Shown piece by piece: positions 1-64,000 of a stretch of 64,000 nucleotides of DNA. Position 1 is the first letter of the stretch. Each line of letters starts with the position of its first letter. The notes below the pieces were generated by a model that saw nothing but the letters and a program-made list of their open reading frames with translations, ran no database searches and was not told the DNA's origin. The DNA comes from Arachis hypogaea (lineage: Eukaryota; Streptophyta; Magnoliopsida; Fabales; Fabaceae), in the NCBI RefSeq assembly GCF_003086295.3, contig NC_092046.1, positions 108,169,363-108,233,362 of the forward strand, written 5' to 3'. The position numbers and the translations under genes were made by a program.

Positions 1-1122
1 GTCTGTTGTTGAACCTATTTTGATTGGTTCCACCCTGGTTATTGTTGAACCCTTGTTGAAGCATCTGTTGCTCCTTCCATTCAAAGTTAGGGTGATTCCT
101 CCAACCCTAATTGAAAGAATTTTTATAGGAATCATTATTGCAATTTTTAGACAAAATTTGCATGTAATTCACTTCCTCCATGGTGGGTTGAGCAACATCA
201 CACACGTCCCCTTGAGTGCTGATAGTTGAAACTTTCATCCCGGTCAAGTGTTTTGAGATCATGCTTATCTACTGGGACATGAGCTTGTTTTGAGCCAAAA
301 TGGCATCTAGTGTATCCACCTCCATGACTTATCTCTTTTGAGTGGTCCAAGTGTTCACAATGACATATTGATGTGTAAAGAATCACCTGCAGAGTGATCC
401 AATGACATATTGGCCATGATAAAAGATCTGCAGCTTGGTCCAGTATGAAACCATCTCTGAGGGGCATCTCTTGATCATCTGCTTGTATCTCTCCCACGCC
501 TCATAGAGGGACTCTCCATCTTTCTGTCTGAAGGTCTGGACATCCACTCTAAGCTTGCTCAGCATCTGGGATGGAAAGAACTTGGTCAAAACATGGTCAG
601 ACATCCACTCTCCATCTTTCATGTGTCCAGGCTCTCCTTGGGCTGAGAATCAAGCCATGGCTTTGCTCTGTCTCTTACAGCAAAAGGAAAGAGCATGAGC
701 TTGTAAACCTCAAGGTTCACTCCATTCGTCTTAACAGTGTCACAGATCTGCAGGAAGTTAGATATGAATTTGTTGGGGTCCTCTTACAGGAGTCCAAAAA
801 ACTAACAGTTCTGTTGCACCAGAGTGACCAGTTGACGCTTAAGCTCAAAATTAATGGCACCAATGGCAGGTACAGATATACTGCACCCATAGAAGTCAGT
901 AGTGGGTACAGTGTATGAGCCAAGCACCTTCCTTGCATGCTCTTCAGCATTCGGATTTCCTCCATTAGCTTCCATAGTGGTCTCTTCAACTTCCTTCTCA
1001 AAGGTTTCTGTGAGATTCTCTCCGGATTTGTAAGCTTTAGTTTGTTGCAAACGCCACCTTAAGGTCCTCTCAGACTCAGGATCAAAATCAAGAATGGGTT
1101 CCTTATCCCTGTTCCTGCTCAT
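1..1122 (-). pseudogene. E1 gag remnant (LTR retrotransposon)
   Basis: This is the N-terminal part of a retrotransposon Gag protein, read leftward from an ATG at 1122 (MSRNRDKEP...) and cut by the window start. It matches the intact Gag at 37673-39904 in order: PERTLRRRL-type N terminus, LGSYT...FYG, ISVPAIGA.NFELK, then FFP..LSKLRVDVQTFRQKDGESLYEAWERYKQ in the Retrotrans_gag region. Frame shifts and stops (the first after VQQNC, near 802) break it, so no full protein is made. The leftmost 200 bases, rich in Asn/Gln codons on this strand, match the linker after the gag core. The element's 5' LTR lies to the right at 1632-2890. Family assignment is firm; inactivity is clear. Confidence 0.85.
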
Positions 1123-1631
1123 AAACAACAAGAAACAAAGAAAAAAGAGGGAGTCTCTATGTCAAAGTATAGGGCACTCCCTATGAGATATCCTAAAAGA
1201 AAGAAATAAAATAAAATAAAGTGAACAATTAACGAAAAAAAATTCGAAAGAAAAGATGAAAAAATAACCTAAAAAGATTTTCCAAAATAAATTAGAATAA
1301 GTAAAAAAATTTCAAGAATTTTCGAAAGGAAAAGATAAAACACTAAGGGAATACCAAACTTAAAATCAGAAACTAAAAGAAAATAACTGAGGCAAAGAAA
1401 ATTTGAAAATAAGAAAAAATAAATAAATATGAAAAATTCAAAATTAAAAGGAAAGTAATTAAAGAAAAATAATTAAGATAAAAATTGAAAATTAGGAAAA
1501 ATAAACAAGATAGAAATAAAAAATTAAAAAGAGAAAAAATAAACAAAAACTAATAAAAATACCTAATCTAAGGAACAAGACAATCGGTAGTTGTCAATCA
1601 CGAACAATCCCCAGCAACGGCGCCAAAAACT
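1123..1631 (-). other. E1 untranslated leader with tRNA-Asp primer-binding site
   Basis: This A-rich stretch (T-rich on the element's strand) separates the LTR from gag. The primer-binding site is at 1606-1625, the reverse complement of TGGCGCCGTTGCTGGGGATT. It pairs with the 3' end of plant tRNA-Asp with one mismatch relative to the other copies. No coding potential is seen. Confidence 0.8.
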
Positions 1632-2890
1632 TGGTACGCGAAACTAGAACTCGCACAACTTAACCGACAAGTGCACCGGGTCATCCAAGTAATACCAGGT
1701 AAGTGAGGGTCGATCCCAAGAGGATTGTTAGACTGAGCAAGAAATGGTTATCCTGTTGGACTTAGTCAAGCAAATAGTAAAGGGAGTTGTTGTTGAAAAC
1801 GCATAAAACAAGATAATAAAGAAAATTAAAAAAAGGCTTGGTGTAAAACAATGATAAGAAAATAGTTAAAGTCTCGGAGATGTTTATCTTTCCGGATTAA
1901 AACGTCTTACCACATATTTTAACAATGAGTGATTCATTCTATAGCAAACCATAAGTGATTAAATCCTAATCTCTTAGTGATTTAATCTCCCCTAACCTTC
2001 ATCAAACGCTACTCTCATGGTCACTCAATTCTGATTAGAGGGTTAAGTTCAAAAAACTAGTTTAACACCACAAAAACCCTAATTACCCAAAGCTAACAGG
2101 ATTATATGTCACATATCCCAATTAGTTCATGTAATTATCAATTTAGGAGGAGTGTTTTCAAGCTGTAGCTCAAGCGAGATAACTCTCTCGAGAATCACAA
2201 GAGCTCATGTAGAAAATGGTCATACTTTCGTTCCACCCATTTCATAAGATTAAGAACAAAAATAACACCTTAGAATTGAATCAAACATTAATTAAAATAG
2301 AAGAATAATAGTTCTAATCCATAGAAATAAATAGAGCTCCTAACCTTAACCAAGAGGTTTAGTTGCTCATAACTTATAAAGAAAACAGGGTTCTGGAAAA
2401 GTGTCGAAGGAAGAAGATCCTAAACCTAATTTGATCTTTTCCTTTAAATACTAACCTAATAATAAATGCTAAAACTAAAAGATATTATTTGTGAATGAAG
2501 ATTACAATGAGAAAATAAAATAAAACTAATAAGTGCTAAATCCACTTGGGGCCTAAAGAGGTGTGAAACGGGCTGCTTGCTGGCGTCCAACTTTAGGACT
2601 GGGCGTTAAACGCCAGGAGAGGGAAGCGCGCTTTTGATCTTGCGCCCTCTGCTGGCGCCAAACACCAGGTGGGTGTTCAGTGCCCAGGGAGGGTGCTGCC
2701 AGCATTTTCCTTTCTTGCTCTAGGCTTCTCCAAACTGCTCCGAATTTCACCTAAAACCGTAAAAACACAAGAAAAACTCAAAGTAGCATCCAAAGGTGAT
2801 TTTTGCACTAAAATCAAGTAAAAGTAAATAAAATCTAACAAAAAATAATATAAAAATAATTATAAAAGGGGTATAAGATGCTCACTCATT
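1632..2890 (-). repeat. E1 5' LTR
   Basis: This is an LTR on the minus strand. Its inner end, TGGTACGCG at 1632, lies just outside the primer-binding site. Its outer end near 2890 reads, on the element's strand, TAATGAGTGAGCATCTTATA, a decayed form of TGATGAGTGGATATTTTATA seen at 16386. The part at 1650-1735 holds the conserved downstream LTR block (ggatcgaccctcactcacc, reversed). GC-rich dyads (ggcgttaaacgcc, ctggcgccaaacacc) lie at 2578-2700. The outer boundary is uncertain by a few bases. Confidence 0.75.
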
Positions 2891-3106
2891 AAGGGGTCAT
2901 GTTGTCATTATGAGAAATTGACAGAGGTCGGGTTGGTAGTTTACTCCAGGAAAGATCTATGAGATAGTTTGTTGTTCGCATCTTTTGAAGTTGTTTTTGT
3001 CAGCGCTAGAATATTTCAAGTACAAATTTAGTAATTAAATATATTAAAAATAATCAAGTAAATTATTGAAAATTTTGAGTTAGGGAACAATAATACTTTT
3101 CATGAT
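2891..3106. other. Unassigned gap between E1 and E2
   Basis: About 216 bases of AT-rich sequence between the outer end of the E1 LTR and the start of the E2 LTR. I see no ORF, repeat or match to other parts of the window. It may be older host DNA or a decayed element. Confidence 0.4.
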
Positions 3107-3675
3107 TGATGAGTGGATATTTTATATACTTTTTGGCATTGTTTTATTAGTTTCAGTTATGTTTCATTGAGTTTTAGTTAATTTTAATAGGTTTTAATGC
3201 AAAAATAACTTTTTGGATTCTACTTTGAGTTGTTGTGTTTTTGTTATGATTTCAGATAATTTCTGACTCAAATTGGCAAGTTTTGGCAAAGTCTGATTCA
3301 GAGTGTAGATGTTGTTAGATCCTGACCTCCATGCATTCAAACGAGAATTAATGACATGCTCTTAAGGGCATTGGAAAGCTAACTTCTAGGGCTTTACAGC
3401 AATATATAATGGTCTATACTTTTCTTTGAAGGAGACTGCCCATATTGGGCATTGAACGCCCAAATCACCCATTTCTGGCATTCAATGCCCCAAAGGGAGG
3501 AAGCCCAGCGTTGAACACCCAAACCAGGCGTTCAACGCCCCAAAGGGAGCAAGGCAACATGCAATTAACCCCTTAATGGGCGATCAATGCCCATTCCTCA
3601 AACCAGACACCAAGCTCAGCCCAAAACACTCATCAAAGTGGGCCCAGGAGTGGATTTTCGCACCTTTAGTCCTGT
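3107..3675 (+). repeat. E2 5' LTR, truncated
   Basis: The first ~570 bases of an LTR closely related to the complete one at 16386-17812: start TGATGAGTGGATATTTTATA, then the same GC-rich dyads (ggcgttcaacgcc type, 3445-3600) and 'cacctttagtc'. Similarity stops near 3672, and the sequence passes directly into a gag-pro tail. The TATA box, downstream LTR part, primer-binding site and most of gag-pro have been deleted. Confidence 0.8.
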
Positions 3676-3677
3676 CT

Positions 3678-3764
3678 CTAGAACATGTGGAGCTTATCCA
3701 TGAGAGCATAGGAAGGAAGTTCATTGTAAGGGGCGAAGATCTGAGCCCCTATTCACCTCCGTAA
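3678..3764 (+). pseudogene. E2 C-terminal tail of gag-pro polyprotein
   Basis: The last ~28 codons of a polyprotein ending in FIVRGEDLSPYSPP and a TAA stop. The same tail (..FIVRGEDVKHYNPP) ends the E12 gag-pro at 59073. I read it as the remnant of an integrase C-terminal module joined to protease after loss of the pol core. Here it is fused to LTR sequence by deletion, so it is only a fragment. An ORF starting at 3576 is an accident of this fusion. Confidence 0.75.
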
Positions 3765-3804
3765 AGGAGCTGTCCGTCAAGCTAGTGGCGGTAAAGAAGT
3801 GCTT

Positions 3805-3822
3805 GTTGGGAGGCAACCCAAC
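3805..3822 (+). other. Post-gag hairpin, loop AGGCAA (E2)
   Basis: A perfect 6-bp stem GTTGGG/CCCAAC around loop AGGCAA, 40 bases after the polyprotein stop. Equivalent hairpins with the same loop pattern lie at 28297-28314, 59014-59031 and (weaker) 11279-11296. Stem bases differ in a paired way, which supports an RNA structure. Function unknown. Confidence 0.7.
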
Positions 3823-3949
3823 CATGAGTAGAGTACTATTGTTTTTATCTCTTTTCATATATTATTAGTTTATTTCCATAGTTTTCCTTTACTTTTTAAT
3901 GTTTGTGATCATGTGCAGAACTTAGAATATAAACAGAGACATTCAGTGT

Positions 3950-4235
3950 TGGAAACAGAATACCCTGGAGAGAACCCCTTGTTAGCGTTGAATGCCAGAC
4001 AAGGAGAAAGATGGGGTATTCAAAGCCCCTAAGGTACATAAGCTTGGCGTTGAACGCTAGCCAGGGAGCAAGGCTAGGCGTTCAAGGCCCTTAAGGGGGG
4101 CAAGCATTGGTGTTGAACTCCAGCCAGGGAGTACCCTGGGGGTCCAACGCCCATCTAGGAGCAAAGCCTGGCGTTGAACGCCAGCCAAGGAGCAAGGCTA
4201 GGCGTTTAATGCCCTAAAGGGGACAGGCAGCTCGA
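3950..4235. repeat. E2 internal array of GGCGTTGAACGCC dyads
   Basis: About eight GC-rich units of the form ggcgttgaacgcc/agg or ggcgttcaaggcc, spaced 25-40 bases apart with 'agggagcaagg' linkers. They resemble the dyads of the LTR upstream region but lie inside the element. A TATA box and CT-rich leader follow at 4490, so the array may belong to an internal promoter. Confidence 0.65.
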
Positions 4236-4489
4236 GTTGGAAAAGCTTTTTCGCTGCGGGTCCCACTGAATTTACACCTACCCCACCTTCCCTACCTAAC
4301 CTACACTCTATCTCCTACCCTTTCTAAACCTTGAAACCCACACCCTACTTTCCCTCTCCTCAACACTTACTTTTCCCAACACCCTCATAAATCCCATCAT
4401 AACTCCCACCAACCCCACCCACGTCAAATTCAATCCCTTCCCACCTATTCTTCCCTCCCTCACAACCGAACCCAACCCCTTCCCTACTC

Positions 4490-4497
4490 TATAAATA
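4490..4497 (+). promoter_or_regulatory. Putative internal TATA box of E2
   Basis: TATAAATA in a C/T-rich context, followed by about 160 bases of CT-rich, leader-like sequence (ctctcatctctctcac...). It is downstream of the dyad array at 3950-4235 and upstream of where the third ORF of E2 should start. Promoter activity is inferred only. Confidence 0.45.
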
Positions 4498-4669
4498 CCC
4501 TCTCATTCACCCCTTCCCATATACACACATACACAACCCTCTCATCTCTCTCACTTTACATTCTACACAACACCCTTGCTCCTTATTCCCCCACAAGGCC
4601 GAAGCTCCCCCTCTCTTTTTCTCCATCTACATTCTTCTTCTTCTACTCCTCTCTTTTTCTTTTGTTATT

Positions 4670-4704
4670 TTGCTCAAGGACAAGCAAGGCTCTTAAGTTT
4701 GGTG
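4670..4704 (+). other. Hairpin-tail module, internal copy in E2 (degenerate)
   Basis: Arms TTGCT/AGCAA enclose an AGGA core (two mismatched inner pairs), followed by TTAAGTTTGGTG. It matches the hairpin-tail modules at 16348-16385 and 40856-40893 that precede 3' LTRs, but here it follows a CT-rich leader. The E3 insertion cuts it at about 4703. Confidence 0.5.
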
Positions 4705-6220
4705 CTGGAAAAACTTCGTTGCAAGTATAGTTCCAAACTGATAAGTAATGCTCAAATCAAATTTTAATATCTTGGTTATCACAAGTCCAACCTAATAAAA
4801 AGTAACCGAAGTATTTAAACCTTGGATTGTCTCTCAATGGAATTGCAGTAAGGTATGCACATTATTGGTTATGGTATCAAAGGGGTTGGGTTGGTAAAAA
4901 GAGGCAAGAAAATAAACCAAGCAATTAAAGATAACAACTACTAAAAAGAGGCATTCATGGCAAGAATTGAGAATGTAGGCTTTCTATCCTAGTCATTCAA
5001 TAATTAACAAGAGTTTATCTTATTTATTCAACTCTAACAATGGAAGAAAGTACAATTTTATCTTCATATGAGAGAAAGTCAAATAGGACTAGTTAATCTC
5101 AATCCAAAAGTCCTAATCAACTCACTAATTGAATTAGCAAGAGATTAGGGTCAATGAAAATAATATTAACTAACAACTCTAGATCACCAATCTAAATTGG
5201 GTATTAATGACTCAAAATTGCCCAATTTCTCTTTCCAAGCCAAGAATGCTAAAAAATCTACTCTAACATCCAACCAAGCATTTTGTCAAACACTTGGAAG
5301 GCATAAAAGGAAAGCATGTTAAATTGCAAGAAATCTAAAGTCTACACCTACCCAATTGCAAGGAAACAATAACAACAACTCAATCAAGCAACAATAAACA
5401 TAGAAACATCAAATTGCATTAAAAAAAACCCAAATCCAACAAAGAGTTCATCAATATAAAAATGACATAAAAGGAAAATTAACAAGAGAACTAAGAAGAA
5501 AAAAAATTTAGGAACAAGAAATTATAAAGAAAAAGTAGATGGAAACAAGAATTAAACCCTAGATCTAAGATGCAATTAACCTAAGAATCCTAATTCTAGA
5601 GAGAAGAGGGAGCTTCTCTCTCTAGAAAACTAACCTACATGATCCTATGCTAAAACTAATTGCTCCCCTCTTTGTCCAAGCTTGAATTCTGCATGAAATA
5701 CCCTCAGAAATGAGTTGGATTTGGGCCTGGGAAGCTCAGAAATTGCCCCCAGCGAATTCGCTTTAAGCGAGTCACGTGCCGCTCGTCACGCGTGTGCATG
5801 GACGACGCGTCCGCGTCGCTAGCTAAAATTCCTTCCACGCGTATGCGTGAGTGATGCGTGCGCGTGGCCATGAAGATCTTCTTCTCACGCGTACACGTGA
5901 ATGATGCATGCGCATGGCCCTTAATATGCCAAATGCTCATTTCTTCATGAATTCTCCACTTTTCATGCTTTTCTCTCCACTTCTTCCATCCAATACTTGC
6001 CTTATGAATTTGAAATCACTCAACAAACATATCAAGGCATCGAATGGAATTAAAGTGAATTAAAATTAGTGATTTAAAGGCCTAAAAACCATGTTTTCAC
6101 ACTTAAGCACACATTTAGGGAGAATTACAAAATCATACTATTTCATTGAATAAATGTGAGAAAAGCTGATAAAATCCACCAAATTAAGCACGAGATAAAC
6201 CACAAAATTAGGGTTTATCA
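4703..6220 (-). repeat. E3 3' LTR
   Basis: Homologous to 13180-14746 along its length. The right end reads gggtttatca, the reverse of the family start TGATAAACCC. The left end begins near TGCTGGAAAAACTTCG and lacks the ~25 bases seen in the other copy (tgatagacagaacattg..), so it is damaged or rearranged. A dyad array of CACGCGTACGCGT type lies at 5755-5925. Confidence 0.8.
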
Positions 6221-6257
6221 AACCTCCCCACACTTAAACTAAGCATGTCCTCATGCT
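6221..6257 (-). other. E3 polypurine tract and terminal hairpin
   Basis: On the minus strand: hairpin AGCATG-AGGA-CATGCT (6242-6257), then AAGTGTGGGGAGGTT (6221-6235) directly against the 3' LTR. The purine tract is the expected plus-strand primer site. The hairpin with AGGA loop is the same layout as at 33161-33198 in E7. Confidence 0.75.
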
Positions 6258-7599
6258 AAACTCAAGAAAGAAACAAAGGGTATCAACATTTATTCAATGC
6301 AAACTACCTAAATGCAACCTATCTAAATGCAACTATCTAAATGGATGCAACCACTTAGTCAAAATAAATCAAATCTCAAGAATACATATATAAGCATAAT
6401 GGCTAAAGTAATAGCAATCAAATCAAACCCACAATTGAATTGAGTTATTAAAAAGAATGTACAAACTTGCAAGAAAAGAGATGATCATGGGAGGAAACGT
6501 GTAATTAAGTAATCGAACCCTCAACGGATGTGTATCCGCTCTAGTCGCTCAAGTGTATAGGGTTGATTCACTCAATTCTCTTCTAATCATGCTTTCTAAG
6601 ATTTTTTTTCATCTAACAATCAACAATTATTTAATTCATGCATACAAATATCATGAGGTCTTTCCACAAGGTTGTAATGGGGCTAGGGTCAAGGTAGGAT
6701 TGTATATGGTTAAGTGAGCTTGAAATTTGAATCTTTGATTAACCTAAGCTTCCCACCTAACCTATATAACAACCTATACTATTTAAAGAAAACCTAACTA
6801 TCCATTCTTCACCTTTTCACATACTCATGCACTCTCTTTTTGATCACAACTCATATGCATTGATTATTATCGAACTTCACTTTGGGGCATTTTGTCCCCT
6901 TTTTATTGCTTTTATTTTTCTTTCTTTTTCTATTTTTTTCTTTTTATTTTTCTACATTTTTTTCTTTTGTTTTTCTCTTTCTCCTTTGATGAATTATATA
7001 CAAAGGTACCAATGCACATAGTTTAAACATGATTAATACATGAGTATGTACCCAATTCCTAAAATTTTCACAAAAATACAAAAACACACTTTTATCTCTA
7101 TCCAATGTTCCCAACTCTCTCCCAAAATTAAATGATAAACACTCTCAATAGCCTAAGCTAATCAAAGATCCAAACAAGGGACTTTATTATTTTTCGCTTT
7201 AAGACTTGTAATGTGCTAAAATTAAGAACAAATGGTTTTAGCATAGGCTCAAAGTTGGCTAACAATGGAAGATAAAAGGTAGGCTATTTGGGTAAGTGAG
7301 CTATTTGAAACAATGGGCTCAATCATATAAGTGCATTCATACATAAAATAATGGACATAAAGAATCAAACAAATCAAATATTGCAATCATAGAAAGAGAA
7401 TAATACACACAAGAATTAAAATAGGTGGTTATATGACGTAACCACACAATTAGGCTCAAAACTCACATGCTTATGTGTTCTTAGCTCAAAAATCATGTTC
7501 CACAATGTATAATTCAAGCAAGTTCTAAAATTTTTTTTTCAAATCAATTGGAGTGCCCTATAGATGAATTTCTTGGAAAATTTCATTATTTTGGCTAAG

Positions 7600-7601
<2 letters not shown>
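6258..7601 (-). other. E3 3' untranslated region
   Basis: AT-rich sequence with no convincing ORF between the internal and terminal hairpin-tail modules. It corresponds to 31884-33160 of E7, sharing stretches such as the phrases around 'cataagcatgtgagttttgagcc' (7455-7480 reversed against 32380). Confidence 0.55.

Positions 7602-7636
<35 letters not shown>
7602..7636. repeat. (TA)n microsatellite
   Basis: About 17 TA repeats in the untranslated part of E3. It is probably polymorphic in length. Confidence 0.95.
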
Positions 7637-7639
<3 letters not shown>

Positions 7640-7741
7640 AAAGAAGAAAACGCAACTAAACATCCTAAAAGACCTAAAAATGAAATGCAAAAGTGTTGGG
7701 ATTAGAAATTCGTCACCCAAAAGCGGCCGATCGGTCGGACG

Positions 7742-7780
7742 ACCTCCCCACACTTAAAAGTTTGCACCGTCCTCGGTGCA
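7742..7780 (-). other. Hairpin-tail module, internal copy in E3
   Basis: On the minus strand a perfect 7-bp stem TGCACCG-AGGA-CGGTGCA (7763-7780) is followed by AAGTGTGGGGAGGT (7742-7755). The tail is identical to the terminal polypurine tract at 6221. The stem is unrelated to the terminal one (AGCATG), but the AGGA loop is kept. It corresponds to 31847-31883 in E7, which lies just after the third ORF. Confidence 0.75.
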
Positions 7781-8638
7781 TTCAAAGATGAGCGAGGGGG
7801 TATGCCGACTTTTCAAGTTGCCACCTTCAATTGGTGGATCAACCGGTTGCTGCATGTTCTTTTTCTCCCGCTTCCATTTCTACTTATGACAAATCATCCT
7901 GAGCAATAGAAAATAGGATAGTAAGAGAAGTAAATGCAAAAGCAAGGAAACGTAGATTGTTGGAATGAGAAAAAAATCACTAGAATTGAGTGAGTGAATT
8001 AGTGTGACATTAAGGAAGAATAGGTGTGTAAATTCTAAATTAGGTGTCATTTAGAACACACACACTATCATAGAGAGCTATATCACAATTACACAAAAGA
8101 AGGGCGCACTTCACTCATTCTAGTGTACTTAAAATACTTTAAAGAGAACTTGTAGGTTAAGACAACCAAACCAAGCAACGAAGAAGCATAAAAGCATTCA
8201 AGCAAAAATCAAGCAATTGTGAAATTGGATAATGAATGGACATTGATTGATGTGTAAGGAAACTTAATGAACCAAATGAAATATAGAGCTCACACATCAA
8301 ACAATGACACATATTGAAGTTTGTTTGCAACACCTAAGTGACATAGAGGTGGAACACATGGGTGCTATGAAACTTAGGGAAAAGAGGATAGAAATGAAAA
8401 TCAATCGCATTGCAAGCGTGGTCCACAAAGCTTGAAAAGCTCAAAAATATGTCACTAGGTAAGCTTTCGATCCAATTTCACAATTCCAAAATCTCAATGC
8501 ATGAAATAGGTGATGTGAATAAGGGTCAATCATAAACAAGCATCACCTAACAAAAAATGCATTGATAATACATAATTGCCTAACAATGGATAACGAATGC
8601 ATGGTGGCCAAAACATGCAATTCAAAAAATGTAGAGAG
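7781..8638. other. E3 internal sequence without clear gene
   Basis: AT-rich internal sequence of E3 up to the hAT insertion. In E7 the corresponding place encodes the third ORF, but I find no trace of it here, so it has been lost or replaced. A few short ORFs have no recognisable content. Confidence 0.4.
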
Positions 8639-10412
8639 TAGGGGTGTTCAAAATCGATCCAGACCGAACAAAACCGATGAACCGAACCAAACAAATCGAA
8701 AATCGAATAAACCAAAAACTGAATAAAATGAAAAAATTATATTTTGCTATTTTTTCTGCGGTTCGGTTCGGTTTTCGGTTCTGACACTGAAAACCTTAAC
8801 CAAACCGAACCGAACCGGTCACCTAAAAAACCCATTATTCCATTACCCCATTATCCCATTAGCCCAATTCCGTTACCCTACCGGCCCACCCCCAAATCAG
8901 ATTTCCCTAACCCTAACAGCCTAACCTAACGCGTTCAAACTCAAAGGAACCCCTCCTAGCACACAGCCAAACCCAGCCCTCCCATCCCCTCCCAGCTGAG
9001 CGCTGAACCCACCTCTCCCAACCTCTCCCAGTTTGAGCACTGAACCCATCCCTCCCAGCCTCTCCCAGCAGTGGCGATCCAGACTACACCACGGCACAGT
9101 CCCCTCTCCCTCCTTTCCTCCTTTCGCAGTTCACAGTTGTCGTTTCTCTCCTTGCAGTCACAGCTTCTCCCTTTCCCTCCCTCGAAGTCGCAACCTCTCC
9201 CTTTCCTTCTATCGCAGGTAAAACCGCCGTCGTCTGTTGCTCGTCGCCCATCAGTCATACTTCGAAGATGTCGTCCATCGTCCACCGTGCTGCAGTCGGT
9301 GCAGTAGCATTCCTCTGCATCTAGAATAGGGATGCCTCTCAAGTAAGTTATTTGTTCTATTTTTTTTGGATACGATTATTTGTTCTCAGTTTTGTTCTAA
9401 TATTTGGTTGTATTTTTATTTTGCTATTATGATTTTTAAATTAGGATTTTTGGTTATGTTCTTTCTAATTTGTTCTTGTAGCTTTGATAATATGTAGTTC
9501 TCTAATTTGAAAATTTGTGGCTGTTAGATAATTTTTTTTTGGAAAAATTGTTCTGAGTGTTCTTGTTTTAATTATCTAATTTGAATTTGTGGTTTGGTGT
9601 TCTAGTTTATGTTGTTTTAATTTTGGGATTGTTATAATTTTGACCTATTTCTAATAATTTATTCAAATTTTCTTGGCTATTATTATCTGATCATGGTTCT
9701 CTACTCTTTGCTGAATTCAGTTCATAGAGATAATAATGATTGAGCTGTAAAACATAATCCACATATACTCCAGAGTCCATATAATCAACCATGTTGCTGT
9801 AGTATTCATATTTTTTATAATATTTTTTTGAAAGACAGAGTTTTAAATCACCCGATTCATGTACAACATATAGAAGTATTTACAATTCTATTTTTTTTGA
9901 ATAATTTTGTATTTACAATTTTGTTTTTCAATGATTCTGATTTTTCAAGTATTATTGTTATTATTATGTAACTGCTTTTTGATTTTAGGTTGATTTGCTT
10001 AAAGAAGTTTCGCTGTTTTGCTAGAGAAAACACAAAAACGTGGCTATCTTTTGCCAAAAATGTATTTGTATCTTTTGTTGTGTTGACTATTAAACTTTTA
10101 ATTACTTTAATTATCGTATTGTAATTATTTTTGTTGTTCAACTTCATTAGATCAAGACTTTTGTCAATTATTATGTATGTGTTCTATGATTTCAATATTA
10201 TGACCTTGTGAAATAGTACGGTAGGTTTTTGTTTGAATGGATTAAAAAAACCGAACAAACCGAACCAAACCAAACTGATTTTAATTGGTATAGTTTGTTT
10301 TGGATGGTCTCGGTAAAAAACCGAACCAAACCGAATCGCAGTTTAATTAAATGATTGGATCGGATGACTTTTCTTTACAAAATCGAACCAAACTGCACCG
10401 CGAACACCCCTA
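8639..10412. mobile_element. E4: non-autonomous hAT-type DNA transposon
   Basis: 1774 bp with terminal inverted repeats TAGGGGTGTTC (left) and GAACACCCCTA (right). It is flanked by perfect 8-bp target duplications GTAGAGAG at 8631-8638 and 10413-10420. Eight-base duplications and the (T/C)AGGGGTGTTC end are typical of the hAT superfamily. Subterminal repeats of ggttcggttcgg / ccgaaccgaacc occur near both ends (8757-8820 and 10245-10335), the usual layout of transposase-binding sites. No transposase ORF is present, so it needs one in trans. It interrupts the untranslated part of E3 and is therefore younger than E3. Confidence 0.9.
8900..9350 (+). other. CT-rich leader-like island inside the hAT element
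   Basis: A GC- and pyrimidine-rich stretch (ctctcccagc..ctccctttcc..cttctatcgcag) ending in ATGCCTCTCAAGTAAGTT at about 9331-9348. It looks like the 5' untranslated exon and first splice donor of a gene, followed by about 1 kb of T-rich, intron-like sequence. It may be the leftover start of a transposase gene after deletion of its coding part, or a captured host fragment. The short ORFs on both strands here are compositional. Confidence 0.4.
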
Positions 10413-10794
10413 GTAGAGAGTTTGAAGGTAATGTCACATGTACTTGGTGTTCAAAAAGGTTAAGCATTAAGAACTCAAAACCAAGTAACACTTATAACCT
10501 CAATTAAGAAATCCAACAATGAAAATTAACAACAACTATGCTACAATAGCATCAAGTTAATAATAGGCAGTAATAAACAGCAAACAAAATTAATAATCCA
10601 ACACTTATCATGAAAACAAAAATTAAACAAAAATTAAACTAACTAAATAACTAACTAACTAAGGAAGTTGGTGATAGATGGTGATTGGTAGTGTCGGATG
10701 GTGGTTGAAGAAGGAAAAAAAGAGAAGAGAAGATGGAAGAAGGAAAGTAATGGAAAGAGGTGAAGAAAAGAAGAGTGGTGAAATAGGGCAAGGG

Positions 10795-11085
10795 CAACGT
10801 ACGCGTCATGTCACGCATAAGGGTGATTTGCATAAATAGGGTGCGACGCGTACGCATGGGCGCATAAAGAGATAAGTGACGCGTACGCGTGGGGTGACGC
10901 GTACGCGTGGGTGGATTTTGTGCTAGAGGCATAATTCCAGCCTAAAACGTGCGCAACTCTCTGGAATTTGTATGGGAGCATAAAAATTTGGATGTCACGC
11001 GTACGCATGGGCGAGGCGTACGCGTGGGTGGTCGAAAAACTTGGAGTCACACGTACGCGTGGGTAACGCATACGCGTGGCATGGT
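10795..11085. repeat. E3 internal array of ACGCGTACGCGT dyads
   Basis: About nine copies of a near-palindrome (gtgacgcgtacgcgtggg and variants). They resemble those in both E3 LTRs (5755-5925, 14285-14445), but here they lie between ORF2 and the 3' region. E7 has the equivalent array at 28455-28960. Confidence 0.75.
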
Positions 11086-11278
11086 GCTCTGTTTTTCAAA
11101 ATTTTTCCAAGCTCTTGTACCAAACCAAGCATTCCAAACCTCCAAACAGCTACCAAAACACCATAAAACGTTATTTAACATACTAGACTCCCAAATAAAC
11201 TCAACAAACTATATTAAACATGAAATTAAACTAATTTACCAATATATACAAAAGAGAAAAATGAAAAGAGTTTGCCAT

Positions 11279-11296
11279 GATGGGGTGTCTCCTACC
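11279..11296 (-). other. Post-gag hairpin, degenerate copy (E3)
   Basis: Minus strand: arms GGTAGG/CCCATC around AGACAC. It aligns with 28297-28314 of E7, including the flanks (ccaacttaaggac..aaagtgctagg). One mismatch and one G-U pair weaken the stem. Confidence 0.5.
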
Positions 11297-11474
11297 TAGC
11301 ACTTTTGTTTATTGTCCTTAAGTTGGATTTATGGGGAGTTCTTCATGAAGGTGGCTTGTGCTTGAATCCATCATTGAACATCCTCCAATGCTTGAATCTC
11401 CAATAGGCTCCATCATTCAAAATTAATAGCTTCAAGCTTTGATGGAGTTCTTCACAAACCATGAGCTTCCAAAA

Positions 11475-12305
11475 TCAATCCTCTTCTTGTAATCTAGGAT
11501 CCCACACTTTGTTTTGACACCCATCTTCAAGTTGATCACAGTAATTTCCTCCAGGTGGTTTAGCCTTGGAATTCTCAGTTGAGCACCCAAACATCCTTCT
11601 AGACCCATGCAAATTGATTCTACACCAACCATTGCTCCTAAACCTTAAGCTTCCAACCATGATAAACCTAGAGTGATGCTTCCAACCACTAACCATCTCC
11701 CTTTTGCTCTTAAAACCACAAAGAGCTCTAAGTTGACCATCCGTCTCAAGCAAACCATATTCAAGTGGGATAATAAAGCTTAGAGATGAGAGGTTTACCC
11801 ACTTGAATAAAAGGATGGATGGTGATGGCTTGGGGAGAGGTATCTCCAATGTCCTTGCAAGCTCTACTCCCTTGTATTCTTCCTTGACAACTTCAACCTA
11901 CTTGCAAGCTTCTTCAATTTTAACATCTTTCTCTTGGTAGCTTTCTTCCAATTCAACTTCTTCTTCATTGTTTACCAAGGGCATGGGAGGTTGTGCATAT
12001 TCTTCTTCAATCTCTATGTCAAGCCCAATGGGAGAAGATTCAATTTTAGATAGGAATTCATCAATGATTGAATCCATCTCTTGATCAACCTCTTCAAAGT
12101 CTTCAATCATGATATGCTTTAGAGGTTGTACACCCTCCTCAACATCAAAATCAAGCTTCTTGGAAGAGGGTTCTATAAGTCTACATTCCCATGGACTTTC
12201 AACATCTCCTAAATCTTCAACCATTCCTTCCGGCTCAATTGTCTCAACTTCCTCCCTTTGTTGCACTTCTTGTTTCAACTTCTCTTCTCCATCTTGAAGC
12301 TCCAA
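11475..12305 (-). pseudogene. E3 ORF2 remnant, acidic protein of unknown function
   Basis: Read leftward from an ATG at 12305 and interrupted by one in-frame TAG at 11898-11900, after which the same frame continues to 11475. The first half is very acidic (runs of E/D). The second half contains PLEYGLLETDGQLRALCGFKSKREM, found almost unchanged in ORF2 of E7 (27139-28131). I do not recognise a domain. Its position where gag should be suggests a Gag-like or accessory protein, but no Retrotrans_gag motif is visible. The stop probably makes it a pseudogene. Confidence 0.7.
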
Positions 12306-13007
12306 ATTCTCCTTCTCATTTTTCTCCTCAACTAATCATCCACATTTAGCAATAAAGGTATCTTGGATAGTTGAGCACAATAATACCAATTGGCTCACTA
12401 CTTTGGTTAAGTTAGCCATGACTTCCCTTTGCTTTTGGCAATAAATTAGAAGTTCTTATTGTTCTTGCATTAGGGGTTGGAGAGATTGATCCAATGAATA
12501 TGTGGGTGGAAGAGAGAGTTCATTGTTTGTGGGAAAGGGTTCATAATTGGAAGGTGGTTCATCTTGGTAAGGGTATGGAGATGGTGTATATTGAGGTCGT
12601 TCTTGGTTGTAATTGTGTTGGAATGGTGGTGGTTCTATGTATGGTTCATATGGCTCAAAAGGTGGTTCGTATGGTGGATAAGAATTAGGGTCATATGGAG
12701 GTATTTAGTGGTAGAGGGCCTGTGAGTATGGTTATTGAGGGCTATGTTGAGGGAAGGGGTCATATGTATGTGGTGGTTGTGGTTGACAATCACAATGAGG
12801 GTCGCAACATACATTAGATTGGTATGCATTAGGAGTTGGATTGTACCCATAAGAAACTAGAGGAGGTTGTTGCCAAGAAGGTTGATCAATTTCTTGAGGC
12901 TCCTTCCATCTTTGATTGTTCCATCCTTAATGCACGTTGTCATTGTAGTTCTCATTTCCTACCACATAATTTGAACCAAACTTATAGCCAAAGGGGTGAG
13001 AATTCAT
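12306..13007 (-). pseudogene. E3 ORF1 remnant (MNSHP.. protein)
   Basis: Starts at an ATG at 13007 (MNSHPFGYKFG...), matching the start of E7 ORF1 at 26640 (MNSHPSRFEFG...). A TAA stop occurs within the first ~35 codons, and further stops follow. Downstream sequence reads as a Pro/Tyr/His-rich low-complexity region on this strand (ccaccttttgagcc.. reversed), as in E7. No known domain. Confidence 0.65.
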
Positions 13008-13153
13008 GGTAGCAAGAGAAAATGAAAACAAAAACTAACAAGAAACGAAGAAAGCCAAATCCTAAAACTAGCAAAAACTAACAAAGAAACAAAAGGCAAA
13101 CATATTCACAATATTCACATATATACAATAACCAATAACAAGCACACATTGCA

Positions 13154-13173
13154 ATTCCCTGGCAACGGCACCA
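13154..13173 (-). other. E3 primer-binding site
   Basis: Reverse complement of TGGTGCCGTTGCCAGGGAAT, a two-base variant of the tRNA-Asp-type site found in E7. It lies 6 bases inside the 5' LTR end at 13180. Confidence 0.8.
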
Positions 13174-13179
13174 AAAACT

Positions 13180-14746
13180 TGATAGACAGAACATTGTTGG
13201 AAAAGAATTTCTCAATGAAATCTCGTTGCAAGTATAGTTCTAAACCAACAAACAATCCTCAATCAAAGTTTAGAGTTTTGGTTGTCACAAGTTTAACCCA
13301 ATAAAAATAACCGAGAGTATTAGTCCTGGGTCATCATCTCAAGGAATTGCAATGAGGTATGCATATTATTGGTTATGGTATCCAAGGGGTTGGGTTAGTA
13401 GAAAGGGGTAAGAAAATAAATGGCAAGAAAATAAAGCAACAACTAAAGAAAACAAGTAATAAAGAGAGACATTCATGGCAAGGATTGAGAATATAGGATT
13501 TCTATCCTAGTCATTAATTATCATACAATAATTAATGAGAGTTAATCCTATTTTGTCAACTCCAACAATGGAAGAAAGTACAATGTTATCTTCACACGAG
13601 AGAAAGTCAAATAAGACTGGTTAATCTCAATCCAAAAGTCCTAATCAACTTACTAATTGAATTATCAAGAGATTAGAGTCAATGGAAACAATATTAACTA
13701 ACAACTCTAGATCAACAACATAAGTTGGGTATTAATGACTCAAGATTGCCTAATTTCTCTTTCCAAGCCAAGAATGCTAAAAAATCTACTCTAACATCCA
13801 ACCAAGCATTTTATCAAACACTTGGAAGGCATAAAAGGAAAGTATAATAAATTGCAAGAAAAATTAAATCTACAACTACCTAATGCAAGAAATTAACAAT
13901 AACAACTCAATTAAGCAATAAAAGAACATAAAACATAAATTTCATTAAAGGAAATCAAAATCTAACAAGGGTGTTCATAAACATAAAAAGGGCATAAAAG
14001 AGAAATTAACAAGAAGAAACTAGGGAATTAAGCTATTAGAGCATGAAAATGTAAAAGAAACAAGATGAAAACAAGAAATTAAGCCTAGATCTAAGATGCA
14101 ATTAACCTAAAACCCTAATTCTAGAGAGAAAAGGGAGCTTCTCTCTCTAGAAAACTAACCTACATGATGCTAACCTAAAACTAATTGCTCCCCCCTTTGT
14201 CCAAGCTTGAATTCTGCATGAAATACCCTCAGAAACGAGTTGTATTTGGACCTGGGAAGCTCAGAAATCGCCCACAGTGAATTCACTTTAAGCGAGTCAC
14301 GTGCCGCTCGTCATGCGTGCGCATGGACCATGCGTGCGCATCGCTGGCCGAAATTCCTTCCCACGCATACACGTTAGTGACGTGTGCACGTGGCTATGAA
14401 GATTTTCTTCTCATGCGTACGCGTTGATGACGTGTGCGTGTGGCCCTTAATTTTTCAAATGTATATTTCTTCATGAATTCTCCACTTTGCATGCTTTTCT
14501 CTCCATTTCTTCCATCCAATACTTGCCTTATGAATCTGAAATCACTCAACAAACATATTAAGGCATCGAATGGAATTAAAGTGAATTAAAATTAGTGATT
14601 TAAAGGCCTAAAAAGCATGTTTTCACACTTAAGCACAAATTTAGGGAGAATTACAAAATCATGCTATTTCATTGAATAAATGTGAGAAAAGTTGATAAAA
14701 TCCACCAAATTAAGCACAAGAGAAACCACAAAATTGGGGTTTATCA
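13180..14746 (-). repeat. E3 5' LTR
   Basis: Minus-strand LTR, right end ..gggtttatca (family start TGATAAACCC), left end TGATAGACAG next to the primer-binding site. Homologous to 4703-6220 with many substitutions, so the insertion is not recent. A dyad array of CACGCGTACGCGT type, degraded by C-to-T-like changes, lies at 14285-14445. Confidence 0.85.
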
Positions 14747-15267
14747 GCAAGCCTATAGCTAGAGGATGGTTGGAGTTCATCCAACACTCCATCATCCCCA
14801 CAAGTAACCGATCAGAGGTTACCATAGACCGAGCAATAATGATTCATTGCATTATGCTTGGAAATAAAGTGGAAATACATGAGGTGATACCTCAAGAATT
14901 GTACAAGGTGGCTGAAAAGCCTTCCACCCGAGCAAGGCTAGCATTCCCTCACCTCATATGTCATCTGTACAATTCAGCTGGAATTGTCATTGAAGGAGAC
15001 ACTCCCATTGAGGAAGACAAGTCCATCACAAAAAGAAGGATGGAGCATGTTAGAGAACCGGCACAAGGATCCCAACAAGAGCCTATGCAGCTGCCTCCAC
15101 CAGAGATGTACTTTCCTCCTCGTGACTATTGTGATCAACTGAATACCTCAATAGGGGAGCTGAGCTCAAATGTGGAGCAGCTAAGAGTGGAGCACACTGA
15201 GCACGCCACCATCCTCCATGAGATAAGAGAAGAACAAAGAACAATGAGGGAGGAGCAACTGAGGTAG
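14747..15267 (+). pseudogene. E2 third ORF, C-terminal part ('putative plant transposon protein' family)
   Basis: An open frame that enters from E3 LTR sequence and reads ..ARGWLEFIQHSIIPTSNRS..RAIMIHCIMLG..EIHEVI. This matches the middle and end of the E12 protein at 56484-57993 (..KGWYAIVRRSILPTANSS..RAILLHCIMVGG) and, more distantly, the E7 protein at 30405. The family is annotated in plants as a putative transposon protein (I believe Pfam PF20167); its biochemical role is not known to me. The C-terminal ~60 residues are Glu/Arg-rich and likely coiled coil. The first ~200 residues are missing: E3 lies where they should be, and they are not on its other side either. Confidence 0.75.
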
Positions 15268-16347
15268 GGGCGAGACATAGTGGAGCTCAAATGTTCCATT
15301 GGATTCTCTAGAGGAAGCAGTAGCCGCTGACACTAAGGTGGCCATGTTCCATTACTCCCTTGCTTATGTTAATTTATGTTTTCCATTGTTTCTTTATCTT
15401 ATTGTCTGTCTTCTATTTCTAGTGCATGACCATCTTGAGTATTTTGTTCTTTTCTTACATTGTCTCTTGGCTATAAATTATCCTATGTATCCATCACCAT
15501 GCTTAAAAGAGAAATTTATTTGAAAAAAAAAATACTGAGATACAAAAATTTTAAGTTATATCTTAAGATTAGTCCAACTATTTTGATGTGGTGGCTTTGC
15601 ATTTACTTTCTGAATGTATGAATTAAACAGTACATATTTGATAGTGGAGTTAAGTATATTGGCTTTTGAAAGAATGATGAATTTAGAGAAGTATTATTGG
15701 TGCTCCGAAAAATCCAAAATATTGGTTCTTGAAGCAAGAAAAAGTAGCAAAAAGAAAAAGAAAAAATAAAAAGAAATAGAAAAAAGCTCAAAAGAAAAAT
15801 CAAAGAGCAAGGATCCAAGGCTTTGAGCATCAATAGTTAGGAGGGTCAAAATCGGCCTAAAAAGTTCAAATGAACTGCTATCCCTAACTAAATGCTTGTG
15901 GTGTGAAGGTGTCAAGTAAAAAGCTTGAGACTGAGCAGTTAAAGTCGTGATACAAAACAAAAGAGTATGCCTAAGAACTTTGGACACCACTGTCTGGGAC
16001 TTTAAGCAAAGCTAAAGTAGAATCCAAAGGGTTCCCCCAGTTAAGTGTTTGCGGCATTTACGTATTCGGTGGTAATACAGGAAAGCAAAACGCTTAGGGT
16101 CACGGCTAGACTAAAAAAGAAGCTGTGTTCAAGAATCAAGAAAAACCAAAAGAAGAGAACCAATAATATCATCCAGATTCTAGTTCCAAGGGATGCCAAC
16201 ATTTCTAAGCTTCAAAGGAAAGTGAGATGCCAAAACTGTTCAGAAGTAAAGAGCTAATAGTCCCACTTATCTAATTGGAGCTGAGCTTCATTGACAACTC
16301 TGAGACTTATTGTATTCTTCTCTTCCATTAGTCCTACTTTGTTATTG
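15268..16347 (+). other. E2 3' untranslated region with conserved block
   Basis: No real gene. The part from about 15810 to 16260 (aaggctttgagcatcaatagttaggagggtc .. gtgtttgcggcatttacgtattcggtggtaatac ..) is clearly conserved with 40310-40790 in E8 and, reversed, in part with 52540-52800 in E11. This is a conserved non-coding domain upstream of the 3' LTR. The short ORF at 16045-16257 is not conserved as protein. Confidence 0.65.
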
Positions 16348-16385
16348 GTTGCTTGAGGACAAGCAACAGTTTTAGTTTGGTGTTG
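16348..16385 (+). other. Terminal hairpin-tail module of E2
   Basis: A perfect 8-bp stem GTTGCTTG-AGGA-CAAGCAAC (16348-16367), then AGTTTGGTGTTG ending exactly at the LTR start (16386). It occupies the place of a polypurine tract. Compare 40856-40893 (E8), 52238-52259 (E11), 55438-55459 (E12) and 33161-33198 (E7). Confidence 0.8.
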
Positions 16386-17812
16386 TGATGAGTGGATATT
16401 TTATACGCTTTTTGGCATTGTTTTCTTAGTGTTTTCAGTTATATTTCATTAAGTTTTAGTTAATTTTAATAGGTTTTAATGCAAAAATCACTTTTTGGAT
16501 TCTACTTTGAGTCTTTGTGTTTTTGTTATAATTTCAGGTAATTTCTGGCTGAAATTGGCAAGTTTTGGAAAAGTCTGATTCAGAGGCAAAGAACAGGGTG
16601 TAGATGCTGTCAGATCCTGACCTCTATGCATCCAAACGAGCAATTCTGGAGCCACAGGTCCAAATGTCGCACTCTCGATGGCGTTGGAAAGTTAACCTCC
16701 AGGGCTTTCCAGCAATATATAATAGTCTATACTTTTATTTGAAGGAGACTACCCATATTAGGCGTTGAACGCCCACACTTGGCATTCAACGCCCCAAAGG
16801 GAGCAAGGCAGCATGCAGTTAACCCCTTAATGGGTGTTCAACACCCATTCCTCAAACCATACACCAAGCTCAGCCCAAAACACTCATCAAAGTGAGCCAA
16901 GGAGTGGATTTTTACACCTTTAGTCTAGTTTATCATATTTCTGTACATTTCCATTAGTAGATTAGTATATATAGGAGAAGATCACCCATGTTTAGGATCT
17001 TCTGCCTCATCTTCTTCTATTACTTTCATTTTCTGTAAAGCATAAGTCACTAAACCACCTAGGTTAAGGTTAGGAGCTCTGCTGATTCTCATGGATTATT
17101 AATACTACTATTTCTATTTCAATCTATATTTGATTCCATTCTAAGATGTATCTTCGTTCTTCAATCCTTATAAATCTGGGGTGGAACTAGCGTATGACCT
17201 CTTGTCCTACATGGGTTCTTGCGAGTCTTAAGAGGGATAGCATTGAACTATAAGCTTGATTATACATCTCTTAGACAGCTAATCCATACGTTTGTTGGGG
17301 ACATGGGAACATCTATTCATCCAAGCCTGGGGCAATTAGGGCCTCTGTGGTATAAGCTAGAATCATAAAGCTTCATTTTCCGATTAGGGCCCTGCTAGAG
17401 CTTCACCCTCGTTCAGATTGAATGACCACTAGCGTGGAATTTGATGTGGATAAGAGGAGATTAATGACCATTAGCGTGGCATTAATCACTTATAGCTTGC
17501 CATGGAATGAATCATTCATTATTGGAATAGACAGTAATAAAAGTTAATCTGGAAAGATAAGGCATCTCCAAAACCTTAGCTGATCTCTCACTATTGTTTC
17601 TTCGCTATTTCTTTATTATTTTCTTATTTATTTTATGCACATTCAACAACAACCAATCAACTTTCCATTCGCCTGACTAAGATCTGCAGGATAATCACTG
17701 CTTGCTCAGTCCGACAATCCTCGTGGGATCGACCCTCACTCACCTGAGGTATTACTTGGATGATCCGGTGCACTTGCCGGTTAAGTTGTGCGAGTTTAAA
17801 TTTTGCGCACCA
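16386..17812 (+). repeat. LTR shared by E2 (3' LTR) and E5 (5' LTR)
   Basis: Complete 1427-bp LTR, TGATGAGTGG...GCGCACCA. It is preceded by the 3' end of one internal region (terminal hairpin-tail module) and followed by a primer-binding site and gag leader. It thus serves two internal regions, as expected after recombination between LTRs of neighbouring or tandem copies. Dyads (ggcgttgaacgcc and variants) lie at 16756-16855, a TATA box at 16965-16972, and the conserved downstream block (gggatcgaccctcactcacc..gtgcacttgccggtt) at 17724-17785. Confidence 0.85.
16965..16972 (+). promoter_or_regulatory. LTR TATA box (E2/E5)
   Basis: TATATATA about 110 bases downstream of the dyads, followed by 'ggagaagatcacccatg'. 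The same position in the E8 LTRs has TATATATA (35035-35042) and TATATAT (41494-41501). Likely the RNA polymerase II promoter of the element. Confidence 0.7.
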
Positions 17813-17818
17813 AGTTTT

Positions 17819-17838
17819 TGGCACTGTTGCCGGGGATT
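17819..17838 (+). other. E5 primer-binding site
   Basis: TGGCACTGTTGCCGGGGATT, a two-base variant of the site complementary to the 3' end of plant tRNA-Asp, 6 bases after the LTR end. Confidence 0.85.
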
Positions 17839-19227
17839 GTTTGAGATTGACAAACTAACGGTAGTCTTGTTCCTTAGATCAGGTATCCTTTATTTGTTTT
17901 CTTTCAATTTTTGTGTTTCTTGTTTTTTCATTTTCAAAAACTTTTCAAAACCTTTTCTTTTCTTTAATCTTTGTCTTTTATTTGAGTCTTGTGTGAATTC
18001 TTAAGTTTGGTGTCAGTTAGGTTTGTACTGTTCTGTCTTTTGGGCTTTAGTTGGTATCTCTTTTCTTGAGTTTTTGAAAACTTGTTCTTACTTTTTCTTC
18101 TTGGTATTCGAATTGTTTTTTCTATTTTCTTTGTTTGATTTAAAAATCTTTAGAGTTTGGCGTCTCTTGTGTTTTTCTTTTAAAATTTTCAAAAATAGTG
18201 TGGTTTGATCTTAAAATTTTTAAGTTTGGTGTCTTTTTGTGTTTTCCCTTTCAATTTTCAAAAATCTTACCTTTTGTTTTCCAAAAATTTTAAGTTTGGT
18301 GTCCTAATTAGTTATCTTTTCACTTATCTTTTCAAAATTTAAAATTTTATTGTTTATCTTATTAATCTTTTTCAAATATTTATCTTATCTTTTTATCTTC
18401 CTTTGAATTTCAAGAAAAAATCTTATCTTATCTTATTTTAAATTCAAATTTTAAAAAATTCAAATTTCAGGATTTCAATTTTCAAATTTCTTGTGATCTT
18501 TTCTTGGTTTAATTTCAAAATTCAAGTTTGGTATCTTGATAGTTATCTTTTAGTGTTTATCTTGCTATCTTTTTAGATCTTCATCTTATCTTTTTCCTTT
18601 TCTTTGAATTTTAAACTTTGTTATCTTATCTTTTCTTAAATTGAATTTTAAAATTCAAATTTCAAAATTTTATCTTATCTTTATTCAATTCTAATTTTCA
18701 AAAATTTAAAATTCAAAATTCAAAATTCAATTTTCAAAGTTCAAATTTTAAAATTTAAATTCAAAATCTTTTCAAAACTTTCAAATCTTATCTTTTCTTG
18801 TTTGACTTTTTCTTTCTAATTTTAAAATTTCAAAGTATTCTTTTGACTTTCCCCTTTCAAGTTTCAAATTTTCAAAATCAAATCGTTTATTTTATTTTCA
18901 AATCTTGTTAGTTAGTTAGTTAGTTACTTGTTTTATCTTATTTCAATTTTAAAAGTTTGGTGTCTCTTTAATTCTCTTTTTCTCTTTCCTCTTTTTCAAA
19001 ACATCCTAACTACTTTCTCTTCTTTTTTTTCCGAAAGTCCTAACCTCTTTCTCTCTCTTCTTTTTTGAAAATTTCATCCCTTCGTCCCTCTCTATTTTTG
19101 AAATTATTCTTTTAAATAACCGACACCTCTATTTTCTTTTCTTTATCTCACCCCTCTCACAAGGAATCCTCTATACTCTGACATAGAATATTCCTTTCTT
19201 GTTTTTCGGTTGGTTTCATCTACTTTT
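17839..19227 (+). other. E5 long T-rich leader with repeated AAGTTTGGTGTC
   Basis: About 1.4 kb of T-rich sequence with runs of ttatcttatctt and ttcaaaattt. The 12-mer AAGTTTGGTGTC or a close variant occurs near 18003, 18142 (variant), 18222, 18292 and 18954. The same word, as AGTTTGGTGTTG, abuts the 3' LTR at 16374. No ORF is real here. Confidence 0.75.
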
Positions 19228-21163
19228 ATGAGCAGGAATAGGGATAAAGAACCCCTTTTTAATCCTAACCCTAAATCTGAAAGAACACTAAGGAGATGCC
19301 TACAGCAAGCTCAAAAAGCCAGAGGTAACCTCACAGAAGCTCTTGAGCAAGAAGCTGAAGAAACAACAATGGCAGCTAACCCAGATAATGGAGGAGACGT
19401 AAGAAAGGTTCTTGGATCTTACACTACTCCTAATTCTGACTTCTATGAGCGCAGAATCTCCATCCCTGCCATCAATGCAAACAACTTTGAGGTGAAACCA
19501 CAACTGGTCACTCTAGTTCAACAAAACTGCTAGTTTCATGGACTACCACAAGAAGATCCCAACAAATTCATATCTGACTTCTTGCAGATATGTGACACTG
19601 TCAAGACTAATGGAGTAGATCCAGAAGTCTACAAGCTTATGCTCTTTCCCTTTGCGGTTAGAGACAGAGCTAGGCTATGGCTGGATTCTCAGCCCAAGGA
19701 AAGCCTAGATACGTGGGAGAAGGTGGTCAATAGATTCTTGACCAAATTATTTCCACCTTAGAAGTTAAGTAAGCTTAAGGTGGAAGTTCAAACCTTCAGA
19801 CAAAAAGAAGGTGAATCCCTCTATGAAGCCTGGGAAAGATACAAGTAACTGATAAAGAGATGTCCTCCTGACATAATCTCAGAATGGACCAAGCTGGAGA
19901 TCTTCTATGATGGCCTTTCTGAGATGTCCAAGATGTTCTCAGACCACTCTGCTGGTGGATCCATCCACTGGAAGAATACGCCTGAAGAGGTACAAGAACT
20001 CATAGACATGGTTTCCAACAACCAGTACATGTACACTTCTGAGAGAAACCCTGTGAACAGTGGGCCACCCAAAAGAAAGGCATTATAGAGGTGGATACCT
20101 TAGTTGCCATCTTAGCTCAGAACAAGCTCATGTCTCAACAGATCAACATGATCTCTCAGCACTTGAGTGGGACACAGAGCGTAGCTGCTTACTGTCCAGA
20201 GACAGTGTATGAGTTGGACGCTGATGACTACACCTGGACCACACTGGAGGAGGTGAACTACATGGGAAACCCCTTCAGACCCTCCTACAATAATCCCTAT
20301 TCAAATACATAGAATCAGGGATGGAGGAACCACCTTAACTTGGGGTGCAGAGAGCAGCAGAGGCCTCAACAACGCTTCAACTACAACCAGAATGGAATGA
20401 ACCAAAATAGGTTCAATAATAATCCATTCAAACTATCTCAGTAACATATGGAGACACCCAAGCAGAGCCTCTCTGACTTGGCCACCATAGTCTCCAATCT
20501 TACTAAGACCACTCATAGTTTCATGACAGAAAATAGGTCTTCCATCAGGAATTTAGAAGTACAGATCGGTTAGCTAAGCAAGAGGATCCCAGAGATCCCC
20601 TCCAACACTCTTCCAAGTAACACAGAGATAAATCCAAAGGAAGAGTGCAAGGCCCTCATTGTGGAAGCCAAGGCAGAACCCACAGAGGAACCTACAAAGG
20701 AGGAACTGAAGGAAATCAGGACTCATGAGGATGTCTTTATACACGCCCCTTTGGAAGCAAAGGAGCCTGAAGAATACTCCTTCTCAGATGAGGAAGAAGA
20801 GACCAAAGAAGAGCAAATTGCTCGGTTCTTGGCAATCCTTATAAAGCTAAAGGCTAGTTCCTCTGATGCAGAGACATTGGAGAATGAACCTCCAGTACTG
20901 ACCAATGAGCTCAATGCCTTGGTTTAGAAGAAGCTGCCTTAGAAGCTTCCAGATTCCCTATACTATAGGGACAATAACCTTTAAGAAGGCATTATGTAAC
21001 CTTAGGTCAAGCATCAATCTCATGCGTCTCTCTGTAATCAAGAGGCTAGGAATTCTAGAGGTCCAACCTGCTAAGATCTCACTGGAGATGGCAGACAAGT
21101 CCCTAAAAAGGGCATATGGCATGGTGGAAGATGTCCTGGTGAAGGTTGAACACTTTTACCTCC
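19228..21163 (+). pseudogene. E5 gag-pro pseudogene
   Basis: Starts at ATG 19228 (MSRNRDKEP) and is collinear with the intact E8 protein through the gag core (RDRARLWLDSQP, FRQKEGESLYEAWERYK), the linker and the start of the protease (ISLEMADKS..VEDVLVKVEHFY). The E6 LTR cuts it at 21164. Many stops interrupt it, including TAG at 19531, 19759, 20571, 20925 and 20940; there is also at least one frame shift near 20065-20090. Most stops stand where related copies have Gln. It cannot make a full protein. Confidence 0.9.
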
Positions 21164-22469
21164 TGATGAGCAGATATTTTATACGCTTTTTGACATCATT
21201 TTCATATAGTTTTTAGCAGTTTTTGTTTAGTTTTTATTGAGTTTTTACAAGTTCTAGTGTTAAATTCATATTTTTGAATTCTACTATGATTTTTTGTATT
21301 TTTGGGCAATTTCAGGTATTTTCTGGCTGAAATTGAGGAGCTAGAGCAGAAGTCTGATTTAGAGACAGAGAAAGCACTACAGATGCTGTCTGGATCTGAC
21401 CTGCCTACATTCAGAAGAGCCTATCTGAAGTTATAGAAGTCCAAATAGAGCGCTCTTAATTGCTATGGAAAGGTGACTTTCAGAGCTTTCCAGAAATATA
21501 TAATAGTTCATACTTTGCTTCGGATTAGAAGGCCCAAAACTGGCGTCCAACGCCAGTTTCATGTCCCCTTCCAAGCGTCCAGAAGTGGATTTTATCACTA
21601 AATAGACTGTTTTACCCTTACTAGTCATTAGTTTAGTATTTAAGAGATTTAATTCATGTAACATGCATACTTATGATACACCATTTATCCCTATTTTCGT
21701 TTTCACCATTTTATTTTACTTTCAATATGAATTTATAAACCTCCTAGGTTGAGGGGAGGAGCCCTATTGAGTCCTATGAATTAATAAAAGTATTACTGTT
21801 TCTCTTTGATCCGTGTTTGATTAATTCTAAGATGTGTATTCGTTCTTCATCACTATGAATGAGTTGAACTGGCATAAGGTTATCACATTCTACATGGGTT
21901 CAGAGTGCGTCTTTCATCGGACAATGATGAACCACCAGCTTGAATACATGTCTCTCAGACGGTTAATCCACGACTTCATTGGGGGCTTTTCGAGACATCA
22001 GTTCAGCTGATTTACAGGGAGATTAGGGTCTCTGTGGTAGAGGCTAGAACCTAACACGCTTCACCCTGAAGTAGAGATGGATCCGCACTAAACCTGGGGT
22101 TCAGATCCAGAGGAGTATTGGTAGCTGCTCAAACCAGTGTCAATCACACACAGCCTGCCATTGAAGAAATTACTCACAAGCAAAGAGAGCAGTAATACCG
22201 GAGTTAACTCAGAAAGAAGCAACTCCAATCCTCAACTCTATCTTTAATTATAACGATTTTACTGATTTCTATTCCAATACTCCTTTAATGCAAATTTGAC
22301 AACTCTTCCAACAACCTTCTGATCTGCTTGACTAAGACCTGCAAGATAACTATAGCTTGCTTCAGACCACAATCCTCATGGGATCAACCCTGACTCGCTC
22401 AGGTATTACTTGGAGGACCCAGTGCACTTGCTGGTACAGCTGTATGAAAGTGTCAGGATTCGTGCACCA
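21164..22469 (+). repeat. E6 5' LTR
   Basis: 1306 bp, TGATGAGCAGATATTTTATACGC...GTGCACCA, inserted in the protease region of E5. It carries one strong dyad (actggcgtccaacgccagt, 21537-21557) and the conserved downstream block at 22378-22440. The 5 bases before it (CCTCC) should reappear after the lost 3' LTR. Confidence 0.85.
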
Positions 22470-22475
22470 AGTTTT

Positions 22476-22495
22476 TGGCGCTGTTGTCGGGGATT
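22476..22495 (+). other. E6 primer-binding site
   Basis: TGGCGCTGTTGTCGGGGATT, a tRNA-Asp-type site with two substitutions, 6 bases after the LTR. Confidence 0.85.
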
Positions 22496-23883
22496 GTTGA
22501 GTTTGGACAAACTGCCGGATTGTCTTGCTCCCTAGATCAGGTACTTTATTTCTTGATAACTTTTAATTGAGTTTTGAGTCCTCTATTTTCATTTTCTTCT
22601 TCTTCTTTTTTCGAAAAATTAAAATCCTTTCCAAAAATATTTTTTTCTTTTCTTCAATTTATATTCTTATTGAGTCTTTGATTTTTGCAAGAGTATAACT
22701 TTGATTAGAGTCCTTTATTTTTATTTTCTTCTTCTTTAAACTTTCGAAAATATTAAAAGCTTTTTAAAAATAATTTTTATTTTATTTTTTAATTTGTATT
22801 CTTAGTTTGAGTCTTATTTTCTTGTTCTTGTTGAATTTTTCATGTTCTTGGAGTCTTTCTTTCTAAAAATTTTCAAAAGTATTTTCTTTGGTTAAATCTT
22901 GTTTCAAATCTTTAAGTTTGGTGTTTTCTTGTGTTTTTCTTTTTGTTTTTTGAAAATTTCTTGTTAGTTTTCTAAAAATTTTAAGTTTGGTGTTATTTTT
23001 ATGTTCTTGTGTTCTTTAAGTCTTTGAATATGTATTTTGTGTTCTTGTGAGTCTTCAAAGTGTTCTTGAGTCTCTTTTGTGTTTTGATCTTAAAATTTTT
23101 AAGTTTGGTGTCCCTTTGTGTTTTCCCTCCAAAAATTTTCGAAATTAAAGGGTGCTAGATCTAAAAATTTTAAGTCTTGTGTCCTTTACTTATTTTTCTC
23201 TTTCATCATTAAATTCAAAAATAAAAAAGTATCTTTTTATTTTATTTTAAGTTGAAAATTCAAATTTTAATTTTAAAATTTTTTATCTTATCTTATCTTA
23301 AATTTAAAAATTCAAAAATCAAATCTTTTCAAAATAAAAAATCATATCTTTTTCAAAATCTTATCTTATCTTATTTAAAAATTTAAAAATTTAAATTTCA
23401 AATTTCTATTCTCAAAATTTAAAAATTAAAATTTAATTTTTAATTTTTAAAATTTCAACTTTCAAAATTTGACTTTTTCAAAAATCAAAATTTTTCCAAA
23501 TCACTATCTTATCTTCGTAACTTTTTCAAAATTCAAAATTTTAAAACTTCAAAATTCAAATTCCAAAATTCAAATTTTAATCTCAATTTTCAAAATTTAA
23601 ATTTTAATTTTCAAATTTCAAATCTTAAATTCAAATCTCTTTTTAATTAGTTACTTATCTTCTCTTTCCTCTTTTTCAAAACTTCCTAACTAACTCTTCT
23701 ATCTCTCAATTTTTGAAAACTTCTCTTCCATATCTCTTTATTCTTCTTCAAATTTTATTTTCGTTTTTAGTTAATTAATTTTAATTCGGTTAAAAAAATT
23801 AATTATTGTTTATCTTATCTACTTCTATCTCTTCTTCTACTCCTTCTATCTTCTTCCTTTTTCATCCTCTACCTTTCTTAATC
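22496..23883 (+). other. E6 T-rich leader
   Basis: About 1.4 kb of T-rich leader like that of E5, with AAGTTTGGTG words near 22914, 22983 and 23101. From 23210 it is dominated by aaaattcaaattt and ttatcttatctt runs. No gene is seen. Confidence 0.75.
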
Positions 23884-25040
23884 ATGAACCCAAGTGGGAA
23901 TAAGGAGTTCAGAAGAACTCTAGGATCTTATACAAATGCCAATGCTGACTTCTATGGAAGAAACATCAGCATACCTCAAATCAGAGCTAGTAGCTTTGAA
24001 TTAAACACTCAACTTATTATTTTGGTGCAGCAAAACTGCCAGTATTCTGGGCTTCCTTAGGAAGAACCTAAAGAATTTCTTGCAGATTTCTTAAGGATCG
24101 CTGACACAGTACACAGTGAGAGAGTAGACCAAGAGGTCTACAGGTTATTGTTCTTTCCTTTTACTTTAAAGGATCAAGCAAAAGGGCGGTTGGATAACCA
24201 GCCTAAAGCTAGTTTAAAAACTTAGAAACAGTTAGTGGACAAGTTTTGAAACCAATACTTTCCCTCAAGAAAGGTGACTCAGCTGAGACAGGACATCCAA
24301 GGTTTCAAACAAGGAGATGGTGAATCTCTTTATGATTCCTGGGAGAGGTATAAGAGGATGCTAAGAAAATATCCCACTGAAATGTTTCCTGAATGGGTAC
24401 AGTTAGACATCTTCTACTATGGGCTTTCAGACATGGCTAGAATGTCATTGGACCACTCTACTGGTGGTTCCATGTACATGTGAAAGACCATTCAAGAAGC
24501 CCAAGAGCTTATTGAGACACTTGCCATTAATCAGCATTTATACTCATGCCCTGAGGCCTCTATAAAAGGATAGGTTAAGGTAGTAGTTGCTAAACCTAAC
24601 CCTCCAGAGCAGGATGACCCATTGACTCAGCAACTGCAAGCCCTTGCCCAGCAAATGCTGGAACTGCAAGAGGCTTTGTGAAAAACTCAGGCTTCTAACA
24701 TAAATGTAAAGGCCCAGTTGAGTCAGACAAGGCAGTAGTTATCTAAGCAGATAACAGATGAATGCCAAGCCATTGGGCTGAGGAGTGAGAAAACCTTAAG
24801 CTCCCAACCTCAGCCCAATAAGAACGAAAAGCCCATAGAAGATAACCAGATCTCTGCACAAGATGGTTCTGGGCATTCAACGCCCAGAGAAGCACCACTC
24901 CTGGCATTGAACGCCAGGAAAGGGCAAAGACTGGGAGTTCAAACGCCCAGAGAGGTATCCCTCTTGGCGTTGAACGCCAGGAAAGGGCAGAGTGTGGGCA
25001 TTTAAACGCCCAAGGGGGCAGCAGCATGGGCGTTGAACGC
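23884..25040 (+). pseudogene. E6 gag pseudogene, first part
   Basis: Starts at ATG 23884 (MNPSGNKEFRRTLGSYTNANADFYG) and contains the core words FELNTQLI.LVQQNC and GDGESLYDSWERYKRMLRK. Stops include TAG at 24058 (..GLP stop EEP..), TAG near 24223, TGA near 24247 and TGA at 24481. From 24866 on, the linker is built of repeated GGCGTTGAACGCC-type units. E7 interrupts it at 25040; it resumes at 42814. Confidence 0.85.
24866..25040 (+). repeat. Dyad units inside the E6 gag reading frame
   Basis: Five or six units of gggcgttcaacgccc/ctggcattgaacgccag type, 25-35 bases apart, within coding sequence. They read as repeats of LLALNARKGQ. They are the same kind of dyad as in LTR upstream regions. E7 inserted inside the last unit. 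Confidence 0.7.
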
Positions 25041-26526
25041 TGATAAACCCATATTTTATGATATATATTGTGCTCAATTTAAGTGATTTATTCAACCCTT
25101 CACCCACTTATTCATGTAAATTGCATGGTTTTACTTTCCCTTCCTTATTATGTGATATATGTGAAAAACGTGTTTCCTATGCTTAAAAATAATTATTTCA
25201 ATTACCCTTTATTACCATTTGATGCCGTGATTTGTGTGTTGAGAAGTTTCAGATCTTCTAAGGCAGGAATGACTTAAAGGATGGAAAGGAAACATACAAA
25301 AATGGAAGGAAAGCACAAAATGGAGTTTTTGAAGAAACTGGCAGCGACGCGAATGCATGGACGACGCGGTCGCATGCCCAGCGCGAAAAGGCAGCGATGC
25401 GAACGCGTGATTGACGTGGATGCGCGCCATGAGCAGATCACAGATGACGCGTACGCATGACCGAAGCGAGCGCGTGACAAGGAAAACTTCAAATGACGCG
25501 ACCGCGTGACCCATGCGGACGCTTGACAGACGCCACGCACCAGAAATTACAGAAAACGCTCCCAGCAATTTCTGAAACCCTTTTTGGCCCAGATCCAAGT
25601 CCAGAAGGCACAGATTAGAGGTTACAAAGTGGGGGAATGCATCCATTCATGAGGAGGTCTCCAATTATTCACTTTTCATAGTTTAAATGTAGTTTTTAGA
25701 GAGAGAGGTTCTCTCCTCTCTCTTAGGTTTTAGGATTAGGATTTCTTATTATTTCAATTTAGTATTCCAACTCCTTATCAGGTTCAATATTCCTTTTACT
25801 TTATATTTCTCTTTTACTTTCAGATACCTTAATGCTTTTCTTTAATTACTTTTGTTGCCAAATTGGCTTATGAACCATTCATGTTTAGATTTGGTTTTCT
25901 ATTTAATATAATTTGAGGTATTTCAGAATTATGATTGCTTTCCTTTATTTATATTAATAATTTAGATTTTCCCCTTTTGGCTTTGGTAAAGTAATTGGTA
26001 ACTCATGAGTTATCAAACTCAACGTGATTGATAATTGTTGTCTTTGCTAATTGAATTGAACTTCAATAACTCCAGTCCTTTCTTAGAAATTGAGAAGGAC
26101 CTGAGGATCAAACTAATTGGTCCACTTGACCTTCCTTTGCTTTAGTAAAGGCTAACTAAGTGGGATTAAAAATCAATTCTCATCACCATTGATAAGGATA
26201 ACTCGGATAGGACTTCCAAATTCTCATACCTTGCCAAGAGTTTATTTTATGGTTATTTATTTATTTTACTTGCCATTTAAATTACTTGTTCATTACTTTC
26301 AAAACCCTCAATTTACAAAACTTATAACTAATAATAAGAACACCTCCCTGCAGTTCCTTGAGAAGACGACCCGAGGTTTAAATACCTCGGTTATCAATTT
26401 TAAAGGGGTTTGTTACTTGTGACAACCAAAATGTTTGTGAGAAAGGACTTTTGTTGGTTTAGAAGCTATACCTACAACGAGGATTTATTCTGCGAAATTC
26501 TAGGCCACGCAAAAGTTCTCTCTTCA
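25041..26526 (+). repeat. E7 5' LTR
   Basis: 1486 bp, TGATAAACCC...CTCTTCA. The dyad array at 25340-25545 is of the ACGCGACCGCGT/ACGCGTACGC type. It differs from the 3' LTR at scattered sites. Short ORFs here are by-products of the GC-rich array. Confidence 0.9.
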
Positions 26527-26529
26527 AAA

Positions 26530-26549
26530 TGGCGCCGTTGCCGGGGAAT
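26530..26549 (+). other. E7 primer-binding site
   Basis: TGGCGCCGTTGCCGGGGAAT, matching the tRNA-Asp 3' end for 18 bases, 3 bases after the LTR. Confidence 0.9.
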
Positions 26550-26639
26550 TGCAAACGTGTGCCTTATTATTGGTTATTGTAAATATTTTTTTTACTTGTT
26601 TATTTATTTTTGTTTTTCTCTTTTATGTTTTTAGCCACT

Positions 26640-27146
26640 ATGAATTCTCACCCCTCTCGCTTTGAGTTTGGTTCTAATATTGTTGAAAGAAGTGAAAGCT
26701 ATAACAGGAATATGCATCAAGGTCTAAGCAATCAAAGATGGATGGAGCCAGGAGGATCTGATCAACCCTTTCGGCAACAACACCTTCTGAGATATCATGG
26801 ACAAAGACCATTCTACAATGCATACCAAGCTGATAGATATGGTGGACCCACTTGTAATTACCAACAAGCCCCACCCTGTGCTTATAGACCATCCTTTCAA
26901 CGTAGATTTGAACCACCACACTCACAAGTTCCTTTCCACAATTCAGCACCATATGACCCTTATCTACCACAATCCCAATCCAATTACTCCCAAGAACCAC
27001 CACATTCTTACTTTGAACCCTCTTCCCCAACCAACGAACCTTCGCACCCACCCCAACCTCCAGTAAATGACAAACTTTGTGTTCTTCTTCAAGGGCAAGC
27101 AAAGATAAGAAAAGGGCGTACTGGAACTCACTACTGCAGTGACTAA
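26640..27146 (+). CDS. E7 ORF1, Pro/Tyr/Gln-rich protein of unknown function
   Basis: 168 codons from ATG 26640 (MNSHPSRFEFGSN); this start is chosen because E3 has the same one at 13007. The middle is low-complexity, rich in Pro, Tyr, Gln, Ser and His (PYDPYLPQSQSNYSQEPPHSYFEP). No domain recognised, and no CCHC zinc knuckle. Its place right after the primer-binding site is that of gag, so it may be a diverged nucleocapsid-like protein. ORF2 follows in another frame with an 8-base overlap; the two could be halves of one ORF broken by an indel near 27100. In the E3 copy the frame is decayed. Confidence 0.55.
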   Translation: MNSHPSRFEFGSNIVERSESYNRNMHQGLSNQRWMEPGGSDQPFRQQHLLRYHGQRPFYNAYQADRYGGPTCNYQQAPPCAYRPSFQRRFEPPHSQVPFHNSAPYDPYLPQSQSNYSQEPPHSYFEPSSPTNEPSHPPQPPVNDKLCVLLQGQAKIRKGRTGTHYCSD

Positions 27147-28131
27147 GGTAGTAAATTTAATAGCTTCCCGGCATTTGAGAACTCAAGGTACTCCCATGGC
27201 TACATGTGGGGAATCAAAAGAAGAGCGTAGCATGAAGGAAATACTAGAAACCTCGGTGGACAATGAGGAGCATGGCTTTGTACTGAAACGAGTAGAGGAA
27301 GCCATGATAGTTGTAAAGGAGGAAGTGGTTAAAGATTTAAGAGATGCTGAACCTCCATGGGAATCAAGAACCGTAAAGGATTCCGCTGAGAAATCCGAAA
27401 TTGATACCAAGGAGGACAGTGCACAACCTCCACAGCATATGCCTTGTGAAAAATTGGACGGAACAGACCAAGAAGTTGATTCCATGGGCAGTGACGATCT
27501 TGAATCAAGCTCTCCTAGTCACGAATTCACATCCGCAACTGAATTCCTTGAGCCTGCAGAACCTTACCCAAGTGAATACGAAGATGACGTCGAGGTAGAT
27601 TTCTCTCAACCTCCAACGTATGACTTATGTGATGAGGAAGACATAGAAGACTTTGATCAGGACGTAGTTGCAGCTGAAGAATTTTGCAAAGAAGTGGAGG
27701 AATTCACAGAAGATTACAAGGGAGTAGAACTTACAGAACCACTGGAAACACCTATCCCAAGGCCATTACCACCTAATACAAGCTTCAAGTGGGTACAATC
27801 CTTAACCTTCATCTTTACTTTTCCACTTGAATATGGTTTGCTTGAAACAGATGGCCAGCTTAGAGCTCTCTGCGGCTTTAAGAGTAAGAGGGAAATGGCT
27901 CGTACTCAGAGCTGGTGCGCAAGGTTCAATAAGGTTCCACGCTTCAATTCGAAGTGCAAGGATTGGTACCAAGTTCAATTGAATGGGTCATGGAAGACGT
28001 TTGGTCATCCTGGTGAGAATACAATTTCTGAACCGCCCGGATGGAAGCATACAGATCAAGACAAAGCGGATTTAAAAGCAAAATTTGGGATCCTGGAATC
28101 TATTCTGACATTCGTCACCCCGGGAGCCTGA
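27139..28131 (+). CDS. E7 ORF2, acidic protein with conserved C-terminal block
   Basis: 330 codons at most. The first codon used here is GTG; the first ATG is at 27196. The first two thirds are strongly acidic (about one residue in four is E or D). The last third holds PLEYGLLETDGQLRALCGFKSKREMA..W...FN..P..NSKCKDWYQ, which the E3 copy (11475-11849) also keeps. No known domain. The conserved block between two diverged element copies suggests past selection on the protein. A Gag or accessory role is possible but not shown. The stop is at 28129-28131, with the post-gag hairpin 165 bases later. Confidence 0.6.
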   Translation: MTKVVNLIASRHLRTQGTPMATCGESKEERSMKEILETSVDNEEHGFVLKRVEEAMIVVKEEVVKDLRDAEPPWESRTVKDSAEKSEIDTKEDSAQPPQHMPCEKLDGTDQEVDSMGSDDLESSSPSHEFTSATEFLEPAEPYPSEYEDDVEVDFSQPPTYDLCDEEDIEDFDQDVVAAEEFCKEVEEFTEDYKGVELTEPLETPIPRPLPPNTSFKWVQSLTFIFTFPLEYGLLETDGQLRALCGFKSKREMARTQSWCARFNKVPRFNSKCKDWYQVQLNGSWKTFGHPGENTISEPPGWKHTDQDKADLKAKFGILESILTFVTPGA

Positions 28132-28296
28132 GAACCTGTTTGAAGCTGCTCAAAGGCTTCACATGCCTAATTTGGGACCCCAGAGGCTGTTGGCATTCCA
28201 AACATTGGTGGAGATTTCTGGATGAATTTAAGCATAAGCCACCATAACAGGAAGCTCATCCAATGTCCAACTTAAGGACTTTAACTAAAAGTGCTA

Positions 28297-28314
28297 GGTG
28301 GGAGACAACCCACC
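28297..28314 (+). other. Post-gag hairpin, loop AGACAA (E7)
   Basis: Perfect 6-bp stem GGTGGG/CCCACC around AGACAA. Relative to E2 (GTTGGG/CCCAAC), one T-A pair has become a G-C pair on both sides, a compensated change. Confidence 0.7.
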
Positions 28315-28454
28315 ATGGTATGGTCGTTCTTTTTCAATTTTTATTTCGTACTGTTTGATTTTATGTTATATTTTTTTTATTGAACCTAAATGTTATTCAT
28401 AGAATTTGCATTAGCATTGCATACTGCATCATTGCATATTTGCATAAAAAAAAA

Positions 28455-28960
28455 TGGGGCGCGACGCGACCGCACTACTAACGCGTTCGCGTCAGTTGCA
28501 AGAACGACCTCCCACGCGTCCACGTCAATCACACGAACGCGTGATCTGGAAATCGGTGTAAAAATCCAACGCCCAGAAATCTGGGCTAGAATCGTGCGGC
28601 TGGTGTGCGTTTAGCACAAAACGGCCCACGCGTTCGCGTCCATCACGCGAACATGTCACATGCAAAATACCCATCCCACGCGAAAGCGTGAGCGACGCGT
28701 TCGCGTCGCGTGGATTGCACATCACCCAAAAAGGAGATAGAGAGTTACGCTGAAACGACGCTGGAATTGTGCGTTTTGCACAATTTCCAGTGACGCGGTC
28801 GCGTGTCTCACGCGACCGCGTCATTCATCCTTTTACCCATTCCATGCGATCGCGTCACTCATGCGATCGTGTTAACCACATTCCACCCTAGCCACGCGAT
28901 CGCGTGCTCCACGCGTTTGTGTGGATTCAAATTCACTAACCCAGTGACGCGAAACCCTAT
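28455..28960. repeat. E7 internal array of ACGCGACCGCGT-type dyads
   Basis: More than a dozen units such as cacgcgttcgcgtc and cacgcgaccgcgtca in a GC-rich island between ORF2 and ORF3. The same motif fills the upstream part of both E7 LTRs. A CT-rich leader-like stretch begins right after it. Confidence 0.8.
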
Positions 28961-30404
28961 TCCCCCCGCGTCCCCATTCTTCTTCCTCAACCCCCTCTGC
29001 TCTCTCTCCCTCCTTCCTCTGCACCAACCTCCACCCCAACCACCTCCAACCGCCGCACCACCCTCGCCCACCCAGCCCCGACCGCGACGCCACCCCCCTC
29101 CTTCTTCATTCCCTCTCTTTCTTCTCTTTCTCTTCTCTTCTTCCCTCCACCATCGCTGCCTCCTCCGCAGCCACCACCACCACCGCGCCATCACCGCCGC
29201 CCCTCCCACCACCACCAACCTTACCCCCATTCTTCTTCAACCACCCCCCTCCACCAGTCACCCCAACTGAAACCCCCCTGCCACCACAAACAGCCGCCCG
29301 CCACCACCACCGCGCCACCGTGCCCCTCCCACCACCACCAAAACCACACCCTAGCCATCTCTCTGTACCCTAGAGTTCATACGCCTACCAGGTTCTGCCG
29401 AACGCCATTTTTTTTCTTTCCATTCGCAGTTAGTTGCTTATTTTTCCAATTATGTTCAAATTAGGCTAGTTAGAGATGCATGTTTGTAGTGGATTCTAGG
29501 TGGTTAGGTAGCTAGGATGTGGTTAATGGATTTAGGCCTGATAATTGCGCTGTTCATGCTTCTTGTTTTATCAATTTCACTACTCTGCTGTTGCTGTGAT
29601 GTTAATACTGTTCATATGCTGTTCTTTACTGTTTCATGCTGCTTTTTACACTGTTTTTTCTTGTTCATATTCCGTATATGTAATTGCAGCATTATTTTAA
29701 TTCATATGAATTATTCTGCTTGTTGTTTATTACCCGAGAACATCCAATTTTAGCCGAAATGCTGCCCAATTTTCTATAAATTGTTTTGATTTTCATTCAT
29801 GTTTTGGTTTCGGCAATTTGAATTTGGCATTACTTAGCTTTTCTGAAACCACTTCATGAATGCCCGGACCCGCATTCTTATTCCTTTCGCTTTCCTGGTT
29901 ACTAAATTGCACTTTTGATGATTCGATTTTAAATTTTTGCTATTTTTATATCTATATGAATCATCAACAACCTGATTTCCTTGATTGAATATGGGTTGAT
30001 TGTTGCTTAAAATTGTGAAATTTTTGTTACTTAGAAACCGATCATCATGCCACTTACTCTGACTTTCTTTTTACTAACTCACTGATTTTCGCTTTCTAAC
30101 CTCTTTTTCAATTTTAACCACTTTTCACTTTCTAACTTCCCCCTCTACTTTTTTTGACTAACTCTTTCAATCTTTTTTAACTCATGGCATGATTATTGTT
30201 TCTCCTAATTAACAGGTATTCTACTTATAACATATTTTGGCTTGTAATTCCTCATCTCAGCTTTTTAACTCTGAAACAATCCAAAATACACAATTATTCA
30301 ACTCATTTCATAATTTTACTGCTCCTTTGCCACTTTGTGCTTATCTTGTTATTTGCCTACTTATTTTCCTGCTTTTATTATATCTTAGATTTCTGTTTTT
30401 CAAG
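28961..30404 (+). other. Leader-like region upstream of E7 ORF3
   Basis: 28961-29380 is C-rich (ctctctctccctcc, caccaccacc..). 29391-30214 is T-rich and intron-like and ends in ..tctcctaattaacag at 30203-30215, a good splice acceptor; a donor-like caggttctg is near 29388. This looks like a 5' exon plus intron ahead of ORF3. No coding sequence is convincing; GC-rich ORFs on both strands are compositional. Confidence 0.4.
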
Positions 30405-31841
30405 ATGTCTGACCCTCAAAGAAAGGGAAAAGGAAAGGCAACAACTGGCAAACGGAAACGAGGTGAATCCTCTATGTCCATCCTGGACATCATGCATGAT
30501 GACTCCTGGCGGGAAAAGCACTTTACCCCGCAGGAGAAGGCTGACCAGCTCCTCCCTGCCAATGATCTCATTAAGTTTGCAAACCGATACTGTGAGCTGA
30601 AGTATCCCGTGTTTGCCACCTCCAGGAACCTATACCTGGAGAGGACTCTGAAAATTCCAGAAGAACTACAACAGTACACCTCCGATCAGATCAAACAGAG
30701 AGGCTGGTTCTTCTTGGAGAGAAACCTGACCGAGGTCAATGCTTCCTGGGTAAGAGAGTTTTACTGCAATTATTTCAAGACTTCCCTGGATGCAGTGAAC
30801 CTCAGAGGGAAACAGATACTGGTTACTGAAGAGGCCATTGAGGATATTCTGCGCCTTCAGCCTAAGTCAGATCAGCCTGACGGTTACCAAAAGGTTGAAG
30901 AGGATATGAGGTTTCTGAGATTCGACTGGGATGCTGTCAAAGAGAGGATAGCCCTTGACCCTACTGTCCCATGGGTCATGGGTAAGAACACCACAATGCC
31001 TAAAGGAATCAAGCTTATGTATCTGAATGATGAGGCTCGGCTCTGGCACCAGATCCTGAGCAACTTTGTTATGCCGAGCACTCATGAGACGGAGCTGCCT
31101 GCTACTATGATCACCCTCTTCTGGTGTATGCTGGAGGGTAAGGACCTGTATCTGCCACGATTCATCCGTCACTATATGGCCCGGGTTCATGTCAGAGGCA
31201 CCCTTCCTTTCCCTTACCTGGTCACACAGCTAGGCCGTCGAGCTGACGTGCCTTAGGAAGATGCTGATGAGAAGCCACCTGCTGTGGACTGCAAGAAGAT
31301 TATCCCTCACAGCAGGAAATTTCGGGCTTTAGGCTATACACCTCCATTCCTGACCGCTTCTGATGAGATAGCCACGCCTTCAGCTACTCCTTCTTCTTCT
31401 ACTGCTGCACCAGCCCCACCCGCTGCACCTCCAGCTGCTCCTGAGCCTATTTACCATTTGGTGCATCGCCTCTTCGCCCGCTTGGACCGTATGGAGCGTC
31501 GCAACAAGCGACGCTATAAACACGTCAAATTGATAATCCGATCCGGCGGCGACATCTCCTCTGAGCCTGACACCCCTTCTGACATATTTGAGGCAGATGC
31601 GAGCGCTCATGAGGAGGAGACACATGCCCAGGCTGAGCAGGCAGGCCCGGAGCAGGCTGTGCCACAGCAGGAGGTGCCACACCAGATACAGGTTGCAGAT
31701 CCCGAGATTCCTATCCAGTCAGAGCTTCCACTCCAGCAGACATATCCTCCTACCCTTATCCAGTCTATAGACCTGCAGGCCACCACCGAGACTCTAGCAG
31801 CCCATCCTTCCAGTGATGACACTCCTTCACACCCAGCTTGA
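30405..31841 (+). pseudogene. E7 ORF3, 'putative plant transposon protein' with one in-frame stop
   Basis: 478 sense codons from ATG 30405 (MSDPQRKGKGKATTGKRKRGES), broken by a TAG at 31254-31256, after which the same frame continues to TGA 31839. The start is preferred to 30237 because the extra 56 residues are hydrophobic leader translation. Residues ~5-25 are Lys/Arg-rich, perhaps a nuclear signal. The globular part (W..FYCNYF, PKGIKLMYLNDEARLWHQIL, HYMARVHVRGTLPFPYLVTQL) is typical of the plant family I believe is PF20167. The tail is Pro/Ala- then Glu/Gln-rich. The stop may be a former Gln or Glu codon. It is found only next to retrotransposons here; function unknown. Confidence 0.75.
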
Positions 31842-31846
31842 GTGAG

Positions 31847-31883
31847 CATCGGGGACGATGTTTTATTTTAAGTGTGGGGAGGT
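31847..31883 (+). other. Hairpin-tail module, internal copy in E7
   Basis: Hairpin CATCG-GGGA-CGATG (31847-31860), starting 5 bases after the ORF3 stop, then AAGTGTGGGGAGGT (31870-31883). The tail equals the polypurine tract at 33185-33198. It may be a second plus-strand priming site or a marker of the ORF3 transcript. Confidence 0.75.
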
Positions 31884-33160
31884 CGCCATCCCTGGCGTAT
31901 TTTTTGGTGAACCACTACAGACTCTTTTTATCTTATTTTGTTTATTTTCTGTATTTTTATCTTTATTTTTATTTTCCAGTACTTATACATTGTTCTTTTC
32001 ATGTATTTTTACTCTATTTCTGCATTTTGCACTTTAGTTCATATTTTATCCATTTAGTTTAGTTTGCAATTCTAAACTTATTAGTTATAGAATATGTGGA
32101 TTAATTAGTATAGTTTACCCTTTTAGCATATGATAGTTTGGCTTAAATTGAAAATAAAAAAGGAAGTAAACTAGAGACTTTAACATAATAAAAAACAATC
32201 CACACACCTTGTATATATAGCATTACATGTTAGTTAGTTAACAACATTTCATCAAGGAACAACACTAAAACTTTAAAGGCACCCTAAGATTTACATTGAG
32301 AATAATGGGAACTCTTAATTTCTACTTGCATGACATGTATAACTGATATATGATGTTTGAGCTAGAGAACACATAGCCTGTGAGTTTTGAGCTTAATTGT
32401 ATGGTTACATTCAAACCATAATTTTTATTCCTGTGTGTTTCGCCCTTCATTTTATTCTGATGTTCTTTGCTTTGTTTTAATCTATATGTCCAATATAGAA
32501 TATAGATACATACTAAGAGATGATTGAGGCCATTGCTTAAAATATTTGCTCACTTATCCCAAATTAGCCTACCTTTTACATCACCCTTGTTAGCCCCCTT
32601 GAGCTTTTTAATCCCCTCTTGTTCTATAAACCACATTATTAGCCTTAAGTAGAAAAATAAAATAAAAATCCCAAGTTGATTATACCCTTACCTTTACCTT
32701 GGCCCCACTACAACCTTGAAAAAGACCTTATGATTTTTGTATGCCTATATTCTATAATTGTTGATTGGTTAGATGAAGAACAAAATTATAGAAAGTAAGG
32801 ATAAAAAGAAGAATAGAATGATTAACCCAATAAACACTGAGTGACTAGAGAGTAAACACAGAATCCAGTGAGGGTTCAATAGCTCATCACCGTATATCTC
32901 TGATTAAATTGTTAATTGTCTTGCAAGTTTGAAAAATATTTTTACCCATCTCAATTTTAAAAGTGCTTTAACATTATCTAAAGTTTGGCTATGCATATAT
33001 GATTCCTTGAGAATGTGAATTAACTTAACTACATGTAAATTTTATATACAAGTGAATAACAATTAGAATTGCATGACTCATTTAGGTAGTTGCATTTAGG
33101 ATAGATTGCATTGCATGAGATTCCACCACTTTAACCTTACCTTACTCTTTATCTTGGACT
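31884..33160 (+). other. E7 3' untranslated region
   Basis: AT-rich and without a convincing ORF. It corresponds, reversed, to the E3 region 6258-7741, showing that the order internal module, untranslated region, terminal module is conserved. Confidence 0.6.
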
Positions 33161-33198
33161 TAGCATGAGGACATGCTATTGTTTAAGTGTGGGGAGGT
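33161..33198 (+). other. Terminal hairpin and polypurine tract of E7
   Basis: Perfect stem TAGCATG-AGGA-CATGCTA (33161-33178), then AAGTGTGGGGAGGT (33185-33198) directly before the 3' LTR at 33199. The purine tract is a standard plus-strand primer; the hairpin is extra. Confidence 0.85.
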
Positions 33199-34434
33199 TG
33201 ATAAACCTATATTTTATGATATATATTGTGCTCAATTTAAGTGATTTATTCAACCCTTCACCCACTTATTCATGTAAATTGCATGGTTTTATTTTCCCTT
33301 CCTTATTATGTGATATATGTGAAAAACGTGTTTCCTATGCTTAAAAATAATTATTTCAATTAGCCTTTATTACCATTCGATGCCGTGATTTGTGTGTTGA
33401 GAAGTTTCAAATCTTCTAAGGTAGGAATGACTTAAAGGATGGAAAGGAAACATACAAAAATGGAAGGAAAGCACAAAATGGAGTTTTTAAAGAAACTGGC
33501 AGCGGCGCGACCGCATGGACGACGTGGTCGCATGCCCAGCGTGAAAAGGCAGCGACGCGAACGCATGACTGACGTGGACGTGCGCCATGAGCAGAACACA
33601 GATGATGCGTACGCATGACTGAAGCGAGCGCGTGACAAGAAAAACTCCAGATGACGCGACCGCGTGACCCACGCAGACGCGTGACAGACGCCCCACACCA
33701 GAAATTACAGAAAACGCTCCCAGCGATTTCTGAAACCCTTTTTGGCCCAGATCCAAGTCCAGAAGGCACATATTAGAGGTTACAAAGGGGGGGGGGAAAT
33801 GCATCCATTCATGAGGAGGTCTCCAATTATTCACTTTTCATAGTTTAGATGTAGTTTTTAGAGAAAGAGGTTCTCTTCTCTCTCTTAGGTTTAAGGATTA
33901 GGATTTCTTATTATTTCAATTTAGTATTCCAACTCCTTATCAGGTTCAATATTCCTTTTACTTTATATTTCTCTTTTACTTTCAAATACTTTAATGCTTT
34001 CCTTTAATTAATTTTGTTGCCAAATTGGCTTATGAACCATTCATGTTTAGATTTGATTTTCTATTTAATATAATTTGAGGTATTTTAGAATTATGATTGC
34101 TTTCCTTTATTTATATTAATAATTTAGATTTTTTCCTTTTGGCTTTGGTAAAGTAATTGGTAACTCATGAGTTATCAAACTCAACGTGATTGATAATTAT
34201 TGTCTTTGCTAATTGAATTGAACTTCATTAACTCCAGTCCTTTCTTAGGAATTGACAAGGACTTGAGGATCAAACTAATTGGTCCACTTGACCATCCTTT
34301 GCTTTAGTAAAGGCTAACTAAGTGGGATTAAAACTCAATTCTCATCACCATTGATAAGGATAACTAGGATAGGACTTCCAAATCCTCATACCTTACCAAG
34401 AGTTTATTTTATGGTTATTTATTTATTTTACTTG
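33199..34434 (+). repeat. E7 3' LTR, first part
   Basis: Matches 25041-26280 of the 5' LTR with scattered differences, including a run of nine G at 33787 where the 5' LTR has five. The dyad array is at 33500-33695. E8 interrupts it after ACTTG (34430-34434). Confidence 0.9.
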
Positions 34435-36091
34435 TGATGAGCGGATAATTTATACGCTTTTTGGCATTATTTTTAGTATGTTTTCAGTATGATTTAGTTA
34501 GTTTTTAGTATATTTTTATTAGTTTTTAATTAAAAATCACATTTCTGGACTTTACTATGAGTTTGTGTGTTTTTCTGTGATTTCAGGTATTTTCTGGCTG
34601 AAATTGAGGGACCTGAGCAAAAATCAGATTCAGAGGTTGAAGAAGGACTGCAGATGCTGTTGGATTCTGACCTCTCTGCACTCAAAGTGAATTTTCTGGA
34701 GCTAACAAACTCCAAATGGTGCGCTTTTAATTGAGTTGGAAAGTAGACATCCAGGGCTTTCCAGCAATATATAATAGTCCATACTTTGCTCGAGTTTAGA
34801 TGATGCAAACTGGCGTTGAACGCCAGTTCCATGTTGCAGTCTGGCGTTCAGCGCCAGAAACAAGTTGCAAAGTGGAGTTCAACGCCAGAAACACGTTACA
34901 AACTGGCGTTCAACTCCAAGAATGACCTCTCCACGTGTAAAATTCAAGCTCAGCCCAAGCACACACCAAGTGGACCCTGAAAGTGGATTTCTGCATCAAG
35001 TACTTATTTCTGTAAACCCTAGTAGCTAGTCTAGTATATATAGGACATTTTACTATTGTATTAGACATCTTGGGACGTTTAGTTCTTAGATCAGGGGGGC
35101 TGGCCATTCGGCCATGCCTGAACCTTTCACTTATGTAATTTTCAACGGTAGAGTTTCTACACACCATAGATTAAGGTGTGGAGCTCTGCTGTTCCTCAAA
35201 GATTAATGCAGAGTACTACTATTTTTCTATTCAATTCAACTTATTCCGCTTCTAAGATATTCATTCGCACTTCAATATGATGGATGTGATGATCGTGACA
35301 GTCATCATCATTCTCAACTTATGAACGTGTGCCTGACAACCACTTCCGTTCTACCTTAGATTGAATGGATATCTCTTCGATATCTAATACAGGGGACCGA
35401 GTCCGAGATATTAGTGTCTTCGTGGTATAAGTTAGAACCCATGGATGGCCATTCCTGAGATCCGGAAAGTCTAAACCTTGTCTGTGGTATTCCGAGTAGG
35501 ATCTGGGAAGGGATGGCTGTGACGAGCTTCAAACTCGTGAGTGCTGGGCGTAGTGACAGATGCAAAAGGATAGTAAATCCTATTCCAGTATGATCGAGAA
35601 CCGACAGATGATTAGCCATGCAGTGACAGCGCATTGGACCATTTTCACAGGAGGATGGGATGTAGCCATTGACAACGGTGATGCCCTACATAAAGCTTGC
35701 CATAGAAAGGAGTAGGATTGATTGGATGGAGACAGCAGGAAAGCAGAGGTTCAGAGGAACGAAAGCATCTCTATGCGCTTATCTGAAATTCTCACCAATG
35801 AATTACATAAGTACCACTATCCTATTTTATATTTTATTTATCTTTTACTTATCAATTCATAAAATCAGTTGAATCCGCCTGACTGAGATTTACAAGGTGA
35901 CCATAGCTTGCTTCATACCGACAATCTCCGTGGGATCGACCCTTACTCACGTAAGGTTTATTACTTGGACGACCCAATGCACTTGCTTGTTAGTTGTACG
36001 AAGTTGTGAAACAGATAAAAGATCATGAACGTGCGTATTGAGTTTTTAGCGCCGTTACCAAGGAATGGAATGATCACGATTTTGCACACCA
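34435..36091 (+). repeat. E8 5' LTR
   Basis: 1657 bp. Dyads (actggcgttgaacgccagt, ctggcgttcagcgccag) at 34808-34920, TATA box at 35035, conserved block (gggatcgacccttactcac..) near 35932-35990. A second decayed 'gtttttagcgccgttacc' (36040-36062), just inside the LTR end, mimics the primer-binding site. Confidence 0.93.
35035..35042 (+). promoter_or_regulatory. LTR TATA box (E8)
   Basis: TATATATA about 120 bases after the dyad array, also present in the 3' LTR (41494) and in the 16386 LTR (16965). Likely drives the element's transcript. Confidence 0.7.
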
Positions 36092-36097
36092 AGTTTT

Positions 36098-36117
36098 TGG
36101 CGCCGTTGCCGGGGATT
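36098..36117 (+). other. E8 primer-binding site
   Basis: TGGCGCCGTTGCCGGGGATT, a perfect match to the last 18 bases of plant tRNA-Asp including CCA; 6 bases after the LTR. Confidence 0.92.
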
Positions 36118-37672
36118 GTTCGAGTTTGGACAACTGACGGTTCATCTTGTTGCTCAGATTAGGTAATTTTATTTTAATTTTAACCTTTCTGCTTTTATTA
36201 TTCTTATTTTCGAAAAAAAAATATACAAAAAAAAATTTCTTTTTCTTTTTTCGTTTTTTCAAAATTAATTTTCGAAAAACCAAAAAAATTGATAAAATCA
36301 TAAAATCAAAAAATATTTTTGTGTTTCTTGTTTGAGTCTAGAGTCAATTTTTTTAAGTTTGGTGTCTTGCATGTGTTTCTTTTTCTCAAGAATTTTTGAA
36401 AATTCATCATATGTTCTTCATGATCTTCAAGTTGTTCCTGGCCAGTCTTCTTGTTTGATCTTCATATTTTCGTATTTTGTGTCTTTTCTTCTTTTTCATA
36501 TTCATTTTTAATTTGTTAGTTTCTAAAGTTTGAAAATTTCTAAGTTTGGTGTCTTGCATGTTTTTCTTTCATTAAAAATTTTCAAAAATAAGTCTTGATG
36601 TTCATCTTGATCTTCAAAGTGTTCTTGGTGTTCATCTTGACATTCATAGTGTTCTTGCATGCATTGTGTGTTTTGATTCATAATTTTTATGTTATGAGTC
36701 TTTTTCATATTTTTCTCTCTCATCATTAAAATTCAAAAAAAAGAAATATTTTTTCCTTATTTTACTCAAAATTTTTGAAAATATGATTTGATTTAGTCAA
36801 AATTTTTTTAAATTTAATTGTTTCTTATGAATCAAATCAAATTTTCAATTTAAAAATCTTATCTTTTCAAAATCTTTTTCAAAAATCAAATCTTTTTCAT
36901 TTTACCTTCATATTTTCAAAAACTTTTTAAATTTGATTTTCAAAATCTTTTTCTTATTTTATTTCTTAATTTTCAAAATCTTTACTAACATTTAATATGA
37001 TTGATTGAAAAATTTCAAGTTGTTACTTGCTTATTAAGAAAGATTCAATCTTTAAACTCTAGAATCATATCTTTTTAGTTTCTTGTTAGTCAAGTAATCA
37101 ACTTTAGTTTTCAAAATCAAATCTTTTTAATTTTCTTTTCAAATCTTTTTCAAATTCAATTTCAAAATCTTTTCTAACTTCTTATCCTTTTAAAATTGAT
37201 TTTCAAATCTTATCTTTTTGTTTCAATCATATCTTTTTAAATTTCAATCATATCTTTTTCAAAAACAAATTTCAAAACTTTTTCAATCAATCTTATCTTT
37301 TTGTTTCAATCATATCTTTTTCAAAACTACCTAACTAATCCTCTCTCCTTTTTCAAAATTCCTTTTTAATTAACTAATTGTTTTAATTTTAATTTAATTT
37401 CAACTTTAATTTTCGAAATCTAACTTTCAATTTTAATTTTTATTTTAACTAAATTTCAAAATTCTCTCTCTCATCTCCTTCTATTTATTTATTCATCTAC
37501 TAACACTTCTCTTCCATCCAAAAATTCGAACACCACCTCCCTCTCTGTGTTCAAGTTTTCCCCTCTTCTCTTCTTTACATTACATTCTTTTCTTCTTCTG
37601 CTCACACAAAGGAATCTCTATACTGTGACATAGAGGATTCCATATTTTCTTTGTTATTCCCTTCTTTGTCAT
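36118..37672 (+). other. E8 T-rich leader
   Basis: About 1.55 kb, T-rich, with words AAGTTTGGTGTC near 36355 and 36543 and many 'aatcttatctttttcaa' runs. It ends in 'ggaatctctatactgtgacatagag' just before gag, a phrase also present before the E5 gag (19164) and E1 gag (reversed, ~1155). That short conserved stretch may matter for translation or packaging. Confidence 0.7.
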
Positions 37673-39904
37673 ATGAGCAGGAGCAAGGACAAGAACATTC
37701 TTGTTGAAGCAGATCCTGAACCTGAAAGGACTCTGAAAAGGAAATTAAGAGAAGTTAAAATACAACAATCCAGAGACAACCTTACAGAAATTTTCGAACA
37801 AGAAGAGGAGATGGCAGCCGAAAATAATAATAATGCAAGGAGGATGCTTGGTGACTTTACTGCACCTAATTCTAATTTACATGGAAGAAGCATCTCCATT
37901 CCTGCCATTGGAGCAAACAATTTTGAGCTGAAACCTCAATTAGTTTCTCTGGTGCAACAGAACTGCAAGTTTCATGGACTTCCATCTGAAGATCCTTTTC
38001 AGTTCTTAACTGAGTTCTTGCAGATCTGTGATATTGTTAAGACCAATGGGGTTGATCCCGAGGTCTACAGGCTTATGCTTTTTCCGTTTGCTGTAAGAGA
38101 CAAAGCTAGAGTGTGGTTGGAATCTCAACCCAAAGATAGCCTGAACTCTTGGGATAAGCTCGTCACGGCTTTCTTAGCCAAGTTCTTTCCTCCTCAAAAG
38201 CTGAGTAAGCTTAGAGTGGATGTTCAAACCTTCAGACAGAAAGAAGGTGAATCCCTCTATGAAGCTTGGGAAAGATATAAGCGACTGACCAAAAAGTGTC
38301 CTTCTGACATGCTTTCAGAATGGACCATCCTGGATATATTCTATGATGGTCTGCCTGAATTAGCTAAGATGTCATTGGATACTTCTGCAGGTGGATCCAT
38401 TCACCTAAAGAAAATGCCTGCAGAAGCTCAAGAACTCATTGACATGGTTGCTAATAACCAGTTCATGTACACTTCTGAGAGGAATCCTGTGAGTAATAGG
38501 ACGCCTCAGAAGAAGGGAGTTCTTGAAATTGATACTCTGAATGCCATATTGGCTCAGAACAAAATATTGACTCAGCAAGTCAATATGATTTCTCAGAGTC
38601 TGAATGGAATGCAAGCTGCATCCAACAGTACTCAAGAGGCATCTTCTGAAGAAAAAGCTTATGATCCTAAGAACCCTGCAATAGCAGAGGTGAATTACAT
38701 GGGTGAACCTAATGGAAACACCTATAACCCCTCATGGAGAAATCACCTAAATTTCTCATGGAAGGATCAACAAAAGCCTCAACAAGGCTTTATTAATGGT
38801 GGAAGAAACAGGTTTAACAATAGTAAACCTTTTCCATCATCCACTCAGCAACAGACAAAGAATTCTGAGCAGAATCCATCTAGCTTAGCAAATTTAGTCT
38901 CTGATTTGTCTAAGGCCACTCTAAGTTTCATGAATGAAACAAGGTCCTCCATTAGAAATTTGGAAGCACAAGTGGGCCAGCTGAGTAAAAGGATCACTGA
39001 AACCCCTCCTAGTACTCTCCCAAGCAATACAGAAGAAAATCCAAAAGGAGAGTGCAAGGCCATTAAAATGACCATCATGGCCGAAACCACAAAAGAGGAG
39101 GAGGACGTGAATCCCAGTGAGGAAGCCCTCCTGGGACGTCCAGAGATCAATAAGGAGTTTCCCTCTGAGGAACCAAAGGATTCTGAGGCTCATCTAGAGA
39201 CCATAGAGATTCCATTAAACCTCCTTATGCCATTCATGAGCTCTGATGAGTATTCTTCTTCTGAAGAGAATGAAGATGTTACTGAAGAGCAAGTTGCCAA
39301 GTACCTTGGTGCAATCATGAAGCTGAATGCCAAATTATTTGGTAATGAGACTTGGGAAGATGAACCTCCCTTGCTCACCAATGAACTGAGTGATCTGGAT
39401 CAACTGAAATTGCCTCAGAAGAAACAGGATCCTGGAAAGTTCTTAATACCTTGCACCATAGGCACCATGACCTTTGAGAAGGCTCTATGTGACCTTGGGT
39501 CAGGGATAAACTTCATGCCCCTATCTGTAATGGAGAAACTGGGAATCTTTGAGGTGCAAGCTGCCAGAATCTCATTAGAGATGGCAGAAAACTCAAGAAA
39601 ACAGGCTTATGGTCAGGTAGAGGACGTGTTAGTAAAGGTTGAAGGCCTTTACATCCCTGCTGATTTCATAATCATGGATACTGGGAAGGATGAGGATGAA
39701 TCCATCATTCTTGGAAGACCCTTCCTAGCCACAGCAAGAGCTGTGATTGATGTGGACAGAGGAGAATTGATCCTTCAACTGAATGAGGACTCCCTTGTGT
39801 TGAAAACTCACGGTTCTCCTTCTGTAACCATGGAGAGGAAGCATGAAAAGCTTCTCTCACTGCAGAGTCAACCAAAGCCCCCACAGTCAAACTCTAAGTT
39901 TTAA
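37673..39904 (+). CDS. E8 gag-pro polyprotein, intact
   Basis: 743 codons from ATG 37673 (MSRSKDKN). Residues ~1-95: conserved N-terminal arm (PERTLKRKLRE, ISIPAIGANNFELKPQLVSLVQQNC). Residues ~136-230: Retrotrans_gag core (RDKARVWLESQP, FFPPQKLSKLRVDVQTFRQKEGESLYEAWERYKRL, LDIFYDGL), the capsid. Residues ~235-580: flexible Asn/Gln/Glu-rich linker with a coiled-coil-like part; no CCHC zinc knuckle. Residues ~586-700: retropepsin-like domain with CDLGSGINFMPLSV (Asp near 607), flap-like region and ILGRPFLATARAVIDV. The active-site triad is D-L-G rather than D-T/S-G, as in related plant elements. It ends ~45 residues later with no pol. Capsid assembly in the cytoplasm is the expected role; the protease may be inactive or atypical. 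Confidence 0.92.
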   Translation: MSRSKDKNILVEADPEPERTLKRKLREVKIQQSRDNLTEIFEQEEEMAAENNNNARRMLGDFTAPNSNLHGRSISIPAIGANNFELKPQLVSLVQQNCKFHGLPSEDPFQFLTEFLQICDIVKTNGVDPEVYRLMLFPFAVRDKARVWLESQPKDSLNSWDKLVTAFLAKFFPPQKLSKLRVDVQTFRQKEGESLYEAWERYKRLTKKCPSDMLSEWTILDIFYDGLPELAKMSLDTSAGGSIHLKKMPAEAQELIDMVANNQFMYTSERNPVSNRTPQKKGVLEIDTLNAILAQNKILTQQVNMISQSLNGMQAASNSTQEASSEEKAYDPKNPAIAEVNYMGEPNGNTYNPSWRNHLNFSWKDQQKPQQGFINGGRNRFNNSKPFPSSTQQQTKNSEQNPSSLANLVSDLSKATLSFMNETRSSIRNLEAQVGQLSKRITETPPSTLPSNTEENPKGECKAIKMTIMAETTKEEEDVNPSEEALLGRPEINKEFPSEEPKDSEAHLETIEIPLNLLMPFMSSDEYSSSEENEDVTEEQVAKYLGAIMKLNAKLFGNETWEDEPPLLTNELSDLDQLKLPQKKQDPGKFLIPCTIGTMTFEKALCDLGSGINFMPLSVMEKLGIFEVQAARISLEMAENSRKQAYGQVEDVLVKVEGLYIPADFIIMDTGKDEDESIILGRPFLATARAVIDVDRGELILQLNEDSLVLKTHGSPSVTMERKHEKLLSLQSQPKPPQSNSKF

Positions 39905-40855
39905 TTACAAAAGAACAAGAAGTACATGGTTTCGAATTCATCCTTGAAACTAGTTTAATTATTTTGATGTGGTGACAATACTTTTTGTTTTCTGAATGAA
40001 TGCTTGAACAATGCATATGTCTTTTGAAGTTGTTGTTTAAGAATGTTAAATATGTTGGCTCTTGAAAGAATGATGATAAGGAGAAATGTTATTTGATAAT
40101 CTGAAAAATCATAAAATTGATTCTTGAAGCAAGAAAAAGCAGTGAATACAGAAAGCTTGCGAAAAAAAAAAGAGAAAAATGGCGAAAAAAAATAATAGAA
40201 AGAAAAAGAAAAAAAGAAGCAGAAAAAGCCAAAAGCTCTTAAAACCAAAAGGCAAGAGCAAAAAGCCAATAACCCTTAAAACCAAAAGGCAAGGGTAAAT
40301 AAAAAGGATCCCAAGGCTTTGAGCATCAGTGGATAGGAGGGCCTAAAGGAATAAAATCCTAGCCTAAGCGGCTAAACTAAGCTGTCCCTAACCATGTGCT
40401 TGTGGCGTGAAGTTGTCAAGTGAAAACTTGAGACTGAGCGGTTGAAGTCAAGGTCCAAAGTAAAAGAAGAGTGTGCTTAAGAATCCTGGACACCTCTAAT
40501 TGGGGACTTTAGCAAAGCTGAGTCACAATCTGAAAAGGTTTACCCAATTATGTGTTTGTGGCATTTATGTATCCGGTGGTAATACTGGAAAACAAAGTGC
40601 TTAGGGCCACGGCCAAGACTCATAAAGTAGCTGTGTTCAAGAATCAACATACTGAACTAGGGGAAACAATAACACTATCTGAACTCTGAGTTCCTATAGA
40701 TGCCAATCATTCTGAACTTCAATGGATAAAGTGAGATGCCAAAACTATTCAAGAGGCAAAAAGCTACAAGTCCCGCTCATCTGATTGGAGCTATATTTCA
40801 TTGATATTTTGGAATTTATAGTATATTCTCTTCTTTTTATCCTATTTGGTTTTCA
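39905..40855 (+). other. E8 conserved non-coding 3' region
   Basis: No gene. 40310-40790 (aaggctttgagcatcagtggataggagggcc .. gtgtttgtggcatttatgtatccggtggtaatactgg ..) is conserved with 15810-16260 in E2 although neither is coding. Pol would normally lie upstream of this point; it is absent without a visible scar. Confidence 0.7.
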
Positions 40856-40893
40856 GTTGCTTGGGGACAAGCAACAATTTAAGTTTGGTATTG
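40856..40893 (+). other. Terminal hairpin-tail module of E8
   Basis: Perfect 8-bp stem GTTGCTTG-GGGA-CAAGCAAC (40856-40875), then AAGTTTGGTATTG up to the LTR start at 40894. Same stem as E2 but loop GGGA instead of AGGA. Confidence 0.8.
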
Positions 40894-42549
40894 TGATGAG
40901 CGGATAATTTATACGCTTTTTGGCATTGTTTTTAGTATGTTTTCAGTATGATTTAGTTAGTTTTTAGTATATTTTTTTTAGTTTTTAATTAAAAATCACA
41001 TTTCTGGACTTTACTATGATTTTGTGTGTTTTTCTATGATTTCAGGTATTTTCTGGCTGAAATTGAGGAACCTGAGCAAAAATCAGATTCAGAGGTTGAA
41101 GAAGGACTGCAGATGCTGTTGGATTCTGACCTCCCTGCACTCAAAGTGGATTTTCTGGAGCTACAGAACTCCAAATGGCACGCTTCCGATTGCGTTGGAA
41201 AGTGGACATCTAGGGCTTTCCAGCAATATATAATAGTTCATACTTTGCCCGAGTTTAGATGACGAAAACTGGCATTGAACGCCAGTTCCATGTTGCAGTC
41301 TGGCGTTCAGCGCCAGAAACAAGTTCCAAAGTGGAGTTCAATGCCAGAAACATGTTACAAACTGGCGTTCAACTCCAAGAATGACCTCTCCACGTGTAAA
41401 CTATAAGCTCAGCCCAAGCACACACCAAGTGGGCCCCGGAAGTGGATTTCTGCATCAATTACTTATTTCTATAAACCCTAGTAGCTAGTCTAGTATATAT
41501 AGGACATTTTACTATTGTATTAGACATCTTGGGACGTTTAGTTCTTAGATCAGGGGGGCTGGCCATTCGGCCATGCTTGAACCTTTCACTTATGTAATTT
41601 TCAACGGTAGAGTTTCTACACACCATAGATTAAGGTGTGGAGCTCTGCTGTTCCTCAAAGATTAATGCAGAGTACTACTATTTTTCTATTCAATTCAACT
41701 TATTCCGCTTCTAAGATATTCATTCGCACTTCAATATAATGGATGTGATGATCATGACAGTCATCATCATTCTCAACTTATGAACGCGTGCCTGACAACC
41801 ACTTCCGTTCTACCTTAGATTGAATGGATATCTCTTCGATATCTAATACAGGGGACCGAGTCCGAGATATTAGTGTCTTCGTGGTATAAGTTAGAACCCA
41901 TGGATGGCCATTCCTGAGATCCGGAAAGTCTAAACCTTGTGTGTGGTATTCCGAGTAGGATCTGGGAAGGGATGGCTGTGACGAACTTCAAACTCGCGAG
42001 TGCTGGGCGTAGTGACAGACGCAAAAGGATAGTAAATCCTATTCCAGTATGATCGAGAACCGACAGATGATTAGCCATGCAGTGACAGCGCATTGGACCA
42101 TTTTCACAGGAGGATGGGATGTAGCCATTGACAACGGTGATGCCCTACATAAAGCTTGCCATGGAAAGGAGTAGGATTGATTGGATGGAGACAGCAGGAA
42201 AGCAGAGGTTCAGAGGAACGAAAGCATCTCTATGCGCTTATCTGAAATTCTCACCAATGAATTACATAAGTACCACTATCCTATTTTATATTTTATTTAT
42301 CTTTTACTTATCAATTCATAAAATCAGTTGAATCTGCCTAACTGAGATTTACAAGGTGACCATAGCTTGCTTCATACCGACAATCTCCGTGGGATCGATC
42401 CTTACTCACGTAAGGTTTATTACTTGGACGACCCAGTGCACTTGCTGGTTAGTTGTACGAAGTTGTGAAACAGATATAAGATCATGAACGTGCGTATTGA
42501 GTTTTTAGCGCCGTTACCAAGGAATGGAATGATCACGATTTTCACACCA
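40894..42549 (+). repeat. E8 3' LTR
   Basis: 1656 bp, about 97% identical to the 5' LTR by eye, with many of the differences being transitions. TATA box at 41494, dyads at 41265-41380. Ends CACACCA, then ACTTG. Confidence 0.93.
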
Positions 42550-42808
42550 ACTTGCCATTTAAATTACTTGTTCATTACTTTCAAATCCCCCAATTTACAA
42601 AACTTATAACCAATAATAAGAACACCTCCCTGCAGTTCCTTGAGAAGACGACCCGAGGTTTAAATACTTCGGTTATCAATTTTAAAGGGGTTTGTTACTT
42701 GTGACAACCAAAACGTTTGTGAGAAAGGACTTTTGTTGGTTTAGAAGCTATACCTACAACGAGGATTTATTCTGCAAAATTCTAGGCCACGCAAAATTTC
42801 TCTCTTCA
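42550..42808 (+). repeat. E7 3' LTR, remainder
   Basis: Begins with the duplicated ACTTG and completes the E7 LTR (ends CTCTTCA at 42808), followed by the E7 target duplication AACGC. Confidence 0.9.
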
Positions 42809-42813
42809 AACGC

Positions 42814-43878
42814 CCATGCAAAAAAGGTCAGTCACAGACTAATAACAACCCTCCTAAGCAAGCTAGTAACCCCCCTTCCAACTCACATGGCATTCGGCCT
42901 TCATCAACCAAGGTTGATGAATACAAGGCTAAGATGCCATTTCCTTAGAAACTCTGTCAAGAGGAAAGGGATAAACAGTTTGCCCGCTTTACGGAGTATC
43001 TCAGAACATTAGAGATAAAGATCCCTTTTGCAGAAGCTCTTGAACAGATACCTTCTTATACAAAATTCATGAAGGACATTCTAAGTCATAAGAAGGATTG
43101 GAGAGAGACACAAACAGTCCTCTTCACTGAGGAATGCAGTGCAATCATTCAAAATAGCTTGCCAGAGAAGCTTAAGGATCCTGGAAGCTTTATGATACCA
43201 TGCACTCTAGGTGATGCTTGTACAAGGACAGCTCTATGTGACCTTGGGGCAAACATCAACCTAATACCTGCTTCTTTAATAAAGAAGATTTGTTTGACTG
43301 ATGAAGTCAAATGAACCCGCATATGCCTTCAACTTGCTGATGGGTCTATTAAAATACCATCAGGAGTAATTGAAGACATGATTGTCAGGGTTGGACCCTT
43401 TGCTTTCCCTACTGACTTTGTGGTGTTGGACATGGAGGGGCACAAGAGTGCATCCCTTATCCTAGGAAGACCCTTCCTAGTTACAAGACGAACTTTCATT
43501 GACGTTGAAAAAGGGGAAGTAACCCTGAGAGTCAATGAGAAAAAGTTCGTACTGAATGCTGTCTAGGCTATGCAGCATCCAGACATTCCTGAGGGATGCA
43601 TGGGCATTGACCTCATTGATTCCCTGGTAGAAGAGGTCAACATGGCCGAAAGCCTCAAGGAAGGGCTAGATGATATCCTTAATGATACTCAGCCTAATTC
43701 AGAGGAACCTTTGGAAACCTCTGAGGAAAAGGAGAAGCCTCCAAAACTTGAGCTTAAGCCACTACTATCCTCCCTAAAATATGCATTTCTGGGAGATGGA
43801 GATACCTTTCCTGTGATCATAAGCTTTGCCCTAGAGCCATAAGAAGAAGAAGCATTAATTAAAGTGCTCAAAACATGT
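42814..43878 (+). pseudogene. E6 gag-pro pseudogene, second part, and first codons of pol
   Basis: Continues from 25040. It holds the retropepsin-like region: ALCDLGANINLIPASL (from about 43230), FPTDFVVLDMEG and LILGRPFLVTRRTFIDVEKGE (43408-43505). After it come PKLELKPLLSSLKYAFLGDGDTFPVII and EEEALIKVL, the usual lead-in to reverse transcriptase in this lineage. Stops: TAG near 42948, TGA 43313, TAG 43564, TAA 43840. The sequence breaks at 43878 against an inverted gag, just before the reverse transcriptase core. E6 was thus derived from a pol-bearing type, unlike E7, E8 and E12. Confidence 0.85.
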
Positions 43879-44183
43879 AGGACTATAAGTTGAGGCTTCA
43901 ACTCAAAGTTATTGGCATGGAAATTTGGAGTGAGTATGCTGCTTTCACAGTTCCTTGCATTAGGAATCGTATATGAGGCCAGAACTCTCCTTGGAGGTTG
44001 GCCATTGTTATTGGCCACCTCCTCTGGTGGATTAGGGAGATTATCCTCCATCTCTTGATCTCCCTCTTCTGACTCTTCTTCTCCAATCACTCCCTTCCCT
44101 CTTACTTCTCTTCTCAATCTCAAGAAGGTTCTCTCTGGTTCAGAATCAAAAGAGGTGGATGCACCACTTCTTCCTCTTGGCAT
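43879..44183 (-). pseudogene. E9 gag N-terminal remnant
   Basis: Reads leftward from ATG 44183 (MPRGRSGASTS..SEPERTFLRLRREVRGKGVIGEEESEE) to NFELKPQLIVL, then ends abruptly against E6. Closest in the window to the E12 gag (61880). Only the first ~100 codons remain. This head-to-head junction is not an LTR end, so it arose by deletion or recombination. Confidence 0.8.
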
Positions 44184-44341
44184 ACAACACAAACAAACCA
44201 AAAAAACAAAAGCAGAATACTCTATTGCTAGAGTGAAGTTACAGTTAGCAGAAACAAAATCTCAAACAGTTAGTGGGCTTATAAAAAACAAAGAAATATG
44301 CTTAATCTAGATTATCACCTACTTAATTGTCAATCTAAATC

Positions 44342-44361
44342 AATCCCCGGGAACGCCGCCA
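44342..44361 (-). other. E9 primer-binding site, decayed
   Basis: Reverse complement of TGGCGGCGTTCCCGGGGATT, a tRNA-Asp-type site with two substitutions, 6 bases from the LTR at 44368. Confidence 0.75.
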
Positions 44362-44367
44362 GAAACT

Positions 44368-46525
44368 TGATGGCGAAAAATTAAATTCGCACAAACTAAC
44401 CGGCAAGTATACCGGGTTGTATCAAGTAGTAAAACTCACCAGAGTGAGGTCGATCCCACAGGAATTAAGGGATTACGCAACTTTAGTATGGTGATAAGTC
44501 TAGTCAAGCTAACAAGTGATGAATTGAATGAAGTTTGATCAACAGAAATTAAATTACAAGAAATATAAAGTGCTGAATGTAAATTGCTTGAAACTTAAAT
44601 GACAAGAAATTTAAATGACTGAAACTTAAAGAGCAAGAAAGTAAAAGAGCTGAATCTTAATTTGCAAGGAATATAAATGACTGGAATATTAGATTGCAAG
44701 AAAGTAAAAGTGCAGAATCTAAATTGCAGTGAAACTTAAATTGCATGAATTATAAAAGAAATTGGGTTAGGGAATCGAGACAGCAGTGAACAATATCAAT
44801 TAAAGTGAATGTAGAGAAATCTAAATTGAAGAAATTTTAAGAGAATGATTCATCAGGAATTGGAGATACTATAATCCATCATTAATCAAATGGGTCTGAA
44901 CTCCTTTCTCAATCATGTGAGTAGATCTATGGTGGATTGAAATTGATTGGATCCCAATTCCTTGGTAATCCAATCTCTCTAATCACAATCAATCTTTCCA
45001 ATTCTTTGATCTAATTATCATGAGAAGAGTTAGAGAACATTCTCTTATCCATAAGCCACACAAACTCTCAAAACCTCAATTCCTATCGAATGGTGTTGGT
45101 TAAGAGAGTTGTAAAGGATAGAGCTCCAATTCTAATGCAAGTGATTCCCCTTCCGAGGCTCACACAAGCATTCAATTGAATTAAACCCCCTTCCAGAGTG
45201 AATAATTCACAATGAAAACAGAAGTTATCCTCTAGCTGCCCAAATTATTTGAGAGGAAGAATAATTTCATTGATTCATTATGATTACAGTAAAGCTCCTC
45301 CCCCTAATGAAATTGGGGTTTAGTGACTCATAGCTCTAAGTTCAAACAGAATTCTAAAATTGGAAATTAAACTGAACATAGAAGAGAAAGAGAAAATAAA
45401 ACTGGAAAATAAAATGAAACTGGAAAAGTAAAATTCAAACTGGAAAAGAAAATTGTAAACAGAAAGGAAAGTGATGCAGAGTCTCAGTAGCAGAAAGTAA
45501 AATTCAAAAGTGCAAAGCACAAAAGAGATCTAAAAGAAAAAGAAGCTCAAAAAGTAGATATGGAAGAAGCCCTTCCCCCCAACTGAGCTTTTTTTAATAA
45601 TTCAAGATGCCCTCTATTTATACTAGTGTACTTGCTTCTTTAGGTGTACTTGGAAACTCTACAAAATTGGCTTTTCTATATAGTGGAATATCTTGCTCCA
45701 GGAGAACGTAGCGCTCTTTAGGAAAGCGGAGCGCTCAGGCATCGACGCGTACGCATCACATACACGTACGCGTCCTTCAACAATTTGGCACTTGCGATGC
45801 GTACGTGTCACCTACGTCATTCCTCTCTTTAGCCCATGTCACGCGTACGCATCATTTACGCGTACGCGTCCTCTTCAGTGCGCTCTCCAGAAGAGCGCTC
45901 TCCCACGCATACGCGTCATCCACGCGTATGAGTGGCCTTCCAAAAGTGCCACTTTCACACTGCTGCTTTATCCATGCGTGTGCATGCTTATTCAGAATTG
46001 CTGCTCCCACGCGTACGCATCGCTCACGCGTATGCGTGGGCTTCAAAATATCTCCTTTACACGTACGCGTCACCCACGTGTACGCGTCGCCAGCTAAATT
46101 TTTTCCCTCCGTATCGCAGGCGCTCTTGGTTGAAGAGTGTAGTGCTCTTGGATGAAGAGTGTTCTTAGTCATATATGGTGCTTATGCAGGAGAACGTAGC
46201 ACTCTTCAAACAACCGGAGATATACCCTGGGCTTTGAAATGTTCTTTGAGGGATATTTGGTGCTCTTCTCCCTTGTTATGATCACAAAATAAAATAGTAA
46301 TACATCAAAGCTCTGTCTCTTGAGCAACTATTTTTAGATAACTCACTCATTCATACTTTTCTTCAATTGTTTGCATGAAATTGAACAAAATTCATTTAGT
46401 CCTCAATCTATCAAAGTATGATGACAGAATCCATTTAAGTGCTTTTTTATTTGAGTAACATGCATGAAATTGAACTAAAATTGACTAAAGTAACTTGCTA
46501 AACTAGCTAAAATGCGAATGCATCA
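44368..46525 (-). repeat. E9 LTR, flanked by both a primer-binding site and a 3' tail
   Basis: 2158 bp on the minus strand, from ..gcatca at 46525 (start TGATGCATTCGC) to TGATGG at 44368. TATAAATA (reversed) at 45615-45622. Dyads of CACGCGTACGCGT type at 45745-46095. On the left are the primer-binding site and gag of a 5' LTR; on the right is caacaccaaacttaaatcttgcttg, the tail that precedes a 3' LTR. It therefore joined two internal regions, like 16386-17812. Confidence 0.8.
45745..46095. repeat. Dyad array in the E9 LTR
   Basis: About twelve units such as acgcgtacgcatca and cacgcgtatgcgtggg, with 'gagcgctc' words between. Upstream of the TATA box on the minus strand. Confidence 0.75.
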
Positions 46526-46554
46526 CAACACCAAACTTAAATCTTGCTTGTCCC
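46526..46554 (-). other. Half of a terminal hairpin-tail module, cut by E10
   Basis: On the minus strand GGGA-CAAGCAAGA then TTTAAGTTTGGTGTTG, exactly the loop and right arm seen in E11 (52238-52259). The left arm is missing because E10 inserted at the loop boundary (46554/46555). Confidence 0.7.
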
Positions 46555-49542
46555 TGATAAACCACTATTTTATGGTTTATATTGTGTTTAATTGTGTGGT
46601 TTTATCAAATCTTTACCCACTTATTCATTAAATAAGCATGCATTTATAATTCCTTCCTAAAAATGCTTTATGGTTGAAAACTTGCTTCCTAGAAACTTTT
46701 AATTTTGTATTTTAATTCTCCTTTATTCCATTCGATGCCGTGATCTGTGTGTTAAGTGTTTCAGGCTTTATAGGGCATGAATGACTTGGAGATTAGAAAA
46801 GAAGCTTGCAAAAATGGAAGGAACACAAGAAATTAAGAAGATGACCAGTGAGAAGTGACGTGGGCACATGGCTCACGCGACCGCGTGATATAGAGGAAAT
46901 TGCAGCGACGCGGACGCATGGCTCACGCGACCGCACGGATTGGAAACTGCACCAGTGACGCGAAGGCGTGGACGACGCGATCGCGTGGCAAGGCAAAACG
47001 CTAGATAACGCGAACGCCTGGATAACGCGATCGCGTGACATGTGCGATCTGCAGAATCTGCAGAATTCGCTGGGGGCGATTTTGGGCCCTGTTTTGACCC
47101 AGCTTTCGGCCCAGAAAAGCAAATTAGAGCCAGGGATCATGCAGAGACAGAAAATAACATTCATTCCACCTAATTTTAGTTTTTAGATCTGATTTTACCT
47201 CTCCTCTAGGTTTTCTCTCTACACATTCATAGTTCTTAGGATTTGATTTTATTGCTTTTTGGATTGGGACATTGAGAAGAGTTATTGCCTCCGTCAAGAC
47301 TTCGTCATTCTAGTTTGTTTCCTTACTTGTCACTTACTCTTTCATGTCCTTTATTTACTCAGAGTTACTCTTGGATTATTTCTAGAATTTATTTATACAT
47401 GAATTATTTTTATTTTTAATTGATCCTTTTGATTATTATTTATTATGTCTTTCAGTATTTCTCTTCCTTATTTTGTGAAATTTACATTCATAATGAGCGA
47501 GTAGTTCCATGACTTGATTGGGAGATGATTGAAAGGAAACCTTGAGTTGGATTACTCAAGAGAAAAATTGTAATTGGGTTTATTGTTGGATCGCCCTCTA
47601 GTCATTGACACTAGTCCTTCTCAAGGGAGAGGATTAGGACTTGTGACTAGAAATAGCTTTCCAACTTGCTTGAATTTCCTCTACCTAGTAAAGGGTAACT
47701 AAGCAGAACAACCTTCAATTATCAATTAATCTTGAGAGTACTCCAACAAGAATAAGGCTTCCAACTAATCTACTCCCAGTCAAGGTTTTTATTTAAAATT
47801 ACATAAATTCTCTAATTTAATTTCCTGTTTATCAACTTAAACCATTTTTGAAAACATCTGATTAATAAAATAGCACATCTTTCTGTAACTCGTTGGGAGA
47901 CGACTGACGTTAGAGATTTTTGCTAGTAAAGAATGTCATAAAAACAGTCGCGTTGTAGATATAGTTTCTAAACCAACAAAAATCCCTTTCGTGCAAACGT
48001 TTTGGTTGTCACAAGTAACAAACCCCTTAAAAATTGATAACCGAAGTATTCAAACCTCGGGTCGTCTTCTCAAGGAACTGCAGGGAAGTATGTTCTTATT
48101 ATTGGTTATGGAGATTGCAAATTTGGGGTTTCAAGAATGAGGAACAAATATGACAAATATTTTAAATGGTAATTAAAAATAAATAAATACTGTAAAGCAA
48201 ACTTTTGGCAAGGTATGAGAAATTAGAGGTCCTATCCTGGCTATCCTTATCAATGATGATAATAATTGAATCTTAATTCCACTTCGTTAGCCTTTACTAA
48301 TATAAAGGAAGGTCAAGGGATTAATTGGTTTGATCTTCGGATCCTATTTATTTCCTAAGAAAAGATTGAGATTATTGAAGTTCAATTCAATTAGCAAGAT
48401 AACAATTATCAATCGTGTTTGAGTTTGACAACTCCTGAGTTACTAATTTCTTAACCAAAACCAAAAGGGGAAGTAAATATACTGGAATAAAAATGTCTTC
48501 AGAGTAAAAGCAACAATAGCATAAATAAAAGAAATCAATATTAAACTGAAATACCTCAAATAACATTAATAAAAGAGTGATCTGTAACATGAAAGGATTC
48601 ATAAAGTAACTTGCAAAAGTAAATAAAAAGGAATATTGAACCTGGCCAAAAGAGATAATCTTGAAAGCAAATAAAAATCCTAAATCTAAATCCTAATCCT
48701 AAAGAGAGAGGAGTGAACCTCTCTCCAAACTAAATTTAAATCATGGAAAGTAACTGAATTGGCGAGCTCTCCTTGAATGGATGCACTCCCTCACTTCATA
48801 ACCTCTGGTCTATGCCTTCTGGACTTGGATTTGGGCCAAAAAAGGCTTCAAAATTTGCTATGAGCGTTTCTGCAATTTTTGGTGCGTGGCCTTTGTCACG
48901 AGTCCGCGTGGGTCACGCGGTCGCGTCATTCGGAGCTTTTCTTGTCACGCGGTCGCGTCAGTCATGCGGCCGCATCGTATGTGTTTTGCTTAAGGCGCGC
49001 GGTCGCGTCAGTCATGCGGCCGCGTCGCTGTTGATTCGCGCTTGGCATGCGTCCGCGTCGCCCATGCGATCGTGTGGATACCAGTTTCTTCAGAAACTCC
49101 ATTTTGCGCTTTCCTTCCATTTTTGTATGTTTCCTTTCCATCCTTTAAGTCATTCCTGCCTTAGAGGATCTGAAACTACTCAACACACTAATCACGGCAT
49201 CGAATGGAAATAAAGGTAATTAAAATAATTAATTTAAAAGCATAGGAAACATGTTTTTCACATACATCACATAATAAGGAAGGGGAAGTAAAACCATGCA
49301 ACTAATATGAATAAGTGGGTGAAGGATTGAATAAATCACTCAAATTAACCACAAAATATATCATAAAATATGGGTTTATCAACGACCTGGGATTCATACT
49401 CCCAATATTTTAATTTTAATTTTAATTTTAATTTTTGTGACAACCCTTCTAAATTGATAAATGGATTTTCGGTTGGTTAAGAACTGTACTTGCAACGTAT
49501 CTCTTATAATAATTTCTTAACTCGCCAATTTCCGCCACGTCA
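46555..49542 (+). repeat. E10 5' LTR, interrupted by a solo LTR
   Basis: 46555-47904 plus 49387-49542 form a 1.51-kb LTR, TGATAAACCACTATT...CGCCACGTCA, of the E7/E3 class. Dyads (cacgcgaccgcgtga) at 46855-47040. A minus-strand solo LTR of a sister family lies inside. The 5 bases before it are GTCCC. Confidence 0.85.
47905..49381 (-). repeat. Solo LTR with target duplication ACGAC
   Basis: 1477 bp, right end ..tgggtttatca (start TGATAAACCC), left end TGACGTTAGAG. It is similar to the E7 LTR over most of its length. ACGAC stands at 47900-47904 and again at 49382-49386. No internal sequence remains, so the element was removed by LTR-LTR recombination. Dyads (cacgcggtcgcgtca) at 48890-49075. Confidence 0.88.
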
Positions 49543-49685
49543 ATTTTTGGTGCCATTGCCGGGGATTTGCAATAGAGTGCTAAGTTATTGATTGGAATTT
49601 ATTTATTTGCATTTTATTTTATTTTTTTGCTACAATGAGCTGCATGTTTCTTTCGTTAAATGACGCGTTCACTTCTTGATCCAAG
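49543..49685 (+). pseudogene. E10 primer-binding site and start of its first ORF
   Basis: TGGTGCCATTGCCGGGGATT at 49548-49567 is a tRNA-Asp-type site with two changes. An ATG at 49635 (MSCMFLSLNDAFTS) begins a gag-position ORF with an early TGA, cut at 49685 by E11. The rest of E10 is not in the window; it would lie beyond E11. Confidence 0.65.
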
Positions 49686-52221
49686 TGATGCTCACGGAAA
49701 CTTGTCTCTCAACAAATCTCCCTTTGGCAAGTATACCAAATTGTCGTCAAGTAATAACTCACAAAAGAGTGAGGTCAAATCCCACAGAGATTAAAGGATT
49801 AAGCAATCAATGGTTAATTGATTATCCTAGTCAGACGGTTCAGATTTGGATGATGAGCAGCAGGAATTGTAAATTGACAGAAAAGAAAGGAAAAGCAATA
49901 AAGTGCAGAAAAGTAAAATGACAAGAAAAGTAAATGTAAGAACTAAAAATAAAATGAACATTGGGATCAAGAGATATTGCAATCCTCCGGATCATATTCA
50001 TTCTCATCTCTTCCTCAATCAATGCGTTCATTGATCTCCTTGGCAATCTTAAGTGATCGAATTACAATTCCTTGTAATTCAATCTCTCAAATCTTGATCA
50101 ATAGCCAATTCCTTGGTCAATTGCTCATGAGAAGAGATGAAGTATGGTCACTGATTATACCACATGCATTCCCAAATCAAGTGTTGGTAGAATTATAGTC
50201 ACCATATCCTTCCAACCCCAATTTGGTCCAACATGAGAAAGCATTTCTAGCATGATCTCTTCATTCCTCTTCCAAGGTTCAGAAGAGATCCAAGTATGAA
50301 TAGCTTCTTTTCCAAGATAACTACCCAATTGGATGAAGATTGAAAGTTTTCTAGTAAAATCATGAGAAAAGAAAGAAGAAGAAGAATGAGAACTACAATT
50401 GATCCATTGAATCACAATAGAGCTCTCTAACCCAATGAAAAGAGTTAGTTGGTCATTGCTCTACAAAAAAATAGAAAAGAAAGAAAGTGCAGAAAAGTAA
50501 AGATGAAGATTAAAACTAAAATTGAAACTTCAAACTTCATAAATGAAAAGTACAAAGAAATGAAAGAAAAGGAAAAGTGTGTGAGAGGAGGGAGTCTGAA
50601 GACCCCTCTTCAATTCCCCCTATTCCCGAATGTCCGTTGAATGTAAAAGCTAAGGCCCTTATATAGGCTCTCCTAAATTACAAAATGAGATTAAAAGCAA
50701 TTTACAATTAAATGAAAATTCCTATTCTAGATGCTTCTTGTGGCCTTGATTAGTTGACACTTGTGGGCTTGCTTCCTTGAGGTTGGGTGGTCCTTGAAAG
50801 AGAATCAAGTTGAGGTCCAGGTACTAATGTCAGTGCTAAGGTTAGCCACACTAACGCTACAAGTGTGGCGTTTGTGCTGAAGTTAGTGTGGCTAACGACA
50901 CACTTGCTACCCAGTTGGTGTTTTTGGGGCTTAAAAGATGCCTCTGGTTTGTGCTCCAATTTCATGCCCACTATAGAGTATTATATATCGTTGGAAAGCT
51001 CTGAATATCAGCTTTCTAACGCAACTGGAATCTCATCAATTGGACCTCTGTAACTCAAGTTATGATCCTTTGAAGGGGACAGGGTTGCTGGCATAGTGGC
51101 TGGCGTTATTGGCAAACGTGAGTGCCAATAACGTCCGCGATTAGGAGCTGAAAATTGCCAGTTTCTGAAGCTCAACTTAATGTCCACCCCATACTATTAT
51201 ATATTGTTGGAAAGCCCTGGATGTCTACTTTCCAACTCTTTTGGAAGCGCATCATTTGGAGCTCTACAACTCGAGTTATACTTCTTGGAAGGTGAAGAGG
51301 TCAGCTGGCCTTACTACAGGTTGATACCATTTTCATCTTTGCACTTTCGGGGCAGATTTTCTCCCTCAAATTTAGTGTCCACCATGTAATGCCATATATT
51401 CTTGGAAAGCTCTGGAATCCTACTTTCCAATGCCACTGGAATCACCTCATTTGAAGCTTTGTGGCTCAAGTTATTCTTGTTTGAAGAAGGCATGGTCAGG
51501 CTACTGGGTGAGACTTTTGCCCACGTTAACTACCACGTTAATGTAGTTAACGTGGAAGCTAACATGGGTCTTTTTGCTTCGCAAATGTTAGTGGAGATCA
51601 CCTTTTCCACTAACTTTGGCTTCTCCCTTTCCTTCCACGTTAGTTCCCATGTTAATGTAGTTAACGTGGAAGCTAACGTGGGTCTTTTTGCTTCGCAAAC
51701 GTTAGTGGAGATCACCTTTTCCAGTAACGTTGGCATCTCCCTTTCCTTCCACGTTAGTTTCCACGTTAATGTAACTAACGTGGAGACTAATGTGGGTCTT
51801 CTTGCACCTTCGCTAGCGTTATTGGCACTCACTTTTGCCACTAACGCTGCTCCTTCTTCAAAGTTGATGCCATTAACGTTTCCACTAACGTTCCAACTTT
51901 CCTTCCTTCCACGTTAGTGGCCAAGTTAGTGGTACTAACATAGCCACTAACGTGGCTCTTCTCTGCTTCTTGTTACCTGAAATCAATAAAAAAAAGTGCA
52001 TCAAAGTCTTGCTCTTAATCATGGGATCATGCATCATCCATTTTATCAATCAATTCATGCATAATTCTCATGAAATCATTCAAAATTCACAATGTTTGCT
52101 TGAATCATGGTGTGAATGCATTTTCATCCAAATACTTGCTCATTTCCTAGAAAAATGCATGAAACCACCCTAAAGCACACAAAAAATGGCTAGTAAAACT
52201 AGCCAAGATGCCCTGGCATCA
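49686..52221 (-). repeat. E11 3' LTR
   Basis: About 2536 bp on the minus strand, from ..ggcatca at 52221 (start TGATGCCAGGGC) to TGATGCTCACGG at 49686. A TATATAA-type box (reversed) is at 50659-50665. Dyads based on acgttaac/gttaacgtgg occur at 50820-51130 and 51510-51960. The target duplication should be CCAAG (49681-49685) with its partner outside the window. The left end is placed by comparison with the E9 and E12 ends. Confidence 0.75.
51510..51960. repeat. Tandem and inverted repeats in the E11 LTR
   Basis: Units of about 114 bases (words 'ttaatgta' at 51538, 51652, 51765), each holding inverted copies of cacgttaa/ttaacgtgg. They translate as repeats (HVNVVNVEANVGLFAS) on one strand and are open on the other, so the long ORFs here are repeat artefacts. 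Confidence 0.85.
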
Positions 52222-52237
52222 CAACACCAAACTTAAA

Positions 52238-52259
52238 TCTTGCTTGTTCCCAAGCAAGA
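52238..52259 (-). other. Terminal hairpin-tail module of E11
   Basis: Perfect 9-bp stem, arms TCTTGCTTG and CAAGCAAGA, loop GGAA on the minus strand, then TTTAAGTTTGGTGTTG up to the LTR. Outer pairs differ from E2/E8 (C-G in place of G-C), a paired change. Confidence 0.8.
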
Positions 52260-53100
52260 AAAGAACTATGCACAAAGAATCCTCTTAATTGAAATGTATT
52301 GAAGAATTGCTTATGATGCCTTAGTGGGTGAAGTGAATAAGTGGCAGTGGGATGAACTCTAATTTGTATGCTTATGCAAGGATTCCAGTGCTCATTAGTC
52401 CTTACATTTTGGAAGTCTTAGATCTTAGAACTTTCATTCAAATGATATTATGGAAATCTCTTTATAGATTGTCACCTTGAAGCAGCACTTATTTTCTAGC
52501 ATTTTTCTTTCTTTTTTTGGAATTTGGCCTCGACTCTAGGTGTCATGTATCAAAGCGGCTTTTTAAGATAAGCTTTCAATCAATACTCCCAAACTAGTTG
52601 GTCTAAGGTATTAGGTGTTGAAGCACCCCTTAGGATTTACTTGCTCAAGCCTCTCTCTTTGATACAATTCCACCACAAGCATTTAACTAGGACAATAACT
52701 CTTTGAGTTCTTGTTTCTTTCTTTTTCTTCCTAGTAATTGATGCTCAGAGCCTTGGGCTTGTTCTTTGTTTTTCTTTTTCTTTTGTTTTCTTTTGTTACT
52801 GCTTCTTGGATCAATAGATGTTTGAGAAATTCCATAATACTTCTCTAAACTTCATTTCCTGTCTATGAGCTCCCATGCAAGTTTTCACAAACATGCAACC
52901 TCAATACACAATCATACAATTAGAACCTCCACTCCTCTTAATCTTTTGCTTGCCCCAAGATTTATAAAATTCTTCAATATTTTCCTTTCAGAAGAATAAT
53001 TTGCAATTTAAGTGTAATGGGTGCAAGCAAAATTCAAGATGATAGTCATGATACCAGATCAACATCAAATATCAAATTATGCTTATTCACAAGGAGTAAT
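52260..53100 (-). other. E11 3' untranslated region
   Basis: AT-rich, without an ORF. Contains parts of the conserved non-coding block (reversed: cccaaggctctgagcatcaattact near 52740-52765). E12 interrupts it after GTAAT (53096-53100). Confidence 0.6.
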
Positions 53101-55421
53101 TGATGCACATAAACTAGTTATGCTACGATTTAGGAAATTGCACGATCGGCAAAATTCCTTCCGGCAAGTGCACCGGTTATCGTCAAGTAAAAACTCACAA
53201 TAGAGTGAGGTCGAATCCCACAAGGATTGGTTGAGTGAGCAATTCGGATTAGAAGTGTGTTCTAGTTGAGCGGAATCAAGATTGAGATGAGTATTGCGGA
53301 ATGTAAAATTGGCGGGAAAAGTAAATGACAAGAAATTGAAATGGCGGAATCTTAAATTGCATGAATTAAAGAGCAGAAACTAAATTGCTGAAATTAAAAG
53401 GGGATGGGGGTGATTGCATTGAGTAGCAGAATGTAAAGAGAAAGTGGAAATCAGAAATGGGGAATTCATTGGGTTATAGGAGATATTGAGATCTCCGAAT
53501 CAAAACATGTTTATCTCTTCCTCAACCAATGCGTTCATTGAATTTTGCTTGGCAATCTTATATGATTGGATCCCAATCCCTTGGCTCACCAATTCTCTCT
53601 AAAAACAAACAAATTCCCAATCCCTTGGTTTAAATGTTCATAAGAAGAGATGATGCTCGATCACTGATTATACCACACAGTTTCATGAACCACAATTTGG
53701 TAGGATTACATGTCACAATATCCATCCAAACCCCAATCCAATTCACTGTGAGAAAGCTTCTCTAGCATGAATCCTCCATTCCTTTCCCAAGGTTCCGAAG
53801 GATTCCAAGTATGGGTAGTTTCTTTCCCAAGACAACTACCCAATGGAATTAGATCGAGAAGCTTTCTAACAAAATTCAAGAGAAAAGATTGAAGAAGAAG
53901 ATAAACTATTATTGATTCATTGAATTACAATAGAGCTCCCTAACCCAATGAAAGGGGGTTTAGTGAGTCATAGCTCTGAATTCAATTACAAAGATATGAA
54001 AACTAGCTAAAAGTGAAGGTGCCAAAGTTCCTTCTAACTTAAATTCTATCCTATTTATACACTTTCTATATTGAGCTTCTGTTGTGCTTCTTGGGCTTTG
54101 AGGCCTCTCCTTGCTTTCCTTTTGCCTTGGGTTTATGATCCATAATTTTGATGAGGCTGTTGATCCAAATTCTGTAACATTCATTGAGCCAACTTAGTGA
54201 TAATCAAATAATGACACATGACTCAATAAATTGAGATTTCAAACTCATCAATCCTTCAGGCCCAATCCCATAAACCATGATATTCAATTGGGTTTCATAC
54301 CAGAATAAGTTTAAGTTAATGTTTGTGCTCAAATACTAACTTAACCACAATATCTTTGGTCCAGAAACCTTTTCCAAGAGTGGCGTTTAAGTTGCAGTTT
54401 AAGCTTAAACTGCAGCTTAAACGCCAGACACTTCCAGTGAGGCCTTTTGTAGAAGCACGTTTAAGCTTTAGTTTAAGGTTAAACTGAAGCTTAAACGTGG
54501 AAATGGAAGAAGGCAGCCCTGGAGAGTTATGTAGTCGAACACGTTTAAGCTCCAGTTTGAGGTCAAACTGAAGCTTAAACGTGGATATAGGAAGGGCAGC
54601 CCTGGAGGTCGAACACGTTTAACCTCCAGTTTAAGGTCAAACTGGAGGTTAAACGTGGAATTGGAAGGAGGCATCCTGGAGGTCGAACACGTTTAACCTC
54701 CAGTTTAAGGTTAAACTGGAGGTTAAACGTGGAAGCTTAGAAAGGTAGCCCTGGAGGTGTCGAACACGTTTAAGCTCCAGTTTGAGGTCAAACTGGAGCT
54801 TAAACGTGGAAATGGAGAGAGCAACCCTGGAGGAGAGATCTTGGTCGAACACGTTTAAGCTCCAGTTTGAGGTCAAACTGGAGCTTAAACGTGGAAATGG
54901 CTCCCTGGTGCTTTTCCCATTCTGGCGTTTAACCTCCAGTTTGAGGTCAAACTGGAGGTTAAACGTGGAACTCCTTCCTGGGTGGCATTATCATTCTGGC
55001 GTTTAACCTCCAGTTTGAGGTCAAACTGGAGGTTAAACTTCAATTCCAGCATTTCTTAGCCTTCATGATTCTGGCGTTTAAGCTCCAGTTTAGGCTTAAA
55101 CTGGAACTTAAACTCCACATGTGATATTCAAGCTTCCTTTATTGATTTTGTTGCTTCCTTGCCTAGCCTCTTCTTCCCTGAAATCATCCAAACAATTGCA
55201 TCAAAGTCTTGCAAAATTTCATGAGAAATCTTCCATTCATAGCATTCAAGTAATATAACTAAAACTCATGGATATTGCATCAAAATCATATTGTTTGGAT
55301 GGTTCATTGCTTTGTTATTCTTTTAACCATTCTTGGTTACTTTAAGCTCAAGAAAGTGCATAAAACCACTAAAACTAACAGAAAAATACTAGTGAAACTA
55401 GCCTAAGATGCCTTGGCATCA
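53101..55421 (-). repeat. E12 3' LTR
   Basis: 2321 bp, TGATGCCAAGGC (minus strand start at 55421) to 53101. TATAAATA (reversed) at 54052-54059. An array of ten long inverted repeats at 54382-55120. Conserved downstream block at 53160-53222. Short ORFs here recur at the same offset of 9061 in the other LTR and are not genes. Confidence 0.93.
54382..55120. repeat. Array of ten long inverted repeats in the E12 LTR
   Basis: Ten near-perfect palindromes of about 38-45 bases (type gtttaagctccag..ctggagcttaaac), starting near 54382, 54459, 54540, 54613, 54687, 54766, 54849, 54923, 54996 and 55072. The period is about 70-85 bases, with linkers like 'aggcagccctggagg'. Each could fold into a hairpin of 15-20 pairs. 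Eight are repeated in the visible part of the 5' LTR (63443-64000). Confidence 0.92.
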
Positions 55422-55437
55422 CAACACCAAACTTAAT

Positions 55438-55459
55438 ACTTGCTTGTCCCTAAGCAAGT
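55438..55459 (-). other. Terminal hairpin-tail module of E12
   Basis: Arms ACTTGCTT and AAGCAAGT, loop AGGGAC on the minus strand, followed by attAAGTTTGGTGTTG up to the LTR at 55421. The innermost G-C pair of the sister copies is lost. Confidence 0.7.
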
Positions 55460-56483
55460 TCTGAGTTATTTGAGAAGACAGTATGAAACAGAAAGCAATT
55501 ACATTGGCTATATTAGCAAGCATTTGAAGTTCATCAGAAGGGTTTTATGCAGAAAGTTGCAGCATCACTTTTTCATTGCATCCATCAAACACTGCTATGG
55601 CCTCTTGTTATTCTTATGTCCTTGTCACTTTTCTCTTCTTTGTTTTTCTTTTCTTTTTCTTAGAGCTTCTTTTGCTCCTTGTTTGCTTAGTGTCATGTGT
55701 TGCACAAGCCTTTGGCATTTTCTTTTTCTTATCAGTGCACTACACATATCCACTTTAGGCACTTTAGTTCACATTTCTTCTTGAGACATTGGTGCCCAGC
55801 ACCTCTTTGTGTAACTAAATGTTTTGTATTTAGGTTGCTCTTGATAATGGACTTTTGGTTGATAATCCCGGGTTAGTTAACCCAAGTTACCAAGTGTTGA
55901 AACACTCCTCAGAACCTATTCATCCAAGCATATCCTTAATACATAAACACCACAGGCATTTGTCTCAGAAGTTCAAACCATTGGTACCTAGCTTATTTTC
56001 TCAAATTTTTTTTTTGCTTTTTGGTTGCCCTTTTTCAGTGACTTTTTCTTCTTCTTTTTCTTTCTTTTTCATGGCCAAAGACATTTATTCATCAAGATCC
56101 ATAGACAGTTTTCAATTTCTACACAAAAAATGATAATTCTACACTTTAATTCCAGTGATCTGATTTATACAATCAAGCATGCATACCACCACTTAATTCT
56201 ACTTGATTTGTCACTAATTTAGCCAAGTTACTTTTGTTCAAACTTTTCTTTTATTTTTGGAAACAGAACAAGCATGGCAAGCACTCGTTTAAGAAGGTGA
56301 AGTTATATCCAAACATCTAGGCATTCACTTTATTCAAAGCAATAAACAGACACTCATACTAAAAAAAAACTCCACATAACACTTAAATGACTTATGATGA
56401 AAGAAAGCTCATAAAAACAATCCACCAATGATCATTTGATTATTAAGGAACGAGACCACCTCTTATTATTTGCTTGGTTCTTC
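55460..56483 (-). other. E12 3' untranslated region
   Basis: T-rich on the plus strand, with no real ORF. The apparent ORFs at 55440-56222 and 56436-56696 on the plus strand are antisense or compositional. Confidence 0.6.
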
Positions 56484-57993
56484 TTAATTCTTGGGATCCT
56501 GCTTCTTCTTGCTTCTTGCCTCTTTTTGACCACTTGTGCTTCCTTTGTCTTTTCTTATGAGCTTTTTCCAGAATCCAGCCTTTTTCATCGTTTCTTCCAC
56601 TCCTTTTTCAAGGATCATTGCCTTGTTTATTTCTCCTTCTTTCCTCCCTTTGAAATACTCATCAAAAGCTGGGAATGCTGGGTCCATTTTGTGTAGATGT
56701 TCCCCTATGTAGTTAAGCTTGATTTGCGAACTGATGTTGTAATCAGCTTGGACTGAGTATCTTGCATTCTGTAAAGTGGTGGCTTCCTTGATTGCCAAGA
56801 CATTGGCATCTTGGTGTTGGCATATGTGGCTGAAGGATTCCTGTAAGTGTAAATTCTGTTCCCTTTGCAGATCCAAGAATCTTGATTCAAAGTTCCTTTG
56901 CATATCCATCATTTTGAGGTGAAAGTCCTCTCGTCTCTCTTGAGACCTCATGTATTGTTGAGACATTCCTTCCATGATTTCCTGCATTCTGCTCATATCC
57001 ATGGGGTCTCTGGGAATTCTTTGTCTTCTTTCTGGAATTGCTTGCTCTTCTTGCTCTTCTTCTCTGTCTTCTCCTTCCTGTCCTTCTTGTTCTGCTTCTT
57101 GCTCGGCTTCCACTTGTTGCCCTTCTTCATTTCTTCTTCTTGTATGTCTTGGAGGAGTTGGGCCAAGAGTCATTCTGTACGCAGTTATGGCCAATCCAGG
57201 ATATAGCCAATTAGGTCTTTCATCCTCAAGTGGTACTTGGGCATCGATGCATAGTCTAATGATAGTGCTAGGGAAGTGGAGCCAGGATTCAGGGTCACTT
57301 TTCTCACTAAACTCTTGTATCTGTTCAGCAATGAGTTTATGAACTTTGATCTCCCCCTCCCACCATAATGCAATGTAGCAAGATGGCTCTTTTAGGGACT
57401 ATTTCTGAAGAGTTTGCAGTGGGTAGGATGGATCTCCTAACTATTGCATACCACCCTTTAGCTTCAGGTGTTAGGTCTCCCCTTCTCAAGACTCTTGGAG
57501 CCCCTCTTGTTTTTCTCACCCATTCAGCTCTGATGGCACAAAGGTCTTCAGCAATAGTTGCATAGTCAGGTTCTCCTATCATCCTTTCTTCATAACTTGC
57601 TTGGCTGAAATGTATGTTTTTCAGGCCAAGAGTTTTCATGATTGCTTTGGGACTGAAGTCAACTTCCACCCCTCTCACATAGCTTTTGTATGAGGGTTTC
57701 TTGGTTGGATCCTCCCTTACTGCATTTGCATAAAACTCTTTCACCAGATTGATGTTGATTTTATTGATTGGCTTAGTCAGGAGCTCCCACTTCCTCTTTT
57801 TGATCTTTTCCCAAACACCTGGGAACTCATCCTTTTCAAGGTCAAAGGGAACCTCAGCTAGTACCGTTTTAGGTCTCATCCATTCGGCTTGAATCTCATG
57901 GAAAACTGATCTGTATCTCCATGCATCGAATTCCCTGTTTTCCTCCATTGGTTGCTTGTCTTTTCTTCTTTTGTGGCTAGATGAAGCTGCCAT
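56484..57993 (-). pseudogene. E12 ORF3, 'putative plant transposon protein' with one frame shift
   Basis: About 500 codons from ATG 57993 (MAASSSHKRRKDKQP). The upstream ATG at 58044 would add 17 residues without conservation. N terminus basic; then WELLTKPINKININLVKEFYANAV, KSYVRGVEVDFSPKAI and KGWYAIVRRSILPTANSS, shared in part with E2 (14747-15267) and E7 (30405). One extra G in a run at about 57349-57353 shifts the frame and makes an early stop at 57337; the other frame continues to 56484 as a Glu/Gln-rich, coiled-coil tail and a Lys-rich end. Given the youth of the element, the shift may be recent or a sequencing error in a homopolymer. Confidence 0.8.
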
Positions 57994-59013
57994 TGGTTCT
58001 TTAGTTTTGGTAAGTGACAAGCTAAAGTTGACAAGGTGAAGCAAGAAGTGTTGTTGGAAGTGTGGGGAGGTTATTTTCGGTAAGAGATAGTTTATGCTAT
58101 GATGAAGGAAATGTGCATGAAGGAGATTTGGTGGTGTTGAACTTGTTCCCCAAGTGGTTCTTTATAGTGCCCGTAAGTGCAAAATGGACGGCTAGGGTGA
58201 TTTGTGAAGGGTGGCTTGATGGTAAATATATGAGTTAGGGAGAAGGACAAATTGCTTTTCATTTTCTTGGAAGTATTCTGGGTGCATTAGGTTGTACATG
58301 TAGCTATCTTTTCTTGCAGAACTTCCTTTTCCCATGTGTTAGTTTCAAAGACTTGTGAATTTTCTTTTTGACCAAGCATCGTACCTCCCTTTGTCTTTTT
58401 CCTCCATTTTTGTCTTTTCTTTTGTACCTGCACAAACAAACAAGTTTGCTATCATTTTTCGGTCCATGTGAATTATGAATAGTACTTGCACATGTAAATC
58501 AATGATTGTCTTTATGAGCTTATAGCCGTGACTTCTACATGTATGTACACTTATTATTTGGACACCAAACTTAGTGTTTGGTCAAGTCTCCTGATGACAT
58601 GAAATCCATATTGGTTGTCCTTAATGAATGTGCTTAATTCTAATAAATCATAGTCACCTTGGCTCTTTGATTCTAAACAAATTTACTACCCTAAGTAATT
58701 GAAACCAAAGCATTAAAACATGCGAATGGTGTACTTGTCATGAATTTCGAAATCCAGAGGAACTTTGTGCTTTTCATGAACCGTGTTCAAAGAGGAACAC
58801 CAAACTTAATCCTTGGTTGTGCACTAGAAATTGAATACATTTTGAATAAAATTTTGGGGTGCCTTCAGGCACACCAAACTTAGAGGCAAATTGCATTTTA
58901 CATGCAATTTTTAGTGCACTTTTTCAGCAGTTGTCCTGAGGATTCAAGTTCATGCATAAGAAACCATGCTTTATTAGATGCACAACAAAACAAAAAAAAT
59001 AAGGGTATTAAAA
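57994..59013 (-). other. E12 spacer between gag-pro and ORF3
   Basis: No ORF. ACACCAAACTTA (reverse of the AAGTTTGGTGT tail word) occurs at 58563, 58797 and 58871. A 9-bp inverted repeat aaattgcat/atgcaattt lies beside the last one (58888-58910). These resemble the hairpin-tail theme without the AGGA loop. No GC-rich dyad array is seen here, unlike E2, E3 and E7. Confidence 0.5.
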
Positions 59014-59031
59014 CATGTGTTGCCTCCCATG
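59014..59031 (-). other. Post-gag hairpin, loop AGGCAA (E12)
   Basis: Minus strand: arms CATGGG/CACATG (one mismatch) around AGGCAA, about 40 bases after the polyprotein stop. The same flank 'gtcaagctagtgacgttaaagaagcgctt' is found in E2 with small changes. Confidence 0.65.
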
Positions 59032-59072
59032 AAGCGCTTCTTTAACGTCACTAGCTTGACGGTTGTCCCTTG

Positions 59073-61880
59073 TTAGGGTGGATTGTAGTGCTTGACGTCT
59101 TCTCCTCTCACTATGAAAACGTCCCCGCTTGATTCATTCATGACCTCTAAATGTTCCATAGAAAGAATTTTCCTGATTGTGAACACTTGAGGGAGCTGGG
59201 AAGGAATGGTTTTGAGGCCAGGTGGGATTGGCAGATAATGACTGGATATCACGTTATCTCCCGGAGAAAAACCTTCAGTGGGAATTTTCTTGTTTCTCCA
59301 CCCTCTTGGCAATCTCCCTATCACTCTTCCCTTTCTCTTGAGGATTTCTTCATTGACCCTTATGTCAGGAGGATCCTTCTGATCTGTTTCCACTGATTTT
59401 TGTGGCTTTAACTCTTGCAACTCTTGTTTGCCTTCCAAGGACTGTTTTAGAGTTTCAGCTGCTGGATTACTTTCCTCCAAACACAGATGGCTACTATCGT
59501 CCTTAGGCTTTTCAGGTTCTGGTTCAGGCTCAGATGCAGGTTTGAAAACTTTGAAAATGAGCTGTTCATCATGTATTCTCAGAATTAGCTCTCCTTGTTC
59601 TACATCTATGAGCGCTCTAGTAGTGGCTAGAAATGGTCTGCCCAGAATGATAGGGTGTAAGTAGCTTTCCTCCATGTCCACAATGACAAAGTCTGTGGGG
59701 AAGTAATAATCCCCCACTTTCACCAGCACATTTTCAACTACCCCTTCAGCTTGCTTCTGAGTTTTGTCAGCCAGTTGTATGATTACATCAGTAGATCTCA
59801 CCTCATTCAGTTGTAGCCTTTTCATAAGAGTTAGAGGCATCACATTTATGCTAGCTCCTAGATCACAGAATCCTCTGTCAATTTTTGTTTCCCCTATGAT
59901 GCAAGGGATATGAAAACTTCCAGGGTCCGTTTTCTTAGAGAGTGTGTCCTTCTTGATGAGAGCACTGCATTCTTTGTTCATGGTTACCGTTTGTCCTCCC
60001 TTCAAAACTCTTTTCTTGCTTAACAATTCCTTTAAATACTTGATGTGTGTAGGCATTTGATGGAGAATCTCAAGAAAGGGAATATTGACATGGAGAGAGT
60101 TAAATGTCTCTAGAAACCTTGAATAGGTTTTCCTTTCTTCACCTCCTCCTAACCTCTGAGGAAATGGTGCTTTTGGTTGGTATATTTCCAGCATGCCTTT
60201 TTGTAGTTCCTTGGCTTGCTCAGTTCCACTTTCCTGCTTAACTTCTTCCACACCTTCCTTCAAGATTTCTGGCTCCTGCTCTGAGGGCCTGATTCCTTCT
60301 TCTTCTGAAACTTCCTTCAATATGGTGATGGCCTTGCATTCTTCCCATCTCACTCTCTTTTGTTCCCCTTTAGGATTCTTTTCTGTGTCACTAGGGAACA
60401 CTGCAGTTGATTTGACGGCCTGTTGAGATAGCTCTCCTACTTGAGACTCCATCCTCTTGAGTTTTTCACCATGGTTTCTTAAGGTAGCTCTTACATCATC
60501 CCTGAAGCTTTTCAATTCGGTTATGTCTTGACTCATGGTTGCCATCATTCCTTCTATCCAGTTCAATTGATCTTGAAATTGTTGGTTCGGATTAGGTTGG
60601 GTAGGTTGATTATTTTGGCCATGATATGGTGGTTGAGGGTAAGTGTTTTGTGTGGTTTGGTATGATCTTTGGTTGGAGTTTTGGTATGTGGAATTGTTAT
60701 GTTGGTTGTGGTTGTAAGGTTTGTGGTTTTGTGGTTGGGTTTGTTGGTTTCCCCACCCAAAGTTTGGGTGGTTTCTCCAGCCTGGGTTGTAAGTGTTGGA
60801 ATGTGGATCATATGATTGCCTTTGTTGGTTTCCCACATAGTTAGCCTCTTCCCAATCACCTCCTTCAATGCTTACTTCCTCTTGATCTTGTGTGTGTATT
60901 GCAGCCACTTGCTTTGTTTCTAATTGCCTGGTAAGCTCTGCTAGTTGCTTGGCAAACACCTTGTTTTGGGCTAGAATTGTATCAACATGGTTCAGCTCCA
61001 TGACTCCCTTAGTGTTGTGCCTTTCTGATGCATAGTAGTACTCATTCTCAGCCACTGTCTCAATCACTTCAATGGCCTCTTCCACAGTCTTTTTCCTGTT
61101 CAATGAACCTCCTGATGAATGGTCTACAGCCTTCCTTGATTCATAAGAGAGTCCATCATAGAAGATATGCAATTGCACCTAATCATGGAACATGTCTGGT
61201 GGGCATTTCCTTGTCAAGTCCTTGAATCTCTCCCATGCCTCGTAGAAAGTTTCACCATCTTGTTGTCTAAAAGTCTGAACCTCAGATCGAAGCCTATTGA
61301 CCTTTTGTGGAGGGTAGAAACGTGCCAGAAACTTGCTTTCCACCTCATCCCATGTTGTTAGACTCCCCCTTGGGAATGATTCCAGCCACTTAGCTGCTTT
61401 GTCCCTAAGTGAAAATGGGAACAAAAGCAGTTTATAGGCATCTTCCTGGACTCCATTGGACTTCACAGTGTCACAAATTCTCAGGAATTTTGTGAGATGT
61501 TTGTTGGGATCTTCATTAGCACTTCCACCAAATGAACAATGATTCTCCACAAGTGATATTAGTTGTGGTTTGAACTCAAAATTGTTGGCCTGAATTGGTG
61601 GTTTCTGGATGCTGCTACCACAATTCCCAGAGGTTGGGTTTATGTATGAACTAAGAACCCTCCTCTCAGGAATGGCATTGTTTCCATCAGCTCTCTCATG
61701 GTTGTGAACTTCTCTATCCATGTTGAGATCTAAAGCTTCCTCAAAATTGTCCTCAGATTCTCCTTCAGATTCCTCTTCTCCCACTACTCTCTTCCCTCTT
61801 GCTTCCCTTCTCAGTCTATGAAGGGTCCTCTCTGGTTCGGTATATGGAGGAGTTGATGTCTCTCCTCTCCTACCTGTCAT
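59073..61880 (-). pseudogene. E12 gag-pro with integrase-like tail, one in-frame TAG
   Basis: Starts at ATG 61880 (MTGRRGETSTP) and runs 935 codons to 59073, broken only by TAG at 61179-61181, where the E8 homologue has Trp. Arm: PERTLHRLRREARGKRVVGEEE. Gag core: RDKAAKWLESFPRGSLTTWDEV, FYPPQKVNRLRSEVQTFRQQDGE, and LHIFYDGL after the stop. Linker: Asn/Gln/Tyr-rich, no zinc knuckle seen. Protease: CDLGASINVMPLTLMKRL, FPTDFVIVDMEE and IILGRPFLATTRALIDVEQGE. Tail: ~90 residues from RVIGRLPRGWRNKK to FIVRGEDVKHYNPP, resembling the end of integrase (a G-D-V..I..FxVxGxxxKHY pattern). This suggests an in-frame loss of the pol core. Confidence 0.85.
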
Positions 61881-62161
61881 ACAAGAACACAGCAAGGCAC
61901 AAACAAGTGAAATACTCTTGGTTAATGGAAGAGTATGGTTAGAGCAATTGAGGAATTAATTCAAACAGTTAGTGAGTCAGTGAGTTAGTTGCTTGAATTT
62001 AAAGGCATAAAGAAAGAAAGCATGTAACCGAGTGCAAAAATTAAAATTCAACAAGTAACTTGAACAGAATTAACAAAGCAAGAGAAATTGCTCAATCTAG
62101 TTAACTTCCAATTTGAGAATTGTCAATCGAAAACCAATCCCCGGCAACGGCGCCATAAACT
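61881..62161 (-). other. E12 leader and primer-binding site
   Basis: A short leader (~280 bases, against ~1.4 kb in E5/E6/E8). The primer-binding site is at 62136-62155, reverse complement of TGGCGCCGTTGCCGGGGATT, a perfect tRNA-Asp match, 6 bases inside the LTR. Confidence 0.88.
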
Positions 62162-64000
62162 TGATGCACATAAACTAGTTATGCTACGATTTAGGAAATT
62201 GCACGATCGGCAAAATTCCTTCCGGCAAGTGCACCGGTTATCATCAAGTAAAAACTCACAATAGAGTGAGGTCGAATCCCACAAGGATTGGTTGAGTGAG
62301 CAATTCGGATTAGAAGTGTGTTCTAGTTGAGCGGAATCAAGATTGAGATGAGTATTGCGGAATGTAAAATTGGCGGGAAAAGTAAATGACAAGAAATTGA
62401 AATGGCGGAATCTTAAATTGCATGAATTAAAGAGCAGAAACTAAATTGCTGAAATTAAAAGGGGATGGGGGTGATTGCATTGAGTAGCAGAATGTAAAGA
62501 GAAAGTGGAAATCAGAAATGGGGAATTCATTGGGTTATAGGAGATATTGAGATCTCCGAATCAAAACATGTTTATCTCTTCCTCAACCAATGCGTTCATT
62601 GAATTTTGCTTGGCAATCTTATATGATTGGATCCCAATCCCTTGGCTCACCAATTCTCTCTAAAAACAAACAAATTCCCAATCCCTTGGTTTAAATGTTC
62701 ATAAGAAGAGATGATGCTCGATCACTGATTATACCACACAGTTTCATGAACCACAATTTGGTAGGATTACATGTCACAATATCCATCCAAACCCCAATCC
62801 AATTCACTGTGAGAAAGCTTCTCTAGCATGAATCCTCCATTCCTTTCCCAAGGTTCCGAAGGATTCCAAGTATGGGTAGTTTCTTTCCCAAGACAACTAC
62901 CCAATGGAATTAGATCGAGAAGCTTTCTAACAAAATTCAAGAGAAAAGATTGAAGAAGAAGATAAACTATTATTGATTCATTGAATTACAATAGAGCTCC
63001 CTAACCCAATGAAAGGGGGTTTAGTGAGTCATAGCTCTGAATTCAATTACAAAGATATGAAAACTAGCTAAAAGTGAAGGTGCCAAAGTTCCTTCTAACT
63101 TAAATTCTATCCTATTTATACACTTTCTATATTGAGCTTCTGTTGTGCTTCTTGGGCTTTGAGGCCTCTCCTTGCTTTCCTTTTGCCTTGGGTTTATGAT
63201 CCATAATTTTGATGAGGCTGTTGATCCAAATTCTGTAACATTCATTGAGCCAACTTAGTGATAATCAAATAATGACACATGACTCAATAAATTGAGATTT
63301 CAAACTCATCAATCCTTCAGGCCCAATCCCATAAACCATGATATTCAATTGGGTTTCATACCAGAATAAGTTTAAGTTAATGTTTGTGCTCAAATACTAA
63401 CTTAACCACAATATCTTTGGTCCAGAAACCTTTTCCAAGAGTGGCGTTTAAGTTGCAGTTTAAGCTTAAACTGCAGCTTAAACGCCAGACACTTCCAGTG
63501 AGGCCTTTTGTAGAAGCACGTTTAAGCTTTAGTTTAAGGTTAAACTGAAGCTTAAACGTGGAAATGGAAGAAGGCAGCCCTGGAGAGTTATGTAGTCGAA
63601 CACGTTTAAGCTCCAGTTTGAGGTCAAACTGAAGCTTAAACGTGGATATAGGAAGGGCAGCCCTGGAGGTCGAACACGTTTAACCTCCAGTTTAAGGTCA
63701 AACTGGAGGTTAAACGTGGAATTGGAAGGAGGCATCCTGGAGGTCGAACACGTTTAACCTCCAGTTTAAGGTTAAACTGGAGGTTAAACGTGGAAGCTTA
63801 GAAAGGTAGCCCTGGAGGTGTCGAACACGTTTAAGCTCCAGTTTGAGGTCAAACTGGAGCTTAAACGTGGAAATGGAGAGAGCAACCCTGGAGGAGAGAT
63901 CTTGGTCGAACACGTTTAAGCTCCAGTTTGAGGTCAAACTGGAGCTTAAACGTGGAAATGGCTCCCTGGTGCTTTTCCCATTCTGGCGTTTAACCTCCAG
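62162..64000 (-). repeat. E12 5' LTR, cut by window end
   Basis: Matches 53101-54939 base for base except one position. TATAAATA (reversed) at 63113-63120. The palindrome array begins at 63443. By comparison it should end near position 64482, followed by the target duplication GTAAT. Confidence 0.93.

Follow-up and report, generated by a model that had tools for sequence, protein, structure and literature searches.

The 64,000-nt stretch of Arachis hypogaea DNA analysed here (the window) raises the question of what a small hairpin, standing shortly before the 3' LTRs of several retrotransposons, does for the elements that carry it. The window consists of nested LTR retrotransposons, whose LTR starts, primer sites and repeats were located by comparing the window with itself and by pattern searches. 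An earlier note on this DNA had listed six such hairpins, each followed by a conserved tail, and had assigned them to unrelated LTR families. All six were found in place in the window sequence, while the word "unrelated" was overstated, as the gag proteins of E8 and E12 are 46% identical, PF20167 occurs in both E7 and E12, the 18-nt primer site is identical in E7, E8 and E12, and all seven LTRs preceded by the tail begin with TGAT. Judged from their letters, the carriers are diverged kin.

We take the host elements to be Ty3/gypsy retrotransposons of the Athila/Tat type, and we regard, as our own assumption, the gag, the primer site and the extra frame as marks of the Athila/Tat (OTA) lineage. 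The Athila and Tat clades are tabulated in PMC6317226. Retrotrans_gag and PF20167 were both detected in the window; the E7 open frame at 27109 had no similarity to the E8 and E12 gag proteins, and no reverse transcriptase, RNase H or integrase family was found among the 45 open segments of at least 110 aa. Among the 15 relatives of one window protein, 12 were named, all of them from Arachis hypogaea. These copies seem to be non-autonomous, and a module kept in such copies is what would be expected of a cis signal. At gathering score, Rfam gave two matches in the window, both to snoR71 (RF00097) and both away from the hairpins, at 38207-38314 (-) and 61192-61295 (+). They are antisense to the gag frames of E8 and E12, in parts that are homologous, and suggest either that gag holds an antisense stretch resembling a snoRNA or that members of that family arose from a retrotransposon.

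The tail lies directly before the 3' LTR at all seven tail-bearing LTR starts, and at six of these it is preceded by a hairpin with a stem of 6 to 9 bp, the shortest being that of E3 with 6 bp (Table 1). Both stem arms end before the LTR at 6/6 intact junctions, with 20, 21, 18, 18, 16 and 16 nt from the stem foot to the LTR in E7, E3, E2, E8, E11 and E12, respectively (range, 16 to 21 nt), and the end of the loop lies 27, 27, 26, 26, 25 and 25 nt from the LTR in the same order (25 to 27 nt in 6/6). The seventh hairpin, in a further LTR family (E10), is split by another LTR; its 5' arm is missing because that LTR begins precisely at the loop of the hairpin (46555, +), so that an element had inserted into the palindrome, and no second half of the split hairpin was found nearby. 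For E2 and E8, the tail given previously (AAGTTTGGTG) is exact in neither element, the sequences being TTTTAGTTTGGTG and TTTAAGTTTGGTATTG, respectively. The E12 hairpin, which had been listed as a weaker one, is indeed present, and what had been called weaker is an 8-bp stem on the minus strand with a hexaloop, formed because the pair that would close a tetraloop is A.C. Over 1840 bp, the in-window parts of the E12 LTRs have 99.946% identity, so a recently inserted element carries the hairpin in this form, and old decay is not its cause. The E12 LTRs also contain an inverted-repeat array with stems of 17 to 20 bp, at 54614-55038 and 63675-63954. E11 and E12 (52260 and 55460, minus strand) resemble each other from the hairpin, across the tail, to the LTR start but differ upstream of the hairpin, which may be a recombination border in these two elements. 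No LTR was recognised behind the decayed copy at 4668.

Table 1. Hairpin and tail modules in the window (positions count from the first nucleotide of the window)
Feature	Positions	Strand	Hairpin	Tail	LTR
E7 terminal module	33161-33198	+	TAGCATG-AGGA-CATGCTA, 33161-33178	33182-33198	from 33199
E3 terminal module	6221-6257	-	AGCATG-AGGA-CATGCT, 6242-6257	6221-6238	from 6220 downwards
E2 terminal module	16348-16385	+	GTTGCTTG-AGGA-CAAGCAAC, 16348-16367	16370-16385	from 16386
E8 terminal module	40856-40893	+	GTTGCTTG-GGGA-CAAGCAAC, 40856-40875	40878-40893	from 40894
E11 terminal module	52222-52259	-	9-bp stem, GGAA loop, 52238-52259	52222-52237	from 52221 downwards
E12 terminal module	55422-55459	-	8-bp stem, hexaloop AGGGAC, 55438-55459	55422-55437	from 55421 downwards
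E10	46526-46554	-	3' half; 5' arm missing	present
Decayed copy	4668-4701	+	TTGCTCA-AGGA-CAAGCAA, 4668-4689; two inner pairs lost	TTAAGTTTGG
E7 internal module	31845-31883	+	AGCATCG-GGGA-CGATGTT, 31845-31862; one G-T pair	31867-31883
E3 internal module	7742-7780	-	TGCACCG-AGGA-CGGTGCA, 7763-7780	7742-7758

The hairpins are not chance. When the 60 nt before each LTR were dinucleotide-shuffled 5000 times (leaving out the 4668 copy, which has no LTR after it), the observed stem was matched by 34 shuffles for E7, 86 for E3, 15 for E2, 13 for E8, 2 for E11 and 28 for E12. The hairpins are thus commoner than in shuffled flanks at the six intact junctions (2 to 86 of 5000), as the earlier note had required of them. 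At the split E10 junction the stem was matched in 1527/5000 shuffles, and for the internal copies described below in 82/5000 (E3) and, counting strict pairs, 597/5000 (E7), the latter not being significant alone. The best stems at six tail-less LTR starts (the 5' LTRs of E2, E3, E7 and E8 and the LTRs at 46555 and 49381) were of 3 to 6 bp, none of them with an RGRA loop, and the 6-bp stem at the E3 5' LTR was itself unusual (209/5000 shuffles). Window-wide, 12.5% of 60-mers contained a stem of at least 6 bp and 5.5% one of at least 7 bp.

A descriptor that called for an RGRA loop, 6 or more of 7 pairs formed (G-U allowed) and a tail start 6 to 13 nt past the loop had eight matches in the window, compared to none in 140 control loci (1.2 Mb), which were chosen by pattern, mostly by loop and tail letters, and none in 100 simulated first-order Markov windows. 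Without the tail, the same descriptor gave 62 window matches against 43.9 expected. No stem longer than 4 bp was present at 16 prokaryote or viral sites picked by loop and tail letters only, and in further pattern-matched viral stretches there was, among the matches listed, one 4-bp stem and none longer. Four viral stretches that matched the primer-site pattern were judged unrelated from their local sequence, and pattern scans of viral and genome contigs yielded no element recognisable as coming from a plant.

Matched pair changes in the stem beside a constant loop and tail, as selection on a structure predicts and as had been proposed for these hairpins, were borne out in a gap-free alignment of nine rows (A1), from which the E10 half hairpin was left out and in which the decayed 4668 copy, adding unpaired cells, was kept. 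Double changes were observed at 8/9 stem pairs, and 86.4% of the cells were paired, compared to 61.3% with partners shuffled; the covariation score was 0.685 against 0.213 in the shuffles, 0/500 of which reached it. Pairing fell to 24.7 to 44.4% when the partner was slid by 1 to 3 columns. Furthermore, own arms pair at 6.6/7 positions, against 3.5 when the two arms are taken from different stem types, and the true arm pairing was the best of the 24 permutations of four stem types, which is the upper limit for such a sample. Seven rows have G-C as the innermost pair and two have A.C, and the loop is RGRA in 9/9 rows while the stem varies. The sample is one 64-kb window with four stem types and related rows. 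The inner stem is one sequence in E2, E8, E11 and E12, nearly one inner stem is common to five of the nine rows, and the independent evidence therefore amounts to the four stem types, internal copies included. A MAFFT alignment that included the tail (A2; E10 and the 4668 copy left out) gapped the stem, and A1 together with the descriptor scan was therefore used instead of a covariance model from A2. A transcription-factor palindrome was ruled out, as the stem letters differ.

Matched changes could also come about without selection on the hairpin, if template switching during replication or reverse transcription made and repaired perfect inverted repeats. Such a mechanism is described for RNA genes (PMC8794818), and the changes seen here do span several neighbouring pairs together. 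It leaves unexplained, however, the fixed loop, tail and spacing, as well as the presence of the hairpin at 6/7 tail-bearing junctions against 0/6 tail-less LTR starts, and hairpins of the tail-less descriptor (62 in the window) are just somewhat above expectation. We consider this origin of the covariation very unlikely.

Separate scans for the tail and for the hairpin added to those listed before the split hairpin of E10, the decayed 4668 copy and two internal hairpin-plus-tail copies, in E3 and E7. The internal copies lie approximately 1.5 kb (E3) and 1.3 kb (E7) before the 3' LTR, and in both the hairpin is followed by 4 nt and then TTTAAGTGTGGGGAGGTCG. In a global alignment, the flanks of these copies are unalignable beyond noise, the loop and the 17-nt tail align, and the stems differ yet pair. 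The hairpin thus accompanies the tail even without an LTR behind it, and its function is therefore most likely tied to the tail, which strengthens a role in priming. We conclude that the hairpin is a structure-selected element that goes with the PPT-like tail and not with the LTR, and that a priming role is, on sequence grounds, plausible.

The E7 internal module begins 3 nt past the stop codon of the frame 31257-31838, a position that would suit an element close to a coding frame's 3' end that serves RNA processing, stability or translation. The terminal copies of E7 and E3, by contrast, stand more than 1 kb from the coding-frame region and directly before the LTR, and no Rfam family reached the gathering score at the hairpins, so we regard such an element as highly improbable. 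A known Rfam element was rejected on the same score, and a coding origin of the terminal copies was likewise considered and rejected.

Tails were also found without the hairpin. A loose tail pattern had 24 matches in the window, of which 8 carry an intact hairpin, 1 a split and 1 a decayed one, and 14 none of this kind. For AAGTGTGGGGAGGT, the hairpin is present at 4/5 window copies; the fifth exact copy, at 58058-58071 (+), is hairpin-less and lies on the strand opposite to E12, inside a frame that encodes PF20167 further on. Twelve copies of the tail motif AGTTTGGTGT off the LTR junctions have no RGRA hairpin (18004-18954, 22915-23102 and 36356-36552 on the plus strand; 58571-58880 on the minus strand), nine of them at plus-strand sites and three in the E12 interior. 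Those at 36356 and 36543 sit between the E8 primer site and gag, and one in the E12 interior is preceded by a different 9-bp hairpin with the loop GTAAA.

In predicted folds of 204-nt contexts, pairs p2 to p6 had a probability of at least 0.85 at 37°C and at least 0.79 at 25°C in the eight intact copies, and no hairpin was predicted for the decayed 4668 copy. Whole regions of 131 nt had a z below -2 against shuffles in only 3/8 cases (E7, E3 internal and E11), and the minimum-energy fold of the 131-nt E2 region was without the hairpin, though its pairs are probable in the 204-nt context. Predicted exposure of the tail was low across the eight copies (mean unpaired, 0.06 to 0.48 at 37°C), most of the tail being paired in E7, E3 and the two internal copies (0.06 to 0.25) and part of it in the others (0.30 to 0.48). 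In E7, E3 and E7 internal, the TTTAAG within the tail can form an outer helix with CTTGAG-like letters 5' of the hairpin, which was not found in every copy. In E11 alone, the fold adds a 9-bp pairing from upstream into the LTR start.

Our preferred reading, to which we give about an even chance, is that hairpin and tail belong together as a single cis-acting module of the plus-strand primer site (PPT), in which the tail is the primer and the hairpin aids its choice and cutting. We infer that the module acts as RNA, in priming, and by pausing. At its fixed distance upstream in the genomic RNA, the hairpin would help reverse transcriptase and RNase H to choose and cut the tail primer. During minus-strand synthesis, the enzyme would copy U3 and the tail and then pause at the 3' foot of the stem, perhaps stalling there with its RNase H approximately 16 to 21 nt behind, at the tail/LTR junction, where a cut would free the primer end. 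Such pausing might let a tail that is not purely of purines (AGTTTGGTGTTG) act as a primer, and at the internal copies of E3 and E7 the plus strand would have a second start site. For HIV-1 reverse transcriptase, 18 bp between the polymerase and the RNase H cut are given in PMC3185654, and PMC3187697 reports that reverse transcriptase stalls at hairpin bases and that pausing raises RNase H cuts. The distance of 16 to 21 nt from stem foot to LTR is near the former value, and together with the reported stalling this makes the pause model a reasonable one.

Several observations count against the priming model: the 14 of 24 tail matches that are hairpin-less, among the exact copies the one at 58058, the z values below -2 in only 3/8 regions, the E2 minimum-energy fold, the low predicted exposure of the tail, and the 597/5000 shuffles for the E7 internal copy. 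In addition, the loop distance (25 to 27 nt) is steadier than the stem-foot distance (16 to 21 nt), and this suits a factor that binds the loop better than it suits a pause at the foot. The hairpin could accordingly be a protein-binding RNA element serving packaging, dimerization or recognition by Gag or nucleocapsid, in which case the exposed RGRA loop would be recognised in the genomic RNA and the closeness of the hairpin to the PPT would be of secondary importance. The constancy of the loop in all nine rows despite the varying stem agrees with this, as does a loop-to-LTR distance that is steadier than the stem length. Of the loops, GGGA and GGAA fit the GNRA pattern, whereas AGGA does not. 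Packaging alone, however, gives no account of the fixed spacing to tail and LTR or of the hairpin and tail being repeated internally, and we judge a protein-binding role of this kind to be unlikely.

The signal might instead act at the DNA level, as a cruciform or as a hairpin in single-stranded minus-strand DNA that works on the cDNA, for instance as a stop for upstream plus strands, a cap stacking on the primer duplex or an integration target. The stems pair equally well as DNA, save for the G-T pair of the E7 internal copy. The sequence gives no separation of this reading from the RNA model. The LTR inserted exactly at the loop at 46555 would fit an integration target, but it is a single anecdote, and a published survey reports a weak palindrome preference only (PMC6911290). 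A DNA-level signal appears quite unlikely to us.

Returning to priming by hairpin and tail, a wider version can be formulated as a lineage-wide selector, in which a covarying RNA hairpin would stall reverse transcriptase, RNase H would cut at a set distance, and the hairpin would mark the PPT in place of a high purine content, for internal as well as terminal starts, in plant elements of the Athila/Tat type. This generalization seems doubtful. Being compact, covarying and precisely spaced, the hairpin offers a direct handle for arm-by-arm mutation and rescue, and, if general, it would aid the placing of 3' LTR borders and the finding of non-autonomous copies in plant genomes.

The earlier note had known of no description of this module, and the open-access literature searched likewise gave no account of such a hairpin. 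In the consulted text of a 2025 survey of Retand elements (PMC11963269), "hairpin" and "inverted" are absent, and "palindrom" and "PPT" occur in other connections only. In retroviral and Ty3 PPTs, as proposed here, plus-strand DNA synthesis starts from a short RNA segment that RNase H has cut at the U3 junction; according to the excerpts of PMC3185511 and PMC5371799, however, these are purine tracts read mainly via the geometry of the RNA/DNA hybrid, and no upstream hairpin was found in those texts. In Diaspora of soybean, a legume element of the Athila lineage, the PPT likewise abuts the 3' LTR; the words hairpin, stem-loop and inverted repeat are absent from the text of that paper (PMC1142308). 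In Athila4 and Calypso a further PPT follows pol and precedes the 3' LTR, similar to the second PPT-like tail 1.3 to 1.5 kb before the 3' LTR in E3 and E7, and the passages of PMC2829016 consulted mention no hairpin for it.

The closest described relative is the PPT inverted repeat of Sireviruses, which about half of the remaining Ty1/copia elements in that study also have (PMC2829016). Both systems have a base-paired structure fixed at the junction of PPT and 3' LTR as well as extra PPT copies upstream, and the Sirevirus repeat has been proposed to help or guide RNase H. In Sireviruses, however, the arms enclose the PPT, with the right arm inside the LTR, they average 28 bp and are conserved in sequence, and the upstream PPTs are repeat-less (PMC2829016). 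In the peanut module, which belongs to another superfamily, both arms stand before the tail, so that the tail is not in the loop and the right arm is not in the 3' LTR; the loop is of 4 to 6 nt and the stems vary by matched pairs. The hairpin-less AGTTTGGTGT copies resemble the repeat-less upstream PPTs of Sireviruses, whereas both internal AAGTGTGGGGAGGT-type tails have a hairpin. The module thus differs from the Sirevirus repeat in its topology, its varying stems and its accompanying internal copies.
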